64,000 nt of DNA, from NCBI RefSeq assembly GCF_029589435.1, contig NZ_JARRAG010000002.1, positions 2,604,001 through 2,668,000 on the forward strand, in the 5' to 3' direction. The translations under genes were made by a program, and so were the position numbers. Positions 1 to 64,000 of the stretch are shown piece by piece (within the stretch, counting starts at the first letter, position 1; each line of letters opens with the position of its first letter). The notes below the pieces were generated by a model. The model was not told the origin of the DNA. It searched no databases and saw only the letters and a list, made by a program, of their open reading frames with translations. This stretch comes from Paludisphaera mucosa. GTDB lineage: Bacteria; Planctomycetota; Planctomycetia; Isosphaerales; Isosphaeraceae.

Positions 1-320
1 CGAATCCGGCTAGCGATAGCCAGTGTGGATTCAAGATGTTCCTGCGCGGTCCCGGGCTCGACTTGTTCTCGAACGGCGCCGAGGACGCCTACCTCTTCGA
101 CGTCGAGCTGCTCGCCATGGCCGCAATCCGCGGCTATCGCGTCGCCGAGGTCGAGATCGACTGGGAGGAGGTGCCGGGCTCGAAGGTGCGCCTGGTGCGG
201 GACTCGTGGCGGATGTTGTCCGGGTTGCCGAGGGTGCGGAGGTCCGTACGCTCCCGCAGGCACCCACCCCCCATCGGCGAGGCCGCCGTCCCGACCACAT
301 CGGCCGGAGGGTCGGCGTGA
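1..320 (+). CDS. Glycosyltransferase family 2, C-terminal part (polyprenyl/dolichyl-phosphate glucosyltransferase-like)
   Basis: The reading frame is open from base 3 of the window, so the gene is cut by the left edge and only about 105 residues are visible. The first codons read NPASDSQCGFKMF, and DxQCGFK is a signature of GT2 enzymes that load glucose or mannose onto a polyprenyl phosphate. It is followed by FDVELLAMA and then AEVEIDWEEVPGSKV, the order of motifs seen near the C-terminus of dolichyl-phosphate beta-glucosyltransferase-like proteins. The ATG at 36 lies inside the domain and is not the start. The basic tail after about residue 80 is unremarkable. Such enzymes work on the cytoplasmic face of the membrane and supply lipid-linked sugar to membrane glycosyltransferases like the PIG-V-like neighbour at 456; that link is inferred from position. 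Confidence 0.8.
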   Translation, partial: NPASDSQCGFKMFLRGPGLDLFSNGAEDAYLFDVELLAMAAIRGYRVAEVEIDWEEVPGSKVRLVRDSWRMLSGLPRVRRSVRSRRHPPPIGEAAVPTTSAGGSA

Positions 321-455
321 GCGCCGCGAGACAGACCGACGGCTCGGGATGAATTCGGCCCCATCGCCCTCCCCGGCCGTCCTACCTCGATCGAGTCAGG
401 GCCGACGCGAAGGCCGCGCCGCCAGGCGTCGGGTCGCGGGCCCCGGGGGCCGTGC

Positions 456-1646
456 ATGAAGAACTTCCTCAGAGCCCTGTTCTACGCCTACGCCACGGGC
501 GTTATCGTCCTCGGCGGATTCGCATTCGGCGCGGCCGTGCTCAGGGATTCGCCGGTCCGCGGGACACTCTTCGGGTCGCCCGGGGAATCCTACAGCAACT
601 GGGACGGACAATGGTACAAGTCCATCGCCGAGTCCGGATATCGCTACAGCACCACCGAGCGTTCGAACGCCGTGTTCTTCCCAGCCTATCCGCTGACGGG
701 TTGCCTCGTGTCCCGGCTCACCGGGCTCGGGATCGACGAAGCCCTCCTGCTGACCTCGAACGTCTTCCTGGTGGGCGCCTTCTGGCTGATCCTCGAATAC
801 ATCTCCCTGCGATACGGCCCCGACTGCGATCGCATCGGCGGGTACGCCCTGGTGGCGCTGGGGACCTTGCCCACGGCCTTGTTCTACCGGGTCAACTACT
901 CGGAGTCGATGTTCCTCTTCTTCGTCGCGCTGGCCCTCTACCAGATGGAGCGTGGGGTGCATTCCCTCCTCGTCGCCGTCGTGGTCGGCCTGGCGACGGC
1001 GGTTCGCCCTGTGGGCGTCGCATTGGTCTTGCCCTTCGTCATGGACCTCTGGGGCCGCGGGGGGCGCCCGGGCCGGAAACTCATGCGGATCGCCATGCTC
1101 TCCCCCGTGGCCGTCTGGGGCCTGATGGCGTTCTCCGCGCATCTTTACGACAAGTTCGGCGACCCGATCGCGTTCGTCACGGCGCAGGCCGCATGGGCTC
1201 GACGCCCGCCCGAGCCCCTCATGGACCGGGTTTTTCACCTGCTGGTCTTCGAGCCGGGATGGGTCACGCTGCTGCCCGGCTCGTCGACCTACTGGTACAA
1301 CAACGAGTACCACCACTCGCTCCTCTTCAACATGAGGATCGTGGACCCGGTCTCGTTCCTCGCGACCCTTGGGCTGGTCGCCGCCGGCGCCGTGCGGCGC
1401 TGGCTGACGCCGCGCGAGGTGGCAGCGTCGGCCGGATTGCTCCTCATCGCCTATGTCACCAACGGCTACTCCACGAACATGGTCAGCATGGCGCGCTATT
1501 CGTCGGCGGTCATGCCGATCTACCTGGTCATGGGCCGGATGCTGGCCTCGGTCGAGCCGCCGGCCGCTGCGGCGTTGATCGGCGTGAGCGGCTTCTTCCT
1601 GGGTGCCTTCTCGGCGATGTTCGCGACGTGGCACGTCGTTATCTAG
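456..1646 (+). CDS. PIG-V-like integral membrane glycosyltransferase
   Basis: 396 residues with about nine hydrophobic segments. Near residues 46-75 it reads [17 protein letters not shown] and then FFPAYPL. This W-D-x-x-W-Y ... G-Y ... F-F-P-x-Y-P-L pattern is typical of the PIG-V/mannosyltransferase family of GT-C enzymes, where the Asp in the first luminal loop is the likely catalytic acid or base. These enzymes use a polyprenyl-phosphate sugar on the outer face of the cytoplasmic membrane. The gene lies 135 bp after a GT2 that probably makes such a donor. The acceptor cannot be told from sequence. The ATG at 456 fits the start of the first membrane segment; no strong Shine-Dalgarno sequence is seen. 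Confidence 0.7.
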
Positions 1647-1752
1647 CGGAAGCCCCCGAGGCCGTCCGGTCCCGAGGGGTCGCGAAGTGAGGTTGAGACG
1701 ACGAGTAGAGCCCCCCCTCGCATCCCGCGTATCGATGAGGAGGATCGACCCC

Positions 1753-3537
1753 ATGTCCTCGATCGTGCTGCTTATCGCCTTGGCGGCCCCTGCGGCCCCG
1801 CCCAGCGATGTCTTGGATGTGGACCTCCGTTCGAACGGGTATGATCGGGCCCTGTTCCGCGCGGATTCCCAGGGCACGCGCGGGCGATGGCTCCTCGAAC
1901 CGGACGGCTTGCAGGCCTTGCTGCCGGCCGGCCCTGCCGGACGGGGCCCCATCAGCCTGAAGGGCCGGTTCCGGCTCGAGGGCGACTTCGAGGTGCTGGC
2001 CGACTTTCGCATACGCGAGCTCCCTCGTCCCCACGCCCCCCGGGGGGCAGGCGACGCGACGGCCTTCAACGCCCTAGAGCTCGTCGTCGCCGGCCCAGGG
2101 GGCTGGACGGTCGTCAGTCGGAAGCACGAGAAGGGCGGCCCGTGTTTCAGCAGCTACGCGGACTTGGGAGGCCGGACGATCGCCTCCCCCTGCCTCGCCG
2201 ACGGCAGGGAGTCCGGCCGCCTGGGCATCCGTCGGGCCGGCGAGACGCTTCATTTCTTCTACGCCGGGCCGGACGGGTCGCACTCGCAGATCGGCGAGGT
2301 CCAGTACGGCTCCGGGCCCGTCGAGGAGGTTTCGATCCAAGTGCACGCGCTGAACACGCTGGACGGCTTGCGCGTCCAGTTCGATCGGATCGTCGTGCTC
2401 GCCGATCGCATCATCAAGGAAGGCTCTCTTCGCTCGGGCTGGGCGGCTAGCGTCCTCCCGGCCGGCGCCGCCGTCATCGCCGCGGCCTCGTTGGTTGGGA
2501 TAGCGATCCGACGCCGAGCGGTCGTGCGCCGCATGGGGGCGTTCGGACGAAGTGGCTTTACGCTGATCGAACTCCTGGCCGCCATCGCGGTCATCGGCGT
2601 GCTGATCGCACTGCTGATCCCGGCGGTGCAGTCGGCTCGCGAGGCCGCGAGGCGGGCGAGCTGCCAGAATAACCTGAGGCAGATCGGCCTAGCCTCCGCC
2701 AACTATCAGGCGACGCTCGGGGTCCTGCCTTTCGGCGTCGGGGGCGGGTCGCCGGCGGGGCGTGAACCTCGCTGGTCCGCCCAATCCCAGATCCTGCCTT
2801 ACCTGGAACAACCGACGCTTTTCCATTCGCTCAACTTCGGCGGCATCCCGTGGAGCCACGGGGACGACCCCTACGCTCCGTTGAACCGGACCGCCCTGGC
2901 GACGACCCTCGCCGGATTGCTCTGTCCGTCCGACCGCATGCGCAGCGACGAGGCGGGAGCCGATCTGGCCGCCGTCACCGGCCCTACGTCCTATCGCGGG
3001 TCGGCCGGGACGATGCCCCGCAATCTTTCGGCCGACTTGCCGGTCGCCAACGGAACCGGGAAGAACGACGGGGTCTTCTGGTTCCAGAGCGCCGTAGGGC
3101 CGGCCGACTTCCGTGACGGCATGAGCTATACCGCCCTGTTCAGCGAGAGATGCCTCGGAGGGCCGGGCCCCGAAGATCGGGGGTCGGATTACTACCTCAC
3201 CGACCAGCGGCCCGATTCCTGCCGGTCGATCTCGCCTGGGACCCCACGCTTCGACGTGACTCATCACCGATCGGGCGGCCGCTGGGGCGACGGCAACGTC
3301 GTCTATACTCGCTACCACCACATCCTACCGCCGCAGGCTCCGAGCTGCTTGGTCGGTGGCTCGAGCGACTATGACGGCCCGATCGTGTCGACGGCGACCA
3401 GCCGGCACTCCGGCGGCGTCAACCTGCTGCTGGCCGACGGGACGGTCCGCTTCGTGAAGCAGCAAGTCTCCGAGCCGGTTTGGAAAGCCCTGGCGACCGT
3501 CTCGGGGGGGGAGGCGTTCTCTCAGGACGCGTATTGA
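1753..3537 (+). CDS. Fusion: DUF1583-like sugar-binding-type domain + membrane segment + DUF1559 pseudopilin-like domain
   Basis: 594 residues. The start is placed at ATG 1753 because a perfect AGGAGG sits at 1738-1743, nine bases upstream; an ATG at 1735 would overlap that site. Residues 20-235 form a beta-rich domain like the planctomycete DUF1583/LamG-like regions. A hydrophobic segment follows at about 236-258. At residue 268 comes a type IV prepilin signal, [21 protein letters not shown], continuing into [24 protein letters not shown], the hallmark of DUF1559 proteins. The C-terminal part ends with the usual [10 protein letters not shown] motif. DUF1559 proteins normally begin with the prepilin signal, so its internal position is odd. 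An in-frame ATG at 2533 would give a normal DUF1559 start but has no good Shine-Dalgarno sequence. Function is unknown; the protein is probably envelope-associated. Confidence 0.85.
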
Positions 3538-4488
3538 TCACGGCACGTGCGTCGCGAGTCATCGGAGACGGCGTGGCCAAGCCCTCGTCTTCAAAAATTG
3601 TCATTATGAACAAATCTTTGTCATCTCGCAAAACTCCGTACGGGAAGAGCCGCGTCTCGTCTCGGGTGGACGCCCTGCCCTTCACGAATTCCATTTTCCT
3701 GAATCCTCGCGCCGACGACCATCCACCGTCGAATCCGCCGCGACCCGATCCTCCGTCCCTTCTCCTCGTGATTCAACCGTCTGGGTCACGACGAATCACC
3801 GACCCTAGTCGTCGCCTCAAGTGGGCGCTCAGCAGTGCCGCCGTCTGCGTCATGCTCCGCTTCGACGCCTCCCCGCCCCGTACGGCCTCGTCGGTCACGA
3901 CGAATCGACGAGCCGCTTGAAGCGGTCCGAGACGCTCACGGCGACATGCCGTTCCGCGACCTCATGACCGACGACGAACTGATCCAGATGGGCGACCGGC
4001 GACTTCAGCGATCGCGCGAAGGCGAGCGTTTCCTCCCACTAGCGCGAAACGAAGTCGGGGGTCGGCTCGGGTATGGGTTGGGGGGAGGTCTAGGCGACAG
4101 GCTGGGCGGCTCGATCGACGCGGATGCGGATGAGGGGTCGGTGCCGCCCTGGCAGAGCGAGACGTTCGGGTCGACGCAAAAGTCGCAGACGGCGGGGTTC
4201 GTCGAGCGTGGTCACGCCGAGAGCGAGGAGATTCGAGACCACCTCGCGACGGGTGGCCAGACTTCGCCGCCTGTAAAGTCGGGTTGGAGAGTAGTGAGAC
4301 GGGCGGGGCATACAGAAGCCGGGTACCGCGGAGAGATCCACGAAGAAGGCGACCCTCTCAGGTCGCCGGGGGCAAGAATCGATTTCTTGAAAGCCGAACG
4401 AAAACCGGAAAAATCGTAATCCGTCCGCAACCCCTAATCGCAAGCCCAGTCGCCCTGCCGCAAGTCCTTGGGAGGGGAAACTCTATAA
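3538..4488. other. 950-bp region without a supportable gene
   Basis: Between the DUF1559 fusion and tRNA-Val. Open frames exist (for example 3835-4419 on the plus strand and 4090-4443 on the minus strand), but none has a Shine-Dalgarno sequence, a recognisable domain or the third-position GC pattern of neighbouring genes. Base composition is mixed, with an AT-richer patch around 3590-3650. It may be a decayed gene or a dead element. No repeats, hairpins of note or RNA gene were recognised. Confidence 0.5.
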
Positions 4489-4561
4489 TGGGCGGCATTG
4501 GATTTGAACCAATGACTTCCACCGTGTGAGGATGGCACTCTAACCACTGAGTTAGCCGCCC
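4489..4561 (-). tRNA. tRNA-Val (anticodon CAC)
   Basis: The minus strand folds into a standard cloverleaf. The acceptor arm is GGGCGGC paired with GCCGCCC. The D-arm contains CTCAGTGGTTAGAG. The anticodon stem CCATC/GGTGG closes the loop CTCACAC, giving anticodon CAC for GUG codons. The T-arm is ATTGG-TTCAAAT-CCAAT. The discriminator base is A, and no CCA is encoded, so it must be added after transcription. The length of 73 nt is normal. No other tRNA lies nearby. Confidence 0.95.
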
Positions 4562-4789
4562 GGCGTGTTCGCAGTTGCGACACGAGTATTTTAACGGCTG
4601 AAGCAGAGGTCCGCAAGGCGGCCGGATGTCTTGAGGACGATATTCATGGGGCTTCCTACGGGGCTCGCCTGTGACGCGAGTCGGGGTCGTGGAGAGGTTT
4701 GGGTGGGGGGTTGCCCGCGTAGGGTGGGCTCCTTAAAGTGATGGCTCGCAGTCTGTTCAAATGTCCGTCTGACGAATGGCGAGACGACC

Positions 4790-6103
4790 ATGCCTCCTTT
4801 CTTCCCTGACGTGCCGAAGATCCAGTACGGCGGCCCCAAGTCGCGGAATCCGCTGGAGTTCAAACACTACGACCCGGACGCGGTCGTCGGCGAGAAGACG
4901 ATGAAGGAGCATCTGCGGTTCTCCGTCGTCTACTGGCACACGTTCTGCAACCCGCTCTCCGATCCCTTCGGCGCCGGCACGGCGCAACGGCCGTGGGAAG
5001 ACGGGAGCCAGTCGGTCGCCAACGCTCAGACCCGCGCCCGGGCGGCGTTCGAGTTCTTCGAGAAGCTCGGCGCCCCGTTCTACGCCTTCCACGACCGCGA
5101 CGTCGCCCCCGAGGGACGCAACCTCAAGGAGAGCCACGCCAACCTCGACGCCGTCGTCAAGGTCCTCAAGGAGGAGCAGGAGCGGACGGGCGTCAAGCTC
5201 CTGTGGGGGACCGCGAACCTCTTCTCGAACCCTCGCTACATGCACGGGGCGGCCACGAGCCCCAACTTCGACGTCTTCGCGTTCGCCGCCGCCCAGGTCA
5301 AGAAGGCCATGGAAGTGACGCTCGAACTGGGAGGGACCGGCTACACCTTCTGGGGGGGCCGCGAGGGGTACATGACCCTCCTGAACACCGACATGAAGCG
5401 CGAGGTCGACCACCTCGGCCGATTCCTGCACATGGCGGTCGATTACAAGAAGCAGATCGGCTTCAACGGGACGTTCTACATCGAGCCCAAGCCCAAGGAG
5501 CCGACGAAGCACCAGTACGACTCGGACGCCGCGGCCTGCCTGAACTTCCTCCGCACGTACGACCTGCTCCCCCACTTCAAGCTCAACCTTGAGACCAACC
5601 ACGCCACGCTGGCGGGCCACGAGATGATGCACGAGATGGAGGTCGCCATCGGCTCCGGGGCCCTCGGCTCGATCGACGCCAACACGGGGGATTACCTGCT
5701 GGGCTGGGACACCGACCAGTTCCCGACCAACATCTACCTCACCGCGCAGTGCATGATCTGCCTGCTGCAGATGGGCGGCTTCACGACCGGGGGCGTCAAC
5801 TTCGACGCCAAGGTCCGGCGCGAGAGCTTCGAGCCCTTGGACCTGTTCCTCGCCCACATCGGCGGAATGGACGCATTCGCGCGAGGGCTCAAGATCGCCC
5901 ACGCGATCCTCGAGGACGGCCGGTTCGCCGAGTTCGTCAAGGAACGCTACGCGAGCTGGGACTGCGAGCTGGGCCGGCGCGTCGAGGCGGGCCGCGCGAG
6001 TTTCTCCGACCTGGAGGCCTACATCGCCCCCAAGGGGGACGCCGCGAGGAACGCCAGCGGTCGCCAGGAGATGCTGGAGAACCTGTTCAACGACTACATC
6101 TGA
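4790..6103 (+). CDS. xylA: Xylose isomerase
   Basis: 437 residues, the usual length of class II xylose isomerases, which interconvert D-xylose and D-xylulose in the cytoplasm (many also act on glucose/fructose). The catalytic His-Asp pair is in HDRDV at residues 101-105. Metal ligands and substrate contacts are visible in FWGGREGY (188-195), [13 protein letters not shown] (232-244), [11 protein letters not shown] (267-277), DANTGD (296-301) and GWDTDQ (305-310). No xylulokinase or transporter gene is adjacent, so the gene stands alone. A strong GC-rich hairpin follows the stop codon. Confidence 0.97.
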
Positions 6104-6112
6104 GGATGCGTC

Positions 6113-6146
6113 GGCGGGCGGGCGCGAAACGTCGCGCCCTCCCGCC
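6113..6146. terminator. GC-rich hairpin between convergent xylA and pfpI-like gene
   Basis: A 15-bp arm at 6113-6127 pairs with 6132-6146 at 14 of 15 positions around the loop AACG. It lies ten bases after the xylA stop codon and ends 26 bases before the stop of the convergent gene, so it could serve both. There is no T-tract on either side, so termination would depend on the hairpin alone or on Rho. Confidence 0.65.
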
Positions 6147-6172
6147 GCAAGGTCGATCGACCATCGCTCGAC

Positions 6173-6703
6173 TCAGGCGTGTTCGGCCAGGGTGGCGAAG
6201 ATGCCCTGCATGAAGGCCGGCAGGTCTTCGGGCGTGCGGCTGGTGACGATGTTGCCGTCGCGGACGCAGGCGCCGTCCTGCCAGATCCCGCCGGCGTTCT
6301 CGACGTCGTCGCGGATCGCGAAGAAGCCGGTGACGTTGCGGCCCTTGATGCAGTGGGCCGAGCAGAGCATCCAGGGGCCGTGGCAGATGGCCGCGACCAC
6401 CTTGCCGAGGCTCGCCGCGCGGGCGACCAGCTCGATCATGGCCGGCGTGCGCCGCATGTGGTCGGGCGAGTAGCCGCCGGGGATGACGACCAGGTCGAAG
6501 TCCTCGGCCTTGACGTCCGACGCCGCGACGTCGGCCTTGGCGGGATAGCCGTGCTTCGAGGCGTAGCTCTCGCCGGCCTTCGGGCCGACGATCTTCACGT
6601 CGCAGCCGGCCTCGCGAAGCCGGTAGACGGGGTACCAGAGTTCCAGGTCCTCGTAGAACTTCTCGACCAGGACCGCCGCGGACTTGCCGCCGAGACTGCT
6701 CAT
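6173..6703 (-). CDS. DJ-1/PfpI family protein (type 1 glutamine amidotransferase-like)
   Basis: 176 residues, the size of PfpI/YhbO-type proteins. The nucleophile elbow reads AICHGPWML with the Cys followed by His, as in PfpI peptidase/deglycase-like members. An acidic residue contributed by the earlier [12 protein letters not shown] region completes the usual active site. Members have been reported as proteases, chaperones or deglycases, and sequence alone cannot choose between them. It is probably cytoplasmic. It is preceded at the 5' side by an epimerase gene on the same strand with a 65-bp gap, so the two may be co-transcribed. Confidence 0.88.
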
Positions 6704-6768
6704 TCAGGGACTCCCTCGCTGGGTGGTTCGATCGTGCGGGTGAACGGTTGGGCTCGGGGTCGGCGGCG

Positions 6769-7812
6769 TCAGCCGCGGGCGGCCGGCGCGGGGGACGGGG
6801 CCTCGCCCCGGGCCGGCGGGGCGTGCTCGGCCATGGCGCGGGCGATCGCCTCGTCGAAGCCGTAGGGGGGCTTGTAGCCCAGCACTTTGCGCGCCTTGGC
6901 GATGGAATAGTCGAGGTGCAGGCCCAGGAACTTGTAACGGGCCTTGTTGATGATCGGCGCGTCCTTGCGGCCGCGGAGCCGGGCCCCGCCTTCCACGACC
7001 ACGGCCAGGAACTTGGCCAGCTTCAGGGGGATCTTCCGGGTCGGGGCGGGGAGGCCGGCCAGCTCGGCGACGCGGCCGACGAACCGCCGCTTGCTGACGT
7101 CCTCGCCGTCGGTCAGGTTGAAGACCTGGCCCACCGCCTCGGGGGTCTCGGCGGCGAGGAAAATGCCTTCGACCAGGTTCTTGGCGTAGATGCAGTTGAG
7201 GGCCTGCTCCCCCGAGCCGAAGTACGCGAAGGTCCCCCGGCGCAGGTTCGTCAGCAGCTTCGGCAACACGGTGCGGTCGCGCTCGCCGTAGATGAACCCG
7301 GGGCGGACGACCACGACCGCCAGGCCCTTGTCCTTGCAATAGGACAGGGCCAGGGCCTCGGCCTCGGTCTTGGAGCGGGTGTAGGCGTCGAGCGACTCGG
7401 CGGCGGGCGGGGTGGTCTCGTCGGTCCCGTAGTGGTCGCGGCCCTCGTAGACGCCCAGCGAGCTGACGTGGACGAACCGCTCGACCCGGGCGGCGACGGC
7501 GGCGTCGAGGAGCAGGCGGAGGGCGTCGACGTTCAGCCGGCGGAACTCGGCGAGGGTCCCCCAGTCGCCGACCTTGGCGGCGCAGTTGAAGATCCAGTCG
7601 GCGCCCTCGGCGCCGCGGGCGAGCGCGGCGGGGTCTTCGAGGTCGCCGAGCACCTTCTCGACGCCCCACTCGTCGAGCTTGCGGACGTCGCTGGTGGGGC
7701 GGACCAGGGCGCGGACGCGGTGGCCGCGGGCCAGGGCCTCCTCGACCGCGTGGCCGCCCACGAGGCCGGTGGCGCCGGTCACGAAGATCGTCTTGGGGCT
7801 GCTGCTGCTCAT
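6769..7812 (-). CDS. NAD(P)-dependent epimerase/dehydratase (extended SDR, 3-beta-HSD-like)
   Basis: 347 residues from the ATG at 7812. An upstream in-frame ATG at 7866 would add 18 residues of low-complexity sequence ahead of the fold and is less likely. The Rossmann motif TGATGLVGG is at residues 12-20 and the catalytic Y-x-x-x-K at Tyr144/Lys148, with HVSSLGVYEG just before. These mark an extended short-chain dehydrogenase that binds NAD(P) and acts on a nucleotide sugar or a sterol-like substrate. The substrate cannot be assigned. The C-terminal 20 residues are Ala/Pro-rich. It probably forms an operon with the PfpI-like gene downstream. Confidence 0.88.
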   Translation of the reverse strand: MSSSSPKTIFVTGATGLVGGHAVEEALARGHRVRALVRPTSDVRKLDEWGVEKVLGDLEDPAALARGAEGADWIFNCAAKVGDWGTLAEFRRLNVDALRLLLDAAVAARVERFVHVSSLGVYEGRDHYGTDETTPPAAESLDAYTRSKTEAEALALSYCKDKGLAVVVVRPGFIYGERDRTVLPKLLTNLRRGTFAYFGSGEQALNCIYAKNLVEGIFLAAETPEAVGQVFNLTDGEDVSKRRFVGRVAELAGLPAPTRKIPLKLAKFLAVVVEGGARLRGRKDAPIINKARYKFLGLHLDYSIAKARKVLGYKPPYGFDEAIARAMAEHAPPARGEAPSPAPAARG

Positions 7813-8145
7813 GGCGTACGGGTCTCGACCGCGGGCGGATGCCGTCCACGGGCCTGGCGCGGTCATGCTTCCAGGCCGGCTCGACGGGGGAAGGTCCGAC
7901 GTCGGCCCCCCTCGATCCTACCCGATGGGCCGCGGCGGTCAAACCGGCCGACGGCCGAGGTCCGGGCCGGCGGCCGCGGCCCCGAGTTAGGGGTGGCCTT
8001 CGGATCGCCGGTCGGTGTAGTGTGGAGTCATCGACATCGCATCGCCCCTTCGCACCGGCCCGTCGAGCACAGCCCGGACGATCGCGGCGAGGGCCCGCAT
8101 CCGGTCGTGCGGGATCGTCAAGACGGACGGAAGGGACAGCTCGTC
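7813..8145. other. Divergent intergenic region
   Basis: 333 bp between the minus-strand epimerase and the plus-strand dksA-like/lspA pair. It should hold promoters for both, but no clear -35/-10 pair, operator palindrome or riboswitch was recognised in this GC-rich stretch. Confidence 0.5.
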
Positions 8146-8532
8146 ATGGCCGCAAGCCTCAAACCGGAAGAAATCGGCTCGTACCGTCGTCTCCTCGAAG
8201 ACCTCGGCGACCGGCTCCGCGGGAACGTCGACCGCATGACCGACGAAGCCCTGCGGCGCAACCAGGGCGAGGCCTCGACGAACCTCTCGAACGTGCCCCT
8301 GCACATGGCCGACGTGGGGACCGAGAACTACGACCAGGAGTTCACCCTCGGGCTGATCGAGAACGAGCAGGAGACGCTCAAGCTCATCGACGAGGCCATG
8401 GTCCGCATCGGCGACGGCACCTACGGCCACTGCGCGGAATGCGACCAGCCGATCGCCAAGGCCCGGCTCTCCGCCCTCCCCTACACCCGCTACTGCATCG
8501 AGTGCGCACGGAAGCTGGAGAACCCGGAATGA
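8146..8532 (+). CDS. DksA/TraR family zinc-finger protein
   Basis: 128 residues. The C-terminal half reads GTYGHCAECDQPIAKARL and later YCIEC, giving a four-Cys zinc finger (Cys96, Cys99, Cys117, Cys120) of the DksA/TraR type. The N-terminal half is an acidic helical region that probably makes the coiled coil entering the RNA polymerase secondary channel. Family members modulate transcription, often with ppGpp. The start at 8146 follows a purine-rich GGAAGGGA. The last codons overlap lspA in an ATGA arrangement (8529-8532), which suggests translational coupling. Confidence 0.93.
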   Translation: MAASLKPEEIGSYRRLLEDLGDRLRGNVDRMTDEALRRNQGEASTNLSNVPLHMADVGTENYDQEFTLGLIENEQETLKLIDEAMVRIGDGTYGHCAECDQPIAKARLSALPYTRYCIECARKLENPE

Positions 8533-9110
8533 CGCGACGGATCGCGACGAGCCGTTGGATCCTGTTCCTGGGGCTGGCGCTCGGCGGCGCGGCCTTCGAC
8601 CTGGCGACCAAGTCGATCATCTTCCAGGAGGTCGGCGCGCCCCCCTCCGCCCCCGTGGCCGTGATCCGCGACGTCCTGGAGCTGCGCACGAGCTACAACC
8701 CCGGCGCGCTCTGGGGATTCGGCCGCGACCTGCCGCACAGCAGCCTGATCTTCGCCGGCCTGTCGGTGGTGGCGGGCGTGGCGATCGTGGGCTGGCTCTT
8801 CGTGGGCGGCGCGGCGGCGAGCCTCCCTTTGACCTTCGCGCTCGGCCTGATCATGGCGGGGGCGATCGGCAACTGCTACGACCGCGTGGTCTTCGGCCAC
8901 GTCCGCGACTTCGTGCACTTCCACATCGATTCCATCAACTTCGACTGGGCCATCTTCAACTTCGCCGACTGCATGCTGGTCGTCGGGGCCCTGACCCTGG
9001 TCCTCTTCGCGCTCCGGCCCGAGCCGGCGCCGGTCGAGCCCTCGGCCGCGCCGGACGAGAGCCCGGCGGCCGCCCCGCTCGCCCGCGATGCGGAGTCGCT
9101 GCCCACCTAG
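8529..9110 (+). CDS. lspA: Lipoprotein signal peptidase (signal peptidase II)
   Basis: 193 residues with four membrane segments. The catalytic aspartates lie in the two family boxes: Asp118 in GNCYDR and Asp147 in FNFAD. The N-terminal NPGALWGF motif and the RDFVHFHI segment are also present. The enzyme removes signal peptides from prolipoproteins in the cytoplasmic membrane. The start ATG overlaps the stop of the dksA-like gene (ATGA). The roughly 30-residue Pro/Ala/Glu-rich tail is longer than in E. coli LspA. It ends 19 bp from the convergent glnA. Confidence 0.96.
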   Translation: MTRRIATSRWILFLGLALGGAAFDLATKSIIFQEVGAPPSAPVAVIRDVLELRTSYNPGALWGFGRDLPHSSLIFAGLSVVAGVAIVGWLFVGGAAASLPLTFALGLIMAGAIGNCYDRVVFGHVRDFVHFHIDSINFDWAIFNFADCMLVVGALTLVLFALRPEPAPVEPSAAPDESPAAAPLARDAESLPT

Positions 9111-9129
9111 TGAAGCGGCCGCCCGCCGC

Positions 9130-10542
9130 TCAGACGTCGTAGTACAGGTTGAACTCGTAGGGGTGGGGGCGGATGCGGAGCGCCTCGATCTCGTAGGTCT
9201 GCTTGTACCAGATCCAGGTGTCGACGACGTCGGGCGTGAAGACGTCGCCGCGGAGCAGGAAGTCGTGGTCGGCGCGGAGGGCTTCGAGCGAGGCGTCGAG
9301 CGACCGCGGGGTCGTCGGGACCTTGGCCAGCTCTTCGGGCTGGAGGTCGTAGATGTCCTTGTCGAGCGGGTCGCCGGGGCGGATCTTGTTCTGCACGCCG
9401 TCGAGGACGGCCATCAGCATGGCGGAGAACAGCAGGTAGGGGTTGGCGGCGGCGTCGGGGCAGCGGTACTCGATGCGACGGCTGCGGGGGCTCGCGCCCG
9501 AGACCGGGATCCGCACGATCGCCGCGCGGTTGCGGCGGCTGTACGAGACCTTGGTGGGTGCCTCGAAACCCTCGACCAGGCGCTTGTAGCTGTTGGTCGT
9601 GGGGTTGGCGAAGGCGCAGAGCGCCCCGGCGTGCTTCAGCAGGCCGCCGATCGCATACAGGCCCAGGTCGCTCATGCCGGCGTAGCCGTGGCCGGAGAGG
9701 AGCGGCTCGTCCTCCTTCCAGAGCGACAGGTGGGTGTGCAGGCCCGAGCCGTTGTCGCCGAACAGGGGCTTGGGCATGAAGGTGGCGGTCTTGCCGCTGC
9801 GGTTGGCCACGTTGCGGATGATGTAGCGGGCCATCATGACCCGGTCGGCGCTCTCCATCAGGTCCTGGGCGTCGAGGTCGATCTCGCACTGGCCGCCGGT
9901 GGCGACCTCGTGGAAATGCGCCGAGGTGCCGATGCCGCATTCGGCCATCCGGCGGGCCATCTCGGAGCGGAGGTTGACCAGGCTGTCGGTCGGCGGGCAG
10001 GGGAAATAGCCCAGCCCGGAGCCGGGCTTGTAGCCCAGGTTGGGGCGCTCGACGCGGCCGCGGTTCCAGGCCCCCTCGACCGAGTCGACGTGGTAGAAGG
10101 CCTCGTTGGAGCGCTGGTCGAAGCGGACGTCGTCGAAGACGAAGAACTCCAGCTCGGGCGCGAGCAGGCAGTAGTCGGCGATCCCGGTGCTCCGCATGTA
10201 CGAGACCGCCTTGCGGGCGATGTTGCGGGGGTCGCGGGTGTAGTCCTGGTGGGTGATCGGGTCGTGGATGTTGCAGATCATGGTCAGCGTGGGCTGGGCC
10301 ATGAAGGGGTCGACCAGGGCGGTCTCGGGCTGCGGGACGACGAGCAGGTCGGCCTCGTTGATGGCCCGCCAGCCGACGACGCTGGAGCCGTCGAAGCCGA
10401 TGCCCTCCTCGAACGTCTCCTCGGTGAGGGCGTCGGCGGGGATGGAGAAATGCTGCCAGACGCCCGGGAAGTCCATGAACCGAAGGTCGACCGTCGTGAC
10501 CTCGCGCTGCCGGATCTGCGCCAGTACTTCTTTGGGGGTCAC
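9130..10542 (-). CDS. glnA: Glutamine synthetase, type I
   Basis: 470 residues, the length of GSI enzymes, which make glutamine from glutamate, ammonia and ATP. Characteristic stretches are FDGSSVVGW (50-58), APELEFFVFDD (128-138), NGSGLHTHLSLW (264-275) and NRAAIVRIP (338-346). Tyr398 in DKDIYDLQPEE matches the adenylylation tyrosine of the GSI-beta group, so activity may be controlled by GlnE-type adenylylation; no glnE or glnB is in view. The start codon is GTG (10540-10542), with a GGAG about ten bases upstream. It is monocistronic. Confidence 0.97.
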   Translation of the reverse strand: MTPKEVLAQIRQREVTTVDLRFMDFPGVWQHFSIPADALTEETFEEGIGFDGSSVVGWRAINEADLLVVPQPETALVDPFMAQPTLTMICNIHDPITHQDYTRDPRNIARKAVSYMRSTGIADYCLLAPELEFFVFDDVRFDQRSNEAFYHVDSVEGAWNRGRVERPNLGYKPGSGLGYFPCPPTDSLVNLRSEMARRMAECGIGTSAHFHEVATGGQCEIDLDAQDLMESADRVMMARYIIRNVANRSGKTATFMPKPLFGDNGSGLHTHLSLWKEDEPLLSGHGYAGMSDLGLYAIGGLLKHAGALCAFANPTTNSYKRLVEGFEAPTKVSYSRRNRAAIVRIPVSGASPRSRRIEYRCPDAAANPYLLFSAMLMAVLDGVQNKIRPGDPLDKDIYDLQPEELAKVPTTPRSLDASLEALRADHDFLLRGDVFTPDVVDTWIWYKQTYEIEALRIRPHPYEFNLYYDV

Positions 10543-10693
10543 CGCGGGCTGCTCCGGGGGTTGGCTCTCGACCCTGTCGCTTCGGATGGAGAGAGCTTAC
10601 CATCGGAACCGAGGGCGGGGCGGATTCGGCGGGCCGGGATCGGGCGATCCCTCCAGCTTACGCGGAACGCCCGGCCCGGTCGAGCACCGCGCC

Positions 10694-11095
10694 ATGGCCC
10701 GAGACCCCCGGCCCGAGCCCCGCTTCGTGCTCCTGGAGCACCGCCGGGACGGGATCCACTGGGACCTGATGCTGGAACGCGACGGGGTCCTCAAGACCTG
10801 GGCGCTCGACGCCCCCCCCTCCCCCGGCGCGGAAGCGACCGCCAGGCCCCTGCCCGACCATCGCGCGGCGTACCTCGACTACGAGGGCCCGATCTCCGGC
10901 GGCCGGGGCTCCGTGCGGCGGGTCGACGGCGGCGTCTACGTGCCGATCGAATGGGCGGACGACCGCGTCCGCGTGCGGCTGGAAGGCCGTCAGCTCGTGG
11001 GCGAGCTTCGCCTGACGAAACGCCCGCGGGCGGCGTCGAACGACCCCGATCCCGAACCCGGCGTCTGGAAGATCTCCCTCGGGAAGGTCGACTGA
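10694..11095 (+). CDS. Stand-alone LigD 3'-phosphoesterase-like (PE) domain protein
   Basis: 133 residues. The sequence FVLLEHRRDGIHWDLMLE followed by GVLKTWAL matches the core of the DNA ligase D phosphoesterase domain (H-x5-H-x-D-L-x-L-E ... G-V-L-x-S-W-A). His16, His22 and Asp24 are the expected metal-binding residues. In LigD this domain trims 3'-phosphates and ribonucleotides at DNA ends during non-homologous end joining. Here it is encoded alone, with no ligase, primase or ku gene nearby. The C-terminus ends in WKISLGKVD. Its last 106 bp overlap the 3' end of the convergent gene. Confidence 0.8.
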   Translation: MARDPRPEPRFVLLEHRRDGIHWDLMLERDGVLKTWALDAPPSPGAEATARPLPDHRAAYLDYEGPISGGRGSVRRVDGGVYVPIEWADDRVRVRLEGRQLVGELRLTKRPRAASNDPDPEPGVWKISLGKVD

Positions 11096-11811
11096 AGGAT
11101 CTTCCGCGAGGGGAGCCGGGGCGTGTAGAAGGCCCCCCGGGTCCGGTCGGAGCGGCCGGCGAGGCGGATCAGGCCGGCGCGGATCTCGACGTCGTCGAGC
11201 CGCACGTCGTCGCGCTTGAGGTTGGGCGTGTAGTGGAGCTGCACCACGGGGTAGCCCTCCACCTTCTGCCATTCCACGTCGACGCCGTAGCTGCGGCCGC
11301 GTTCGATGATCCGGTCCAGCACGCGGTCGGCCGGGACGGGGAGGATGCCCGCGCGGATCTTCTCCAGCGTCAGCTCGACGGTGTTGTCGGCGGGGATCCG
11401 GGGCCGGGCCACCACGGTGATCACCGAGGAGAGCCCCGACCGCTCCAGCCGGAAGGCCAGGATCACCCGGCCGGATTCGAACAGGACGCGAGGCTCGCGG
11501 ACTTCGGGGGGCAACTGGTCGGCGAAGTGCGTCACCAGGTCGTCGGCGAGCCAGGCGTTGACCTCCTGATCGGAGAAGACGGCCTCCCAGGTCGGCTCGC
11601 TGGAGATGTCGTTGCGGAGCTGGAGGCTCTGGGCCACGAAATGTTTGGCCCGGTCTTCGAGCTGGGCCCGAGGGAGGCCCAGGGGGACCATGTCGCGATA
11701 GTAACGAGGCTCGTACGTCAGGCAGAACCATCCCACCACCGGGAGGCTCGCGACCAGGCCGACGAGCGCGAGGACGACCTTCCACCTCTTCGAGAGCGTT
11801 CTTCTCATCAA
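10990..11811 (-). CDS. Hypothetical membrane-anchored protein
   Basis: 273 residues. One N-terminal membrane segment (about residues 11-32, preceded by RRTLSKRWK) would anchor a domain outside the cytoplasm. The rest is soluble, with VFSDQEVNAWLADDLV as the most distinctive stretch, loosely like YpmS/DUF2140-type proteins, but this is not firm. The last 35 residues are encoded antisense to the PE-domain gene and read as low-complexity sequence (Gly/Ser then Arg), so the stop codon may have been lost and the protein extended. Function unknown. Confidence 0.7.
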   Translation of the reverse strand: MMRRTLSKRWKVVLALVGLVASLPVVGWFCLTYEPRYYRDMVPLGLPRAQLEDRAKHFVAQSLQLRNDISSEPTWEAVFSDQEVNAWLADDLVTHFADQLPPEVREPRVLFESGRVILAFRLERSGLSSVITVVARPRIPADNTVELTLEKIRAGILPVPADRVLDRIIERGRSYGVDVEWQKVEGYPVVQLHYTPNLKRDDVRLDDVEIRAGLIRLAGRSDRTRGAFYTPRLPSRKILQSTFPREIFQTPGSGSGSFDAARGRFVRRSSPTS

Positions 11812-12282
11812 ACACCCATCGGATTTCGGAGCGACGGAGTGATGGGAAACGACCCGCCCGCGGTCGAAGTGATCGGGACGCCGATGGAGAGGGTCGAGAC
11901 GAGGGACGCGCGGTCGTACACCTGCGCAGGATACGCACCACCTGAAAATCGGTCAATCCAAAGTTCAACCTGGGCCAAACCCGCAAACCTTACGCCGTCG
12001 TCATCGCTTTCCCCATGACCGTTCGCGGGGATGTCGAGGGTGGGTTCCTTCGCGGCGAACCATGGAACCCAATGCGGACCCAAGTACCAGTCTTATAGAT
12101 AATTACGACAAAAAGGCACTGGCTTCGGTCGTCGTTTTCGCTCGCGTTTTTCGGCGTCTCGGTGGGGCGGCTTGTCGGATGTCCGTGGAAAAGGAGGCCT
12201 GATGGCGCTCACATCCAGGATATAGGATGGCACACGTTCGACGACTTGCGAACGCGGGAGGCCCTTTTGTGAGGATCCGGCC
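11812..12282. other. Intergenic region upstream of the cupin gene
   Basis: 471 bp. It is AT-richer around 11935-12120, which fits promoters for the minus-strand membrane protein and for the cupin. A seven-codon ORF preceded by AAAGGAGG lies at 12202-12225 (see separate entry). An inverted repeat CGTTCG-N8-CGAACG lies at 12235-12254. No longer gene is supported. Confidence 0.45.
12202..12225 (+). CDS. Possible seven-residue leader ORF
   Basis: ATG-GCG-CTC-ACA-TCC-AGG-ATA-TAG encodes MALTSRI. It is preceded by AAAGGAGG ending four bases before the ATG, a better ribosome site than most annotated genes here have. It ends 57 bp before the cupin gene. It may be a leader peptide or a chance SD-ATG pair; there is no obvious terminator/antiterminator pairing after it. 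Confidence 0.2.
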   Translation: MALTSRI

Positions 12283-12612
12283 ATGGAAAACCTCTTCTCA
12301 CCCCTTCCGGGCGACCTCGCGGGCGAGTTCTTCGAGCCGCTCGCGGGGACGAGGCGGACTCGGGTCGAGCGGATCGTCTCGCGGGGGCATGCCTCGCCCG
12401 AGGGGTTCTGGTACGACCAGGACGAGCACGAGTTCGTCGTCGTGCTCCGCGGTGCGGCGAGGCTTCGATTCGAGGGCCCGGAGGAGGTGGTCGCGATGGG
12501 GCCGGGCGACCACCTGACGATCGCCGCGCACCGTCGTCACCGGGTCGACTGGACGACGCCCGACGAGCCCACGGTCTGGCTGGCGGTCTTCTTCGCCGAC
12601 GAGCCGGCGTGA
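12283..12612 (+). CDS. Small cupin-domain protein
   Basis: 109 residues forming a single cupin barrel. EHEFVVVLRGAARLRFEG corresponds to cupin motif 1 and GPGDHLTIAAHRRHRVDW to motif 2, with His and Glu residues that could bind a metal. Small cupins of this kind often follow the layout of RmlC-like or ectoine synthase-like barrels, but no reaction can be assigned. GAGG lies eight bases before the ATG at 12283. It is flanked downstream by a perfect hairpin. Confidence 0.85.
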   Translation: MENLFSPLPGDLAGEFFEPLAGTRRTRVERIVSRGHASPEGFWYDQDEHEFVVVLRGAARLRFEGPEEVVAMGPGDHLTIAAHRRHRVDWTTPDEPTVWLAVFFADEPA

Positions 12613-12638
12613 ACGATGCCGGCCGGCTTCGAAACGCG

Positions 12639-12675
12639 ACGACCCCGCCGACGCGAGGTGCGTCGGCGGGGTCGT
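12639..12675. terminator. Perfect 16-bp hairpin between convergent genes
   Basis: Arm 12639-12654 is the exact reverse complement of 12660-12675, with a five-base loop GAGGT. It sits between the stop of the cupin gene (12612) and the stop of the minus-strand Cys-rich gene (12719) and so can end both transcripts. No T-tract follows on either strand. Confidence 0.75.
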
Positions 12676-12718
12676 GGATTGAATCGGGTCACGATTCAGT
12701 CGCGGTTCGTGACTTGCG

Positions 12719-13363
12719 TCACTCGCCGGCCGGGGTCGGCAGGAGCAGGCCGCCGGTCTTGACTTCGGGGGCCGGGGGAGCCTCTTCGCCGGTCAGCGAA
12801 GGGGTGATCTCGGCCGGGACCGAAGCGACGGTCGCGGCGGGCTTGCTGTTGTAGGCGTGCTGGCCGACGCCGTAGATCGGGGCCGGAGCCGGGGCGTAGC
12901 CCTGGCCCGTGGCGGCCGGGGCGTAGCCCTGGCCCGAAGGAGCCGGGGCGGCGTAGCCCTGGCCGGAAGGAGCGACCTGCGAGGTCGGGTAGACGGTCTC
13001 GGCGACCGGGCCGCAGCCTTCGCCGCAACCACCGCCGCAGCCGCCCTTATGGCCCCACAGCCGCTTCTTCTTCAGGACCCACTCGTAGGTCACGGGGGGG
13101 TGAAGAAGGCCCTTCAGCTTGCAGTGCAGGCCGTCGAGCTTGCCACCGAGGTGGCCGAAGAGGTCGCACTTCTTCTTGGTGGCGCACCCGTCGTCGCAGC
13201 CGGCGGTGGGCAGGTAAGAGCCCTGGGCGCTGGCGACCGGTCCGCCCTGGGGCGAGGCCAGGCCGCACGTCGCACAGCCGCCGTCAAACACGCCCGCCAT
13301 GCTCACGCTGCAGAACCCAAGAGCGACAGCAAGGCTGAGGCTCAGCGTCAAGGTCTTCAACAT
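12719..13363 (-). CDS. Secreted Cys- and Gly-rich hypothetical protein with GQGYA repeats
   Basis: 214 residues from ATG 13363, chosen because AGGAGA lies ten bases upstream and the protein then begins with a clean signal peptide (MLKTLTLSLSLAVALGFCSVS, cleaved near AG at 23-24). The mature part has Cys pairs: CATC near 30, CDDGC near 56, and CGGGCGEGC in a Gly-rich stretch near 109-117. Then come three copies of a GQGYA(A/P)-type repeat at about 132-160 and a Pro-rich tail. The Cys/His-containing motifs suggest disulfides or metal binding outside the cytoplasm. No known family is recognised; similar short secreted proteins are common in planctomycetes. Confidence 0.75.
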   Translation of the reverse strand: MLKTLTLSLSLAVALGFCSVSMAGVFDGGCATCGLASPQGGPVASAQGSYLPTAGCDDGCATKKKCDLFGHLGGKLDGLHCKLKGLLHPPVTYEWVLKKKRLWGHKGGCGGGCGEGCGPVAETVYPTSQVAPSGQGYAAPAPSGQGYAPAATGQGYAPAPAPIYGVGQHAYNSKPAATVASVPAEITPSLTGEEAPPAPEVKTGGLLLPTPAGE

Positions 13364-13364
13364 G

Positions 13365-13378
13365 GGAGAATGCTCTCC
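13365..13378 (-). promoter_or_regulatory. Small hairpin covering the ribosome site of the Cys-rich gene
   Basis: In the mRNA the Shine-Dalgarno sequence lies in GGAGA-GCAT-TCTCC, directly before C-ATG. The five-base arms pair perfectly around a four-base loop, so the ribosome site could be masked. A stem this short may be chance. Confidence 0.3.
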
Positions 13379-13898
13379 TTGAGTAACATCCATACGAGGG
13401 CCGCGATACCGGCCGGCCGTTTCGCTCGACCCCGTCTGATTTCGATCGTCCATTGGCATCGACCACGCGGTCGAAGTCTTCCCGGGACTCGGGACCTTTC
13501 GGCCCCCCCGCGAATCGACGCCACCAGGTTCGGTGCTCCCGTCCGTCTCCGCCTGAGGAGTCTTGTGTTCCCCTCGGCGACACCCATTGTATCGTCAACC
13601 CGGGCCGCCCCCTTGAACCCGCTTCACCTTTTGCACCAAGGCTTTACGTCGACAATCATGCGGGTCGTCGGGGTCGGCTAAAATGGGCGAAGTGCACAAG
13701 ATCGACCGAGGGCGCATCCCCGATAATCCCACTCTTCGCCGCCCCAAAGACCCCCCGATCCGGGGACTCCGCCGAGGCGTCAGGCCTCCGCGCGCCGGCA
13801 ACCCTTCGCCCACCGGCGAGGTCTTCCGGCGCGGGCGTGTAACCCTTGCACGCGCGGGGGCGTGGCCGGGGACTGAAAGGGTTCTCGATGGGCGTCTT
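13379..13898. other. Intergenic region without recognised features
   Basis: About 520 bp upstream of the Cys-rich gene and downstream of the GT39 gene, both on the minus strand. It presumably holds the promoter for the Cys-rich gene. A 7-bp inverted repeat (CTGAAAG/CTTTCAG, 13873-13902) overlaps the GT39 stop codon; nothing else stands out. Confidence 0.4.
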
Positions 13899-15704
13899 TC
13901 AGCGGACGGAGCGGTCCGGGGACGCCGCGCCGGTCTGGATCGGGCGGGGGTCGAGCCGGAGGAGGACCAGACCGTTCCGCAACGGGGCTTCTTCCTGGAG
14001 GACCGGCGTGGCGACGCCCGCGAGGTCGGGGCCGAGGGCGCGATAGACCTTCTCGCGGAGGATCAGATAGCCGCCCGCCTGGGCGTCGTCCCTCAGCCAG
14101 TCGGCCAGGACGTGTTTCGCGCGGGCCACCAGGCCGAAGGGAGTGAGATCCTGGCGGTCCGCGCCGTTCCACTGGTCGAAGGCGTCGTTGTAGCGGGACT
14201 CGCTGCCGGGGACCGCCGCGAGCCGACGGCTCCTCAGGTAGAACCAGAGCCCTTCGTCCAGCTCATGATAGAAGGAGAGCGTCTCCACCCCCGCCGGCAC
14301 AGCCCGGTCGATGGCCTTGGCGACACGACGATGGCCGCGCGTCGCGTTGCCCGCCGGGCCCACGATCCCGTAGCCGACCACGACCGCAAAGGCCGTCGCC
14401 GCCAATGCCGGCGCGAGGGCTCCAGCCCCCCATCCCCGGCGTCCTCCCGCGAAACCGAGCACGCCAGCCCCGAACGCCGCACAGGCCATCACGCCGCACC
14501 AAACCGGTTGCGACGCGCCCAGTCCGCGGCCGGCCATCGAGAGTGCGACCGCCCCCAGGACCGACCAGAGCCCCCATTGGAGGAGGATCAGCACGCGCGC
14601 CGCCCGACTCCTGTCGCCCTCGCGAGCCCGGCGTTCGAGCCGGAGCCAGGCCGACGCCGCCAGCAGCGCGAATCCCGGCAGGCACGGGACGTAATAGTTG
14701 GGCTTGGCCACCGCCCAGAGGCTGAAGAGGACCGCCACGCCGACCGACCACGACCAGGGGAGCCAGACCCAGGCGTCGGCCGCATCCCGATCGCGACGGA
14801 AAGGGAGCAAGACGCCCGACGCCCCGGCGACGACCCACGGCAGCACCAGCACCGGCCACTGCAAGAGGAAGGCGGCCCGCTCACGATGCACGATCGCCAG
14901 CGCGCCCGTCTTCTGCCCCATCTCGGCGGCCCACACCCCCGCCGCATTGGGGTCGGCGAGCCACACCGGCAGCGGCCAGCTCAGGGCTAACGCGGCGAAT
15001 GCGATCAATCCCCAGGGGTCGACCGCCAACCGCGCGAGCGGTCCCCCGACTCGCCCGGACCAGGCCCAGGGGCCGACGGCCGCCGCGACGATCGCCAGCA
15101 CCACCGGCCCCTTGCAGAGGAAGCCGAGCCCGAGCGCGACGTGGAAGACGAACGCCCAGCGCCGGAACCCGCCCGGTTTTCGTTTCGGACCTGAGCTTGC
15201 CTCTTCAATATGTCGGACTGTCGCATACAGGGCGAGCGTCGTGCAGAAGGCGAGCGGGACGTCCTGCCCGGCCTGCCGCGCCTCGGCGATGAACAAGGGG
15301 GTCGTGCAGAGGATGATCGCGGCGGTGAGCCCGAGCGGGCGGCCGCCGAATCGCAGACCGAGCAGGTAGGTGAGAACGACCGTCCCGAGCGCCGCGAACG
15401 CTCCCGGCAGGCGGATGATCGTCTCGTCGCAGCGACCGACGACCGCGGCCAGCGCGGCGGTCGACCATCGCGGCAGGGGCGGCTTCTCCAGCCGGGGACG
15501 GCCCTGGATCCGCGCCACCAGCCAGTGGTCGTTCTCGACGGTGTCGAGCACCTCGGCCGCCAGCCGCTGCTCGCGCTTGCCCCAGAGTTCCAGCGAGCCC
15601 AGGCAACCCAGGAAGATCACGCCGGCCAGGGCCGCCACGACCGCCTCGACGCCCCAGACGCGCCGGCTCGCCGGGGCGATCGTCATTGCTACCGGAGCCG
15701 ACAT
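13899..15704 (-). CDS. GT39/ArnT-like integral membrane glycosyltransferase
   Basis: 601 residues with about eleven to twelve membrane segments. The first extracytoplasmic loop reads LWGKREQRLAAEVLDTVEN and then GRPRLEKPPLPRW. This is the ArnT/PMT-type layout (acidic loop motif, then K-P-P-L), and EARQAGQD further on matches the usual EAR motif. The common D-E pair of the first loop is replaced by K-R-E, so the catalytic acid may be the Glu or Asp further along. These enzymes move a sugar from polyprenyl phosphate to lipid A, protein or glycan. A hydrophilic C-terminal domain of about 130 residues follows. The gene is monocistronic. Confidence 0.82.
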   Translation of the reverse strand: MSAPVAMTIAPASRRVWGVEAVVAALAGVIFLGCLGSLELWGKREQRLAAEVLDTVENDHWLVARIQGRPRLEKPPLPRWSTAALAAVVGRCDETIIRLPGAFAALGTVVLTYLLGLRFGGRPLGLTAAIILCTTPLFIAEARQAGQDVPLAFCTTLALYATVRHIEEASSGPKRKPGGFRRWAFVFHVALGLGFLCKGPVVLAIVAAAVGPWAWSGRVGGPLARLAVDPWGLIAFAALALSWPLPVWLADPNAAGVWAAEMGQKTGALAIVHRERAAFLLQWPVLVLPWVVAGASGVLLPFRRDRDAADAWVWLPWSWSVGVAVLFSLWAVAKPNYYVPCLPGFALLAASAWLRLERRAREGDRSRAARVLILLQWGLWSVLGAVALSMAGRGLGASQPVWCGVMACAAFGAGVLGFAGGRRGWGAGALAPALAATAFAVVVGYGIVGPAGNATRGHRRVAKAIDRAVPAGVETLSFYHELDEGLWFYLRSRRLAAVPGSESRYNDAFDQWNGADRQDLTPFGLVARAKHVLADWLRDDAQAGGYLILREKVYRALGPDLAGVATPVLQEEAPLRNGLVLLRLDPRPIQTGAASPDRSVR

Positions 15705-15826
15705 CCGTTCGCCTCCCCGTATCGAGCCGCGCCCTCATGGGCGGCCCGATCCCGGCGGCAGGCTAGCGGAAAGGCCCAAAACGGGCAATTGGAGACGGCC
15801 CGGGACGGAGGATTCCGCCGGTCGGC

Positions 15827-16378
15827 TCAGGACTCGACTTCGAGCACGAAATACATGCTCAGCGTCGGCTGCGGGCTGGTCCGGGAGTACATCAACCCGA
15901 GATAGAGCCCGGGGCCGATGCGGCGGATCTCGTCGCGGTTCTTCGCGTAGACGCGCGACGTCTTGGCGTAGTCCAGGATGAGCGACGGGTTGCCGTCGAG
16001 CCAGCTTTCGGCCTGGTAGAGCTGGCCGCGGATCGTGGAGACCCCGAAGAAGCGGTTCACGGCCGTCGCGCCCGTAGGATCGACGATCTTCCCCTGCCAG
16101 ATCGCGCGGGCGCCGACCGACATCGCGGCGTTGCGCCGGGTGCCGGGCGCGGGCAGGACCGTCCCGCGGACGCGTCCGGCCGGCAGGGCGACGGCCGTCC
16201 CCTGGCGGTAGACGGCCTGCAGTTCGGACTCGCTCATGTCACGAAGGCTGGCGACGCCCAGCGGGCCGGCGGGGGCCTGCGCGCGGGCCTCGCCGTTCAC
16301 GCGGCCCGAGGAGAACCCGGCGAGCAGCATCCCGAACGCGGAGAGGAGGATCCGGACCGACCGGCGGATCGTGGTCAT
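15827..16378 (-). CDS. Secreted hypothetical protein (planctomycete family)
   Basis: 183 residues. An N-terminal signal peptide or anchor (about 5-25) is followed by a domain with VRGTVLPAPGTRRNAAMS, IWQGKIVDPTGATAVNRFFG, ESWLDGNPSLILDY and GPGLYLGLMY. This pattern recurs in planctomycete hypothetical proteins of similar length, as far as I recall. No catalytic motif is evident. It starts 123 bp downstream of the GT39 gene's start region on the same strand, so the two are separate units or a loose pair. Function unknown. Confidence 0.72.
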   Translation of the reverse strand: MTTIRRSVRILLSAFGMLLAGFSSGRVNGEARAQAPAGPLGVASLRDMSESELQAVYRQGTAVALPAGRVRGTVLPAPGTRRNAAMSVGARAIWQGKIVDPTGATAVNRFFGVSTIRGQLYQAESWLDGNPSLILDYAKTSRVYAKNRDEIRRIGPGLYLGLMYSRTSPQPTLSMYFVLEVES

Positions 16379-17047
16379 GGAGGGTCTCGCGAGGACGCGA
16401 AGGGGCGAAGTCGACGCGGACGGCGCCGGCTTCGAGGCTCATCGGCGCCCGGACGATCGCGGCTTGAGACGCCCGCGGACGATCGCCCCCCGCCCGCGCC
16501 GGCGACGCCGCTTGCAGGGAAGGCGCGAAAGAGTCGGGCCGCACTCGGCTCCGAAGACGCTGAGACATTGGAGGGCGGGCAGTCGGGTTGACAGCCTCGG
16601 CCCCTCGCGGTTAAATCGCCCCGCTGGACTGGAGCCTGGGGCCGGAATCCGACCCTCGACGGCACGCGGCGGAGACCGGACGTCGGGCCGCGGGATTCCC
16701 GGAGATGGAGCGAATATCAGGATTCTGAAGAGATTTCAATAGAGAATCTCTCCCGAGGATCCGAGACGATCTTCAGGCGTACCAAGGATGGTGACCGTTG
16801 CGGGGAGACCCGGTTTCAAGGATGGGCCGGTCCCCGCAACCATTCGGATCGACGCTTGGCGCGATCCGCCCTTCCTCCGCCGCGCCCGCCGATCGGAGCG
16901 AGACGGCCGTCGGCGACGGATGATGGAATCGGCCCGCGGCTCGACCCCGCGGCCCTGGCCCGCCAATTCAAGGATGAACGGCCTTATCGGCCTCCCCGCG
17001 CCCGCGGGGACGGCGGGGGTCGAGCAGGTTCGAGGAAGGGACCGTCT
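16379..17047. other. Long upstream region of the dlt-like cluster
   Basis: 669 bp between the secreted hypothetical protein (minus) and the MBOAT gene (plus). The only structure seen is a 7-bp inverted repeat AGAGATT-N9-AATCTCT at 16729-16751, in a locally AT-richer patch. No ORF with a ribosome site or known domain was found. It may hold a long 5' leader of the cluster. Confidence 0.4.
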
Positions 17048-18460
17048 ATGGGGCCGAACGTCGGGAACCCGATCACGTCGCGGACATCGCCCCACCGGAA
17101 GTACGTCGCCCCCGAGCGCCCGGAGCCGACGCGGCCTTCACGGTGGCTCGAACGGCTCTACGCCGACGAGCCGGCGAACTGCCGGCGGGCGCTCGTCCCG
17201 TTCCTCCGCAACCTCCTCTACTTCGGGCTGATCTTCGCCGTGTGCCGGCGGTATCAGACCGAGGGCCGCGCCTTCCAGGTCTTGCTTCAAGTCGCCGGGC
17301 TCGCCTTTCCGATCCACTACCTGGCTCCCTATCGCTGGAAGCAGGGCGTGTTCATCGCCGCCTCGGTCGCCGGCCTGTTCCTGGTCTTCGGGACGGGCGT
17401 GGGCGCGGTCGTGGTCGGCCTGTCCGCGGTCCTGATCGGCGTCGGCCGCATGCCGGTCTCCTGGAACCTGCGGGTCGGGATCCTGGCCGGGCTGACCCTC
17501 TTCCTGGCGTGCGGCAAGCCCGCGGCGCTCTTCGAGCTGGCGCCCCCGACCGTGTGGCCGGTGCTCGGCTCGATGTTCATGTTCCGCATGCTCGTTTACA
17601 TGTATGAGCTGAAACACGCCCGGAAGCCGGAGAGCCTGATCGACGCGGTCGGCTACTTCTTCCTGCTGCCGAACTACTGCTTCATGCTCTTCCCGGTGGT
17701 CGACTACCGGACCTGGCAGCGGGGCTACTTCGCCGCCGAGGTCCACGACGTCCAGCGCCGGGGGCTGGAGATGACGTTCCGGGGCGTGGTCCAGCTCATC
17801 CTCTACCGGATCATCGACCAGGAGCTGCTCTTCCCCTCGTCCCAGGTCAACGGCCCCGGGAGCCTCCTGGCCTTCCTGGTGTTCAACTACCTGGTGTACC
17901 TGCAGGTCTCGGGGCAGTTCCACGTCGCCTGCGGCATGCTGCACATGTTCGGGTACCAGCTCCCGGACACGCACCACAACTACCTGCTGGCGAGCGGCTT
18001 CACCGACTACTGGCGGCGGATCAACATCTACTGGAAGGACTTCATGGTCCGACTGGTGTTCAACCCGGTGGTCTTCCGCCTCAAGCGCTGGCCGCAGCCG
18101 GCGGCGATCGCGGCGGCGACGGTCGTGGTGTTCTTCGTCACCTGGCTGACGCACGGCTACCAGTCGTTCTGGCTCCGAGGCACCTGGGGCTTCAGCGCGC
18201 CCGACGCGGTCTTCTGGGGCGTGCTGGGCTGCCTGGTGATGGTGAACGTCCAGCTCGACGCCCGCCGCGGACCGGCCCGGCCCAGGCCGAAGCCCAGGGC
18301 CGACGAGCCGGCGCCGGGGATCGACTATCGGGGCCTGACCATCCGGGGCGCCAAGATCCTCGCCACGTTCGCGACCATCACGCTGCTCTGGTCGCTCTGG
18401 AACAGTCCCAGCCTCGCGGCCTGGCTCGACCTGATGGCCCGCGGCCTCCAAGCGTCGTGA
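17048..18460 (+). CDS. MBOAT family membrane acyltransferase (DltB-like)
   Basis: 470 residues from ATG 17048, preceded by GAGGAAGGG (17032-17040). A longer in-frame extension to 16856 is low-complexity and unlikely. About ten membrane segments are present. The MBOAT signature region is FTDYWRRINIYWKDFMVRLVF (about residues 318-338), comparable to the F-x-x-F-W-R-R-W-H-I-S block of DltB/AlgI. The conserved active-site His is His369 in TWLTHGYQSF. Such enzymes transfer acyl groups across the membrane to polymers. It is the first gene of a tight plus-strand cluster with an SGNH protein 22 bp later, an adenylation enzyme and an LPLAT protein. Confidence 0.85.
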   Translation: MGPNVGNPITSRTSPHRKYVAPERPEPTRPSRWLERLYADEPANCRRALVPFLRNLLYFGLIFAVCRRYQTEGRAFQVLLQVAGLAFPIHYLAPYRWKQGVFIAASVAGLFLVFGTGVGAVVVGLSAVLIGVGRMPVSWNLRVGILAGLTLFLACGKPAALFELAPPTVWPVLGSMFMFRMLVYMYELKHARKPESLIDAVGYFFLLPNYCFMLFPVVDYRTWQRGYFAAEVHDVQRRGLEMTFRGVVQLILYRIIDQELLFPSSQVNGPGSLLAFLVFNYLVYLQVSGQFHVACGMLHMFGYQLPDTHHNYLLASGFTDYWRRINIYWKDFMVRLVFNPVVFRLKRWPQPAAIAAATVVVFFVTWLTHGYQSFWLRGTWGFSAPDAVFWGVLGCLVMVNVQLDARRGPARPRPKPRADEPAPGIDYRGLTIRGAKILATFATITLLWSLWNSPSLAAWLDLMARGLQAS

Positions 18461-18482
18461 CAAGGGGAGGATCGGAACGGCC

Positions 18483-19712
18483 ATGGCGCTCATCCAGACC
18501 ACATCGCTCCGCGCGGCCCGCATCGCCATGCTGCAGGCCGCGGCGCTCGTGGCGATCTCGCTCATCTCGGTCCCTTCCGACTGGACCAGGGCCCGCCGGC
18601 TGATGGCGTCGGCGACCTCGAACTCGTCCAATCGGGCCGACGGCGACCACCACGCGACCGGCTACTACGAGGGCCTCGTCGGCGGCGCCGAGGGCCCCGG
18701 CGGGCGCGGCGAGCTGACGCTCGCGCTCATGGGCAAGCCCAACGGCTGGGTCCGGTTCAACGACGCCGGCGTGGTCCGCCACCTCGACCGCGACTTCCTC
18801 CAGTTCGAGCTGATCCCCAAGATCGACAGCCTGCTGTTCGGCCAGCCGTTCGTCACGAACTCGCACGGCATGCACAGCCCCGAGGCGACCGTCGAGAAGC
18901 CGCCGGGCGTTTTCCGGATCGCCCTGCTCGGGGCCTCGATGGACATGGGCTGGGGGGTCAAGTACCAGGACACCTACAGCCATCAGCTCGAAGGCTGGCT
19001 GAACACCCACCCCGCGCACCGGGGGTTCGCCTCCGATCGCAAGTTCGAGGTGCTCAACTTCGCGGTGGCCGCGTACAGCCCCCTGCAGCGCCTGGAGTCG
19101 TTCCGCCGCAAGGCCAGGGACTTCAAGCCCGACCTGGTGATCTTCGCGTCGACCATGCTCGACTCGCGGCTGGCCGAGATCCACCTCTGCGACGTCTTCC
19201 GCACCAAGGCCGACCTGACCTACGACTTCGTGCGTCAGGCCGTCGAGGCCGCCGGCGTCACCGAGGCCGACCGCCGCGTCGATCGCGGCCAGCTCTCGGC
19301 CAAGGAGACGATCAAGAAGAAGCTGGAGCCGCACTACTGGAGCCTGTACGACGCCACCGTCGCCGCCCTGGCCGGCGACTGCCGGACGGCCGGCATCCCG
19401 ATGATGATGCTGGTCATCCCCCGCGTCGGCAAGGACGCCGAGGAATCGGAGCGGGCCGAGTCGGTCGGCCGGCTCAAGGCGATCGCGGGCCGGTACGCCC
19501 TGCCGATCTACGACCTCACCGACACCTTCGACGAGATCGACCCCGCGCTGCTGGAGATCGCAGCCTGGGACGACCACCCCAACGCCCTGGGTCACCATCG
19601 CCTCTTCCTCTCCCTGACGCACAAGCTGGTGACCGACCAGGGCCGGTACGAGCTGCTCTTCCCGGGTCGCAAGGCCGTGGCCGAGGCGGCCCTGCCCCAG
19701 GACCTGCCGTAA
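18483..19712 (+). CDS. Membrane-anchored SGNH-hydrolase-like protein (DltD/AlgJ-like role proposed)
   Basis: 409 residues. An N-terminal membrane segment (about 12-32) places the rest outside the cytoplasm. SGNH block I is LLGASMDMGWG with Ser152, and block V is WDDHPNALGHH with Asp363/Asp364 and His365. In dlt and alginate O-acetylation systems an MBOAT protein works with exactly this type of extracytoplasmic SGNH partner. The gene starts 22 bp after the MBOAT stop. The acyl group and target are unknown. The family could also be a plain esterase. Confidence 0.82.
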   Translation: MALIQTTSLRAARIAMLQAAALVAISLISVPSDWTRARRLMASATSNSSNRADGDHHATGYYEGLVGGAEGPGGRGELTLALMGKPNGWVRFNDAGVVRHLDRDFLQFELIPKIDSLLFGQPFVTNSHGMHSPEATVEKPPGVFRIALLGASMDMGWGVKYQDTYSHQLEGWLNTHPAHRGFASDRKFEVLNFAVAAYSPLQRLESFRRKARDFKPDLVIFASTMLDSRLAEIHLCDVFRTKADLTYDFVRQAVEAAGVTEADRRVDRGQLSAKETIKKKLEPHYWSLYDATVAALAGDCRTAGIPMMMLVIPRVGKDAEESERAESVGRLKAIAGRYALPIYDLTDTFDEIDPALLEIAAWDDHPNALGHHRLFLSLTHKLVTDQGRYELLFPGRKAVAEAALPQDLP

Positions 19713-19763
19713 CTTCCAACCCACTTGACCGCACCCGCAACCGCGCCGCACGGATAAGACGCC

Positions 19764-21347
19764 ATGGATGGACGCCATCTCAGCCGACTGCTGGAGGAGG
19801 CCGTCGCGCGACGGCCCGACCGCCCCGCCGTCGAGGACGAACGGGGACGATCGCAGACCTACGCCGACCTGGACCGCGCCGCCGACCGCGTCGCGGCCCG
19901 GCTCGCGCGCTGGGGGATCGACCGGGGCGACCGCGTCGGCCTCTGGCTCCCCAAGAGCCTGGAGGCCGTCGCCGCGATCCACGGGATCCTGCGGGCGGGC
20001 GGGGTCTACGTCCCCGTCGACCCCACGGGCCCCGCCGGCCGCGCCGAGGGGATCTTCACCGACAGCGGCGCCAGGGCCGTCGTCGTCGCCGCCAAGCTCG
20101 CCCCCGCGTTGCGCCAGGCGTGGGAGGGCCGCGAATCGGCGCCCCGGCTCATCGTCGTCGCCGACGACGCCGCGTCCGACGCCCTCGCCCCCGAGGACGC
20201 CGACTGGTCCGAGGTCCTGGCCGACGACGCCCCATCCCCCCTGCCCCCCTCGCGCGAGGCCGACGACCTGGCGTACATCCTGTTCACCTCCGGGTCGACG
20301 GGTAAGCCGAAGGGGGTCATGCTCTCGCACGCCAACGCCTTCACGTTCCTCGAATGGTGCCGCGACGCCCTGGGCCCCTGGAGCGACGACGACCGCTACT
20401 CCTCGCACGCGCCCTTCCACTTCGATCTGTCGATCTTCGACCTGTACGTCGCCTGCCTGAACGCCGGCACGCTCGTCCTGATCGGCGAGACCCTGGCCAA
20501 GGAGCCCGCGGCGCTCGGCGACTACATCCAGGACAAGCGGATCAGCGTCTGGTACTCGGCCCCTTCGATCCTCGCCATGATGACCGAGCTGGGCCGCCTG
20601 GACCGCCCCGGCTACACGCCGCCGCGCGTGGTCCTGTTCGCCGGCGAGGTCTTCCCCATCGCCCCGCTCCGCAAGCTTCGGACGCTCTGGCCCGACGCCG
20701 ATCTGTGGAACCTCTACGGCCCGACCGAGACGAACGTCTGCACGGCCCTGGAGATCCCCCGGGTCATCGGCGACGAGCAGGCCGGCCCGTTCCCGATCGG
20801 CTTCGCCTGCCCCCCCTTGATCGGCCGCGTCGTCGACGAGGAGGGCCGCACGCTCGCCGCCGGCGCGCTCGGCGAGCTGGTGATCGCCGGGCCGGGCGTG
20901 ATGCGGGGCTACTTCGGCCGCGACGACCTCACCGAGGCCGCGTTCTTCACGGCCGACGACGGCGTGAAATGGTATCGCACGGGCGACCTCGTGATCGACG
21001 ACGGCGCCGGCTGCTACCACTTCCACGGCCGCCGCGATCGCATGGTGAAGAAGCGCGGATACCGGATCGAGCTGGGCGAGATCGAGTCGGCCCTCTACCG
21101 CCACGAGGGCGTCGACCGCGCGGCCGTGATCGCCGAGAGCGACGACGCCGGCGTCTCGATCGCCGCGTTCGTGGCCCTCAAGCCCGAGGGCCGGAAGTCG
21201 CTGATCGCGATGAAACGGCACTGCTCGATCCACCTGCCGAACTACATGATCCCCGACCGGATCACGTTCCTGGACCGGTTGCCGGCGACGTCGACGGACA
21301 AGGTCGACTACCAGAAGCTCAAGGCCCTGGCCGTCGAGGAGGTCTGA
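19764..21347 (+). CDS. Stand-alone adenylation-domain enzyme (DltA-like amino-acid/acyl AMP ligase)
   Basis: 527 residues, one complete ANL adenylation module. Core motifs in order: FTSGSTGKPKGVMLSH (174-189), FHFDLSIFDLY (218-228), NLYGPTETN (316-324), WYRTGDL (403-409), GRRDRMVKKRGYRIELGEIE (422-441), and a C-terminal DKVDY with Lys513 as the A10 lysine. The FDLSIFDLY block resembles DltA more than typical peptide synthetases. DltA charges a carrier protein with D-alanine. No carrier-protein domain is fused to it, and there is no room for one between the cluster genes. The substrate cannot be read reliably from sequence. The next gene starts six bases after the stop. Confidence 0.88.
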   Translation: MDGRHLSRLLEEAVARRPDRPAVEDERGRSQTYADLDRAADRVAARLARWGIDRGDRVGLWLPKSLEAVAAIHGILRAGGVYVPVDPTGPAGRAEGIFTDSGARAVVVAAKLAPALRQAWEGRESAPRLIVVADDAASDALAPEDADWSEVLADDAPSPLPPSREADDLAYILFTSGSTGKPKGVMLSHANAFTFLEWCRDALGPWSDDDRYSSHAPFHFDLSIFDLYVACLNAGTLVLIGETLAKEPAALGDYIQDKRISVWYSAPSILAMMTELGRLDRPGYTPPRVVLFAGEVFPIAPLRKLRTLWPDADLWNLYGPTETNVCTALEIPRVIGDEQAGPFPIGFACPPLIGRVVDEEGRTLAAGALGELVIAGPGVMRGYFGRDDLTEAAFFTADDGVKWYRTGDLVIDDGAGCYHFHGRRDRMVKKRGYRIELGEIESALYRHEGVDRAAVIAESDDAGVSIAAFVALKPEGRKSLIAMKRHCSIHLPNYMIPDRITFLDRLPATSTDKVDYQKLKALAVEEV

Positions 21348-21352
21348 CCGCC

Positions 21353-22360
21353 GTGAAGCACGTCGCACGCCGCATCTTCACCTGGAAATTCTACTTCTAC
21401 GAGCTTCTCCTGCCCGGCCTCGGCGCAATGGGGCCGGCCCGGGCGGACGCGATCGTGCGCACGGCGGGATGGGCCTCGACGTACCTCCGCCCGGGCCGCC
21501 GCGCCCGCCTCAAGGCGGCGATGGACCGCGTGAACACCCTCCTGAAGCGCGAGGGCGACGACAAGGCCGGCTGGACCGCCCTGGCCGAGAGCGCCGCGCG
21601 CTTCACCGCCCGCGACTACCCCCTCGACGGCACGAGCGACGCCGAGGCCCTGGCGCGCTTCGACGTCGTGGGCTTCGAGGCCGTGCAGGAGGTGCTGGGG
21701 CGCGGACGAGGCGCGATCCTCGTGGGCAGCCACCTGGGGGCGCACGTCGCCGGCATGCACTGGCTCTACCGCCGCGGCCTGCCGATCCGCGCTTTGGTCC
21801 AGCGGCCCAAGCACGTCTCGCACGACCTGGACCGCCGTTTCGACGCCGCCGCCGCCCCCTATCCTCAGGGCGAATTCTTCCTGAAGCGGCACCTGACGCC
21901 CGCCGCCGCGATCGAGCGGATGATGCAGGCGCGGTCGGCGCTCCGCGACGGCCTGGCGCTCTATCTCAACGGCGACATCGTCTGGGATGGGTCCAACACC
22001 CGTACCTGCCGTCTGCTGGGCCGCGACCACGAGTTCCTCGCGGTCTGGGCCGAGCTGGCCTGCCTCACCCGCGCGCCGGTCTTCTTCGTCTTCTGCCGGC
22101 ACCTGCCGGCCGGCCGCTTCGCCATCGAGTTCAAGCGGCTCGCGCCGACGACCCCGAGCAAGCCCGAACAGGCCTTGGCGGCGTACCTGGCCGAGGTCGA
22201 GGCCCAGGTCGCCGTCGACCCCTCGGAAGCCGTCGCGTACCTGACCTGGCCCTGTTACACCGACGCCCCCGAGGCCCCCGTCGCCCAAACCGGACCGGGC
22301 GGCGAAGCCGCGCCCCGGCCGGCGCACGCCCGACGCCTGCCGGACTCCGTCACGGCCTGA
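21353..22360 (+). CDS. LPLAT-superfamily acyltransferase (LpxL/HtrB-like)
   Basis: 335 residues, starting with GTG at 21353, six bases after the adenylation gene stop; GAGGAGGT at 21336-21343 is a good ribosome site. A weakly hydrophobic N-terminus (FTWKFYFYELLLPGLGAMG) is followed by GRGAILVGSHLGAHVAGMHWL near 120-140, equivalent to the H-x4-D/E catalytic block of lysophospholipid and lipid A acyltransferases. The His is present and the partner acid is not obvious. LNGDIVWDG (about 204-212) and the R-x-F-x-I-E-F segment fit the HtrB layout. A second acyltransferase in a dlt-like cluster is unusual. The 3' end overlaps the convergent SGNH/TPR gene by 11 bp. Confidence 0.75.
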   Translation: MKHVARRIFTWKFYFYELLLPGLGAMGPARADAIVRTAGWASTYLRPGRRARLKAAMDRVNTLLKREGDDKAGWTALAESAARFTARDYPLDGTSDAEALARFDVVGFEAVQEVLGRGRGAILVGSHLGAHVAGMHWLYRRGLPIRALVQRPKHVSHDLDRRFDAAAAPYPQGEFFLKRHLTPAAAIERMMQARSALRDGLALYLNGDIVWDGSNTRTCRLLGRDHEFLAVWAELACLTRAPVFFVFCRHLPAGRFAIEFKRLAPTTPSKPEQALAAYLAEVEAQVAVDPSEAVAYLTWPCYTDAPEAPVAQTGPGGEAAPRPAHARRLPDSVTA

Positions 22361-24008
22361 TCCGCTCGCGGACCGGTCTCAGTCCGAGGCCCGGGAAATC
22401 GAACGCCTCGACGTCCTCGCCACGGCGCAGGGCGTCGAGCGCGGTTTTGTAGCGGTCGCGCTTCGCCATCCGCTCCGCCTGATCGAACCGCAGCGGGGCG
22501 ATCAGGTGGTAGAAGCCGACCGCGTTCGAGCAGACCGCCTCCCACGTCGGGGGGCCGACGCCGAAGTGCGCCGCGACCTCGGCGACGTCCAGCCTGGGGG
22601 CGGGCGTCGCGTCGGGCCAGCCGAACGCCTTCCGCGCCTTCAGGCCGCCGAGCACCCCTTCCGCCAGCGCGACGTGGCCTTCGAGCGACGGGTGGAAGCC
22701 GTCGTTGAACAGGTAGTCGTCGAGCATCCCGTGGGGCCGGAGCGCGCGGAAGACCTCCTGGGCGTCGACCAGGATCAGGTCCCGGCTGGCGGCCAGGTCA
22801 CGATAAACGTCCTGGAACGACGTGAGGCAGCGGAGGGGGTGGGCGTCGAGGTCCCGCGCCGCGAGGTAGGACTTGTACGCCTCCTCATAGTTCCCTTCGG
22901 CTTCGAGCAGTCGGGCCAGCCGAAAGTGCGATTCCGCGAAGCCCGGCTGGCGTTGGATCAGCTCGCGGTAGGCCGCGATCGCGCCGGCGCGATCGGTGGT
23001 TTCCAGCTTGCGGGCCGATTCGAACGAGCGGGCGAACACGTCGCGGCGGGCTCGCGGGGTCTCGGGGGGGAGGACCGAGCGATCGGGCTCGAAGCCGGCG
23101 TCGTTGCCCGCCGGCGGGATCAGGACCGGCACGGCGCCGACGGCCGCGCAGAAGTCGAGGATCGCCTCCATCCGGCGGCGGAAGTCGGCCAGCAGCTCGG
23201 CGCGCTCGGCGTCGGTGTGCGAGGGCGAATCGATCAGCCGCCGGCCTTGTCGGGGCGGCGGCGCGGCCACGCGATGACGCTCCAGCGTCTCCTCGATCAG
23301 GCGGACCGTGGGCGAGATCCGGCCGAAGAGCGTCCCGATCGACCAGGGCCGCGACCATCCCGGGTCGTCGAGGTAATACGGCGCGACCTCGTGCGACCAG
23401 CCGTGGAGCGCGTAGAACTCGTTGTGCCCGCAATAGATGATCAGCAGGTCGGGCTTGCGCTTCAGGTTCGCGAGCTTCTGGTGCATGTCCTCCAGCCGCT
23501 TGCCCGACTCGGCGAGCACGTCGACCCGGACGTTCCGCCCCGGCAGCGATTCCTGCAGCTTCCAACCGACGATCCGACCGACCGAGAGCCACTTCTGGTA
23601 CGGCACCCCCTCGGCGCTCGATTCGCCGATGACGACGACGTCCAGGTCCGTCGGCCGCTCGGCCTCGGGATCGAACGTCGTGGGCAGCGCCGGGACCTGC
23701 GCGAACGCCGGCAAGGTCGGCGCCCGGTGCCGCCACGCCAGCCACGCGCCCGACGCCGCCTCGGCCGCCACCAGCGCCGCGAACGTCGCCGCGAACCCCA
23801 GTGTCAATCGACCCAGCGCAGGCGCGACCGGCCGACGACCTTTCCGCCGGCGGACCACGGTCCACGCCAGCCCGATCGTCGCCGCCACCACGACCAGCGC
23901 CGCGAGGACGTACACGCGCTGGAGCAGCGTCAGGAACCCGATCGCCGTCGTGACCTCCCGCGACGCCAGGTCCCCCTGCGCGACGATCGCGAAGCACGGC
24001 GGGAGCAT
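22350..24008 (-). CDS. Membrane SGNH-hydrolase-like protein with TPR-like repeats
   Basis: 552 residues from ATG 24008; further upstream codons belong to palindromic repeats. Two hydrophobic segments (about 23-45 and 55-78) precede SGNH block I, VVIGESSAEGVPY (near 133-145). IYCGHNEFYALHG serves as block III and FNDGFHPSLEGH as block V with its D-x-x-H. Between blocks III and V lies a helical stretch RELIQRQPGFAESHFRLARLLEAEG with tetratricopeptide spacing. Similar TPR-SGNH proteins occur in planctomycetes, where their substrate is unknown. It faces the dlt-like cluster and may serve the same envelope pathway, which is inference. Confidence 0.8.
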   Translation of the reverse strand: MLPPCFAIVAQGDLASREVTTAIGFLTLLQRVYVLAALVVVAATIGLAWTVVRRRKGRRPVAPALGRLTLGFAATFAALVAAEAASGAWLAWRHRAPTLPAFAQVPALPTTFDPEAERPTDLDVVVIGESSAEGVPYQKWLSVGRIVGWKLQESLPGRNVRVDVLAESGKRLEDMHQKLANLKRKPDLLIIYCGHNEFYALHGWSHEVAPYYLDDPGWSRPWSIGTLFGRISPTVRLIEETLERHRVAAPPPRQGRRLIDSPSHTDAERAELLADFRRRMEAILDFCAAVGAVPVLIPPAGNDAGFEPDRSVLPPETPRARRDVFARSFESARKLETTDRAGAIAAYRELIQRQPGFAESHFRLARLLEAEGNYEEAYKSYLAARDLDAHPLRCLTSFQDVYRDLAASRDLILVDAQEVFRALRPHGMLDDYLFNDGFHPSLEGHVALAEGVLGGLKARKAFGWPDATPAPRLDVAEVAAHFGVGPPTWEAVCSNAVGFYHLIAPLRFDQAERMAKRDRYKTALDALRRGEDVEAFDFPGLGLRPVRERIRP

Positions 24009-24015
24009 CGATCGT

Positions 24016-24063
24016 CCTTCTCCCCTGGTGGGAGAAGGCGGCCCGCAGGGCCGGATGAGGGGG
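24016..24063 (+). repeat. REP-like palindromic element, copy 1
   Basis: Reads CCTTCTCCC-CTGGT-GGGAGAAGG, then GGCCC-GCA-GGGCC, then GGATGAGGGGG: two adjacent hairpins followed by a conserved tail. Copies 2 to 5 share this layout, with copies 2, 3 and 5 in the opposite orientation. Confidence 0.85.
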
Positions 24064-24102
24064 ATCCCATAGGGTTCTCGGACTTCGGCGCCGGCTGACG
24101 AG

Positions 24103-24147
24103 CCCCTCATCCGGCCTTCGGCCATCTTCTCCCACCAGGGGAGAAGG
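24103..24147 (-). repeat. REP-like palindromic element, copy 2 (inverted)
   Basis: Begins CCCCTCATCCGGCC and ends CTTCTCCCACCAGGGGAGAAGG. It is the near-complete reverse complement of copy 1, 39 bp away, so the pair could fold into one long hairpin. Confidence 0.85.
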
Positions 24148-24190
24148 AGGAAGCGGCGAAGTGAAAGTGCGTAATCTTTTTGATGCGTCG

Positions 24191-24238
24191 CCCCCTCATC
24201 CGGCCCTTCGGACCACCTTCCCCCGCGAGGGGGGAAGG
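24191..24238 (-). repeat. REP-like palindromic element, copy 3
   Basis: CCCCCTCATCCGGCCC-TTCG-GACC and then CCTTCCCCC-GCGA-GGGGGGAAGG. Same orientation as copy 2, but with the C-rich hairpin variant also seen at 47199 and 47316. Confidence 0.85.
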
Positions 24239-24386
24239 CCTTGAAACCGCTTCCCGGGATTCTCGGCATGTTCGGCATCGCTCCGCTCGACGATCACCCG
24301 CATGCGGCGGGTATGCGATTTGCAACCATTCTCGGGCAAGTGGTTATCCCTGGGAACTCGGCACCCGGAATGAGGCGGAGATCGAC

Positions 24387-25511
24387 ATGAAGGCCAAGCG
24401 CGTCACCGGCGGGAAGGTTCGTTACGGGATCGTCGCGGGCGGGTCGATCTCGCAGGGGCAGTTCATGCCCGGGGTGCGGAACACCAAGAATTCCGAGCTG
24501 ACGGTCCTCGTGACCGGGGATCCCGAGAAGGCCGACGTCCTCAAGGAGGAATTCGGCCTCAAGAACACCTACCATTACGACGACTTCGACAAGCTCCTGA
24601 CGGCCGACGAGGTCGACGCGTTGTACGTCGCCACGCCCAATCACCTCCACACGCCGTACGTCGTGCCCGCGCTCAAGGCCGGGATCCACGTCCTGCTGGA
24701 GAAGCCGATGGCCGTGCGCGAGGAGGATTGCCGGGCGATGATCGCCGCGGCGCAGGAGTCGGGGGCCAAGCTCATGGTCGCCTACCGCCTGCACTTCGAG
24801 CCGGCGACCGTCGCGGCCGTGGAGCAGGTCCGCGCCGGCGACGTCGGCGACGTCCGGGCGTTCACGTCGACCTTCTCGCAGTTCCTCCGGCCCGACAACC
24901 ATCGGGCCAAGAACGGCTTCGACGACGGGCCGGTCTACGACATGGGCGTCTATCCCATCAACGCTTGCCGCCAGTTCTTCGGGGCCGAGCCGATCGAGGT
25001 CCGCGCCGTCGCCTCGCGCAACCCTGAAGCCGGCCTGGGCGACCTGGACGACACCGTGAGCGTCACGCTGCGGTTCCCCAACGACGGCCAGGCGGTCTTC
25101 ATCGCCTCGTACGGGATGCACGAGTTCGAGCATTATTCGGTCGTCGGCTCCAAGGGGAGCCTGTCGGTACAGCCGGCCTACTCGTACGGCCACGGCCTCG
25201 CATATGACGTCACGATCGGCGACGAGAAGGAGCACAAATCCTATCCCGAGACCGACCAGTTCGGCGGCGAGGCGGAGTACTTCTCCAACTGCATCCTCAA
25301 CGACCTCGACCCCGAGCCCGACGGCGAGGAAGGCTGGTGCGACGTCCGGATCGTCGAGGCCATCCGTCGCGCCCTGGAGACGGGCCAACCCCAGACGCTC
25401 GAACCGTACACGAGGAAGGGCCGCATCGAGCCCTCCCAGGTGATGGGCCTGCCCCCCGCCCAGAAGTTCGAGATGGTCAACGCCTCCGATCCCAGCAAGA
25501 ACGGGGACTGA
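24387..25511 (+). CDS. Gfo/Idh/MocA family oxidoreductase
   Basis: 374 residues from ATG 24387. The NAD(P)-binding N-terminus reads YGIVAGGSISQGQF (the usual G-x-G-x-x-G is relaxed to G-G-S-I-S). It is followed by VATPNHLH and by VLLEKPMAV near 102-110, with the E-K-P lysine of the family. The C-terminal substrate domain contains GPVYDMGVYPINACRQFFG. Such enzymes oxidise or reduce sugars and related polyols. Family resemblance is to glucose-fructose oxidoreductase-like members, but the substrate is unknown. It is transcribed away from the palindromic repeats and ends 105 bp before xseA. Confidence 0.9.
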   Translation: MKAKRVTGGKVRYGIVAGGSISQGQFMPGVRNTKNSELTVLVTGDPEKADVLKEEFGLKNTYHYDDFDKLLTADEVDALYVATPNHLHTPYVVPALKAGIHVLLEKPMAVREEDCRAMIAAAQESGAKLMVAYRLHFEPATVAAVEQVRAGDVGDVRAFTSTFSQFLRPDNHRAKNGFDDGPVYDMGVYPINACRQFFGAEPIEVRAVASRNPEAGLGDLDDTVSVTLRFPNDGQAVFIASYGMHEFEHYSVVGSKGSLSVQPAYSYGHGLAYDVTIGDEKEHKSYPETDQFGGEAEYFSNCILNDLDPEPDGEEGWCDVRIVEAIRRALETGQPQTLEPYTRKGRIEPSQVMGLPPAQKFEMVNASDPSKNGD

Positions 25512-25616
25512 AGACAGCGGCCCTCGCGATTGCCCGAGCGCCGAATTCCTGAGAGGATGGGACCCCTCGACCCGCGAGGGTCATCCCGGCTCACACGGAC
25601 GGCGTTCAGGATCACC

Positions 25617-26777
25617 ATGACGAGCTTCCCCTGGTTCCAGGGTTCGGACAACCCCTACGGCGTCGCGTTCGAGTCGGTCGGCGTGCTGACCGAGCGCATC
25701 AAGGAGACGCTGGAGGCCGAGTTCGGCGACGTGGCGGTCCGGGGCGAGATCTCGAACCTCTCGCGGCCGCGCTCCGGCCACCTGTACTTCAGCCTGAAGG
25801 ACCAGGCGGCCGGCATCCGCGTGGTCATGTGGCGGAGCGACGCCCAGCGCCTGCCGTTCGAGCTGTCCGACGGCCTGGCCGTCCGGCTCGTCGGCCGGCT
25901 GACGGTCTACAACCCCCGCGGCGAGTACCAGATCATCGCCCAGGCGATCGAACCGGAGGGCATGGGCGCGCAGGAACTCGCCTTCCGGCAACTCTTCGCC
26001 AGGCTCTCGGCCGAGGGGCTGTTCGACCCCGACCGGAAACGACCGCTGCCGCGCTTCCCCCGGCGGATCGCGGTCGTCACCAGCCCGACCGGCGCGGCCG
26101 TTCGCGACCTGCTCCAGGTCACGGGACGGCGATGGGCGGCGACCGACGTGCTGATCGTGCCGACCCGCGTCCAGGGCGTGGGCGTCGGCCGCGAGATCGC
26201 CGCGGCGCTGGAGCTGGCCGGCCTGGCGCCGGGCGTGGAAGTCGTCGTCGTCGCCCGGGGAGGCGGCAGCGCCGAGGACCTCAGCCCATTCAACGACGAG
26301 GTCGTCGTGCGCGCGATCGCCGATTGCCGCGTCCCGGTGGTGGCCGCCGTCGGCCACGAGATCGACGTCACCCTCGCCGACCTGGTCGCCGACCGCCGCG
26401 CCCTGACCCCCAGCGAGGCCGGCGAACTCGTCGTGCCCGACGCGGCCGAGATCGCCATGCACCTGGACCGACTCGGCCAGGCGCTTCACCACGCCGGCGC
26501 GAGCCGCCTGCGCGACGCCCGCGCCCGCCTCGACCACCTGGCCCGGGGCCTGTCCACATCCCTCGGCCAGGACCTGGAACGTCGCCGCCACCGCCTCGAC
26601 CGCCTGAAATCCTCCCTCGAAGCCCTCAACCCCGAAGCCGTCCTGGCCCGGGGCTACAGCCTGACCCTCGCCGAGGACGGCCGCACCGTCGTCCGCGACC
26701 CCGCCCAGGTCCCGCCCGGCAGCCTCATCCGGTCGATTCTCGCCTCCGGCCGGATCACGTCCCGCGTCGAGGGCTGA
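25617..26777 (+). CDS. xseA: Exodeoxyribonuclease VII large subunit
   Basis: 386 residues from ATG 25617, shorter than E. coli XseA (about 456) mainly in the helical C-terminal part. The N-terminal OB-fold (about 15-110) includes VRGEISNLSRPRSGHLYFSLKD split over residues 41-62. The catalytic domain contains AVVTSPTGAAVRDL (152-165), RGGGSAEDL (214-222) and VVAAVGHEIDVTLADLVADRRALTPSEA further on. With XseB it degrades single-stranded DNA to oligonucleotides. Its partner gene xseB lies 7.8 kb downstream on the same strand, beyond two giant surface-protein genes. Confidence 0.96.
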   Translation: MTSFPWFQGSDNPYGVAFESVGVLTERIKETLEAEFGDVAVRGEISNLSRPRSGHLYFSLKDQAAGIRVVMWRSDAQRLPFELSDGLAVRLVGRLTVYNPRGEYQIIAQAIEPEGMGAQELAFRQLFARLSAEGLFDPDRKRPLPRFPRRIAVVTSPTGAAVRDLLQVTGRRWAATDVLIVPTRVQGVGVGREIAAALELAGLAPGVEVVVVARGGGSAEDLSPFNDEVVVRAIADCRVPVVAAVGHEIDVTLADLVADRRALTPSEAGELVVPDAAEIAMHLDRLGQALHHAGASRLRDARARLDHLARGLSTSLGQDLERRRHRLDRLKSSLEALNPEAVLARGYSLTLAEDGRTVVRDPAQVPPGSLIRSILASGRITSRVEG

Positions 26778-27076
26778 ACGGTGTCGGCTTAAGTCTTGAT
26801 GTCTGCGCCTACCAAGGCTCGATCGCGTCATGCGCGTTGAAATGGCTGTTAAAACAATCGGTCTGGCGAATTTATAGGGGCCAGAGAAGTTCCCTCTTGC
26901 TCTCACGGTGGGAATATGGGTACTTTGGGCGACTGTAAACATGGAGTTTAGGCTTAACCCAAGCATGCTCCCAGATGGCCCGCGCGGCGGTGACGTCGCC
27001 GACGCGGGAGGCGAAGCCGATCGACGACGGCTCTCCACGACGGTCGCTCGACACCCCTGACACGAGAGAATCCAAC
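26778..27076. other. AT-richer leader region ahead of the adhesin genes
   Basis: 299 bp that is clearly less GC-rich than its flanks over 26790-26970. A weak promoter-like pair, TTAAAA (26849-26854) and TTTATA (26871-26876) with a 16-bp spacer, lies in it. This suggests the adhesin genes carry their own promoter rather than being read only from xseA. Confidence 0.35.
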
Positions 27077-30000
27077 ATGAACTCGGCGAAGACGACGCGA
27101 CACGGCCGGCCCGGGGCGGGCTGGTTTTCCTGGAACAGGGACGGCAAGGCCGAGCGTCGCGGGCGTCGAGTTCGGGGCGAGACGCTCCGGAGGGTCGAGG
27201 TCCTGGAAGACCGGACGCTGATGGCGGCCTCGATCCTGATCAGCCCCGGCGCGGGGCTGGGCTACGTCACGGACATCCTCGGGGAGAATGTGGACATCTC
27301 GGTCACGGGATCGATCTACACCTTCTCCTCGGATCGGATCATCAACGTCGACCTGAACGCGGCCGGGCTGACGGTCGTGGGCAGCGGCTCCAACCTGGTG
27401 ACCGTCGACGGGATCACGAGCCTGAACATCGGCGTGCTCTCGCCATCGACCACGGTCGGGCTGGCCAGCACCAACGTGCCGACCGACTACGGCGCGGTCA
27501 TCGGCGTGTCGGGTCCCGAGCTGACGTTGGGGGACCAGGGCGACCTCTCCGGCATCGCCGCGACGGTCGAGACCTTCGGCCTCATCGGAAGTTCGAGCAT
27601 CGTGGTCGACGGCTCGGCCGGGACGACCGGGGGCGCCTGGACCCTGGATCAGGACGGCAGCGGGCACGGCCGGCTGACGGGGATCGGGACCGGCGGATCG
27701 CTGGTGTTCGACCCCGCGCTGGTCGACGTCCTGACCGTGCGCAACGCCGCCGGCCAGGCGAATTCGCTCACCGTCGATTTCACCGTGGCCGATCCCCTGC
27801 CGAGCGGCTCGCTCAGCTACGACGGCGGCTGGACGGACCCGTCGACGGCCAAGAGCGACCTGATCCTCGTCGGCGGCCTGGCCCCGCTCACCAGCGAGGT
27901 CTTCTCGGGCTCCGGCCCCGGCTCGGGCGACATCGACTTCACCACGGCGTCGACGACCTCCTCGATCTCCTTCACCGGGATCTCCCCGCACAGCGTCTAC
28001 GACACGGTCCCGGCGCTGACCTACCAGTTCGACTATTTCGGGGCGCCGAACGTCGGCGTCCTGCTGTCGGCGGGCGAGAATTCGGCCAACACCGGCAACG
28101 TCCAGACGCTGCAGATCTCCTCGGTCGGCACGCCCCCCGAGTTCCCCGACACCCACGTCGCCAACAAGACCAGCATCCTCGTCAACCAGAACTCCTCGCT
28201 GTCCGGCTATTCCCTGACGATCAACTACGCCCTGACGACGCCCGTCGCCGGCCTGAACCTGCTGACCGTCACCCAGGCCGTGGGCCCCGACTCCGCCACG
28301 CTCACCGACCTGCCCCCGGGGGCGGCGATCGTGGTGAACCAGGGCCAGGGGAACGACACGCTCGCCCTCGCGATCGACGGGACGGCGGGCACGACCTCGA
28401 CGACCCTCGACGGCGGCCCGGGCATCGACACGCTGACGATCGACGCCGGCGGCCGGCCCCTCTCGGCGGCGAACTTCTCGGTCGGCGTCGAGGGGGCTAT
28501 CACCATCTCGGGCGCAATCCTGCCCGGCGGGCCGATCAGCTACACGAGCTACGAGAGCGTCGTGGTGAACAACGTCGGGACCCAGGTCCCGGTGGTCACG
28601 GCCGCCATCTTCCGCGCCATTCAGGGCCAACCGCAGGTCGACGCCCTCGTCGGCTCCTTCACGGTCCCGTCGCCCGCCCTGGCGGCCGACTTCGCCGCCC
28701 TGATCAACTGGGGCGACGGCACGACGTCGGCGGGGGTGATCGTCCCGTCGGCCGTCAATCCGGCCGGGTTCGACGTCTTCGGAACTCACACCTACACCGG
28801 CTCCAACCCTTCGCCGGTCGTCACCCTGACCGTTTCGACGCTCGCCGTGACCTCGACCGTGTTCGTCGGCGGCTCGCCGGTGACCTTCAACCCGACCTCG
28901 TCCTCGGCCTCGGACGACGCCGACGCCCAGGTCACCGTCACCGACCTCCCCGCGCTCGTGCCCACCGTCTTCGGCGTGCCGGTGCACGGGAGCGAGGGTC
29001 AGAACCTGGTCTCCGCCATCGTGGGCGCGTTCACCTCGTCGGCGACGGCGACGGCGGCCGACTTCGCTGCGACCATCGCCTGGGGCGACGGCTCGACCTC
29101 GGCGGGCGTGATCGTCCAGGACGCCTCCAACCCGTCGGTCTTCTACGTCCAGGGGACGCACACGTACTACGACCCCGGCGTCGCGATCGCGACCGCCATC
29201 ACCGTGACGCCGCTGGCGACGTCGTTCTCGCAGCTCGTCGGCGGGGTGGCCACGACCTTCTTCCGCCCGGCCGGCGTCCCCGTCACGCAGGCCTCGCAGG
29301 CGATCATCGACGACGCGGCGGTCGACGTCTCGGTCCAGGCCGTCTCCGGCTTCGAGAACATCGCGATCGCGTCGGGCTCCTCGATGGTCGTCGGCACGTT
29401 CACCGACCTGGGCGGGGTCGACCCGACCGACGCGAATCCGGCCGCGGCCTACGCGGCGACGATCTACTGGGGCGACGGGACCGCGGGGGTCGGCGCCCTG
29501 TCCATCATCCGCGACGGCTTGACGAGCCGCTTCATCGTCACCGCGACCCCGCACGTCTACGCCACGCCGGGGAGCTACCCGATCACGATCGTCGTGACCC
29601 AGGCCGACGGCGGTTCGACGGGGATCGGCTCGAACTTCGCGGTCATCGCCGACGCGCCGCTGACGGGCACGGCCTCGCAGCCGACGATCGCGAACGCCTC
29701 GGAAGGAGTCCTGTTCACCGACCGGGTGATCGGCTCGTTCGTCGACGCCAACCCGCGGGCGACAACCGACCAGTACACGGTCAACATCGACTGGGGCGAC
29801 GGCACGCCCAACTCCGCCGGCCGGGTCATCCAGCCGGGGGGCGTGGGCACGACCTTCTTCGTGATCGGCTCGCACACCTACGCCGACGCCCAGGGCCCGG
29901 GCGTGAATCCCTTCGCGTTCGGCCCCGGCCCGCTCGCCGGCCCGATCACGACGAACGGGACGTATGTGCTGAACATGTCGATCCGCGACACCTTCGGCTC

Positions 30001-30997
30001 GGCGCTGAACATCTTCAACGGGATCACGGTCGTCGACCAGGCGCTCCTGATCTCGGGCGGGATGACTTCAGCGTCGGACACGGGGATCTCCCATTCCGAC
30101 GGCGTCACCAACGACGCCACGCCGACGTTCACGGGCCGCACCAACGAGGGCGGGGCGACGCTCTACCTGTACGCCGCGCTCAACGGCGGCGCGCCGACCT
30201 TCATCGGCTCGACGACCGTCGACGCGTCGGGTGCCTGGAGCCTCACTCCGGCGTCGGCCCTGGCCGACGGCGGCTACCGGATCTCGGCCCAGGCCTACGA
30301 CGCGGGCGGCCACACCGTCAGCGCCCTGACGACCCTGGCGTCGTCGCTGGTGATCGACACCGTCGGCCCCGAGGTCGTGGACCTGCTGTTCGACAACTTC
30401 CGGGGCCGGGTGATCGCCACGTTCGCCGACTTCGGCGGGGTGTCGAACACCGGCTCGGGGCTGGTGCTCTCGACCGTCCGCGACGCGAACAATTACCTGT
30501 TCACGAAACTGCTGTCGACGACCCCCAGCCTGCATCCCTGGCTCGCCACCTCGATCACGGTGACGCCCGGCACGACCGCGGGCGACCAGGCGGCGACGGT
30601 GCAGTTCAACGGCGGCGCGGGGATCCGGGGCGGGAAGTACCTGTTCCAGATCCGCTCGGTCGACCCGTCGAACCTGTCGGGCGTCCAGGACATCGCCGGC
30701 AACGCGCTCGACGGCGAGTTCTACGGCTTCTTCCCCTCGGGGAACCACGTCAACGGCGGCGACTTCGTGGCGCAGCTCGACGCGATCCATCACACGATCT
30801 CGCCCCCGCAGTCGCAGGTGGGGACGGCCACGCCGATCTCGCCCCCGGGCCGGCCGGCGACGGGCCGGTTCCTCCGCCTCGACGGCGCCCTGCTCCCTTC
30901 GGCCGCGTCGGCGGTTAGACTGGCTTCCGTCCGGGCCGCGTCCCGGCCGAGCCTGGCGTCGGCCCGCATCGCGCGGGCGGCCTCCCTCGGATCCTGA
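27077..30997 (+). CDS. Giant cell-surface protein with PKD-like repeats, copy 1
   Basis: 1,306 residues. The basic N-terminus leads to RRVEVLEDRTLMAAS at about 38-52, a planctomycete LEDRxLL-type motif (related to the LEPR-XLL domain) found at the N-terminus of very large exported proteins. No ordinary signal peptide is seen. Four PKD/cadherin-like repeats are marked by WGDG at residues 545, 669, 798 and 906, each followed by a T-H-x-Y or P-H-V-Y strand. An Ig-like domain (SDTGISHSDGVTNDATPTFTG, near 1000) and a SwmB-like region follow. The C-terminal block DIAGNALDGEFYGFFPSGN is shared with the next gene. It probably acts in adhesion or as a surface layer component. GAGAGA lies upstream of ATG 27077. 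Confidence 0.88.
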   Translation: MNSAKTTRHGRPGAGWFSWNRDGKAERRGRRVRGETLRRVEVLEDRTLMAASILISPGAGLGYVTDILGENVDISVTGSIYTFSSDRIINVDLNAAGLTVVGSGSNLVTVDGITSLNIGVLSPSTTVGLASTNVPTDYGAVIGVSGPELTLGDQGDLSGIAATVETFGLIGSSSIVVDGSAGTTGGAWTLDQDGSGHGRLTGIGTGGSLVFDPALVDVLTVRNAAGQANSLTVDFTVADPLPSGSLSYDGGWTDPSTAKSDLILVGGLAPLTSEVFSGSGPGSGDIDFTTASTTSSISFTGISPHSVYDTVPALTYQFDYFGAPNVGVLLSAGENSANTGNVQTLQISSVGTPPEFPDTHVANKTSILVNQNSSLSGYSLTINYALTTPVAGLNLLTVTQAVGPDSATLTDLPPGAAIVVNQGQGNDTLALAIDGTAGTTSTTLDGGPGIDTLTIDAGGRPLSAANFSVGVEGAITISGAILPGGPISYTSYESVVVNNVGTQVPVVTAAIFRAIQGQPQVDALVGSFTVPSPALAADFAALINWGDGTTSAGVIVPSAVNPAGFDVFGTHTYTGSNPSPVVTLTVSTLAVTSTVFVGGSPVTFNPTSSSASDDADAQVTVTDLPALVPTVFGVPVHGSEGQNLVSAIVGAFTSSATATAADFAATIAWGDGSTSAGVIVQDASNPSVFYVQGTHTYYDPGVAIATAITVTPLATSFSQLVGGVATTFFRPAGVPVTQASQAIIDDAAVDVSVQAVSGFENIAIASGSSMVVGTFTDLGGVDPTDANPAAAYAATIYWGDGTAGVGALSIIRDGLTSRFIVTATPHVYATPGSYPITIVVTQADGGSTGIGSNFAVIADAPLTGTASQPTIANASEGVLFTDRVIGSFVDANPRATTDQYTVNIDWGDGTPNSAGRVIQPGGVGTTFFVIGSHTYADAQGPGVNPFAFGPGPLAGPITTNGTYVLNMSIRDTFGSALNIFNGITVVDQALLISGGMTSASDTGISHSDGVTNDATPTFTGRTNEGGATLYLYAALNGGAPTFIGSTTVDASGAWSLTPASALADGGYRISAQAYDAGGHTVSALTTLASSLVIDTVGPEVVDLLFDNFRGRVIATFADFGGVSNTGSGLVLSTVRDANNYLFTKLLSTTPSLHPWLATSITVTPGTTAGDQAATVQFNGGAGIRGGKYLFQIRSVDPSNLSGVQDIAGNALDGEFYGFFPSGNHVNGGDFVAQLDAIHHTISPPQSQVGTATPISPPGRPATGRFLRLDGALLPSAASAVRLASVRAASRPSLASARIARAASLGS

Positions 30998-31075
30998 TCG
31001 CGTCCTCCGCGCCTGGCGGCCACCGCCGGGCGCGGCCCCCTCGCGTCTGCACGCACGAGCGCTTCGGAGAGTTTC

Positions 31076-34000
31076 ATGCACCGGGATTTCCTGTCGTCGT
31101 GTCGTGATCGGTTCGGCCTCCCGCGCCCGCTCCCGCGGCCCAAACGGCCGACGCGGCGGCGGGTCGGGGTCGAGGCGCTCGAGGACCGCCGCCTGCTCGC
31201 CGCCTCGCTCGGCATCACGACGGGGACGCTCCTCTTCCAGTCGACGGGCACCGCGATGAACGTGCGGATCTCGGTCGACGCGGCCGACGTCTACACCTTC
31301 CTCGACCCGACCCAGCCGATCACCCTCGGGGCCGGGACGGGGGCATGGACCCTGTCGCCCGACGGCCACACCGCGACCGGCCCGGCGTCGTCGTTCACCT
31401 CGGCCGCCGTCGTCGGCGACGCGGGGGCGTTCAACGACGTCGTGAGCGTCGACTCGACCAAGGCCCCCCTGAACATCAGCACCGGCTCGGGCAACGACTC
31501 GTTCTTTTTGACGACCCAGTCCATCGCCGCGGCCGTCTCGATCAGCAACGCGGTCAGCGGCGGCTCCGACGGCGACTCGGTCTTCTACGCCGTCGGCGGC
31601 GTCGACGGGACGTTCGCCACCGGGGCCCTCGGCCGCGAGACCTTCCTCAGCGCCGCCGCGGGCGCGGGGCTGATCAGCGTGAACTCGGTCAAGCCGACCT
31701 ACGCCTCGTCGTTCCCCGACCTGGTCTCGTCGGGGGCCAAGCTCGACCTGAACCTGAACAGCCTGTACGCCACGCCCACGGCCCTGACGACGCGGCTGTC
31801 TCTGGCGAGCGGCGTGATCCAGGTCGCCGTGACGTCGGGCCCGGTCCACAGCTTCCCCGACGGGACGGTCGACAATTTCGCGATCGGCGGGACGACGGCC
31901 GGCAGCACGCTGACGATCGACTACGCCGGCGGCGTCCCGTACGGCCCCGGCGTGAATTTCGCCCCGCCGGCCGCGACGGGCGCGGCCTCGAACACGCTGA
32001 TCCTCCAGAACGGCAGCTTCGCGCAGGAGGCCTACATCGCGTCGGGCGCCGGCGCGGGGCGGATCGCCTTCCCGAACCGCACGGTCGGCTCGGCGACGAT
32101 CAGCAACGTCGTCGACTTCAGCCGCCTCAGCCCGATCATCGACACGGTGACCGTGGCCGGCTACACATTCTCGGCCCCCCTGGGCGCCCAGACGATCCAG
32201 GTCGAGACCGGCCCCATCGTCTCGACCGTGCAGACGACCCGGATCCGCAGCACGACGAACGCCTTCGAGCAGGTCGCGCTCGCCAACAAGGGGTCGATCG
32301 GGATCACCACCGGGGGCGACGCCGACACCCTGGCGATCGACCTGGGCACGCCGGCCCTCGGCCTCGCGACGTTCTCCGCGGCCACGGCCGGCGGCGACGA
32401 CACGATCGTCCTGCTCGCCTCGGCCGCCGGGGTCGCGACGACCCTCGACGCCGGCGCGGGGGCGGCGAACCTGATCGACCTGAGCAACGCCGGCAGCGTC
32501 GCCGGGCTGCTCGGCAACGTCTTCGCCCTGGCGACCGGCGGCGCGGCGACGGTCAAGCTCGACGACTCGGCGCGGGCCGTCGCCGACTCGTTCACGATCG
32601 CCCCCGGCCGGATCACGGGCGGGCCGCTCGGCAACTTCCTCGACTACTCGGGCGGCGGCGTGACCACCGTCGACGTCCGCGGCGGGACGCTGAGCGACAC
32701 CTTCACCTTCACGGGCTTCGGCGGGGCGACCACGGCCGAGACCTACACCATCGCCGGCGGCCCCGGGAACGACACGCTGGTCGTCAACTCCAGCCTGCCG
32801 ACGGTGAACTTCGCCACCGGCGGGATCCTGAGCTTCGGCGCGGGCGAGCCGATCATCAACTACACGAGCATCGAGCAGGTCACGCTCAACGTCTCGGCGA
32901 CGCCGCCCGTCGGCATCCCGACGACGATCTTCGCCGTCGAGGCCCGGCCGTTCGTCCAGCAGACGGTCGCACGCTTCACCGACGCCGCTCCGACCGGCGG
33001 GGTCAGCTACTTCGCCGCGATCGACTGGGGCGACGGCACGCCGGCGTCGGGGGGCCTGATCGTCCCCGCGGGCGTGACCGGCTCGTACGACGTGCTGGGC
33101 AACCACAGCTACGCCGCGGCCGCGACCTACCCCGTGACCGTCACCGTCACCCGCCAGGGCGGCGGCTCCAGCGGCACCACGGTCGTCGACGGCGTGCCCA
33201 TCACGGTGAACAGCGGCGCCTCCGAAAGCGCCGTCGTCAACTCGACGAGCGTCGTCTTCGCCGCCCCGCTGGCCGCCCAGGGGATCCCGCTCTCGGGCCG
33301 CGCGACGGCCCCGCTCTCGACGGCCGCGGGCGGCGTGCAGGTCGCCGCGTTCACCGACTCGGGCACGAACCTCGACCCGTCGGCCTACACCGCTCTCATC
33401 TACTGGGGCGACGGCTCCGACCCGACCGCCGCGACCCGGATCACCGCCATCGGCACCGCCGGCGGGGTCGTCTACAACGTCTTCGGCGACCACACGTACG
33501 CCCAGGCCGGCAATTATCCGGTCACCGTCCTGATCACCAAGCCGCCGGTCGCCGTGGCGGCCCCGGCCACGCCCCAGTCGCCCCCCGGCGCGCAGGTGGT
33601 GGCCGTCTCGACCGCGGCGATCCTCCCCCCTGCGCTCACTTCCGTCGCCGGCCGTCTCAACCCGGCCAGCGACTCGGGGGCCTCGAACAGCGACGGGATC
33701 ACGAACGTCGTCCAGCCGACGTACTCCGGCACGGTCAATTCGCCGGGGGCCACCGTGGCCGTCGTCGCCCAGTCGCCGACCGGCCCGATCCTCCTGGGCA
33801 CGACCCAGGCCGACGAGGCCGGCGCCTGGAACGTAACGTCGACCGTCGCCCTGCCCGACAACGCCTACACGATCACCATCTTCGCCGGCGACCGCTACAA
33901 CTCGGGGAACGTCATCACCAGCGTCCTCCCGCAGACGCTCGTGATCGACACGTTCGGCCCCAAGGTCGTCGCCGCGGCTTTCCAGCCCAGCTCGGGCTCG

Positions 34001-34507
34001 GTCCTGGTGACGTATCAGGACTACGGCGGGGGCGGCGGCGTCGGCTCGGGCGTCAACCTGACGACCGTGCAGGAGCCGAGCAACTACGCCTTCTCGTTCA
34101 TCTCGACCACCGTCAAGGGCTACCGCCCGCCGTCGCAGTGGCTCGTGGGGCCGATCGGGATCTCCCCGGCGACCACCTTCGGGCCCCAGGCCACGACGCT
34201 CATCCTCAACGGCGGGACGTCGATCCGCGGCGGGGTGTATCAGCTCGTCATCCGCTCGCGGACCTCGGCCTTCGCGACCGGGATCCAGGACGTCGCGGGC
34301 AACGCGCTCGACGGCGAGTTCTTCGGCGCCTTCCCCTCGGGCAACAACGTCGCGGGCGGCGACTTCGTCGCGCGGCTGGACTCGATCCACAACCGCGTCT
34401 TCGTCCCCGGGACGACCGTGGGCCCCGGCCAGCCGCGGCCCACGCCCGTCCGCCCGGTGCGCCCCACGCCGGTCCGACCGGTCCGCGCCCGGGCCCTGCC
34501 CCGCTGA
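31076..34507 (+). CDS. Giant cell-surface protein with PKD-like repeats, copy 2
   Basis: 1,143 residues, 78 bp after copy 1. The N-terminus carries the same type of motif, VEALEDRRLLAAS, at 32-44. PKD-like repeats are marked by WGDG at residues 651 and 777; the first half has Gly/Asp-rich repeats such as GSGNDSFFL and GGPGNDTLVV, which resemble calcium-binding beta-roll turns. An Ig-like segment with NPASDSGASNSDGITNVVQP parallels copy 1. The C-terminal block DVAGNALDGEFFGAFPSGN-N-V-A-G-G-D-F-V-A-R-L-D is nearly that of copy 1, and a Pro/Arg tail with PVRPTPVRPVR follows. The pair looks like an old tandem duplication with loss or gain of repeats. GGAG lies eight bases before the ATG. Confidence 0.88.
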   Translation: MHRDFLSSCRDRFGLPRPLPRPKRPTRRRVGVEALEDRRLLAASLGITTGTLLFQSTGTAMNVRISVDAADVYTFLDPTQPITLGAGTGAWTLSPDGHTATGPASSFTSAAVVGDAGAFNDVVSVDSTKAPLNISTGSGNDSFFLTTQSIAAAVSISNAVSGGSDGDSVFYAVGGVDGTFATGALGRETFLSAAAGAGLISVNSVKPTYASSFPDLVSSGAKLDLNLNSLYATPTALTTRLSLASGVIQVAVTSGPVHSFPDGTVDNFAIGGTTAGSTLTIDYAGGVPYGPGVNFAPPAATGAASNTLILQNGSFAQEAYIASGAGAGRIAFPNRTVGSATISNVVDFSRLSPIIDTVTVAGYTFSAPLGAQTIQVETGPIVSTVQTTRIRSTTNAFEQVALANKGSIGITTGGDADTLAIDLGTPALGLATFSAATAGGDDTIVLLASAAGVATTLDAGAGAANLIDLSNAGSVAGLLGNVFALATGGAATVKLDDSARAVADSFTIAPGRITGGPLGNFLDYSGGGVTTVDVRGGTLSDTFTFTGFGGATTAETYTIAGGPGNDTLVVNSSLPTVNFATGGILSFGAGEPIINYTSIEQVTLNVSATPPVGIPTTIFAVEARPFVQQTVARFTDAAPTGGVSYFAAIDWGDGTPASGGLIVPAGVTGSYDVLGNHSYAAAATYPVTVTVTRQGGGSSGTTVVDGVPITVNSGASESAVVNSTSVVFAAPLAAQGIPLSGRATAPLSTAAGGVQVAAFTDSGTNLDPSAYTALIYWGDGSDPTAATRITAIGTAGGVVYNVFGDHTYAQAGNYPVTVLITKPPVAVAAPATPQSPPGAQVVAVSTAAILPPALTSVAGRLNPASDSGASNSDGITNVVQPTYSGTVNSPGATVAVVAQSPTGPILLGTTQADEAGAWNVTSTVALPDNAYTITIFAGDRYNSGNVITSVLPQTLVIDTFGPKVVAAAFQPSSGSVLVTYQDYGGGGGVGSGVNLTTVQEPSNYAFSFISTTVKGYRPPSQWLVGPIGISPATTFGPQATTLILNGGTSIRGGVYQLVIRSRTSAFATGIQDVAGNALDGEFFGAFPSGNNVAGGDFVARLDSIHNRVFVPGTTVGPGQPRPTPVRPVRPTPVRPVRARALPR

Positions 34508-34587
34508 CGCCGGCGCACGGCTTGGCCCGTCGTCTCCAAGTCGCTAAGGTGAGGGGGTGGACCGCTTCCGCCCCCTCTGCCTTTTCC

Positions 34588-35037
34588 ATGACCAGGCCCA
34601 TGCCCGACGAACCCGAGATCCGCTTCGAAGCCGCCCTCTCCGAGCTGGAGACGATCGTCGACGCGCTCCAGCGCGGCGAGCCCGAACTCGACGCCGCCCT
34701 GGACAAGTACCAGAAGGGCGTCGCGCTGCTGGGCCGCTGCTACGGGCTCCTCGAGAAGGCCGAGCGATCGGTCGCCGTCCTGACCGGCTTCGATGAGGCG
34801 GGCGAACCGCTGACCACCCCGTTCGACCCGACCGCGACCTTCGACCTCGCCCGGTCCGCCGCCGCCACCATCGTCGCCTCCGTCGTCGTCCAGCCCGGGC
34901 CGGAAGCCGCCGCCCCCAAGCCCAAACGCAAACGCGTCGCAAAGCCCGTCGCCGAGACCTCGGTCGAGCCCGAGCCGGAGGTCAGCCCGATCGCGCCCGC
35001 CGAGCCCGAATACGACCGATTCGACCCGCCTTTCTGA
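34588..35037 (+). CDS. xseB: Exodeoxyribonuclease VII small subunit with C-terminal extension
   Basis: 149 residues. The first 80 are the complete XseB helical hairpin: FEAALSELETIVDALQRGEPELDAALDKYQKG and LLGRCYGLLEKAE can be seen in order. The usual length is 60-90; the remaining 65 residues are a Pro/Glu/Lys-rich tail with PKPKRKRVAKP and are probably disordered. ATG at 34588 or 34600 is possible; neither has a strong ribosome site. XseB supports XseA in single-strand DNA degradation. In many bacteria it lies directly after xseA and before ispA, but here both neighbours are displaced. Confidence 0.92.
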   Translation: MTRPMPDEPEIRFEAALSELETIVDALQRGEPELDAALDKYQKGVALLGRCYGLLEKAERSVAVLTGFDEAGEPLTTPFDPTATFDLARSAAATIVASVVVQPGPEAAAPKPKRKRVAKPVAETSVEPEPEVSPIAPAEPEYDRFDPPF

Positions 35038-35179
35038 GCCTGTCGGAACCCGTCGATCGCGGAGAGACTCCCTCTATACATTTCGAATAGATTCCGCATA
35101 AAATATCAACAATCAGGGCGGCCCGGCGCGGCTTCGGTCCCCCGGCGACGACATCGTCCCTCCTGTCCGTGAGGCGCGT

Positions 35180-37528
35180 GTGTCGACCGACGTCGTCTGT
35201 CCCTACTGCGGGCACGCGGGCCGACTCCCCGAGGGATTCGTCGGCGGTCGCGTCAAATGCCCTTCGTGTCGCAACAGGATCCCCGCGCCGGCGAACGTCG
35301 CTGCGCCGTCGGAAGAAGAGCGAAAACCCATCGAGTCTGTGGAGCCGCCTCGGATCGAGGACCCCCGCGACGGCCGACTCGAGACGACCGTCGAGCCGGT
35401 CTCCGCGGCCCCGCCGGCGACGAGGCCGATCCCCAAGGGCTTCGAGGCCGAGACTGCCGAGGACCGGCCCGACGAGGACGACGAGTTCCTCGACGAAGAC
35501 GAGCCGGACGTCCTGTTCACGCCGCTACGCATTGCCCTGGGGGTCGCGGCGGTCGTCGGCATGATCCTCGCGGCGGTCGCCGCCCCGTTCCTCGTCAACG
35601 CTTTCAAGCCCGCTCGGGTCGCGCCTCCCGAATCCGTGAGGGTGATCCGATTTCCGCCCCAGGCGCCGAAAGCTCCGATCCAGGCCGTCTCGCATGAGGC
35701 GGCCCAGGCGGTCATGGCGCGCGGACTGCCGGCATCGCCGGTTCCGCTCGCGGTCGCGGCTCCGGCCACGCCTCCGATCGTCGAGCCCAGGGCGAATCCG
35801 ATCGTGGCGACGCCCGACGCAACGGGACCGCAGGCGGCGCGGCTGGACCTCGTCAAACGCATCAAGGACGCCACCGTCTACCTGAAGGTCGGCGGGGGGC
35901 CTGGCTCGGGGACGGGGTCGGGCTTCGTGATCCGGGTCGAGGGAAACGTCGTCTATGTGGCCACGAATCATCACGTCGTCCAGCCGCCTACCGAGGGAAA
36001 CGCGCCGCCGGCTATCGCGTCATCGATGAGCTGGCCGCCCGTCCTGGCGGTCTTCCGGAGCGGAGATCCGAACCGTCGCGAGTCGGTCCACACGGCCCAG
36101 GTCGTCGCCTTCGATCGCGAGGACAACCGCGACCTCGCCGTCCTGAAGGTCGTCGGCGTGAGCGAACCTCCCGCGCCCATCGACCTCTCGGTCGCGGCGG
36201 AGGCCGTCGAGACGACTCCCCTGGGGATCTACGGGTTCCCGTTCGGCAACCTCAACCAGGTCATCGATCGGAACAACCAGGGCAATCCCTCGGTCACGGT
36301 CTCGCGGGGGGCGGTGTCCCGTCTCCAGTTCGACGAGGCCGGCCGACTGGCCCTCGTCCAGATCGACGGTTCGATCGACCCCGGCAACAGCGGCGGTCCG
36401 GTCGTCGACGACAAGGGCCGCCTCGTGGGGCTGGCCGTGTCGAAGATCGCCTTCTCCAACATCGGGTTCGCCGTCCCGGCGAAGGAGTTGGAACGCATGC
36501 TCGAAGGCCGCGTCGGCCGGGTCCGCGTGAATCGAGAGCCCCCGTCGGGAGGCGAGGCCGTCCTGAAGGTGCAAGCCGACCTGATCGACCCGCTCGACAA
36601 GGTGCGTTCGATCGAAGTCCTCTACGTCCCGACCGCCCTGCCCGCGACTCCCGGCGTCGACGGCTGGGGTGAACTCGCCGGGGCGCAGCGTACGCCGCTG
36701 GCCCGGCTCGGCGGTGCCGCCGAGGGGACGATCCGCCTCGCCGTCCCGGAAGCCCGAACCGTCACGCTCCAGGCCTGCGTCCGGAACGCCTCGGGCCGGA
36801 CGACTTACGAGAAGCCCTTCCCGTTCGTCGTCCCCGACGGCCCGAATCCCCCCGCGCTCGCCGGAGATCCGGGTGCGGCCCGGCCCGTCGCCAGGCCGAC
36901 GAACCCGATCTTCGGCACGCTGATCGACCCGAGCAAGGTCTGCAAGCTGGAGCGCAAGGACGACGTCGTGACGCTCCAAATCCCGGCGGGCGTCCACCTC
37001 CTGGGCCCGGACTTCGCGCCGCGGTCGGCGCCGATGGCGCTCGCCGAAGTCGAGGGCGATTTCGACCTCCGCGTCGCCGTGGTCGGGATGCTCCTGCCGG
37101 GCGTCGAGCCCGCCAAGTTCAAGGGTCGACTCCTGCCCAACACGTACCAGGGGGCGGGCCTCGTCCTCTTCGAGGACCGCAACAATTACGTGAGGATCGA
37201 GCGCGCGGCCGCCACGGAACGAGGCCGGCCCACGGTCTCCAACGAGGTCGTGATCGAGATCCGAGATAACGGGAAGGTGCTCGGCCCTTACTCCGACGCC
37301 ATCCCGGACAGCCCGATGATCCTGCGTCTCCTGCGGGTCGGCGGGGGCGTGCGCTGCATGTTCGGGCCGAACGGCCAGTTCTGGCTCTCGTCGAGGCAGC
37401 TCGCCGTCCGCTTCCCCGAGAAGGTTCGCGTGGGCCTGATCGCTTCGAACGCTTCCAAAGAGCCGCTCATCGGCCGGTTCAAGAATTTCACCCTGGACCA
37501 GGGCGCCGACGTTAAACCCGACAACTAG
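35180..37528 (+). CDS. Membrane-bound trypsin-like serine protease with N-terminal zinc ribbon
   Basis: 782 residues with GTG start at 35180. Domains in order: a zinc ribbon with Cys7-x2-Cys10 and Cys27-x2-Cys30 facing the cytoplasm; an acidic linker; a membrane segment at about 115-142; and a trypsin/DegP-like protease domain at about 220-440. The catalytic triad is His265 in ATNHHVV, Asp318 in NRDLAVL and Ser404 in PGNSGGP. The C-terminal 300 residues have no PDZ domain but include a DUF1349/concanavalin-like region (GAGLVLFEDRNNYVRIER). It may sense something inside and cleave outside, as planctomycete zinc-ribbon fusions often combine cytoplasmic and external domains. It stands between xseB and an IS remnant. 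Confidence 0.88.
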   Translation: MSTDVVCPYCGHAGRLPEGFVGGRVKCPSCRNRIPAPANVAAPSEEERKPIESVEPPRIEDPRDGRLETTVEPVSAAPPATRPIPKGFEAETAEDRPDEDDEFLDEDEPDVLFTPLRIALGVAAVVGMILAAVAAPFLVNAFKPARVAPPESVRVIRFPPQAPKAPIQAVSHEAAQAVMARGLPASPVPLAVAAPATPPIVEPRANPIVATPDATGPQAARLDLVKRIKDATVYLKVGGGPGSGTGSGFVIRVEGNVVYVATNHHVVQPPTEGNAPPAIASSMSWPPVLAVFRSGDPNRRESVHTAQVVAFDREDNRDLAVLKVVGVSEPPAPIDLSVAAEAVETTPLGIYGFPFGNLNQVIDRNNQGNPSVTVSRGAVSRLQFDEAGRLALVQIDGSIDPGNSGGPVVDDKGRLVGLAVSKIAFSNIGFAVPAKELERMLEGRVGRVRVNREPPSGGEAVLKVQADLIDPLDKVRSIEVLYVPTALPATPGVDGWGELAGAQRTPLARLGGAAEGTIRLAVPEARTVTLQACVRNASGRTTYEKPFPFVVPDGPNPPALAGDPGAARPVARPTNPIFGTLIDPSKVCKLERKDDVVTLQIPAGVHLLGPDFAPRSAPMALAEVEGDFDLRVAVVGMLLPGVEPAKFKGRLLPNTYQGAGLVLFEDRNNYVRIERAAATERGRPTVSNEVVIEIRDNGKVLGPYSDAIPDSPMILRLLRVGGGVRCMFGPNGQFWLSSRQLAVRFPEKVRVGLIASNASKEPLIGRFKNFTLDQGADVKPDN

Positions 37529-37574
37529 TGGGTCACTTGGCTCGATCGTGACCATAAGTCGGGTCGGCGCTGCG

Positions 37575-38115
37575 TCAAAGCGGGGCCAGGGTGCAGGCTC
37601 CCGAGCCTCCGAGTCGGTGGCGACGGTCGCGTCGCCTGCGTCTTCGGGCCGCTCGCTTGCCGCCCCACACGAACGGCGTCGGAGCCTCATTCCAACGCCT
37701 TGCAACCGCCTCGAACCAGGCCATGATCTCCGCCACGTCGGTCGGATGCCGGCCGTCCGACGCCCGACGCTTGAGGACTCGTTGGATGCTCTCGGCCATG
37801 TTCAGCCAGGAGCCGCCCGCCGGCGTGTCGAGCGGCATGACGCCGTGGACGAGCAGCCAGCAGACGAAATCGGGCGTCTTGTGCCAGGCCAGGTCGTCCA
37901 GCAGCGCGCTGGCCGACTCGCGCGACGGTGGCGGTGCCGACCTACAGGGCGTCGGCGATCCGGTGGTCGGGCCAGGCGGGGCCGCCGTCGGCGGCGTCGG
38001 CCTTGAGCAGGACGCGGGCATGGGACAGCTTGCGGGCGGCGGCCTGACCGGCGGCGATGAGGTCCTGGAGTTGCTGGCGTTCGTCGGCTTCGAGTGTGAC
38101 CTTGAATCTCTTCAT
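37575..38115 (-). pseudogene. IS630-family transposase remnant
   Basis: Two pieces of one transposase survive in different frames. The N-terminal piece (38115 down to 37942) reads [19 protein letters not shown] and ends DHRIADAL followed by a TAG stop where the family continues with a V-G helix-turn-helix. The C-terminal piece (in frame to 37575) reads [21 protein letters not shown], then [18 protein letters not shown] and WGGKRAARR, the conserved end of IS630 transposases with the last acidic residue. Around half of the expected 340-360 residues, including the first catalytic Asp, is gone. No terminal repeats were recognised. It is dead and cannot move on its own. Confidence 0.85.
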
Positions 38116-38200
38116 GGCGGCCCTCCTGGAGCGATAAGCGCTCCGATAGAACCGAAGCGGATGCGACCCGCAATTCAATTCCGGCGGATTTTTGGGTCTT

Positions 38201-39421
38201 TCACTTCGATCCCTCGGCGAGATGAGCGAGGTTTTTTTCGAGGTCCTGCAAGTTGCCTTCGACCAGTTTGCCCATGGGATCGATCAGCAAGAGGTTGGAG
38301 ACGCCTTCAAGGCCGAATCGCTCGTAGGTCTGGAAGGTGTTGTCGAGGAGGACGGGGAACGGCAGCTCCCTGCCGCCCCAGACCGCCTTCCTGACGTGCC
38401 TGAGCTGCCGCTCCAAGGCGGCGACGTCCGTAAGGGTCTCGCTGAAATCACAGCAGAAGGCCAGGATCTCGAACCGATCTCTCTGGGCTTTATGGGCCTC
38501 ATAGAACGCCATCAGTTCCGGCAATTGCTTGCCCAAGCACGGAGCGCAATTCGGCCCCCAGAAGTAGAGGACGACCCACTTACCCTTGAAGTCGGAGAGC
38601 TTGGAGCCTTCGGCCACTCCCCTTGCATCGGTCAGGTGCCAAGGCGGGGGCTGCTTGCCGAAGTTCTGCCTGTAGTCGCCCCAAGCCCCTCTCGCCTTGG
38701 AGCGGTCGACCCGGTCCTGGAATCCACCAATCCGAGGGCGGAGGACCAGGGCCCCCAGGTCGACTTCGGTTTGCTCCGCCGTGACGGTGACCGACCGGGA
38801 TTCGAGGGTTTCCGACGACGGTGAATCGCTGCTGGCGCTGAAGTTGTAGGCCCCAGGAGGGATCATAAACTCGAACCGGGCGTGGTAGCTGCCACAGATA
38901 GCGATCTTCGTGTTGTTGAGCGGGTCGTTCTCCTCATAAGGTAGGTGCAGATAGGTGCAAGTCCACTTCAACGGACCCTCCAGGCCCGAGAGCTTGTTCG
39001 TGCCGAAGACGCGGACGAGCGGCGACAACCGGACTTCGACGGGGGCCTCTGGATGCTTGGGATCGAAGTAAACGACGGCCCCATGGCGACGTTCGCGGTC
39101 GCAGATCATCAGCGTTTTCGTGCGTCTTGGCACCGGGATCGAAAACCGGCCATCGGCGTCCGTCACCGCCGGGCGGACATCGCCCCAGGGCTCCATCTTC
39201 CCCTCATGCTGCCAGAGTTTCTCCGGCTCCTTGTTGCCAAGTGCGACGACTTGATCCCAATCCAGGCCATTCGCGCCCCAGAAGGCGGAGACGCTGGCCC
39301 CTCGTGCGGGTCGCCCTTCTCCGTCGGTGACCCGCCCACCAAGCTTCTTCGGCTCGTCCGCCGTCAACGTCGCCGGAGCGATAAGCAGCAGGAGGGCCAT
39401 CGACATGGAGCGAGAGATCAT
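38201..39421 (-). CDS. Secreted thioredoxin-fold protein with regulatory-like beta domain (TlpA/AhpC-TSA type)
   Basis: 406 residues from ATG 39421, which opens a signal peptide (MISRSMSMALLLLIAPATLTA). Residues 25-100 resemble a carboxypeptidase-regulatory-like domain (LGGRVTDGEGRPARGASVSAF, then VTDADGRFSIPVP). Residues 258-406 are a thioredoxin fold with the redox pair Cys292-Ala-Pro-Cys295 in YFWGPNCAPCLGK and the cis-Pro loop GVSNLLLIDPMGK. It probably acts as a disulfide oxidoreductase outside the cytoplasm. Composition is less GC-rich than its neighbours in places, which fits insertion into this locus. It is transcribed against the xse/isp direction. Confidence 0.85.
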   Translation of the reverse strand: MISRSMSMALLLLIAPATLTADEPKKLGGRVTDGEGRPARGASVSAFWGANGLDWDQVVALGNKEPEKLWQHEGKMEPWGDVRPAVTDADGRFSIPVPRRTKTLMICDRERRHGAVVYFDPKHPEAPVEVRLSPLVRVFGTNKLSGLEGPLKWTCTYLHLPYEENDPLNNTKIAICGSYHARFEFMIPPGAYNFSASSDSPSSETLESRSVTVTAEQTEVDLGALVLRPRIGGFQDRVDRSKARGAWGDYRQNFGKQPPPWHLTDARGVAEGSKLSDFKGKWVVLYFWGPNCAPCLGKQLPELMAFYEAHKAQRDRFEILAFCCDFSETLTDVAALERQLRHVRKAVWGGRELPFPVLLDNTFQTYERFGLEGVSNLLLIDPMGKLVEGNLQDLEKNLAHLAEGSK

Positions 39422-39597
39422 TGAAGCATTCCCTGGGTGTACGACTTTTGTCCTAGGGTGCAAACCTATCCGATTGCCGAAGCTTCGTAAAGCTCGGCCC
39501 CTGTACGGATTCCGCATTCGCTCCGCAGGACTTATCCAACAATTAGAGCTTGGTGAACGAATAGGCCGGCGATCGAGGGCCCTTCTCGGACGCGAGG

Positions 39598-40221
39598 TCA
39601 CGCGCCGCTGTGCATCCGAGGCCCCGGCGGCTGCGCGGCCAGGACCGCGGCCTCGGCTTCGAGCAGCTCGCGCCAGCGAGGCAGGACCTCGTCTTCGGGC
39701 AGCACGTGGCCGGCGAGGACGAGGAAGACGCGGTAGTGGCCCAGCTCCGACGCCCCCAGGCGGTTGTAGAACCGCGACAGCTCGCGGTCGACGCCGGCCG
39801 TGGCGTGCGCCAGGGCGAGGAACCGCTCGCACGAGCGGGCCTCGATGAGCGCGGAGATCAGGAGTCGGTCCGCCAGCTCCTCGTTGCCGCGCCCTTTGCG
39901 GACCAGGTTCCGCAGGGCGATGGCGTACGGATTGCGGTGATTCCGCTCCAGCCGGCCGCCGCGGCGGATCAGCAGGCGGACGACCGAACTCAGGTGCGCC
40001 GCCTCGTCGTGGGCGATCGCGGCCAGGGTCGTCGCCCAGATCTCGGGAGGGGTCGGCTCGGGCCAGCGGTTGATGAGTTCGAGCGCGTTCGTCGCGGCCT
40101 TCTTCTCCAGGTAGGCATGGTCGTTCAGGAGCGCAAGGGGATCGCGGAGGGCCTGCGCGGCCCAGGAATCGGGCGTCCGCGACAGCAAAGGCAGGCCCTC
40201 GACGGACTCGACGAAGCTCAT
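39598..40221 (-). CDS. miaE: tRNA-(ms2io6A)-hydroxylase-like protein
   Basis: 207 residues from ATG 40221. The ferritin-like di-iron fold is marked by LLNDHAYLEKKAATNAL (Glu39), IAHDEAAHL (Glu73, His76) and ISALIEARSCERF (Glu127), with RNPYA and LVRKG between. These stretches match MiaE, which hydroxylates the isopentenyl group of ms2i6A37 in tRNA using oxygen. It is divergent from ispA, which makes prenyl diphosphates; dimethylallyl diphosphate is the source of the modified group, so the neighbourhood makes metabolic sense, though co-regulation is inference. The last residues are Pro/Gly-rich. Confidence 0.88.
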   Translation of the reverse strand: MSFVESVEGLPLLSRTPDSWAAQALRDPLALLNDHAYLEKKAATNALELINRWPEPTPPEIWATTLAAIAHDEAAHLSSVVRLLIRRGGRLERNHRNPYAIALRNLVRKGRGNEELADRLLISALIEARSCERFLALAHATAGVDRELSRFYNRLGASELGHYRVFLVLAGHVLPEDEVLPRWRELLEAEAAVLAAQPPGPRMHSGA

Positions 40222-40518
40222 GATGGAAGCCGTCCTCGGCAAGCTGCACGGATGACTGCACGCGAAATCAGGCCGCGATCTCGACGCATCCCCCCCAATT
40301 CCTCGCCGAAAAACCTCGGTCCAGGGTGCCGCGGCCGGGACATCGCTTTGCACGGCAAAGTTTTCACGGCACCCATGTAGACAAGGCGGGGGGGAATGTC
40401 AACAATAGCAGCGGGCACGGGAAGTTGGGAGGATGGAACCCTCCGGGAGGACGCTTGCGTCAGGCGACGCGGCCTCCATAGACTGATCCGGCCCGGCACT
40501 CCTTGTAACATCAACTTC
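40222..40518. other. Divergent promoter region of miaE-like and ispA
   Basis: 297 bp. It includes an AT-richer stretch near 40300-40420 suitable for promoters in both directions. No operator palindrome or riboswitch was recognised. Confidence 0.4.
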
Positions 40519-41457
40519 ATGACGAGCAGTTCACAAACCTTGACCGCGTCGACGCTCGACGAACATCTCGCCGTGCATCGCCGCCGGGTGGAGGACGCCC
40601 TGGCGGCGGCCCTCCCCGAGGCGGCGGCCGAGGGCGAGGGGGATTGTCCCGAGCGGCTGGCGGCGGCGATGCGATACAGCGTGCTCGGCGGCGGCAAGCG
40701 ATTGCGGCCCGTGCTCTGCTTGATGGCGGCCGAGGCCTGCGGGGCGACGTGGCGCGAGGCCCTGCCCGCCGCCTGCGCCCTGGAGCTGGTGCACACCTAC
40801 TCCCTCATCCACGACGACCTGCCGGCGATGGACGACGACGACCTCCGCCGGGGCCGACCGACCTGCCACAAGGCGTTCGACGAGGCCACGGCGATCCTGG
40901 CCGGCGACGGCCTGCTGACGCTGGCCTTCGAGCTGGTCGCCCGCGGCGTCGAGCCGGCCGATTCGGCCGTGGAATGCGTCCGGATCCTGGCCCAGGCGTC
41001 GGGCCCCTCGGGGATGGTCGCCGGCCAGATGGCCGACCTCCAGGCCGAGGACCGCGCCGAGGCGGGCCGCGACGGCTCGGCGGCCGAGCTGGAGGCGATC
41101 CACCGCCGCAAGACGGGCGCCCTGCTTCGGGCGCCCCTGGAGATGGGGGCGGTGATCGCCCGGGCCCCCGAGGCCTGGCGCGAGGCGCTGGCGCGGTACG
41201 GCCGGGCGGTCGGCCTGGCCTTCCAGATCGTCGATGATCTTTTGGACGTGGAAGGCGACGAGGCCAAGGTCGGCAAGCGGGTCGGCAAGGACTCGGGCCA
41301 CGGCAAGTGGACGTATCCCCGGTTCCTCGGGGTCGAGGGGAGCCGGGCCAAGGCCCGGCAGCTCGCCCACGAAGCGGTCGCCGCACTGGCCCCCCTGGAA
41401 ACGCGCGGCGGACGGCTCCGCGAACTGGCGCTGGCTCTTTTGGAAAGGGAGTGTTGA
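40519..41457 (+). CDS. ispA: Farnesyl/geranylgeranyl diphosphate synthase
   Basis: 312 residues from ATG 40519. The first aspartate-rich motif is DDLPAMDDDD (Asp99, Asp100, Asp105) and the second is VDDLLD (Asp239, Asp240, Asp243). LGGGKRLRP (56-64) binds diphosphate. The residues before the first motif (YSLIH) match E. coli IspA, which favours farnesyl diphosphate as product, but geranylgeranyl diphosphate cannot be excluded. It makes prenyl diphosphates for quinones, carotenoids and hopanoids. Its TGA stop shares an A with the dxs start (TGATG), so the two are translationally coupled. Confidence 0.94.
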   Translation: MTSSSQTLTASTLDEHLAVHRRRVEDALAAALPEAAAEGEGDCPERLAAAMRYSVLGGGKRLRPVLCLMAAEACGATWREALPAACALELVHTYSLIHDDLPAMDDDDLRRGRPTCHKAFDEATAILAGDGLLTLAFELVARGVEPADSAVECVRILAQASGPSGMVAGQMADLQAEDRAEAGRDGSAAELEAIHRRKTGALLRAPLEMGAVIARAPEAWREALARYGRAVGLAFQIVDDLLDVEGDEAKVGKRVGKDSGHGKWTYPRFLGVEGSRAKARQLAHEAVAALAPLETRGGRLRELALALLEREC

Positions 41458-43466
41458 TGCTCAGCCCCGACTCGATCCTGTCCCGGATCGGCTCCCCGGC
41501 GGACCTCAAAACGCTGACCGACAAGGACCTCGACCTGCTCGCCGCCGAGATGCGCGCCGAGCTGCTCGGCGTCGTCGGCCGGCGCGCGGCGCACTTCGCC
41601 AGCAACCTGGGCGTCGTGGAGCTTTGCCTGGCCCTCCACCTGACCTTCGACTTCGCCCGCGACCGCCTGATCTGGGACACCGGCCACCAGATCTACCCCC
41701 ACAAGCTGATCACCGGCCGCGCCGCCGAGCTGCACACGATCCGGACGAAGGGGGGCCTGATGGGCTACCCCAACCCGGCCGAGAGCCCCTACGACCTGTT
41801 CATGACCGGCCACGCCGGCTGCGCCCCCTCGACGGCCCTGGGCCTGAAGCTGGGCGACGAGATCATGGGCCGGGACGACGCCCATTCGGTCGCGGTGATC
41901 GGCGACGGCGCCTTCCCCTCGGGGATCGTCTTCGAGGCGCTCAACCACGCGAGCGGCTCGCAGAGCAAGCTGCTGGTGATCCTCAACGACAACAAGATGT
42001 CGATCTGCCCCCCCGTCGGCGGCATCGCCAACACGCTCGACCGGGCGCGGATGTCGAAGACGTACCACGACTGGAACAAGCGGCTGAAGTCGCTCGTCCC
42101 CACCATCCCGCTCGTGGGCGAGACCGCCGACCGCTGGCTGCAGCAGTTCAAGGACGCGATCAAGGCCACGCTCCAGCACGGCATGCTCTTCGAAGAGCTG
42201 GGCTTCACCTACCTCGGCCCGATCGACGGCCACGACCTCAAGGGCCTCCGGACGTACCTGGAGAAGGTCAAGGCGATGAGCGGGCCGATCCTGCTCCACG
42301 TCCTGACCAACAAGGGGCAAGGCTTCGAGCCGGCCGTGAAGGACCCGGTGAAGTTCCACGCCCCCAACCCGTTCCGGAAGGCCAAGGAGGGGATCGTCCC
42401 CCTCAAGGTCAGCTCGGGCGAGACGTACACCGACGCCTTCAGCTCGGCCCTGTTCGACGCCTGCGCCAACGACCCTCGGGTGGTCGTGCTGACGGCCGCC
42501 ATGTGCGAGGGGAACAAGCTCCAGAAGGTCCGCGAGACCTTCCCGAAGCAGTTCCTCGACGTCGGCATCTGCGAGAGCCACGCGGTCGCCCTGGCCGGCG
42601 GCATGGCCAAGGCCGGCGCGCGGCCGGTGGTCGACATCTACAGCACGTTCCTCCAGCGCTCGTACGACCAGATCTTCCAGGAGGTCGCGCTGCAGAATCT
42701 GCCGGTGGTCTTCTGCCTCGATCGCGCGGGCCTCGTCGGCGCCGACGGGCCGACGCACCACGGCAGCTACGACCTGGCCTACATGCGGGTCTTCCCCAAC
42801 ATGGTCGTCATGGCCCCCGGCGACCGCCGCGACGTCGGGCCCATGCTCGACTTCGCCCTCGGCCACGACGCCCCGGTCTCGATCCGCTACCCCCGCGCCT
42901 ACCTGGAATCGGTCGAGCGCGACGCCGCGCCGATCGAGCTGGGGCAGGCCGAGGTGATCGAGTGGGAGAGCGACGGCATGATCGTCGCCTGCGGGGCCAT
43001 GCTGGGCGCGTGCGTCCGGGCCGCCGAGCGGCTCCACGACCGCTACGGGCTGCACGTCGGCGTCATCAACGCCCGGTTCGTCAAGCCGCTCGACCGCGCG
43101 ACGATCGGCAAGGCGATCGAGGAGGCCGGCTTCGTCCTGACCGTCGAGGAGGGCTGCCTCCCCGGCGGCTTCGGCTCGGCCGTCCTCGAGGCCGCCAACG
43201 ACGCCGGGCTGCCGACCCACCACGTCCGCCGCCTGGGCCTGCCCGACCGCTTCGTGCTGCACGCCGAGCGCGACGAGCAGCTCGCCGAGGTCGGCCTGGA
43301 CGTCGACGGCATCACCGCCGCGGCGCTCGAGCTGGCCCGCGCCGTCGGCCTGGAGTTCACCGACCTCGGCCCCGCGTCGGCGACCGAGCCGGGAGCCGCG
43401 TCGTCGAACGGCGACGCACACTCCAATGGATCGGCGGTCGTCGCCGGATCGCCGTCCGAGAAGTAA
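41457..43466 (+). CDS. dxs: 1-deoxy-D-xylulose-5-phosphate synthase (variant)
   Basis: 669 residues. It makes DXP from pyruvate and glyceraldehyde 3-phosphate with thiamine diphosphate, the first step of the MEP pathway. Seen: DTGHQIYPHKLITGR (74-88), the ThDP/Mg motif from GDGAFPSG (149-156) to NDN (177-179), ESHAV with the catalytic Glu, and FCLDRAGLVGADGPTHHG. The usual GHSSTS motif is replaced by GHAGCAPS at 118-125, at the same length. The C-terminus has a Ser/Asn/Gly-rich tail of about 35 residues. It overlaps the ispA stop by one base and is followed 25 bp later by nadK, so the three form an operon. Confidence 0.93.
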   Translation: MLSPDSILSRIGSPADLKTLTDKDLDLLAAEMRAELLGVVGRRAAHFASNLGVVELCLALHLTFDFARDRLIWDTGHQIYPHKLITGRAAELHTIRTKGGLMGYPNPAESPYDLFMTGHAGCAPSTALGLKLGDEIMGRDDAHSVAVIGDGAFPSGIVFEALNHASGSQSKLLVILNDNKMSICPPVGGIANTLDRARMSKTYHDWNKRLKSLVPTIPLVGETADRWLQQFKDAIKATLQHGMLFEELGFTYLGPIDGHDLKGLRTYLEKVKAMSGPILLHVLTNKGQGFEPAVKDPVKFHAPNPFRKAKEGIVPLKVSSGETYTDAFSSALFDACANDPRVVVLTAAMCEGNKLQKVRETFPKQFLDVGICESHAVALAGGMAKAGARPVVDIYSTFLQRSYDQIFQEVALQNLPVVFCLDRAGLVGADGPTHHGSYDLAYMRVFPNMVVMAPGDRRDVGPMLDFALGHDAPVSIRYPRAYLESVERDAAPIELGQAEVIEWESDGMIVACGAMLGACVRAAERLHDRYGLHVGVINARFVKPLDRATIGKAIEEAGFVLTVEEGCLPGGFGSAVLEAANDAGLPTHHVRRLGLPDRFVLHAERDEQLAEVGLDVDGITAAALELARAVGLEFTDLGPASATEPGAASSNGDAHSNGSAVVAGSPSEK

Positions 43467-43491
43467 CGAGGCCGGCGGCCGGGACCTCCTC

Positions 43492-44391
43492 ATGGCGACT
43501 TCCCCCGAACAACCCGGAGCGTCGGGCTCGCCGCCGTCGCGGATCATGATCCTGGGCAACGGCACCCGCGACGAGGTCCAGGGCTACGTCGAGCGCGTCG
43601 CCGAGGCGCTGCGGGGCGTGCCCGATTTCGAGCTGACGGGCGTCGACCTGACGGCCGATTCGGACCTCTCATGCTGTCCCGCCGACCTCGCGGTCGTCGT
43701 CGGCGGCGACGGCACGGTGCTGCACACGGTCCGGCGGATGGCCGACCGCCCGACCCCGATCCTGGGGGTCAACGCCGGCCGCCTCGGCTTCCTCGCCGAC
43801 CTGACCATCGAGACGTTCCTCGAACGCCTGCCCGACCTGGCCGCGCGGCGGTACACGATCGAGAACCTGATGACGATGTCCGTCACGGTGACCTCGGCCC
43901 AGGGGCCGACGCGCGTCTTCCGGGCCCTGAACGACGCCGTCCTCCGCGCCGCGCCGTATTTCAAGATCGTCGAGATCGGCCTGTCGATCGACGGCGAGAG
44001 CGTGATGAACTACCGCGGCGACGGCCTGATCGTGGCCACGCCCGTGGGCTCGACGGCCCACAGCCTCTCGGCCGGCGGCCCGATCCTGCCGCCCAACGCC
44101 CACATGTTCGTGGTCACCCCGCTGTGCGCCCACACGCTCACCCAGCGCCCGCTGGTCGACGGCGGCCACAAGACCTACGAGCTGGTCCCCCACGGCGAGG
44201 GGATCGCCACGATCCTCGTCGTCGACGGCCAGATCCAGATCCCGCTCCAGGATCGCGACCGCGTCACCATCCGCCGCGGCGACCCGCCCTTCCCGATCGT
44301 CCGCCTCCCCGGCCACAGCTTCTACCGCACCCTTCGCGACAAGCTGGGCTGGGGCGCCTACCCCGCCGGAGACCGCGGGCCGAGGAGCTGA
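43492..44391 (+). CDS. nadK: NAD kinase
   Basis: 299 residues from ATG 43492. GGDGT at 71-75 is the family's nucleotide-binding motif. NAGRLGFLAD, the NDAVL block and YRGDGLIVATPVGSTAHSLS (split across the active site), and the C-terminal DGQ also match. It phosphorylates NAD to NADP in the cytoplasm. The gene follows dxs, as in many bacteria where ispA, dxs and nadK share an operon. No strong Shine-Dalgarno sequence precedes the ATG, so translation may depend on coupling to dxs. Confidence 0.95.
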   Translation: MATSPEQPGASGSPPSRIMILGNGTRDEVQGYVERVAEALRGVPDFELTGVDLTADSDLSCCPADLAVVVGGDGTVLHTVRRMADRPTPILGVNAGRLGFLADLTIETFLERLPDLAARRYTIENLMTMSVTVTSAQGPTRVFRALNDAVLRAAPYFKIVEIGLSIDGESVMNYRGDGLIVATPVGSTAHSLSAGGPILPPNAHMFVVTPLCAHTLTQRPLVDGGHKTYELVPHGEGIATILVVDGQIQIPLQDRDRVTIRRGDPPFPIVRLPGHSFYRTLRDKLGWGAYPAGDRGPRS

Positions 44392-44406
44392 GACGGACGG
44401 ATCGTT

Positions 44407-45417
44407 TCAGGGGATCTCCAGCACGATCTTGCCGAACTGCCCCGACTCGTCCATGTGGCGGTGGGCCGCGGAGGCGTCGGCGAGCGGGTAGGCGCGATCC
44501 ACGACGGGGCGCAGGGAGCCGTCGGCGAAGAGGGCGAGCATCGCCGTGAAGTCGGCCGGCGAGCCCATCGTGGTGCCGAGCAGGTTGAGCTGCTTCCAGT
44601 ACACGCGACGCGTCTCGACCTTCGGCGCCGGCCCGGTCGTCGCGCCGAAGGTGGCGATCCGGCCGCCGGCGCTCAGCAAATCGATGCAGGCGTTGTACGT
44701 CTCGCCGCCGACGGCGTCGATCACGATGTCGGGCCCCTGGCCGCCGCTCAGCTCGCGGATCTTCTCGACCCACCCGGCATCCTTGTAATTGGCCCCGCCG
44801 TCGGCCCCGAGGGCTTGGGCGCGTTCGAGCTTCTCGTCACTGCCCGAAGTCACCAGCACCCGCGCCCCGAGCTTCTTCGCGAACAGCAGCGCGAACGTCG
44901 CCGCGCCGCCGCCGATGCCCGGGATGAAGACGGTCTCGCCCGGCTTCGCCTGGGCGCGCGACACGAGGGCCCGATAAGCGGTCAGGCCCGCGAGCGGGAT
45001 CGCGGCGGCCTCGCCCCAGCCCAGGCCGGCCGGCTTGGGATGGATGTTCGTCGCAGCGACCTTCACGAGCTGGGCGTACGTGCCCCCGTCGGGCATGCCC
45101 AGGATCCGGAAGTTCGGCCCGAAGAACCGCTCGTCGTCGCCCCAATCGAGGCTCGGGTTGATGACGACCTCGCGGCCGACGAGCGCGGCGTCGACGCCCT
45201 CGCCGACCGCCTCGACGACCCCCGCGCCGTCGGAGCCGAGGATCGTCGGCAGCTTGATCCCCGCGTACTGGCCCATGCGGATCCAGACGTCGCGATGGTT
45301 CAGCGCCGCGGCCTTGAGCCGCACGACCGCCTCGCCGGGCCCGGGAGTCGGGTCGGGCGCGTCCTCCAGCCTCAACAGTTCGGGGCCGCCCAGGTCGCGG
45401 AGCACGATCGCTTTCAT
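44407..45417 (-). CDS. MDR-superfamily oxidoreductase (quinone oxidoreductase-like)
   Basis: 336 residues, complete. The N-terminal GroES-like domain has LNHRDVWIRMGQY and ILGSDGAGVVEAVG. The Rossmann part has GIGGGAATFALLFAKKLGA and binds NAD(P)H. The Cys ligands of catalytic and structural zinc in classical alcohol dehydrogenases are absent, which fits the zinc-free quinone reductase branch. The substrate is unknown. It is convergent with nadK, 15 bp away, and is transcribed on its own. Confidence 0.9.
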   Translation of the reverse strand: MKAIVLRDLGGPELLRLEDAPDPTPGPGEAVVRLKAAALNHRDVWIRMGQYAGIKLPTILGSDGAGVVEAVGEGVDAALVGREVVINPSLDWGDDERFFGPNFRILGMPDGGTYAQLVKVAATNIHPKPAGLGWGEAAAIPLAGLTAYRALVSRAQAKPGETVFIPGIGGGAATFALLFAKKLGARVLVTSGSDEKLERAQALGADGGANYKDAGWVEKIRELSGGQGPDIVIDAVGGETYNACIDLLSAGGRIATFGATTGPAPKVETRRVYWKQLNLLGTTMGSPADFTAMLALFADGSLRPVVDRAYPLADASAAHRHMDESGQFGKIVLEIP

Positions 45418-45603
45418 GATGCCGTCCTTCGTAGAATCCCCTGCCCTGCTCGACTACGCCGATCGGCGGCGTCGCCGTCGAAATCGTACCTACCGAGCAC
45501 CCCAGGTCAAGCAACGAGAGGGCGGCGATTGTCCGCCCGTCGCGCCGGCGATAGACTGACGGCGCGAAGCGATCGCGACGTCTCGAACATCCGGGGGCCG
45601 GCG

Positions 45604-46638
45604 ATGCTGGATCCGAACCGCCTGGTTTACGACCACGAAGAGGACCCGACCGAGCCGGTCGCGCCCGAGCGGATCGCGAAGTGGGAACGCACGGTCGGCG
45701 GCGCGATGCCCGGGTCGCTCCGGGCGCTCTACGAACTCGGCGACGGCGGCCGGCTCCGCGACACCTCGATCGACGTCACGCCCATGGACGACGTCCAGAC
45801 GCTCGAACCGGCGTACCTTGAAGATGTCGACGAGCATGACGCCGCGTCCGGCGCGTCCGCCGATCCCGCCCGGATCGTCCAGTTCGGATACGACTCGTCG
45901 AACGGCGGCATGCTCCTGCTCAACTACAACGGCGTGGGGCCGGGCGGCGAGCCGACGGTCTACAGCGTGTACTCCGAGCCGGACAGCCTGCGCCGGATCG
46001 CGGACACCCTCGACGCGTTCCTCGAAGCTGAGCTGGACTTCGAGAAGGCGCCGTGCGTCGACTGGTCGGAGGCGGACGGGCCTCATGAGGTCCTCGCCCG
46101 CGTCACGCTCGACGTCTCGCACATGCACGGCTCCTCGGCTGCCTGGCATCAGGTGCTGATCCGCGCGGTCGATGCGCTCGTCCTGCTCGTCCGCGAGGAT
46201 TCGCCCGGCGGCGAGAGGCTCGAACGGACGCAGTTGCCGACGCCGCTAGACGCTTCGGGCTCGAGTCTCCGCCGCTACTGGGAGGAGCCCGAGACGTACG
46301 CCCTGATGATCCGACCCGCCGAGTCGAGCGGGATCATCCATCGCGAGGCCGTCAAGACGAGCGACGGCACCTGGCGGAACACCGAGTCCGAAGGCGTCCC
46401 CGTCTACGTCCAGGTCCTCTCCCCCTCGCGCGACGAGCTGGCCGCCCTCCGCGAGCGGCTGGTGGGGGCGGACGAGGCCGCGAAGCTGGAGGCCGCCGAC
46501 CGCGAGCAGGAGCGCCTCGCGGCCCTCCCCCCGGCCGAGCGGATGACGGCCCTGCTCCAGCGCATGGTCGAATTCCAGGAAGAGCTGAAGAGCTTCCTGC
46601 CCGATCGCGACGAGCCAGACGAGGAACACGCCGTCTGA
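45604..46638 (+). CDS. SMI1/KNR4 (SUKH-like) domain protein
   Basis: 344 residues. The N-terminal 150 residues have the SUKH pattern: IAKWERTVGGAMPGSLRALYELGDGG near 20-48 and FGYDSSNGGMLLLNYNG near 97-113. SUKH proteins are often immunity proteins to contact-dependent toxins, but lone copies with cell-regulatory roles are common and no toxin is nearby. The C-terminal 150 residues form an alpha/beta region ending in a charged helix (EAADREQERLAAL) and are not recognised. The ATG at 45604 is the first good start after the divergent MDR gene. Confidence 0.72.
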   Translation: MLDPNRLVYDHEEDPTEPVAPERIAKWERTVGGAMPGSLRALYELGDGGRLRDTSIDVTPMDDVQTLEPAYLEDVDEHDAASGASADPARIVQFGYDSSNGGMLLLNYNGVGPGGEPTVYSVYSEPDSLRRIADTLDAFLEAELDFEKAPCVDWSEADGPHEVLARVTLDVSHMHGSSAAWHQVLIRAVDALVLLVREDSPGGERLERTQLPTPLDASGSSLRRYWEEPETYALMIRPAESSGIIHREAVKTSDGTWRNTESEGVPVYVQVLSPSRDELAALRERLVGADEAAKLEAADREQERLAALPPAERMTALLQRMVEFQEELKSFLPDRDEPDEEHAV

Positions 46639-46662
46639 AACGCCGGTCCCGCGAAGTCGCGC

Positions 46663-47088
46663 TCAGTCCCTGCGGCGGGGCCTCATGTTCTCGTCGAGGT
46701 CGTCGAGCATGGCTTCGAGGCCGTCGAGCTGGACGGGCGTCGGCGTGCGGGTGGGCCGGGGGATGACGGGAGGCGAGCCGTCGTCGATGCTCTCGATGTA
46801 GGTCAGGGGCGGGGCGTCGGCGGCCGGGCGCGGCCCCGCGAGTTTGGACTCGATCCGATCCTGGATCATCGAGATCGTGTGCACGACCTGCATCAGGCCG
46901 TCGTACTCGTCCTGCTCGGCGGGCTCGAGCCCGCCGTTCATGATCTTCTCGACGAGCGCGTCGATCCGGGCCTTGACGTCGTCGGGCGCGTAGAGGTCCG
47001 AGAAGACCTGCGCCGCATCGGGCGTGAGCTGCTCGACGATCGCGTCGAGCAGGCGTTCGAGCATGGTCGGCGATGGGATGTTGGCCAT
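46663..47088 (-). CDS. Small acidic hypothetical protein
   Basis: 141 residues, cytoplasmic and mostly helical. The stretch DALVEKIMNGGLEPAEQDEYDGLMQVVHTISMIQ is the most conserved-looking part; comparable segments occur in small planctomycete proteins that I cannot name. The C-terminal half is Pro-rich, then ends with LEAMLDDLDENMRPRRRD. It is convergent with the SMI1/KNR4 gene, 24 bp apart. Function unknown. Confidence 0.6.
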   Translation of the reverse strand: MANIPSPTMLERLLDAIVEQLTPDAAQVFSDLYAPDDVKARIDALVEKIMNGGLEPAEQDEYDGLMQVVHTISMIQDRIESKLAGPRPAADAPPLTYIESIDDGSPPVIPRPTRTPTPVQLDGLEAMLDDLDENMRPRRRD

Positions 47089-47198
47089 GGCGGCATCATA
47101 AATAGGAGGCCTGCGGAAGGGAACACCGATCGGTCATCCGACGATGAAGCACGAATCGTCGACCGTTCTCAAAAGTCGTTTGCGACACCGGACGACGG

Positions 47199-47248
47199 CC
47201 TTCCCCCCTCGGGGGGGAAGGTGGCCCGAAGGGCCGGATGAGGGGGGG
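47199..47248 (+). repeat. REP-like palindromic element, copy 4
   Basis: CCTTCCCCCC-TC-GGGGGGGAAGG, then GGCCCGAAGGGCC and GGATGAGGGGGG. It has the same orientation as copy 1 at 24016 and the C-rich hairpin of copy 3. Confidence 0.85.
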
Positions 47249-47315
47249 CGAGCACGGAAGCCGTCGCCCCATCGTGTTGCGGGATTGCGAATTCCGACGG
47301 GGTCTCGCGCGGCCT

Positions 47316-47366
47316 CCCCCTCAACCGACCCCTGCGGGGTCTGCCTTCCCCCCCGAGGGGGGAAGG
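47316..47366 (-). repeat. REP-like palindromic element, copy 5 (diverged)
   Basis: CCCCCTCAACCGACCCCTGC followed by GGGGTCTG and CCTTCCCCCCCGAGGGGGGAAGG. The GGCC part is altered to GACC, but the layout is kept. It faces copy 4, 67 bp away, repeating the inverted-pair pattern of copies 1 and 2. Confidence 0.8.
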
Positions 47367-47405
47367 CGTCGGAAGGCCCGGCCTTCGAACTTCCGGGCCG
47401 GTTTC

Positions 47406-48374
47406 TCAGCCTCTCGCCGCCACGCGTTCCCGGGCCGCCCGTTCGGCGGCTTCCTGATCGCGAAGGGCGGTGCGACGTCCATGGCGATTGGCGATCGAGA
47501 ACAACCCGGCGAACCAGGCCGCGAAGCCGGCGATCGCCAGGGTCCACAACCTCGGCGGCGACAGCCGATCCTGGTAGTGCGAAATCGTCGCGGCGCCGAG
47601 GATCGCCGCGACGCCCCAGGCGAGGAGTTGAGCGTCGTACCGATTCAGGTCGGGATCGGATCGCAGCGGGACGACGCGTTCGACGCTCCCTTCCGACGGG
47701 GTCACGGCCCGGAGCACGGCCCACAGCACGGCGACGAGCGGGATGATGGCGAAAGTCCGCGCGTTCCCCGTCGCGCGCCAGGAGACGACCGCGACCAACG
47801 CCGTCGCGAGGAGGGCCGGGACGAAGATCCGGGTCCATCGGGCGCGAGTCGCGAGGATCTCACCCGGTCCCGGGGTCGTCCGGCGCGGCCCTCCTTCGCC
47901 GAGACCGGTCTTGTGGGCGAAGAGGTTCCAGCCCGATTGGACGTCGGGACGGATCGCCTCGCGGATCCGGCCGACGATCGCGTCGCGGTCGCCGGGGTCG
48001 TAGTCGCGGAAGTTCAGGACGAGTCGGGACGAAGGGGCACGCGCGACGAGACGCACGCCGGCGGGCCCGGTCCGCCATCGGGCTTCGACGACGCGAGTCA
48101 GGTCCAGCTCCGCCCGGCGGACCGACCCCTGCGCGACGACCTGATGGCCGCGAAAGGTCAGCGACGCCAGCCGGTTTTCCAGCACCATCGCGAGCGAAAG
48201 CCCCGCCATCACCAACGGAACGCCCCCGAACAGGGCCGCGGCCGCGGGCCGGTTCCGGACGTCGGGCGCGGCGTACGCGGCCCACAAGCCGACGCCGCCC
48301 CATGCGAGGAAGCCCACGAGGAGCCCCAGCCCCAGGTAGAGTTTCGAGCGCGGTGGTCGATAGGTCGCGTCCAT
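47406..48374 (-). CDS. Membrane protein with PH-like middle domain, hypothetical
   Basis: 322 residues. Two N-terminal membrane segments (about 11-35 and 48-65) precede a domain with LASLTFRGHQVVAQGSVRRAEL and LVLNFRDYDPGDRDAIVGRIREAI, which resembles bacterial PH-like domains found in small membrane proteins. Four more hydrophobic segments follow (about 183-300). No enzyme motif is visible. The gene ends in the region holding REP copies 4 and 5. Function unknown. Confidence 0.65.
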   Translation of the reverse strand: MDATYRPPRSKLYLGLGLLVGFLAWGGVGLWAAYAAPDVRNRPAAAALFGGVPLVMAGLSLAMVLENRLASLTFRGHQVVAQGSVRRAELDLTRVVEARWRTGPAGVRLVARAPSSRLVLNFRDYDPGDRDAIVGRIREAIRPDVQSGWNLFAHKTGLGEGGPRRTTPGPGEILATRARWTRIFVPALLATALVAVVSWRATGNARTFAIIPLVAVLWAVLRAVTPSEGSVERVVPLRSDPDLNRYDAQLLAWGVAAILGAATISHYQDRLSPPRLWTLAIAGFAAWFAGLFSIANRHGRRTALRDQEAAERAARERVAARG

Positions 48375-48541
48375 GTCGGGCGGGCCTCGTGGGATCGTTC
48401 CTGCAAGTCGAGGTCTGTCATCGCATCCGTCGGGCGGCTTCGCGCGGCGGCGCCGACCGAGACTCGGCTCGCCTTGACCGTCGCGACTTGCACCGCCATG
48501 ATACCCGCCTACATATCGATACTCGACACGGGAGGTCGGCG

Positions 48542-49327
48542 ATGCCGGGTCGCGAGCGCAAGGTCGGCGAGTTCTGCTGGATCAACATGCTCACGTCCCG
48601 CCCGGAGGACGCCAAGGCCTTCTTCGGCGAGCTGCTGGGCTGGACGTACGGCGAGATCCCGGGGATGGGCTGGTTCATCGAGGTCGGGTCGAGCAAGATC
48701 GGCGGCCTGTTCGACCTGGACGGGCCCAACACCCCGCCGGGGACGCCGGCCGGGATCGGCGTCATGGTCAAGGTCGACGACGCCGACGCGACGGGTGAGA
48801 AGGCCAAGGCGCTCGGCGGTAGTGCCAAGCCCGCGTTCGACGTCGGCCCGCCCGGCCGCATGGCCGAGATCTTCGCGACCGACGGCGCCGCGATCGACGT
48901 CTGGCAGCCGAACCAGATGCCCGGCACCGATGTCGACGCCGGGCTCGCCGGAGCGCCGAGCTGGTTCGAGACGATGACCCACGACGGCGAGCGGGCCTCG
49001 CGGTTCTACGCCGACCTCTTCGGCTGGACGGCCGAGAAGTCGCCGAACCCGGCGGTCGACTACACCATCTTCAAGCTCGACGGAGCCAATATCGCGGGCC
49101 AGTTGACGGTCCCCGCCGACGCGGGCTATCCGCCGCCGTTCTGGGCCGTCTATTTCACCGTCGACGACCCCGACGCGACCGCGAAGAAGGCCGTCGAACT
49201 GGGAGGCCAGGTGATCGTCCCCCCGACCGACATCCCGGCCGTGGGCCGCTTCTGCGCCCTCAAGTCGCCGCAGGGCGTCTACTTCTACACCGTCCACTAC
49301 ACGATGGTTCCGTCTGCATCGACCTGA
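48542..49327 (+). CDS. VOC-family protein with two glyoxalase-like domains
   Basis: 261 residues from ATG 48542, with GGGAGG nine bases upstream. Two beta-alpha-beta-beta-beta modules are visible: residues 8-118 (GEFCWINMLTSRPEDAKAFF ... GRMAEIFATDGA) and 133-258 (PSWFETMTHDGERASRFYADLFGW ... CALKSPQGVYF). This is the layout of the CFP-30B/hydroxylase-like VOC proteins. No reaction can be assigned. The stop lies 51 bp from the convergent sigma-factor gene. Confidence 0.87.
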   Translation: MPGRERKVGEFCWINMLTSRPEDAKAFFGELLGWTYGEIPGMGWFIEVGSSKIGGLFDLDGPNTPPGTPAGIGVMVKVDDADATGEKAKALGGSAKPAFDVGPPGRMAEIFATDGAAIDVWQPNQMPGTDVDAGLAGAPSWFETMTHDGERASRFYADLFGWTAEKSPNPAVDYTIFKLDGANIAGQLTVPADAGYPPPFWAVYFTVDDPDATAKKAVELGGQVIVPPTDIPAVGRFCALKSPQGVYFYTVHYTMVPSAST

Positions 49328-49378
49328 GCATCAGGACGACGGTTCGCTCGGGTTCGGCGCGATCGCCGACGGCCGATT

Positions 49379-50317
49379 TCAGGAGGACCGGCTCTCGACG
49401 GCGTGGATGCCGAGGTCCTTCGCCGATGCGCCCGCGGCGGGCCTCGGAGCGCGGCGACCGACGCGGGCGACGGGCGTCCTGGGACGGGTCCGGTCGGCCG
49501 TCTCGCGCAGCTTCGCGAGGGCCCGGGTTTCGATCTGGCGGACGCGTTCGGGGGTGCAGCCGCCGACGGCCCGGCCGACCTCCGCGAGCGTCCTCCGCTC
49601 GCAGGCGCCCAGGCCGAATCGCAGCCTGAGGATCTCGGATTCCCGGTTGCTCAGGACGCCCAGCCTCGCGTGCAGGCCGGCGACGTCTTCGGCGGCGATG
49701 ACTTGCTCCTCGGCGCCGAGGGTCCGCTCGTCGGCGATCACCTTCAGGACGCCTCCGTCCTCGCCGGGCCAGGCTTCGTTGCAGCGGCCCAGGATTTCGA
49801 GGAGCCGCAGCGACTGCTCCATGTCGGCCTTTTGACGCGGGCTCAGTTCCAGGGAGTCGCCGATCTCCTCGTGCGTCGGAGTCCGTCCGAGGGCCCGTTC
49901 CAGCTCGCCCGCCGCCCGCCGCCACTTGCTCAGCATCTGGACCACGTGGCACGGCAGTCGGATCGGCCGGCCGGTGTTCGTCAGCGAGCGGCGGATCGCC
50001 TGCTTGATCCAAAGGCAGGCGTAGGTCGTGAAGCGGCAACCGGCCGAGGGGTCGAAGCCGTCGGCCGCCCGGATCAAGCCCAGGTTGCCGTCCGCGACCA
50101 GGTCCTCCAGGGGGAGCCCCCGGCCGAGGAACTGGCGGGCGACCTTGACGACCAGGCGCAGGTTGGCCCGCACCAGATGATTGCGAGCCGCGGCGTCCCC
50201 GCGCGCGATGTGGCCGGCGAGGTCGCGCTCCTCCTCGGCCGACAGCAGGGGGACCTCGCCGATGACGGACAGATAGGGATCGAGGATGCTTCCACGGGCG
50301 GGTTTTGCGGCGGGCAA
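49379..50317 (-). CDS. RNA polymerase sigma-70 factor (group 2-like)
   Basis: 312 residues. Region 1.2 is DPYLSVIGEVPLLSAEEE; region 2 runs from NLRLVVKVARQFLGRGLPLE to TTYACLWIKQAIRRSL; region 3 has RTPTHEEIGDSLELSP; region 4 has LRLRFGLG and the helix-turn-helix ERRTLAEVGRAVGGCTPERV with RQIE. Region 1.1 is lacking, so it is an alternative primary-like sigma factor. The start is TTG at 50315-50317, supported by AAGGAGG seven bases upstream. The basic 40-residue C-terminal tail is extra. The preceding small gene is probably in the same transcript. Confidence 0.92.
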   Translation of the reverse strand: MPAAKPARGSILDPYLSVIGEVPLLSAEEERDLAGHIARGDAAARNHLVRANLRLVVKVARQFLGRGLPLEDLVADGNLGLIRAADGFDPSAGCRFTTYACLWIKQAIRRSLTNTGRPIRLPCHVVQMLSKWRRAAGELERALGRTPTHEEIGDSLELSPRQKADMEQSLRLLEILGRCNEAWPGEDGGVLKVIADERTLGAEEQVIAAEDVAGLHARLGVLSNRESEILRLRFGLGACERRTLAEVGRAVGGCTPERVRQIETRALAKLRETADRTRPRTPVARVGRRAPRPAAGASAKDLGIHAVESRSS

Positions 50318-50385
50318 GGAACGGCCTCCTTGGAGGTGTCGCGTTGCGTGTTTCCAGGCTGACGGGAGAGGGCGGATCGCGAAGG

Positions 50386-50667
50386 CTACACCGCGACCAA
50401 GGCCAGGCAGGCAGGCGAGCCGAGCCGGAGGCGCGCCCTGAGCCGCTCGTCGCGGAGCTCGGCGAGCGTTGCGGCGTAGAGGATCCCGACGTGTTCGGAA
50501 CAGGCCCGGCCGAAGATTTCGTTCGCCCGGGCCGTCCCCCGGTAGCGACGAGCCTCGTCGAGGCGGGTCCGCAAATCACGGAGCCTCGATTCCAGCCGGG
50601 CCAGCCGATCGAGACGCTCCAGCAGATCGAAGAGCAGAGAGAGTCGAGGCGAGGTCGGCCGCTCCAT
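50386..50667 (-). CDS. Small helical protein upstream of the sigma factor
   Basis: 93 residues from ATG 50667, with AAAGGAG eight bases upstream, one of the best ribosome sites in the window. The first half is a Leu/Arg/Glu helix (LLFDLLERLDRLARLESRL) that could form a coiled coil. The second half has Cys in FGRACSEHVG. It lies 68 bp before the TTG start of the sigma gene on the same strand. It might modulate the sigma factor, but no anti-sigma motif is recognised, so function is unknown. Confidence 0.6.
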   Translation of the reverse strand: MERPTSPRLSLLFDLLERLDRLARLESRLRDLRTRLDEARRYRGTARANEIFGRACSEHVGILYAATLAELRDERLRARLRLGSPACLALVAV

Positions 50668-50924
50668 CGTTCGCACTCCTTTCCCGGTCGGTGTCGCGAA
50701 GCCTTCTCGAAGCATGGCTTCAGTGTCGCGTGGGATCAGGATGTCAGCGATTCGGAGTTCACCCTAGATGGTGATCGGGACTTGCCCCTAGACGCCCTCA
50801 GGGCGAGTCGTCCCCGAATCTCGAAGCGCGCAGGGGCCGCCGCGGGGTCCGGGCGGACGCCCATGGTTCGATCCCGAACATCCTTTTGCGCGCTTAGGGC
50901 ACCCGTTCCCGCAGGTCATCGCAG

Positions 50925-50960
50925 GCGTCCCCCCGCCTCGTCTTCGAGGCGGGGGGACGC
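50925..50960 (-). terminator. Perfect 16-bp hairpin after the sulfatase gene
   Basis: 50925-50940 and 50945-50960 are exact reverse complements around a four-base loop. The hairpin starts 12 bases after the sulfatase stop on the minus strand. There is no T-tract. It shares size and loop length with the hairpins at 6113 and 12639. Confidence 0.75.
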
Positions 50961-50971
50961 GACGATTCGGA

Positions 50972-53158
50972 TCACTCGCCGATCTCGACGACCACCGATT
51001 CGATGGTCCCCTTGAAGGCGTTCGGCGAGCCGTACGGGCCGACGGGGGCGTTGGCGTCGCGGCCCACCTGCAGGCCGTCGGCGGGCTGGCGGGAGATGAG
51101 GCGGCCCGCGACGGGCTCCGCGGCCTGGCCGTCGACGTCGAGCGTCAACCGGCCCGCCTGGTCGAGCCGGGCGATGATGTTGTGTTCGCCCGGGGCCAGC
51201 TCCGGGCCGATGATCCGCGCGGTGTTGGCGCGGCCGGCTCCGGAGCGGACGAGGAAGGTCGGGCGGGCGTCCTCGACGAAGAGGCTGAAGCCGGCGGCCG
51301 TCCCGCCGTGGGCCACGATCACGCCGTCGGGGGCCTTCGCCCGCGTCGTGACCTTCGCGGTGACGGCGAGCGGCCGGCCCTCGATGTGCGGCGCCGTGCG
51401 GCCGCGCAGCTCGGAGTCGGCCTTCAGCTCGAACCGGCGCTCGCGGCTGGGCGGGTCCTGATTCGCGTCGTCGCGCCAGGCCCCCAGGGGCAGGACGTTC
51501 GCCCGCGCGGCGTAGGCGTCCCAGGCGTCGGCGAGGGCCTTCGCGCGATCGGGGTGTTTCGCGGCCAGGTCGTGCAGCTCGGAGCGGTCCTCGGCGATGT
51601 TGTACAACTCCCACGGCTCGTTCGCCCTGGCGACCAGCTTCCAGTCGCCGTCGCGCACGGCGCGGTTGCCTTCGTGCTCCCAGAAGAGCGGCTGGGTGCG
51701 GCCGAGCGGCTCGCCCTGGAAGGCCGGGCGCAGGCTCACGCCCTCGCGAGGCTTGATGGGACGGCCGTCGACCTCGGCCGGATAGGCCGCGCCGGCGACG
51801 TCGACGCAGGTCGCCATGACGTCGATCAGGTGGCCGGGCTGGGGCTCCAGCTTGCCTTTCCGTTCGGGGCCGATCCCCTTCGGCCAGTGGGCGACGAGCG
51901 GGGTCGAGACGCCCCCCTCGTGCGTCCAGTGCTTGTATTCGCGGAAAGGGGTGTTGCTGACGTTCGCCCAGCCCCGGCCGTAGGCGACGAACGTGTCGGC
52001 CGGACCCGGCATGACGCCCGGCCCGGTGCGGACCTGGCGGCCGTCGCGGGTCTGCATCGGCGGGCCGCCCCTGAGCTGAACCTCGTCCGGGCCCAGCGGC
52101 TTCAGGCCCTCGACCGGCTGCTGAGGCTGTTCGCGGCCCGTCACCTCGGCGCAGGCGCCGTTGTCCTGAAGGTAGAGGATCAGCGTATTTTCAAGCTGCC
52201 CCGACTCCTTCAGCTGCGCGACGATCCGGCCCACGCCGGCGTCCATCGACTCGACCATCGCCGCGTAGACCTCCTTGCAGCGCGCCTCGCGGGCCTTGTC
52301 GTCGACGTCCTTCCAGTCGTCGGAGGCCGGGGTCAGTTCCGCATCGGCCGGGATGAGCCCCAGCTCTTTCATGCGCTTGAAGCGACCCTCGCGGACCGGG
52401 GCGTAGCCCGTGTCGTACTTGCCCGCGTACCTGGCGACGTCCTTCTCGGACGCGTGCATCGGCCAGTGGGCCGCCGTGTAGGCGACGTACAGGAAGAACG
52501 GCTTCTCGGGTGTCGCGGCCTTGTGGTCGCGGAGGTACTTCACCGCGTTGTCCGAGATGGCGTCGGTGTAGTAGAAAGACTCGGGCTTGTATTCCGGGTC
52601 GTTCTCGGGCGTGATGAGCGTCTCCTGGCGGCAGAGGTTGCCGGGGTCGAAGTAGCTCCCCGCGCCGATGATCGTGCCGTAATATTTGTCGAATCCGCGG
52701 CCCAGCGGCCAGGTGGCGCGATCGCCGTTGGGGCCGACGAACCGCGTGACGTGCCACTTGCCGACCATGTACGTCCCGTAGCCGGCCGGCCTCAAAACCT
52801 CGGCGATCGTCACCGCGTTGCGGTTGAGGACGCCGCGATAGCCGTCGTGGCCGCGGTCGTTCGTCATGTGCCCCATCCCGGCCTGGTGGGGGTACAGGCC
52901 CGTCAGCAACGAGGCCCGCGTCGGGCAGCACCGCGCGGTGTTGTAGAACTGCGTGAACCGCACGCCCCCCGCCGCCAGGCCGTCGAGGTTCGGCGTCGTC
53001 AGCTCGCCGCCGTAGCAGCCGAGATCCGAATAGCCCATGTCGTCGCTCAGGATGAGCACGATGTTCGGCCGCGACCCGTCGGCGGCCATCGCCGCCCCGT
53101 GACCAGCCCACCCCAGCACGACCAGCCCGGCGACCAGCGCCCCGCGAATGCTCGTCAT
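50972..53158 (-). CDS. Exported arylsulfatase (formylglycine type)
   Basis: 728 residues with GGGAGG eight bases before the ATG. A signal peptide (about 1-26) is followed by NIVLILSDDMGYSDLGCYGG with metal ligands Asp39 and Asp40. The sulfatase motif CCPTRASLLTGLYP places the residue to be converted to formylglycine at Cys77. GKWH and the C-terminal CxDN-like DNGACAE also fit. After about residue 560 there is an extra concanavalin-like domain (FSLFVEDARPTFLVRS, then DGLQVGRDANAPVG), common in planctomycete sulfatases. It cleaves sulfate esters outside the cytoplasm, and the polysaccharide is unknown. It needs a formylglycine-generating enzyme, not in this window. Confidence 0.94.
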   Translation of the reverse strand: MTSIRGALVAGLVVLGWAGHGAAMAADGSRPNIVLILSDDMGYSDLGCYGGELTTPNLDGLAAGGVRFTQFYNTARCCPTRASLLTGLYPHQAGMGHMTNDRGHDGYRGVLNRNAVTIAEVLRPAGYGTYMVGKWHVTRFVGPNGDRATWPLGRGFDKYYGTIIGAGSYFDPGNLCRQETLITPENDPEYKPESFYYTDAISDNAVKYLRDHKAATPEKPFFLYVAYTAAHWPMHASEKDVARYAGKYDTGYAPVREGRFKRMKELGLIPADAELTPASDDWKDVDDKAREARCKEVYAAMVESMDAGVGRIVAQLKESGQLENTLILYLQDNGACAEVTGREQPQQPVEGLKPLGPDEVQLRGGPPMQTRDGRQVRTGPGVMPGPADTFVAYGRGWANVSNTPFREYKHWTHEGGVSTPLVAHWPKGIGPERKGKLEPQPGHLIDVMATCVDVAGAAYPAEVDGRPIKPREGVSLRPAFQGEPLGRTQPLFWEHEGNRAVRDGDWKLVARANEPWELYNIAEDRSELHDLAAKHPDRAKALADAWDAYAARANVLPLGAWRDDANQDPPSRERRFELKADSELRGRTAPHIEGRPLAVTAKVTTRAKAPDGVIVAHGGTAAGFSLFVEDARPTFLVRSGAGRANTARIIGPELAPGEHNIIARLDQAGRLTLDVDGQAAEPVAGRLISRQPADGLQVGRDANAPVGPYGSPNAFKGTIESVVVEIGE

Positions 53159-53293
53159 CCCAAATCCTCCCCCCTCGACATAGCCTCGACGCGCCCGACC
53201 GTCATTCCCACGCCGATCCCGAGGCGCCCGAATCGGGATCTGCCAGATGTCGATCGATTTTATCGACTATACGAACGATACGACAGCGGCCCT

Positions 53294-53303
53294 CGCCTGA
53301 CCT
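53294..53303 (+). repeat. Target-site duplication, left copy
   Basis: CGCCTGACCT lies immediately left of the IS terminus and is repeated exactly at 54515-54524. Confidence 0.95.
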
Positions 53304-54514
53304 CAGGGTGAGCTAGTTCTTCAAGCTGCGTAGGTTCACGACCAACTCGTGGACCCTGGCGGCGTTGCGACGGAGGGCCGCGGCGACGTTGGTGACGCCC
53401 TGGAGGCGGAGCCAACTCACGGCGAGGTTCCGCAGGACGGCCAGGGCCTGGGGGCCGGAGCCGGTGCGGGTCCGGTTGGCGTCCTCGCCCAGCGTGACGT
53501 CGCGGACGTAGTGCAGCCCGTTCTCGATCGCCCAATGGCCCCGCGTCCAGGCCAGGAGCGTCGCGGCGTCGGCCCGGGATCGTGGGACGCTGGTGACGAT
53601 GCATTGCACCTCGACCGTCGTCCGGCCCGCGGCCGTGATCGTCCGCTCCAGGCGGCCGACCTGGGCGGCGTGGGGCCAGTCGAGGTAGCCTCCCAGCATC
53701 GTCGTGACGGTCAGCCGTCGGCGTTCGACCCGGTCGCCGTGCTTGTCGACCGTGGTCGCCTCATCGCGCTCGGCGGCGGCCCGCCGCCGGGCGTAGGGGG
53801 GAAACCGGCGGCTCGCAGGCCGCCGCGACGTCCGCCAGGAGGGTCGGCTGGTTGGCGTCGACCTTCCAGAGGAAGTGGCCCCCGGCCTCGACGACCCGGC
53901 GGCTGAGGTCGCGTTGGCAGAAGGCGGCGTCGCCGGTGACGACGCGGCCCTCCAGGGCCAGCCCCTTCAGCAGTCGCAGGGCCGTCTTGTGCTCGTTGGT
54001 CTCGGCCGGGACGCGGGCCTGGGCGAGGACGCAGCCGGTGGCCTGGTCGAGGGCCGCCAGCAGGTGGACCGCCGGGGCGGCGCCCCGACGGCTCCCTCGC
54101 GAGGCCTTGCCGTCGATCGCCACGGCCCGCAGGCCGTCGGGGTCGACGTCGGGCAGGACGTGGTCGACCCAGCGGGCGACGGCCGCCTCGAAGGCGTCGG
54201 CGTCGAGCCGGAGGAAGACCTCGCGGACGGCGCCGTAGGAGGGGGGCCGACGCAGATAGCCCAGGCGGTGCATCAGCCCGATGGGCTGGTCGCGGCCCCA
54301 CTGCGCGATCGCCGCGTAGCCGCGGCAGCCGCAGAGGATCGCGCAGCACGCGTGGGCGAGGATCGCGGCCAGGGGATGCCGCCGCCCCGACCGCTCGCGC
54401 GGGTCGGGGACCTCGGCCAGGAAGTCGTGCAGGCGCAGCGGGCGTCGGTCGTCCATCGGCGTCGACTCCAAAAAGTCGACAGCCTACCACAAATTAACGA
54501 ACCGACTCACCCTG
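53304..54514 (-). mobile_element. Complete ISAs1-family insertion sequence, 1,211 bp
   Basis: The termini are CAGGGTGAGCTAGTTCTTCAA (53304-53324) and, on the other strand, CAGGGTGAGTCGGTTCGTTAA (54494-54514), matching at 16 of 21 positions. It is flanked by exact 10-bp direct repeats CGCCTGACCT, so the element inserted as a unit and recently enough for the duplication to be intact. It carries one transposase gene whose stop codon lies inside the left terminus, a usual ISAs1 arrangement. It sits between the sulfatase start and the DUF1501 start, 45 bp ahead of the latter after the right duplication, so it may have separated that gene from its promoter. Confidence 0.93.
53313..54456 (-). pseudogene. 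ISAs1-family transposase, frameshifted
   Basis: From ATG 54456 (GGAG nine bases upstream) the frame runs to a TGA at 53761 and encodes the N-terminal and catalytic part: VPDPRERSGRRHPLAAIL, VAIDGKASRGSRR with the first catalytic Asp, and VVTGDAAFCQRDLSRRVVE with the second. The remainder, LDWPHAAQVGRLERTI to RGHWAIENGLHYVRDVTLGED with the Glu, lies in the next frame down to 53313. The switch maps to a run of six C in the coding strand (53796-53801). Removing one base restores a continuous 380-residue protein, the normal length. It may be a true mutation, a sequencing error in the homopolymer, or less likely a translational slip site. Confidence 0.9.
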
Positions 54515-54524
54515 CGCCTGACCT
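54515..54524 (+). repeat. Target-site duplication, right copy
   Basis: CGCCTGACCT, identical to 53294-53303, directly after the right IS terminus. Confidence 0.95.
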
Positions 54525-54568
54525 TTCAGCAAGGCTCTGGCGGACGTCCCCGGGTTCGATCAAGATGA

Positions 54569-56032
54569 ATGGTCATGAGCCACGCACACAATGCACCGCT
54601 GGGCCGGCATCTGCTCGATCGCCGGGGGTTCCTGTCGCACATGGCGACCGGCGTGGGGGGGATCGCGCTGAGCGCGATGCTGGCCGAGAAGGGGCTGCTC
54701 GCGGCCGACGCGAAGGCCGGGCCGCTCGCGGCGAGGCCGCCGCACTTCCCGGCGCGGGCGAAGCGGGTGATCCACATCTATTGCACCGGGGCCGTCAGCC
54801 AGCTCGACACCTGGGACTACAAGCCCGAGCTGATCAAGCGCCACGGCGAGCCCATGCCGGGCGCCGAGAAGTTGGTGACGTTCCAGGGCGAGAACGGGGC
54901 CCTGGCCAGAAGCCCCTGGGCGTTCAAGCCCCGCGGCGAGTGCGGCAAGCACGTCTCCGACCTGCTGCCGCACCTGGCCGAGCGGGTCGACGACATGTGC
55001 TTCATCCACTCGCTGACGTCGAAGACCAACACGCACGGCCCCGGCGAGATGTTCATGTCGACCGGGTTCACGCTCGAAGGCTTCCCGAGCATGGGCGCCT
55101 GGGTCAGCTACGCGCTCGGGACCGACGACCAGGACCTGCCGGCGTACGTCGCGATCCCCGACCCCCGGGGCGACCCGCAGCAGGGGCCCGCGAACTGGAC
55201 CAACGGCTTCCTCCCGGCGGTGTACCAGGGGACCTCGTTCAACGCCGACAAGCCGATCCGCCACCTGGCGCGGCCCGAGAAGGTCTCGCCCGACGACGAC
55301 CGCGCCACCCGCGACCTGATCCGCATCCTCAACGACGAGCACCTGGCGCGGAACCCGGGCGACGACGAGCTGTCGGCCCGGATCGCCGCCTATGAGCTGG
55401 CCGCGCGGATGCAGCTCAGCGCGCCCGAGGTCGGCGACCTCTCGCGCGAGAGCCCCGCCGTGCGCTCGCTCTACGGCCTCGACGACCCCAACCCGATCCT
55501 CGCCGGCTTCGGCCGCAACTGCCTGCTGGCCCGGCGGCTCGTCGAGCGCGGGGTGCGGTTCGTCACCCTGTTCAACGGGGCCTTCGCGATGGGCGAGGGC
55601 GCGCTCAACTGGGACGGCCACCGGCGGATCAAGTCGGACTACGACCGCCACGGGCCGATCCTCGACAAGCCGGCCGCCGCGCTCCTGACCGACCTGAAGG
55701 ACCGCGGCCTGCTCGACGACACCCTGGTCGTCTGGTCGACCGAGTTCGGCCGGATGCCCACCTTCCAGAAGGGGACCGAGGGCCGCGACCACAACCCCAA
55801 GGGATTCACCGCCTGGCTCGCCGGCGCGGGGGTCAAACGCGGCTTCAGCTACGGCGCGACCGACCCCTTCGGCTACCAGGCCATCGAGAACGTCGTCGAC
55901 GTCCACGACTTCCACGCCACGATCCTTCATCTGCTCGGACTGGACCACGAGCGGTTGACGTACTACAACAATGGTGCCCAGCGCCGGCTGACCGACGTCC
56001 ACGGCCACGTCATCCGTGACGTCCTGACCTGA
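54569..56032 (+). CDS. DUF1501 family protein, Tat-exported
   Basis: 487 residues (485 if the ATG at 54575 is used). The twin-arginine signal is [17 protein letters not shown] with Arg18-Arg19. The mature protein belongs to the sulfatase-like alkaline phosphatase fold group DUF1501: [35 protein letters not shown], and [14 protein letters not shown] followed by [15 protein letters not shown] are typical. DUF1501 genes are very common in planctomycetes, often paired with DUF1549/DUF1553 proteins, which are absent here. Biochemical function is unknown. An IS lies in its upstream region. Confidence 0.93.
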
Positions 56033-56079
56033 CCCTGTCCTTCCGAACTTTCCACGCGTCTCGATCAAGGAGCCCTCCC

Positions 56080-57006
56080 ATGTTCGCGCCCGCCGCCGCG
56101 CTCCTGATCGCGTCTCTCGCCGCGCTTGGCGGCGACCGAGGGGTCGATGACCCGAGGAACGTGGTCGAGCCGCTGGAGACGGTCGAGAAGCTCTGGGACG
56201 AGGGGACGTTCACCGAGGGGGGCGCGACGGCGGCCGACGGTTCGGTCCTGTTCTCCGACGTCGGCGACCGGGTGATGCGGTTCAACCCCAGCACCGGCGA
56301 GACCACGACCTTCCGCGAGCCCAGCGGCCGGGCCAACGGCATGATCTTCGACGTCCACGGACGCCTGATCGTCGCCGAGGGCGCCAACTCGGGCGGCGGC
56401 CGGCGGATCTCGATCACCGAGCTGGACGGATCCTGCCGCACTCTGGCCGACGGCTTCGAGGGCAAGCGGTTCAACAGCCCCAACGACGTCGCCGTCGATC
56501 GCAAGGGCCGCGTCTACTTCTCCGACCCCCGCTACGTCGGCGACGAGCCCCGCGAGCTGAGCTTCGAGGCCGTCTTCCGGATCGACCCCGACGGCCGAGT
56601 GGCCCGGCTGGCGACGACGGCCCAGAAGCCCAACGGCCTCGTGGTGAGCCCCGACGGCAGGACGCTCTACGTCGCCGACAACGGCCCCGACCGCCGGGCG
56701 CTGATCGCGCTCGACCTCGACGACAAGGGCGACGTCTCCCGCCCCCGCGTGATCCACGATTTCGGCGCCGCGCCGGGCGCCGACGGCCTGACCGTCGCCA
56801 CCGACGGCCGCATCGTCGCCGCCACCCCCGAAGGCGCCGTCGTCTTCTCGGCCGAAGGCCGCCGCCTGGCGCTCATCCCCACCCCCGAGCCCGCCGCCAA
56901 TGTCGAGTTCGGCGGCGACGGCGGCCGGATCCTCTACATCCTGGCCGGCAAAAGCCTCTACCGGATCCCCACCACCATGACGGGATTCCACGTCAAGGGC
57001 TCCTGA
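56080..57006 (+). CDS. SMP-30/gluconolactonase-like beta-propeller protein
   Basis: 308 residues with a short signal peptide (about 1-18). The six-bladed propeller is marked by FTEGGATAADGSVLFSDV, FNSPNDVAVDRKGRVYFSDP with the metal-binding Asn/Asp, and KPNGLVVSPDGRTLYVADN. Family members hydrolyse lactones with a divalent metal ion. Export suggests action in the periplasm. It starts 47 bp after the DUF1501 stop and may be in the same transcript. Confidence 0.9.
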   Translation: MFAPAAALLIASLAALGGDRGVDDPRNVVEPLETVEKLWDEGTFTEGGATAADGSVLFSDVGDRVMRFNPSTGETTTFREPSGRANGMIFDVHGRLIVAEGANSGGGRRISITELDGSCRTLADGFEGKRFNSPNDVAVDRKGRVYFSDPRYVGDEPRELSFEAVFRIDPDGRVARLATTAQKPNGLVVSPDGRTLYVADNGPDRRALIALDLDDKGDVSRPRVIHDFGAAPGADGLTVATDGRIVAATPEGAVVFSAEGRRLALIPTPEPAANVEFGGDGGRILYILAGKSLYRIPTTMTGFHVKGS

Positions 57007-57032
57007 GCCCACCCGTACGGATTACAGGAGCT

Positions 57033-57986
57033 TCAGGCACGCCGGCGGCCGGCGACGTTGACGCCCGAGCCGATGATGAGGTCGTGGTCGTAGGTCCAGC
57101 GGTAGAGCCGGCCCGACTTCATCGGCGCGAGTTCGACCAGGTCCTCGAAGCCCTCCTCGTCGAACCAGGCGAGGAGTTCGTGGAGCGTGTGGTGGGACTG
57201 GTGCGGCGGCGCCCACCAATCGAAGTTGTCGCAGACGCGCAGGGTCCAGTCGGGGTGGGCCGAGAAGTTCACGAGCTTGTTCAGCGTCCGGTTCACGACC
57301 GGCACGCTCCCGAGCGCGCCCAGGCCGACGCAGGCCGGTTCGAGGACGCGGGCCGGCAGGCGGGTGGTCAAGGCCCGCAGGCCGGAGTTGAGCCACTCCT
57401 GCGGCGGGGTGTTCCGGCGGTAGAGCCAGACGGCCAGCCGGCCCCCCGGCCTGACGCGTCGCGCGATCTCGGCGAACGCGCGGCGAGGGTCGGGCGAGTG
57501 GTGCAGGACGCCGATCGAGAAGACCAGGTCGAACGCGGCCACGGCCACCGGCGGGTCGAGCAGGTCGCCCTGGACGATCTGCACGTTCGGCAGCCCCGCG
57601 CAGAGTTCCGACGCCTTCTCCACGGCGCTGCTGAGGTCGACGCCGAGGACCTTCGCCCCGTGCCCGCCGACGAGCTTCGCATACCGACCGCCGCCGCAGC
57701 CGGCGTCGAGCACCAGGCGGCCGGCCAACTCGTGCGGCGGGACGCCCGTCTTGGCCTCGAAGGTCGCCTCGTCCTCCTCGATCCGCGCGACGTCGTAGCG
57801 ATTCCACTGCCGCCCGAAGCTGCCGACGTACGCCTCGCCCGCCAGCCGCGGCACCCCCCCGACGATCGGATAGCGTTCGGCGCCTCGATCGGCGACCAGC
57901 TCGTCCCCCTCGACGTGCATCGGCGATTTGGCGCCGGGCGAGCGCAGGAGTCCGATCAGCTCGGCGTTCAAGGCGGGTTCGGTCAT
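57033..57986 (-). CDS. SAM-dependent methyltransferase with Trm112-like N-terminal region
   Basis: 317 residues. Residues 8-48 (LIGLLRSPGAKSPMHVEGD to YPIVGGVPRL) have the Trm112-like pattern, though its Cys ligands are absent. The class I methyltransferase core has LVLDAGCGGGRYAKL at 91-105 (motif I), VLGVDLS and VFSIGVLHHSPDPRRAF. The acceptor is unknown; the layout is common among methyltransferases beside sugar or lipid biosynthesis genes. It is convergent with SMP-30 and divergent from tilS. Confidence 0.87.
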   Translation of the reverse strand: MTEPALNAELIGLLRSPGAKSPMHVEGDELVADRGAERYPIVGGVPRLAGEAYVGSFGRQWNRYDVARIEEDEATFEAKTGVPPHELAGRLVLDAGCGGGRYAKLVGGHGAKVLGVDLSSAVEKASELCAGLPNVQIVQGDLLDPPVAVAAFDLVFSIGVLHHSPDPRRAFAEIARRVRPGGRLAVWLYRRNTPPQEWLNSGLRALTTRLPARVLEPACVGLGALGSVPVVNRTLNKLVNFSAHPDWTLRVCDNFDWWAPPHQSHHTLHELLAWFDEEGFEDLVELAPMKSGRLYRWTYDHDLIIGSGVNVAGRRRA

Positions 57987-58029
57987 CGTTCTCTCGGCGA
58001 GGCGCGGGCGGGTCGGTTATGCTCCGGGG

Positions 58030-59478
58030 ATGCACGACGATCCCAGGCATGATCATACCGGGCCCCCCGCATGGCTGGAACACGTCCGCCGCCGCGCGGC
58101 CGGCTGGGCGGCCTCGGGGATCGGGCCCGGCTGGGTCGTGGCGGTTTCCGGGGGGGGCGACAGCGTGGGCCTCCTGCGGACGCTCCACGGCCTTCGCGAG
58201 GGGCTGGGCCTGCGATTGAGCGTCGCCCACCTCGACCACGGCACGCGCGGGGAGGCCGGCCGCGAGGACGGCCGGTTCGTCGCCGCGCTCGCGGAGGGGC
58301 TCGGGCTGCCGATCGACCTGGGGTCGTGGACGCCCGCCCGGAAGGGCCACTTCGAGGCCGACGCCCGCACTGCACGCTACACGTGGCTGGCCGAGGTCGC
58401 GCGAGCCCGGGGGGCGTCGGCCGTCGCCGTGGGGCACACGCGCGACGACCTCGCCGAGACGATTCTGCAGAGGATCGTCCGGGGCACGGGCCTGCGCGGG
58501 CTCGCCGGAATTCCCGCGCGGCGGCCGCTCGCGGCGGGCGTCGCCCTGGTTCGGCCGCTCCTCGGCGTCTCACGACGCGAGATCCGCGACGAGCTGGCGA
58601 GGCTCGGTCAGAGCTTCCGCGAGGACCCGACCAACGGCGACGTCGCGCGGACCCGAGCCCGGATCCGCCACGACTTGATCCCCCGGCTCGAAGCCGACTA
58701 CAACCCGCAGGTCGTCGCCGCGATCGTCCGGCTGGGGCGACACGCGGCGGCGGATCGAAGGCTGCTGGACGCGGTCGTCGGCTCGCTGTCGGCGTCGGTC
58801 GTCCGCGAGGCCGGTCCGGATCGGATCGTCTTCGACGCCCGGGCCGCCGCGGGGCTCGATCAGCTGCTGGCCGCCGAGGTCGTCCGCCGCGCCTGGCGCG
58901 CCGCCGACTGGCCGGAGCGTGCCATGACGGCGAGCCGTTGGGGCCGGATCGCCAGGGGCCTCGTCCGCGGCTCGCGCGAGGACCACCTCGGCGCGGGGGC
59001 CTCGCTGCACGTCGAGGGCGACGGCCTCGTGCTGGAGCGGGGCGCCCGGTCGGAGATCGCCGTCCCCGAGATCGCCTCGACGGTCCTGGATGGGCCGGGC
59101 TCGGCCGCCGTCCCCTGGGCCGCCGCCCGGATCGAGGCCGAGATCCTCGACGAATCCCCGGCCGGTTTCGACGAGGTCGTCGACCTGGATCGGGTCCGTT
59201 TCCCGCTCGTCGTGCGCACGCCCCGGCCGGGCGACCGCTGGGATCCCCTGGGGATGGCCGGGCGTCGCCAGCGGCTCGTCGAATTCCTCCGCCTGCGAGG
59301 CGTCCCGCGAGAGCGCCGTGCGAGCGTCCCCGTGGTGGCCGATCGGTCGGGCGTCATCTGGGTCGTCGGCCATCGGATCGCCGAGCGCGTGCGGACGAGC
59401 GAGGCGACGTCGCGACGCCTGGGCCTGCGATGGCGGACGGCCCCGTCTGAAGTTGACGGACCCGACGGATTGCCATAG
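58030..59478 (+). CDS. tilS: tRNA(Ile)-lysidine synthase
   Basis: 482 residues from ATG 58030. The PP-loop is VVAVSGGGDSVGLLRTLHG with SGGGDS at 40-45, followed by VAHLDHGTRGEA and GHTRDDLAETILQRIVRGTGLRGLAGI. The C-terminal TilS domains include RTPRPGDRWDPLGMAGRRQRLVEFLRLRG in two parts near 400-430. It adds lysine to C34 of tRNA-Ile(CAU) and so is essential. The G-rich CGGGG before the ATG is the only ribosome-site-like sequence. It lies 43 bp from the divergent methyltransferase. Confidence 0.95.
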   Translation: MHDDPRHDHTGPPAWLEHVRRRAAGWAASGIGPGWVVAVSGGGDSVGLLRTLHGLREGLGLRLSVAHLDHGTRGEAGREDGRFVAALAEGLGLPIDLGSWTPARKGHFEADARTARYTWLAEVARARGASAVAVGHTRDDLAETILQRIVRGTGLRGLAGIPARRPLAAGVALVRPLLGVSRREIRDELARLGQSFREDPTNGDVARTRARIRHDLIPRLEADYNPQVVAAIVRLGRHAAADRRLLDAVVGSLSASVVREAGPDRIVFDARAAAGLDQLLAAEVVRRAWRAADWPERAMTASRWGRIARGLVRGSREDHLGAGASLHVEGDGLVLERGARSEIAVPEIASTVLDGPGSAAVPWAAARIEAEILDESPAGFDEVVDLDRVRFPLVVRTPRPGDRWDPLGMAGRRQRLVEFLRLRGVPRERRASVPVVADRSGVIWVVGHRIAERVRTSEATSRRLGLRWRTAPSEVDGPDGLP

Positions 59479-59551
59479 GATTCGCGCCGACGTCGGGCGG
59501 CATCGCCTGGGGGGATGGAGCCGGTCCAGGTCCCGGGTCAGGAGGCCGCGC

Positions 59552-60847
59552 ATGCCGCGAACGCCGGGACGGACCAGCTTGCTCGGAAGGCTCCCCGCCC
59601 CGAGCCTGGGGCTCGCGGTCGAGGCGGGGCTGCTCTTGAGAGTGGCGGCGGCCGACCTCGTCGAGTGGCGGGTTCGACGCGGCGGCGGCAATCGGGTCTG
59701 CCTGCTCCCGGACGCCGAGGGTTACTGGAAGCTCGCCCAGACGATCCGCGACGGCGAAATCTTCCAGATCGTCGAATGGGGCGACATCCCCCACTTCGCC
59801 CTCCGCACGCCCGGCTATCCGCTGTTCCTCGCCGCCTGCCGCACGGTCCTGGGCGACCGGCCGCTGGGGGCGCGGCTCGTCCAGGCGGGCCTCGGCGCGG
59901 CGTGCGTCTGGCTCGTCTACCGGCTGACGCGGTCCGTGATCGACGGCGAGGCGGGCCGGCGGACGGCCGTCGTCGCCGCGATGCTGACGGCGGTGCACCC
60001 CTATTTCGTGATCATGTCGGCGCTCCTGCTCTCCGAGGCCGTCTTCACCCCGCTGCTCCTCGCCTTCCTGTGGGCCCTGGCCGTTCTCTGGAAACGCGGC
60101 GACGTCCGGTCGTCGCTCGCCCCGGGGCTCGGTGCGGGATTGGCGGCGGGGGCGGCGACGCTGACGCGGCCGTCGTGCGTGCTCTTCTTCCCGGCGGCGA
60201 TGGGGGCCTGGGCCGTCCATCAGGCCGTCGCCAGGCGGGCGGTCCGGCCGGCGGCGGTCGGCGTGCTGGTCGCGGCGGCGGGCTTCGCGGCCGTGATGGG
60301 CCCCTGGTGGGTTCGCAACCAACGGGTCTACGGCGAATTCGTGCCGACGGCCCTCTGGATGGGCGCGAGCCTCTACGACGGCCTGAACCCCAACGCGACC
60401 GGCGCCAGCGACATGCGGTTCCTCAAGGATCCCGACGTCTGGCCGCTGGGCGAGCAGGACCAGGACGCGCTGCTGAAGCGTCGGGCGTTCGCGTTCGTCC
60501 GCGACCAGCCGGCGCGGGCGGCCTGGCTGGCCCTCGTGAAGCTGGGACGCTACTGGAGCCCATGGCCCAACGCCGAGGGGGTCCGTTCGTTGTGGCTGAC
60601 GGTCGCGGCGGGCCTGACGATGACGCCCCTGCTCGCGTTGACGGCGCTGGGGCTCTGGACGCTCCGCCGCGACCCGAGGACCTGGGTTCTGCTGGCGGGG
60701 CCGATCCTCTATTTCGGCATGGTCCATGCGGCGTTCGCCAGCTCGATGCGGTACCGGACGCCCGGCGAGGTCCCCGCGATGGGCCTGGCGGCCGTCGGGA
60801 TCCTCCGCGTCGGCGACCGGGCTTCGCGACGGGCCGCGACGGGCTGA
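59552..60847 (+). CDS. GT39-like integral membrane glycosyltransferase
   Basis: 431 residues from ATG 59552, supported by AGGAGG at 59540-59545. About nine membrane segments. The first external loop has LLPDAEGYWKLAQTIRDGEIF, with the Asp-x-Glu of the family, then RTPGYPLFLAACR in the position of the usual T-P-P-L/P-G-Y motif, and later TLTRPSCVLFFP, typical of GT39/PMT-like proteins. Donor would be a polyprenyl-phosphate sugar; the acceptor is unknown. It follows tilS by 73 bp and precedes the AsmA-like gene by 23 bp, so it may share an operon with that one. Confidence 0.8.
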   Translation: MPRTPGRTSLLGRLPAPSLGLAVEAGLLLRVAAADLVEWRVRRGGGNRVCLLPDAEGYWKLAQTIRDGEIFQIVEWGDIPHFALRTPGYPLFLAACRTVLGDRPLGARLVQAGLGAACVWLVYRLTRSVIDGEAGRRTAVVAAMLTAVHPYFVIMSALLLSEAVFTPLLLAFLWALAVLWKRGDVRSSLAPGLGAGLAAGAATLTRPSCVLFFPAAMGAWAVHQAVARRAVRPAAVGVLVAAAGFAAVMGPWWVRNQRVYGEFVPTALWMGASLYDGLNPNATGASDMRFLKDPDVWPLGEQDQDALLKRRAFAFVRDQPARAAWLALVKLGRYWSPWPNAEGVRSLWLTVAAGLTMTPLLALTALGLWTLRRDPRTWVLLAGPILYFGMVHAAFASSMRYRTPGEVPAMGLAAVGILRVGDRASRRAATG

Positions 60848-60870
60848 GCATTTCGGGGGAGAGGCGTGAC

Positions 60871-63800
60871 ATGCGGTTCGGGCGGCGGCTGGCCAAGATC
60901 CTGATCTGGGGCGCCCTGGTCGGCGTGCTGCTGACGGCGGCGGCGACCTGGTTCGCCTACGCCTTCGTCACCGACGGCGACACGGTCGCGCGGCTGATCC
61001 AGGCGGAGCTGCGGCGCTTCTTCCCGCGGGCGGAGTTCGCCTTCGGCAAGGTCGACTTCCGGCCCCTGCGCGGCAAGGCGACGCTCAAGCAGATCACGGC
61101 GAACCAGACCGTCGAGGGCCGAACGTTCCCGACCGCGTCGATCCTCTGGCTGGAGCTGCGGTTCAACCCCTGGCGGCTGCTGCACGGCGAGCTGGAGACG
61201 ACTGAGGTCGTCGTCAGCCGGCCCACCCTCCGCCTCCTCCGCAAGCAGGACGGCGGCTGGAACATCCTCGACCTGCCGGCGAAGCCCTGGCCCCACGCGA
61301 CCATCGAGAATCCGCCCCCCGTCAAGATCCTCAACGGCACGGTCGAGCTGGTCGTCGAGGCCGAGTCCGGCTCGACCTCTCCCGCCGGCGTCGAGCCCGA
61401 CGAGGCCCCGGCCGCCATCCTCCGCGACGTCATGCTCACGGTCCAGCCGGCCGAACGCGGCCGGTTCCAGTTCGAGGGCTCGGCCCGCGGCGACCTGTTC
61501 AACCGGATCGACCTCAAGGGGACGATCGACCCCGCGACCGGCGACCTGGACCTGGAAGGCGGGCTCGTCGACCTCACGATCTCCGACACCCTCCGCCGCC
61601 GCCTGCCGGCCGAGGCGGTCGCCGGCTTCGACGCCCTGGCGCTCAAGGGGGGCGACGTCGACCTCGACCTCACGTCGCTGGCCTATCGCCCCGGCGCGGC
61701 CCCCGTAGACCGCCTGAAATACGACCTGACGGCGCACCTCCGCGGCGGCGTCTGCGCCTGCCCGACGCTCCCCTTCCCGATCAACGACCTGGCGGCCCAC
61801 GTCGGCTTGCGCGACGGCGAGCTGACGATCCACCAGGCCGAAGGCTCCAACGGCGCGACCCGCATCCGCGCGTCGGGGAGGCTGGGGAAGGGCGACCCGG
61901 CCGCGACCCCGCTCGACCTCAAGGTCGAGGTCTTCGATCTCGACCTCGACGAACGGCTCAAGAAGCAGACGCCGCCGCAGTTCGCCGAGCTTTGGGACGT
62001 CTTCAAGCCCAAGGGGCGGATCGACGTCGCGGCGAGGATCGCCCGGACGGTCGCGGGGGGCCCGGTTGCGGTGGACGCGGCCGCGAAGCTCAAGGACGTC
62101 TCGGCCGTCTACCGCCACTTCAAGTATCCCCTGGCGAACCTCAAGGGGCTGCTCCACCTGGCGGGCCGCCGGCTCACGGTCGACCTGAACGGCCCGATCG
62201 GCGACAAGCCGGCCAAGCTCCACGGCACGGTCGACGACCCCGGCCCCGACGCCATCGTCGACCTGACGGTCGAGGCCGAGGCGATGCCGATCGACGCGAC
62301 CTTCATGGAGGCGCTGCCGCCGGACGTCCGCCGCTGGGTCGACCGCTTCAAGCCGAAGGGGTCGGTCCAGGCCGAGGCCCGCATCTTCCGCCAGCCCCTG
62401 GTCGGCCCCCCCCTGCTCGGCCCCGACGGCCGACCGGTCAGCGTCGCCCAACGCGAGCGCGACGCCCAGGGCCGGCTGGCGATCGACGCGCGACTCGACC
62501 TCGACCCCCGGCGCTGCGAGATCACCTGGGAAGGCCTCCCCTTGCCCGTGCGGAACCTCTCGGGCCGGCTGGAGCTGCATCCGGACCTCTGGATCTTCAA
62601 AAACCTGCAGGGCCGCAACGGCCAGGCCGTCCTCGACGGCTCGGGCCGGGTCGAGAAGCTCCCCGGGGCCGACCTCCCCAACGGCGACCCGCCGCTGCGG
62701 ATCGGCATGACGCTCAACGCGCGGAACCTGCCGTTCAACGCCGAGCTGCGGCAGGCCCTCCCCGCCGCCTGGGAGAAGACCTGGAAGTTCATCAACCCCG
62801 AGGGCGCGACCGACGTCGACGCCGAGATCGCCGTCGAGACCGGCAAGCCCGACCAGACCCGGGTGACGATCACCCCCCGCCCCGAGTCGCACGTCCGCCT
62901 GGTGGTCCCCAGGTCGCCCGGGCCGGGCGTCGAGCCCGGCGCGACGATCGAGCTGCGGATGCAGGACGCCCTCGGCTCGTTCGAGCTGGTCAACGGCAAG
63001 GTCGCGATGCGCGACGTCCGGTTCAACTTCCACGGCGCTCCGGTGCGGTTCCCCGAAGGGTCGGTCGTGGTCGAGGACAGCGGGCGGTTCGACCTGGCCG
63101 TCCGCGACCTGTGGGTGAGCGACCTGCTGTTCAACGCCAAGCTGCGGCGGATCATGCCCTCGCTGATGGCCCAGTTCGCGCTCCGGCTGGACGACGGCAA
63201 GCCGTTCACGGCCCGGGGGGACATCAAGATCGGCTGGAGCGGCGAGGCCGACGTGCCGGCGTGGTGCCAGTGGGAAAACACGCGGGTCATCCTCGTCGAC
63301 AACCAGCTCAAGACGGGCATCCCCGTCGAACACCTCCAGGGCGTGTTCCGGGACGTCAAAGGCCGATCCGACGGCAAGTACCTGCAGGTCCGCGGCATCC
63401 TGGACATCCGCAGCGCCAGCGTCGCCGGGCTGCAGCTTTCGGACGTGCAGGCGCCGCTGATCGTCGAGGGGGGCGTGGCCCGGCTGGATAGCCTCAAGGG
63501 GCGGTTCCTGGGCGGGCAGATCTACGGCGATGGCTCGATCACGCTCGACCAGACCCCGCGCTATTCCGGCTCGGTGCAGCTCGCGGGCGCGGACCTCCAC
63601 GAATACGCGATGAGCCTTTCCGGCCGGCAGTCGTTCCGGGGGCTGGTCAACGCCAAGGCGGAGTTCAACGGCCTCGGCTCGGACATCCACTCGCTCCAGG
63701 GACGCGGCGAGGGGCACGTCGTCGACGGCGATTTGGGCGAGCTGCCGTTCGTGCTCCGCATCGTCAAGGAACTCGCCCGCGTCCTGACGTTCAACACGGC

Positions 63801-64000
63801 GCGGCGCGACGGCAAGACGATGTTCGACTCCGCCGACATCGCCTTCCGGATCATCAACGGCACCACCCACTTCGACGAGATCAAGCTGACCGGCAGCCCC
63901 ATCAGCCTGCAGGGCGAAGGGACCCGCGACACGTTCGACAACATCGACATGAACCTCAACGTCGTCTACGGCCGGAAGGGCGTCGAGGTCCCGCTCCTGG
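60871..64000 (+). CDS. Large AsmA-like protein (partial, runs off the right edge)
   Basis: At least 1,043 codons are open from ATG 60871 to the end of the window without a stop. The N-terminus has a membrane anchor (about 8-31: ILIWGALVGVLLTAAATWF). The rest is a long repetitive beta-strand series with AsmA/DUF3971-type hallmarks: FGKVDFRPLRGKATLKQI, LELRFNPWRLLHGELETTEV, then TRIRASGRLGKGDP and ILNGTVELVVEAE. Such proteins span the periplasm and are thought to shuttle lipids between membranes (AsmA/TamB/YhdP class). GGGGAGAGG lies upstream of the start. A planctomycete outer membrane would need such bridges; the assignment to a specific family member is not possible from this fragment. Confidence 0.85.
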   Translation, partial: MRFGRRLAKILIWGALVGVLLTAAATWFAYAFVTDGDTVARLIQAELRRFFPRAEFAFGKVDFRPLRGKATLKQITANQTVEGRTFPTASILWLELRFNPWRLLHGELETTEVVVSRPTLRLLRKQDGGWNILDLPAKPWPHATIENPPPVKILNGTVELVVEAESGSTSPAGVEPDEAPAAILRDVMLTVQPAERGRFQFEGSARGDLFNRIDLKGTIDPATGDLDLEGGLVDLTISDTLRRRLPAEAVAGFDALALKGGDVDLDLTSLAYRPGAAPVDRLKYDLTAHLRGGVCACPTLPFPINDLAAHVGLRDGELTIHQAEGSNGATRIRASGRLGKGDPAATPLDLKVEVFDLDLDERLKKQTPPQFAELWDVFKPKGRIDVAARIARTVAGGPVAVDAAAKLKDVSAVYRHFKYPLANLKGLLHLAGRRLTVDLNGPIGDKPAKLHGTVDDPGPDAIVDLTVEAEAMPIDATFMEALPPDVRRWVDRFKPKGSVQAEARIFRQPLVGPPLLGPDGRPVSVAQRERDAQGRLAIDARLDLDPRRCEITWEGLPLPVRNLSGRLELHPDLWIFKNLQGRNGQAVLDGSGRVEKLPGADLPNGDPPLRIGMTLNARNLPFNAELRQALPAAWEKTWKFINPEGATDVDAEIAVETGKPDQTRVTITPRPESHVRLVVPRSPGPGVEPGATIELRMQDALGSFELVNGKVAMRDVRFNFHGAPVRFPEGSVVVEDSGRFDLAVRDLWVSDLLFNAKLRRIMPSLMAQFALRLDDGKPFTARGDIKIGWSGEADVPAWCQWENTRVILVDNQLKTGIPVEHLQGVFRDVKGRSDGKYLQVRGILDIRSASVAGLQLSDVQAPLIVEGGVARLDSLKGRFLGGQIYGDGSITLDQTPRYSGSVQLAGADLHEYAMSLSGRQSFRGLVNAKAEFNGLGSDIHSLQGRGEGHVVDGDLGELPFVLRIVKELARVLTFNTARRDGKTMFDSADIAFRIINGTTHFDEIKLTGSPISLQGEGTRDTFDNIDMNLNVVYGRKGVEVPLL

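Follow-up and report, generated by a model that had tools for sequence, protein, structure and literature searches.

Four clustered genes in Paludisphaera mucosa: a proposed envelope acylation system that depends on a carrier encoded elsewhere and probably uses proline

Which acyl group do four adjacent genes of Paludisphaera mucosa activate, and how would it reach the cell envelope? Their products recall the Dlt system, in which DltA, DltB, DltC, DltD and DltX carry out the D-alanylation of teichoic acids. To our knowledge, no teichoic acid is expected in planctomycetes. The cluster was analyzed in its window, the whole stretch of 64,000 nucleotides, and compared with the rest of the genome and with related loci. 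The features are as follows.

17048-18460, plus strand: MBOAT protein P0001, open reading frame of 470 residues
18483-19712, plus strand: SGNH/GDSL protein P0002, open reading frame of 409 residues
19764-21347, plus strand: stand-alone adenylation enzyme P0003, open reading frame of 527 residues
21353-22360, plus strand: LPLAT/LpxL-like protein P0004, 335 residues, GTG start
22350-24278, minus strand: TPR-SGNH gene, overlapping the 3′ end of the cluster by 11 bp
G000:C1:249071-250216, same genome, outside the window: putative flavin dehydrogenase of the prolyl-carrier type
G000:C1:1063134-1063385, same genome, outside the window: carrier protein, 84 residues

The coordinates of the open reading frames confirm four plus-strand genes separated by 22, 51 and 5 bp. 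The identities given to them in the original prediction are upheld by profiles for P0003 and P0004, by conserved residues for P0002 and by the predicted fold for P0001. The TPR-SGNH gene does converge on the cluster, and a relative of it lies near the cluster in two loci of the same genus and in one other genome. Its position is not generally conserved, and it was rejected as a cluster member.

Loci of the same family were examined for 17 of the 23 relatives with a match, and MBOAT and the adenylation gene are together in all 17. The LPLAT gene follows downstream in all 16 whose contig extends far enough, and in 20 of 21 named Isosphaeraceae records with room among the best 80 of 117 relatives; Tautonia sociabilis (L251) has the cluster without it. 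A search of 397 class genomes found P0001 in 44 of 45 Isosphaeraceae, one of these (G129) with a fragment. G008 (85% complete) keeps the carrier and the dehydrogenase, and a search of it for the MBOAT and for a P0003 orthologue gave neither. The general proposal, a system that activates an acyl group and transfers it through the membrane by MBOAT and SGNH proteins, is supported: the build is Dlt-like, with an added LPLAT, and is kept together in relatives.

P0003 scores 302 bits with the AMP-binding profile and 358.6 bits with the amino-acid adenylation domain TIGR01733 (cut-off 317.4). Its best single-domain solved relative is the L-prolyl-carrier ligase 6o6e, at 339.6 bits versus 227.8 bits for DltA (3e7w). 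The pocket of P0003 reads DLFYLALVCK, as does that of 20 of its 22 relatives, and the same columns of 6o6e, compared by eye, read DLLYLALVC. The analogy with DltA and D-alanine, drawn in the prediction, is not supported for the substrate: TIGR01734, whose cut-off is 560, gives 291 bits, and the pocket differs from that of DltA and fits L-prolyl ligases. Judged from these sequence comparisons, the substrate of P0003 is probably L-proline, not D-alanine. On family scores and pocket, a plain CoA ligase or a fatty-acyl-AMP ligase was rejected. Of 17 family genomes screened, 10 have no amino-acid adenylation domain at E<=1e-60 besides the P0003 orthologue. A literature search with the pocket code found no paper.

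The MBOAT assignment of P0001 comes from structure prediction. The profile search gave no PF03062 match and no MBOAT profile above its cut-off, and the DltB profile reached 9 bits. The AlphaFold model (pLDDT 85.7, pTM 0.82) has DltB structures 8jem and 6bug as its best Foldseek matches, and VIA-align superimposes it on 8jem with Z 24.8 and rmsd 4.3 over 359 residues. P0001 is thus predicted to be a divergent MBOAT with a fold nearest DltB. In an alignment of 23 sequences, W322-R323-R324, N326-I327-Y328-W329-K330-D331, T365-W366, H369 and Q372 are invariant. So are W448 and W451 at the C-terminus, where the FxYxxF acyl-shuttle motif of PatA and DltX would be expected. That motif occurs at the C-terminus in none of 86 MBOAT open reading frames, and five of the 86 hold it elsewhere. 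DltB receives its acyl group from a carrier (PMC12148441), and P0001 is predicted likewise to take an acyl group from a carrier and pass it across the membrane.

P0002 carries an N-terminal hydrophobic segment, seen by eye, and matches PF13472 (SGNH/GDSL) at 24.3 bits, below the Pfam cut-off of 32.9. Every row of a 54-row alignment, P0002 and domains fused to MBOAT included, keeps the Ser in G[ADS]S and the His in the D-D-H-P-N block; the Asp preceding this His is not kept throughout. We predict P0002 to be the final extracytoplasmic acyltransferase, in the role of DltD. MBOAT-SGNH pairs place acetyl or D-alanyl groups on surface polymers. The present pair shares this architecture with PatA-PatB and AlgI-AlgJ/X O-acetylation, and is often fused outside Isosphaeraceae. 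It differs in lacking the C-terminal FxYxxF and in a predicted acyl supply from a carrier rather than acetyl-CoA.

Where, then, is the carrier? None of the 10 PF00550 matches of the genome lies in the window, in agreement with the earlier reading of the window. The description of the system as one without a carrier protein is not supported: a carrier is encoded in trans, and its relative sits between the MBOAT::SGNH and adenylation genes in G214, a genome of another family. There, on one strand, are an MBOAT::SGNH fusion, the carrier (59% identical), the adenylation enzyme (50%) and the dehydrogenase. Looking for a co-occurring carrier elsewhere, as had been suggested, found it in all 45 Isosphaeraceae among the 397 class genomes searched, 40 matches being over the curated cut-off and five just below. 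Cluster, carrier and dehydrogenase are far apart in the genome of the window.

The database name of this carrier suggests a different employment. It matches NF052616, "ornithine lipid biosynthesis acyl carrier protein", at 167 bits (cut-off 130), and olsH adjoins it in this genome and several relatives, the genes being often neighbours in Isosphaeraceae. In the OlsH/OlsI paper (PMC12493201), the legend of Fig. 3 gives acyl-ACP as a possible donor of the acyl group in the second step, and the text has OlsH needing no acyl-carrier protein. The carrier could accordingly serve the planctomycete OlsH-OlsI pathway, leaving the window cluster to another carrier or to CoA. However, it does not track OlsH across genomes. 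Six of the 45 Isosphaeraceae, two of them 99% complete, keep the carrier with no OlsH match at E<=1e-100; in other families OlsH occurs in 60 genomes, and a carrier match (E<=1e-12) is missing from 59 of these. The single exception is G214, with the carrier beside the adenylation enzyme and OlsH on another contig. Among the best 80 of 117 relatives, OlsH, OlsG and OlsI are found in none of 27 outside loci with the carrier. We hold an ornithine-lipid role for the carrier to be improbable. NF052616 is probably a mis-assigned database family, which the present system would correct.

The set of loci outside Isosphaeraceae comes from the best 80 of 117 relatives, a scope that applies to all its counts, and was found by MBOAT alone; the presence of MBOAT is by construction, and that of adenylation enzyme, carrier and dehydrogenase is not. 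It comprises L265-L303 (n=39) less L281, an Isosphaeraceae fragment with neither adenylation enzyme nor carrier, leaving 38 loci. Adenylation enzyme and carrier are together in 26 of the 38 (in L267 the enzyme is in pieces), and lie within 300 bp of each other in 24 of those 26. MBOAT and SGNH, adjoining genes in the window, are fused in 26 of the 38. No adenylation enzyme was seen in 12; some of these end at a contig edge, while L284 and L289 do not. The form with adenylation enzyme plus carrier occurs in at least eleven other groups by record title, mostly of metagenome bins, and such titles can be wrong (the Isosphaeraceae-like loci L257 and L262 are titled Kuenenia). A PF01663 phosphodiesterase beside the carrier is conserved in Isosphaeraceae, yet appears in 1 of the 39 outside-set loci, and so is not counted as core. 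Trees of the adenylation enzyme and of the carrier place Isosphaeraceae, G214 and the other groups together, apart from controls; their support is weak (0.57 and 0.70), and we give them no weight.

Thirteen other class genomes have MBOAT::SGNH relatives without a P0003-type enzyme nearby. A fatty-acyl-AMP-ligase-like gene is present in 8 of the 13, a carrier over the cut-off in 6, and one or both in 10. The clade of this MBOAT is therefore probably able to handle acyl groups of other kinds.

The dehydrogenase points to what may happen to the prolyl group. It was found in 41 of 45 Isosphaeraceae and in G214, and in none of 17 controls (E<=1e-90); it is absent from G020 (92% complete) and from G129, G143 and G164 (64-77%). 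In 9 Isosphaeraceae genomes its distance from the carrier is no more than 14 kb, and it is present in 22 of the 26 outside loci with adenylation enzyme and carrier. The homologue in L283 is closest to the prolyl-ACP dehydrogenase 4irn (484.7 bits; next, 330.5). All five dehydrogenases compared with NCBIfam models score best with PigA and RedW, including that of the window genome, which stays below both cut-offs (397 versus 500 for PigA, 380 versus 650 for RedW). The WER Glu is kept in it and in five others compared. PigI/PigG/PigA yield pyrrolyl-2-carboxyl-S-PCP (PMC6667630) and AnaC/AnaD/AnaB yield pyrroline-5-carboxyl-AnaD (PMC3252866). By homology, the prodigiosin and anatoxin modules would share with the present one an L-proline ligase, a stand-alone carrier and a dehydrogenase. 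They differ in feeding a polyketide synthase, whereas the present module would feed an MBOAT/SGNH pair, and the dehydrogenases here fall below the PigA and RedW cut-offs.

If the dehydrogenase were unrelated, the system could be a true Dlt analogue, esterifying an unmodified amino acid (D-alanine, L-proline or another) to an envelope polymer. Both systems have an adenylation enzyme, a carrier, an MBOAT with DltB-like fold and an SGNH protein. DltA models are the second and third best NCBIfam matches of P0003, the DltC model matches the carrier at 31.6 bits (cut-off 68), and the dehydrogenase gene is outside the window. Against this, neither DltA nor DltC reaches its curated cut-off, the pocket residues are those of prolyl ligases, and the dehydrogenase recurs in the outside loci as given above. 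The prolyl-type pocket, the dehydrogenase partner, the added LPLAT and the MBOAT without FxYxxF set the system apart from Dlt, as does the operon without a DltC-type carrier, the carrier being split off in Isosphaeraceae. We take this alternative seriously and nevertheless consider it unlikely.

P0004 matches PF03279 (Lip_A_acyltrans) at 34.6 bits (cut-off 22.3). Its predicted fold resembles LpxM (Z 22.3, rmsd 4.7, 257 residues) and mycobacterial PatA (Z 21.8, rmsd 3.3, 238 residues). The His of HX4(D/E) is kept, and all 17 sequences of an alignment with P0004 among them lack the Asp/Glu, as do all 16 of a second set that overlaps the first. AlmE-AlmF-AlmG, the Vibrio lipid A glycinylation system, likewise combines an adenylation enzyme, a carrier and an LPLAT. 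Together with the missing acyltransferase Asp/Glu, this makes it conceivable that P0004 works in the cytoplasm, transferring an aminoacyl group off the carrier onto a lipid, while MBOAT and SGNH do something else. However, MBOAT, SGNH and the dehydrogenase are additional here, the Tautonia sociabilis cluster does without the LPLAT, and outside Isosphaeraceae no LPLAT of this kind was seen among the best 80 of 117 relatives save one 18-bit match in L302. In those loci adenylation enzyme, carrier, dehydrogenase and MBOAT are still together. We give the Alm-like explanation little credence.

Proline modules of this sort are otherwise known from natural products (PMC3252866, PMC6667630), and the cluster might then make a small secreted pyrrole or pyrroline metabolite, acylated by MBOAT/SGNH. 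Yet no PKS or NRPS gene was noticed beside ten outside clusters whose open reading frames were read by eye, the system is near-universal in one family, and envelope polymers are known targets of MBOAT-SGNH pairs (PMC12148441). This too is quite improbable.

We favor, with fair though not high confidence, a reading in which the four genes supply the activation and membrane steps of an envelope acylation system that is split across the genome, depends on a carrier, works with this carrier and a dehydrogenase encoded in trans, and delivers oxidised proline. The observations cover which genes are present, how they are conserved, co-occur and are linked in other taxa, the predicted folds and the pocket residues; from them we infer the substrate chemistry, the degree of oxidation, the acceptor and the LPLAT role. 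P0003 would adenylate L-proline and load the phosphopantetheine carrier, and the dehydrogenase would oxidise the prolyl group on the carrier, giving pyrroline- or pyrrole-2-carboxyl. P0001 would then receive the acyl group from the carrier and move it through the membrane, and P0002 would esterify it to an acceptor outside the cytoplasm, most likely a glycolipid or an exported glycan. The LPLAT, added in Isosphaeraceae, may act on the cytoplasmic side as a second transferase, from the carrier to a lipid, or may instead prepare the lipid acceptor.

A broader proposal, to which we give an even chance, is a new envelope decoration with pyrrole-2-carboxyl or dehydroprolyl esters, in which a proline-loading and proline-oxidising carrier module is joined to an MBOAT-SGNH exporter, compact in many phyla, and split and supplied with an LPLAT in Isosphaeraceae. 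Literature searches, at the level of search results, found no description of MBOAT/SGNH joined with proline adenylation and a carrier, nothing linking MBOAT with prolyl-PCP and pyrrole-2-carboxyl, and nothing on a planctomycete MBOAT, SGNH and adenylation system.

Since the system is near-universal in the sampled family and its adenylation-plus-carrier form extends to those other groups, it is probably no niche trait. It is open to direct test in Singulisphaera acidiphila, a species with reported gene deletions. If the proposal is true, a carrier-bound, possibly aromatic, proline-derived ring would be a new type of surface chemistry, and a starter module of natural products would be linked to envelope biology.

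The four plus-strand genes at 17048–22360 and the gaps of 22, 51 and 5 bp predicted between them agree with a re-reading of the window's ORFs. Profile searches identify P0003 as an amino-acid adenylation (A) enzyme (TIGR01733, 358.6 bits, above cut-off) and P0004 as an LpxL/LPLAT-like protein. P0002 gives a weak SGNH profile match, and its Ser and His blocks are intact in the alignment. For P0001, no profile scores above cut-off; a PF03062 search of the genome matched two other MBOATs and not P0001. Its predicted structure (pLDDT 85.7) is nearest to DltB (Z 24.8, rmsd 4.3, 359 residues). On this model, P0001 is an MBOAT despite the silence of the profiles.

Among 397 class genomes searched, P0001 is matched in 44 of the 45 Isosphaeraceae, one match (G129) being a fragment. 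In G008 (85% complete) neither the MBOAT nor a P0003 orthologue was detected; the carrier and dehydrogenase discussed below are kept. Gene order is retained in related genomes, as expected: the MBOAT and A genes are together in 17/17 same-family loci (those of 17 of 23 relatives were compared), and the LPLAT gene is next in all 16 with contig remaining. It is also next in 20 of the 21 named records with room, all but Tautonia sociabilis (L251). Two SGNH genes occur in 19 of the 26 named family loci with an A gene; the window has one. Several Isosphaeraceae carry a second MBOAT and SGNH pair (L038, L040, L044, L230, L233 of Singulisphaera acidiphila, L252, L253), where neither A enzyme nor LPLAT was found within the stretch examined per locus. 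In L125 (G021:C130), a pair of MBOAT-like genes is clustered with an ORF that, by eye, resembles an acyl carrier. The convergent gene was also found where predicted:

22350–24278, minus strand, TPR-SGNH membrane protein, overlapping the 3′ end of the cluster by 11 bp

Two loci of the same genus carry a relative of it close to the cluster, as does one further genome (41% identity).

P0003 had been read as DltA-like. Its best single-domain solved relative is the L-proline–carrier ligase 6o6e (339.6 bits, versus 227.8 for DltA 3e7w); gramicidin synthetase rows score higher than 6o6e, with two domains summed. At what we take to be the ten A-domain pocket positions, P0003 and 20 of its 22 relatives read DLFYLALVCK, one reads DLLYLALVCK, and that of G214, a genome outside the family, reads DLLYHALVCK. 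The 6o6e pocket at the aligned columns is, by eye, DLLYLALVC, and the DltA likeness gives way to a predicted L-proline ligase pocket. Among 25 A enzymes of other groups, from the best 80 of 117 MBOAT relatives, 15 have DLLYLALVC(K); the remaining pockets mostly differ at one position, and L271 at four. In the model we favor, P0003 would load proline on a carrier, a dehydrogenase would oxidise it, and the MBOAT and SGNH proteins would export the acyl group onto an envelope acceptor.

The original prediction had noted the lack of a carrier gene. This stands for the window, which has none of the ten carrier-domain matches in the genome, but probably not for the system, since a carrier is encoded in trans. 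The co-occurring gene sought elsewhere is present in 45/45 Isosphaeraceae (40 over the curated cut-off of its family, five just below):

G000:C1:1063134–1063385 (L067), carrier of 84 aa with a GGILDSI motif

The P0003-type enzyme and this carrier are, judged from sequence, a putative natural pair, because in 10 of the 17 family genomes searched no amino-acid adenylation domain other than that of the P0003 orthologue reaches E≤1e-60. Co-occurrence inside Isosphaeraceae alone proves little, since carrier and cluster are both family-core genes. The argument for the link is carried by loci of other groups, every one found through the MBOAT.

Named genomes were scanned by MBOAT alone, and the best 80 of 117 relatives gave 38 loci outside Isosphaeraceae. 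Among these 38, 26 encode the A enzyme (fragmented in L267) and 27 the carrier; 26 encode both, in 24 of which they are at most 300 bp apart. An MBOAT::SGNH fusion is present in 26. Some of the 12 where no A enzyme was seen lie at contig ends, L284 and L289 not. The loci with both, mostly from metagenome bins, are labelled in the database Acidobacteria, Burkholderiales, Gammaproteobacteria, Deltaproteobacteria, Gemmatimonadetes, Myxococcota, Rhodothermales, Phycisphaerae, Verrucomicrobiales, Anaerolineales and Krumholzibacteriota. OlsH, OlsG and OlsI are found in none of the carrier-bearing loci of this set.

These loci bear on the NCBIfam label of the carrier's family, NF052616, 'ornithine lipid biosynthesis acyl carrier protein'. 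According to PMC12493201, which also reports a gene knockout in the genus Singulisphaera, OlsH needs no acyl-carrier protein, with acyl-ACP named among the possible donors for its pathway's second step. Of 60 OlsH-bearing genomes outside the family, 59 give no match to the carrier at E≤1e-12. The single exception, G214, encodes on one strand an MBOAT::SGNH fusion (896 aa), a carrier with 59% identity to the trans carrier, an A enzyme with 50% identity to P0003, and a dehydrogenase; its OlsH is on a different contig. Of the 45 family genomes, six show no OlsH match at E≤1e-100 (G015, G016, G017, G022, G052, G164; three less than 82% complete), and all six keep the carrier. The OlsHI ornithine-lipid pathway may thus be absent from part of Isosphaeraceae. 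NF052616 probably belongs to the proline/MBOAT system, and its label may rest on the olsH neighbourhood.

An acyl-CoA-dehydrogenase-like gene accompanies A enzyme and carrier in 22 of their 26 outside loci (best 80 of 117 relatives); none was found in L272, L296, L299 and L300 within the stretch examined. The L283 copy is nearest to the prolyl-ACP dehydrogenase 4irn (484.7 bits; next match 330.5). For 5/5 copies tested, the two top NCBIfam models are those of the L-prolyl-carrier dehydrogenases PigA and RedW, with scores below cut-offs. The window's genome has its own:

G000:C1:249071–250216, dehydrogenase, the sole PF00441 protein detected in the genome

It is 43–55% identical to seven outside-locus copies, which places it by sequence in their group. 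The gene is present in 41/45 Isosphaeraceae and G214, and in 0/17 controls at the same threshold. It lies less than 14 kb from the trans carrier in nine family genomes and G214, not in the window's genome. The enzyme would convert the carrier-bound prolyl group to pyrroline- or pyrrole-2-carboxyl. Both products are possible, because known modules of like make-up end at either: AnaC/D/B at pyrroline-5-carboxyl (PMC3252866), PigI/G/A at pyrrole-2-carboxyl (PMC6667630).

In 13 other class genomes, P0001 relatives are fused to SGNH, with a fatty-acyl-AMP-ligase-like gene near eight and a carrier over cut-off near six. One or both occur at L203, L205, L206, L208–L212, L214 and L215, outside Isosphaeraceae; neither was found near L204, L207 and L213. 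The substrate is therefore not fixed by the MBOAT itself, and these genomes suggest a sister system exporting fatty acyl groups.

P0004 has a predicted LpxM/PatA-type fold, and 17/17 aligned sequences lack the acidic residue (Asp/Glu) of the catalytic HX4(D/E) dyad. Outside Isosphaeraceae clusters no P0004-type LPLAT was seen, bar an 18-bit match in L302. AlmG is a parallel LPLAT-type transferase; by this analogy our guess is that P0004 may transfer the carrier-bound group to lipid.

MBOAT/SGNH pairs carry acyl groups through the membrane, from a carrier for DltB and CoA for PatA, both dependent on an FxYxxF shuttle tyrosine (PMC12148441). P0001 has the predicted fold of DltB but not this shuttle: the motif was not found in the C-terminal sequences of P0001-type MBOATs, which have two invariant tryptophans instead. 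The hand-over thus differs in detail from DltB and PatA. Upstream of the cluster is a gene that may point to the acceptor:

13899–15704, minus strand, PMT/ArnT-like glycosyltransferase

Comparison of 21 loci finds its family in 9, counting the window and one second-copy locus. Around the trans carrier, Isosphaeraceae genomes have, among other genes, those for a PF02563 polysaccharide-export lipoprotein and a PF01663 phosphodiesterase. Sugar-transferase, glycosyltransferase or asparagine-synthase genes occur in four outside clusters that were picked by eye. From these thin clues, a first guess is that the acceptor would be an exported glycan.
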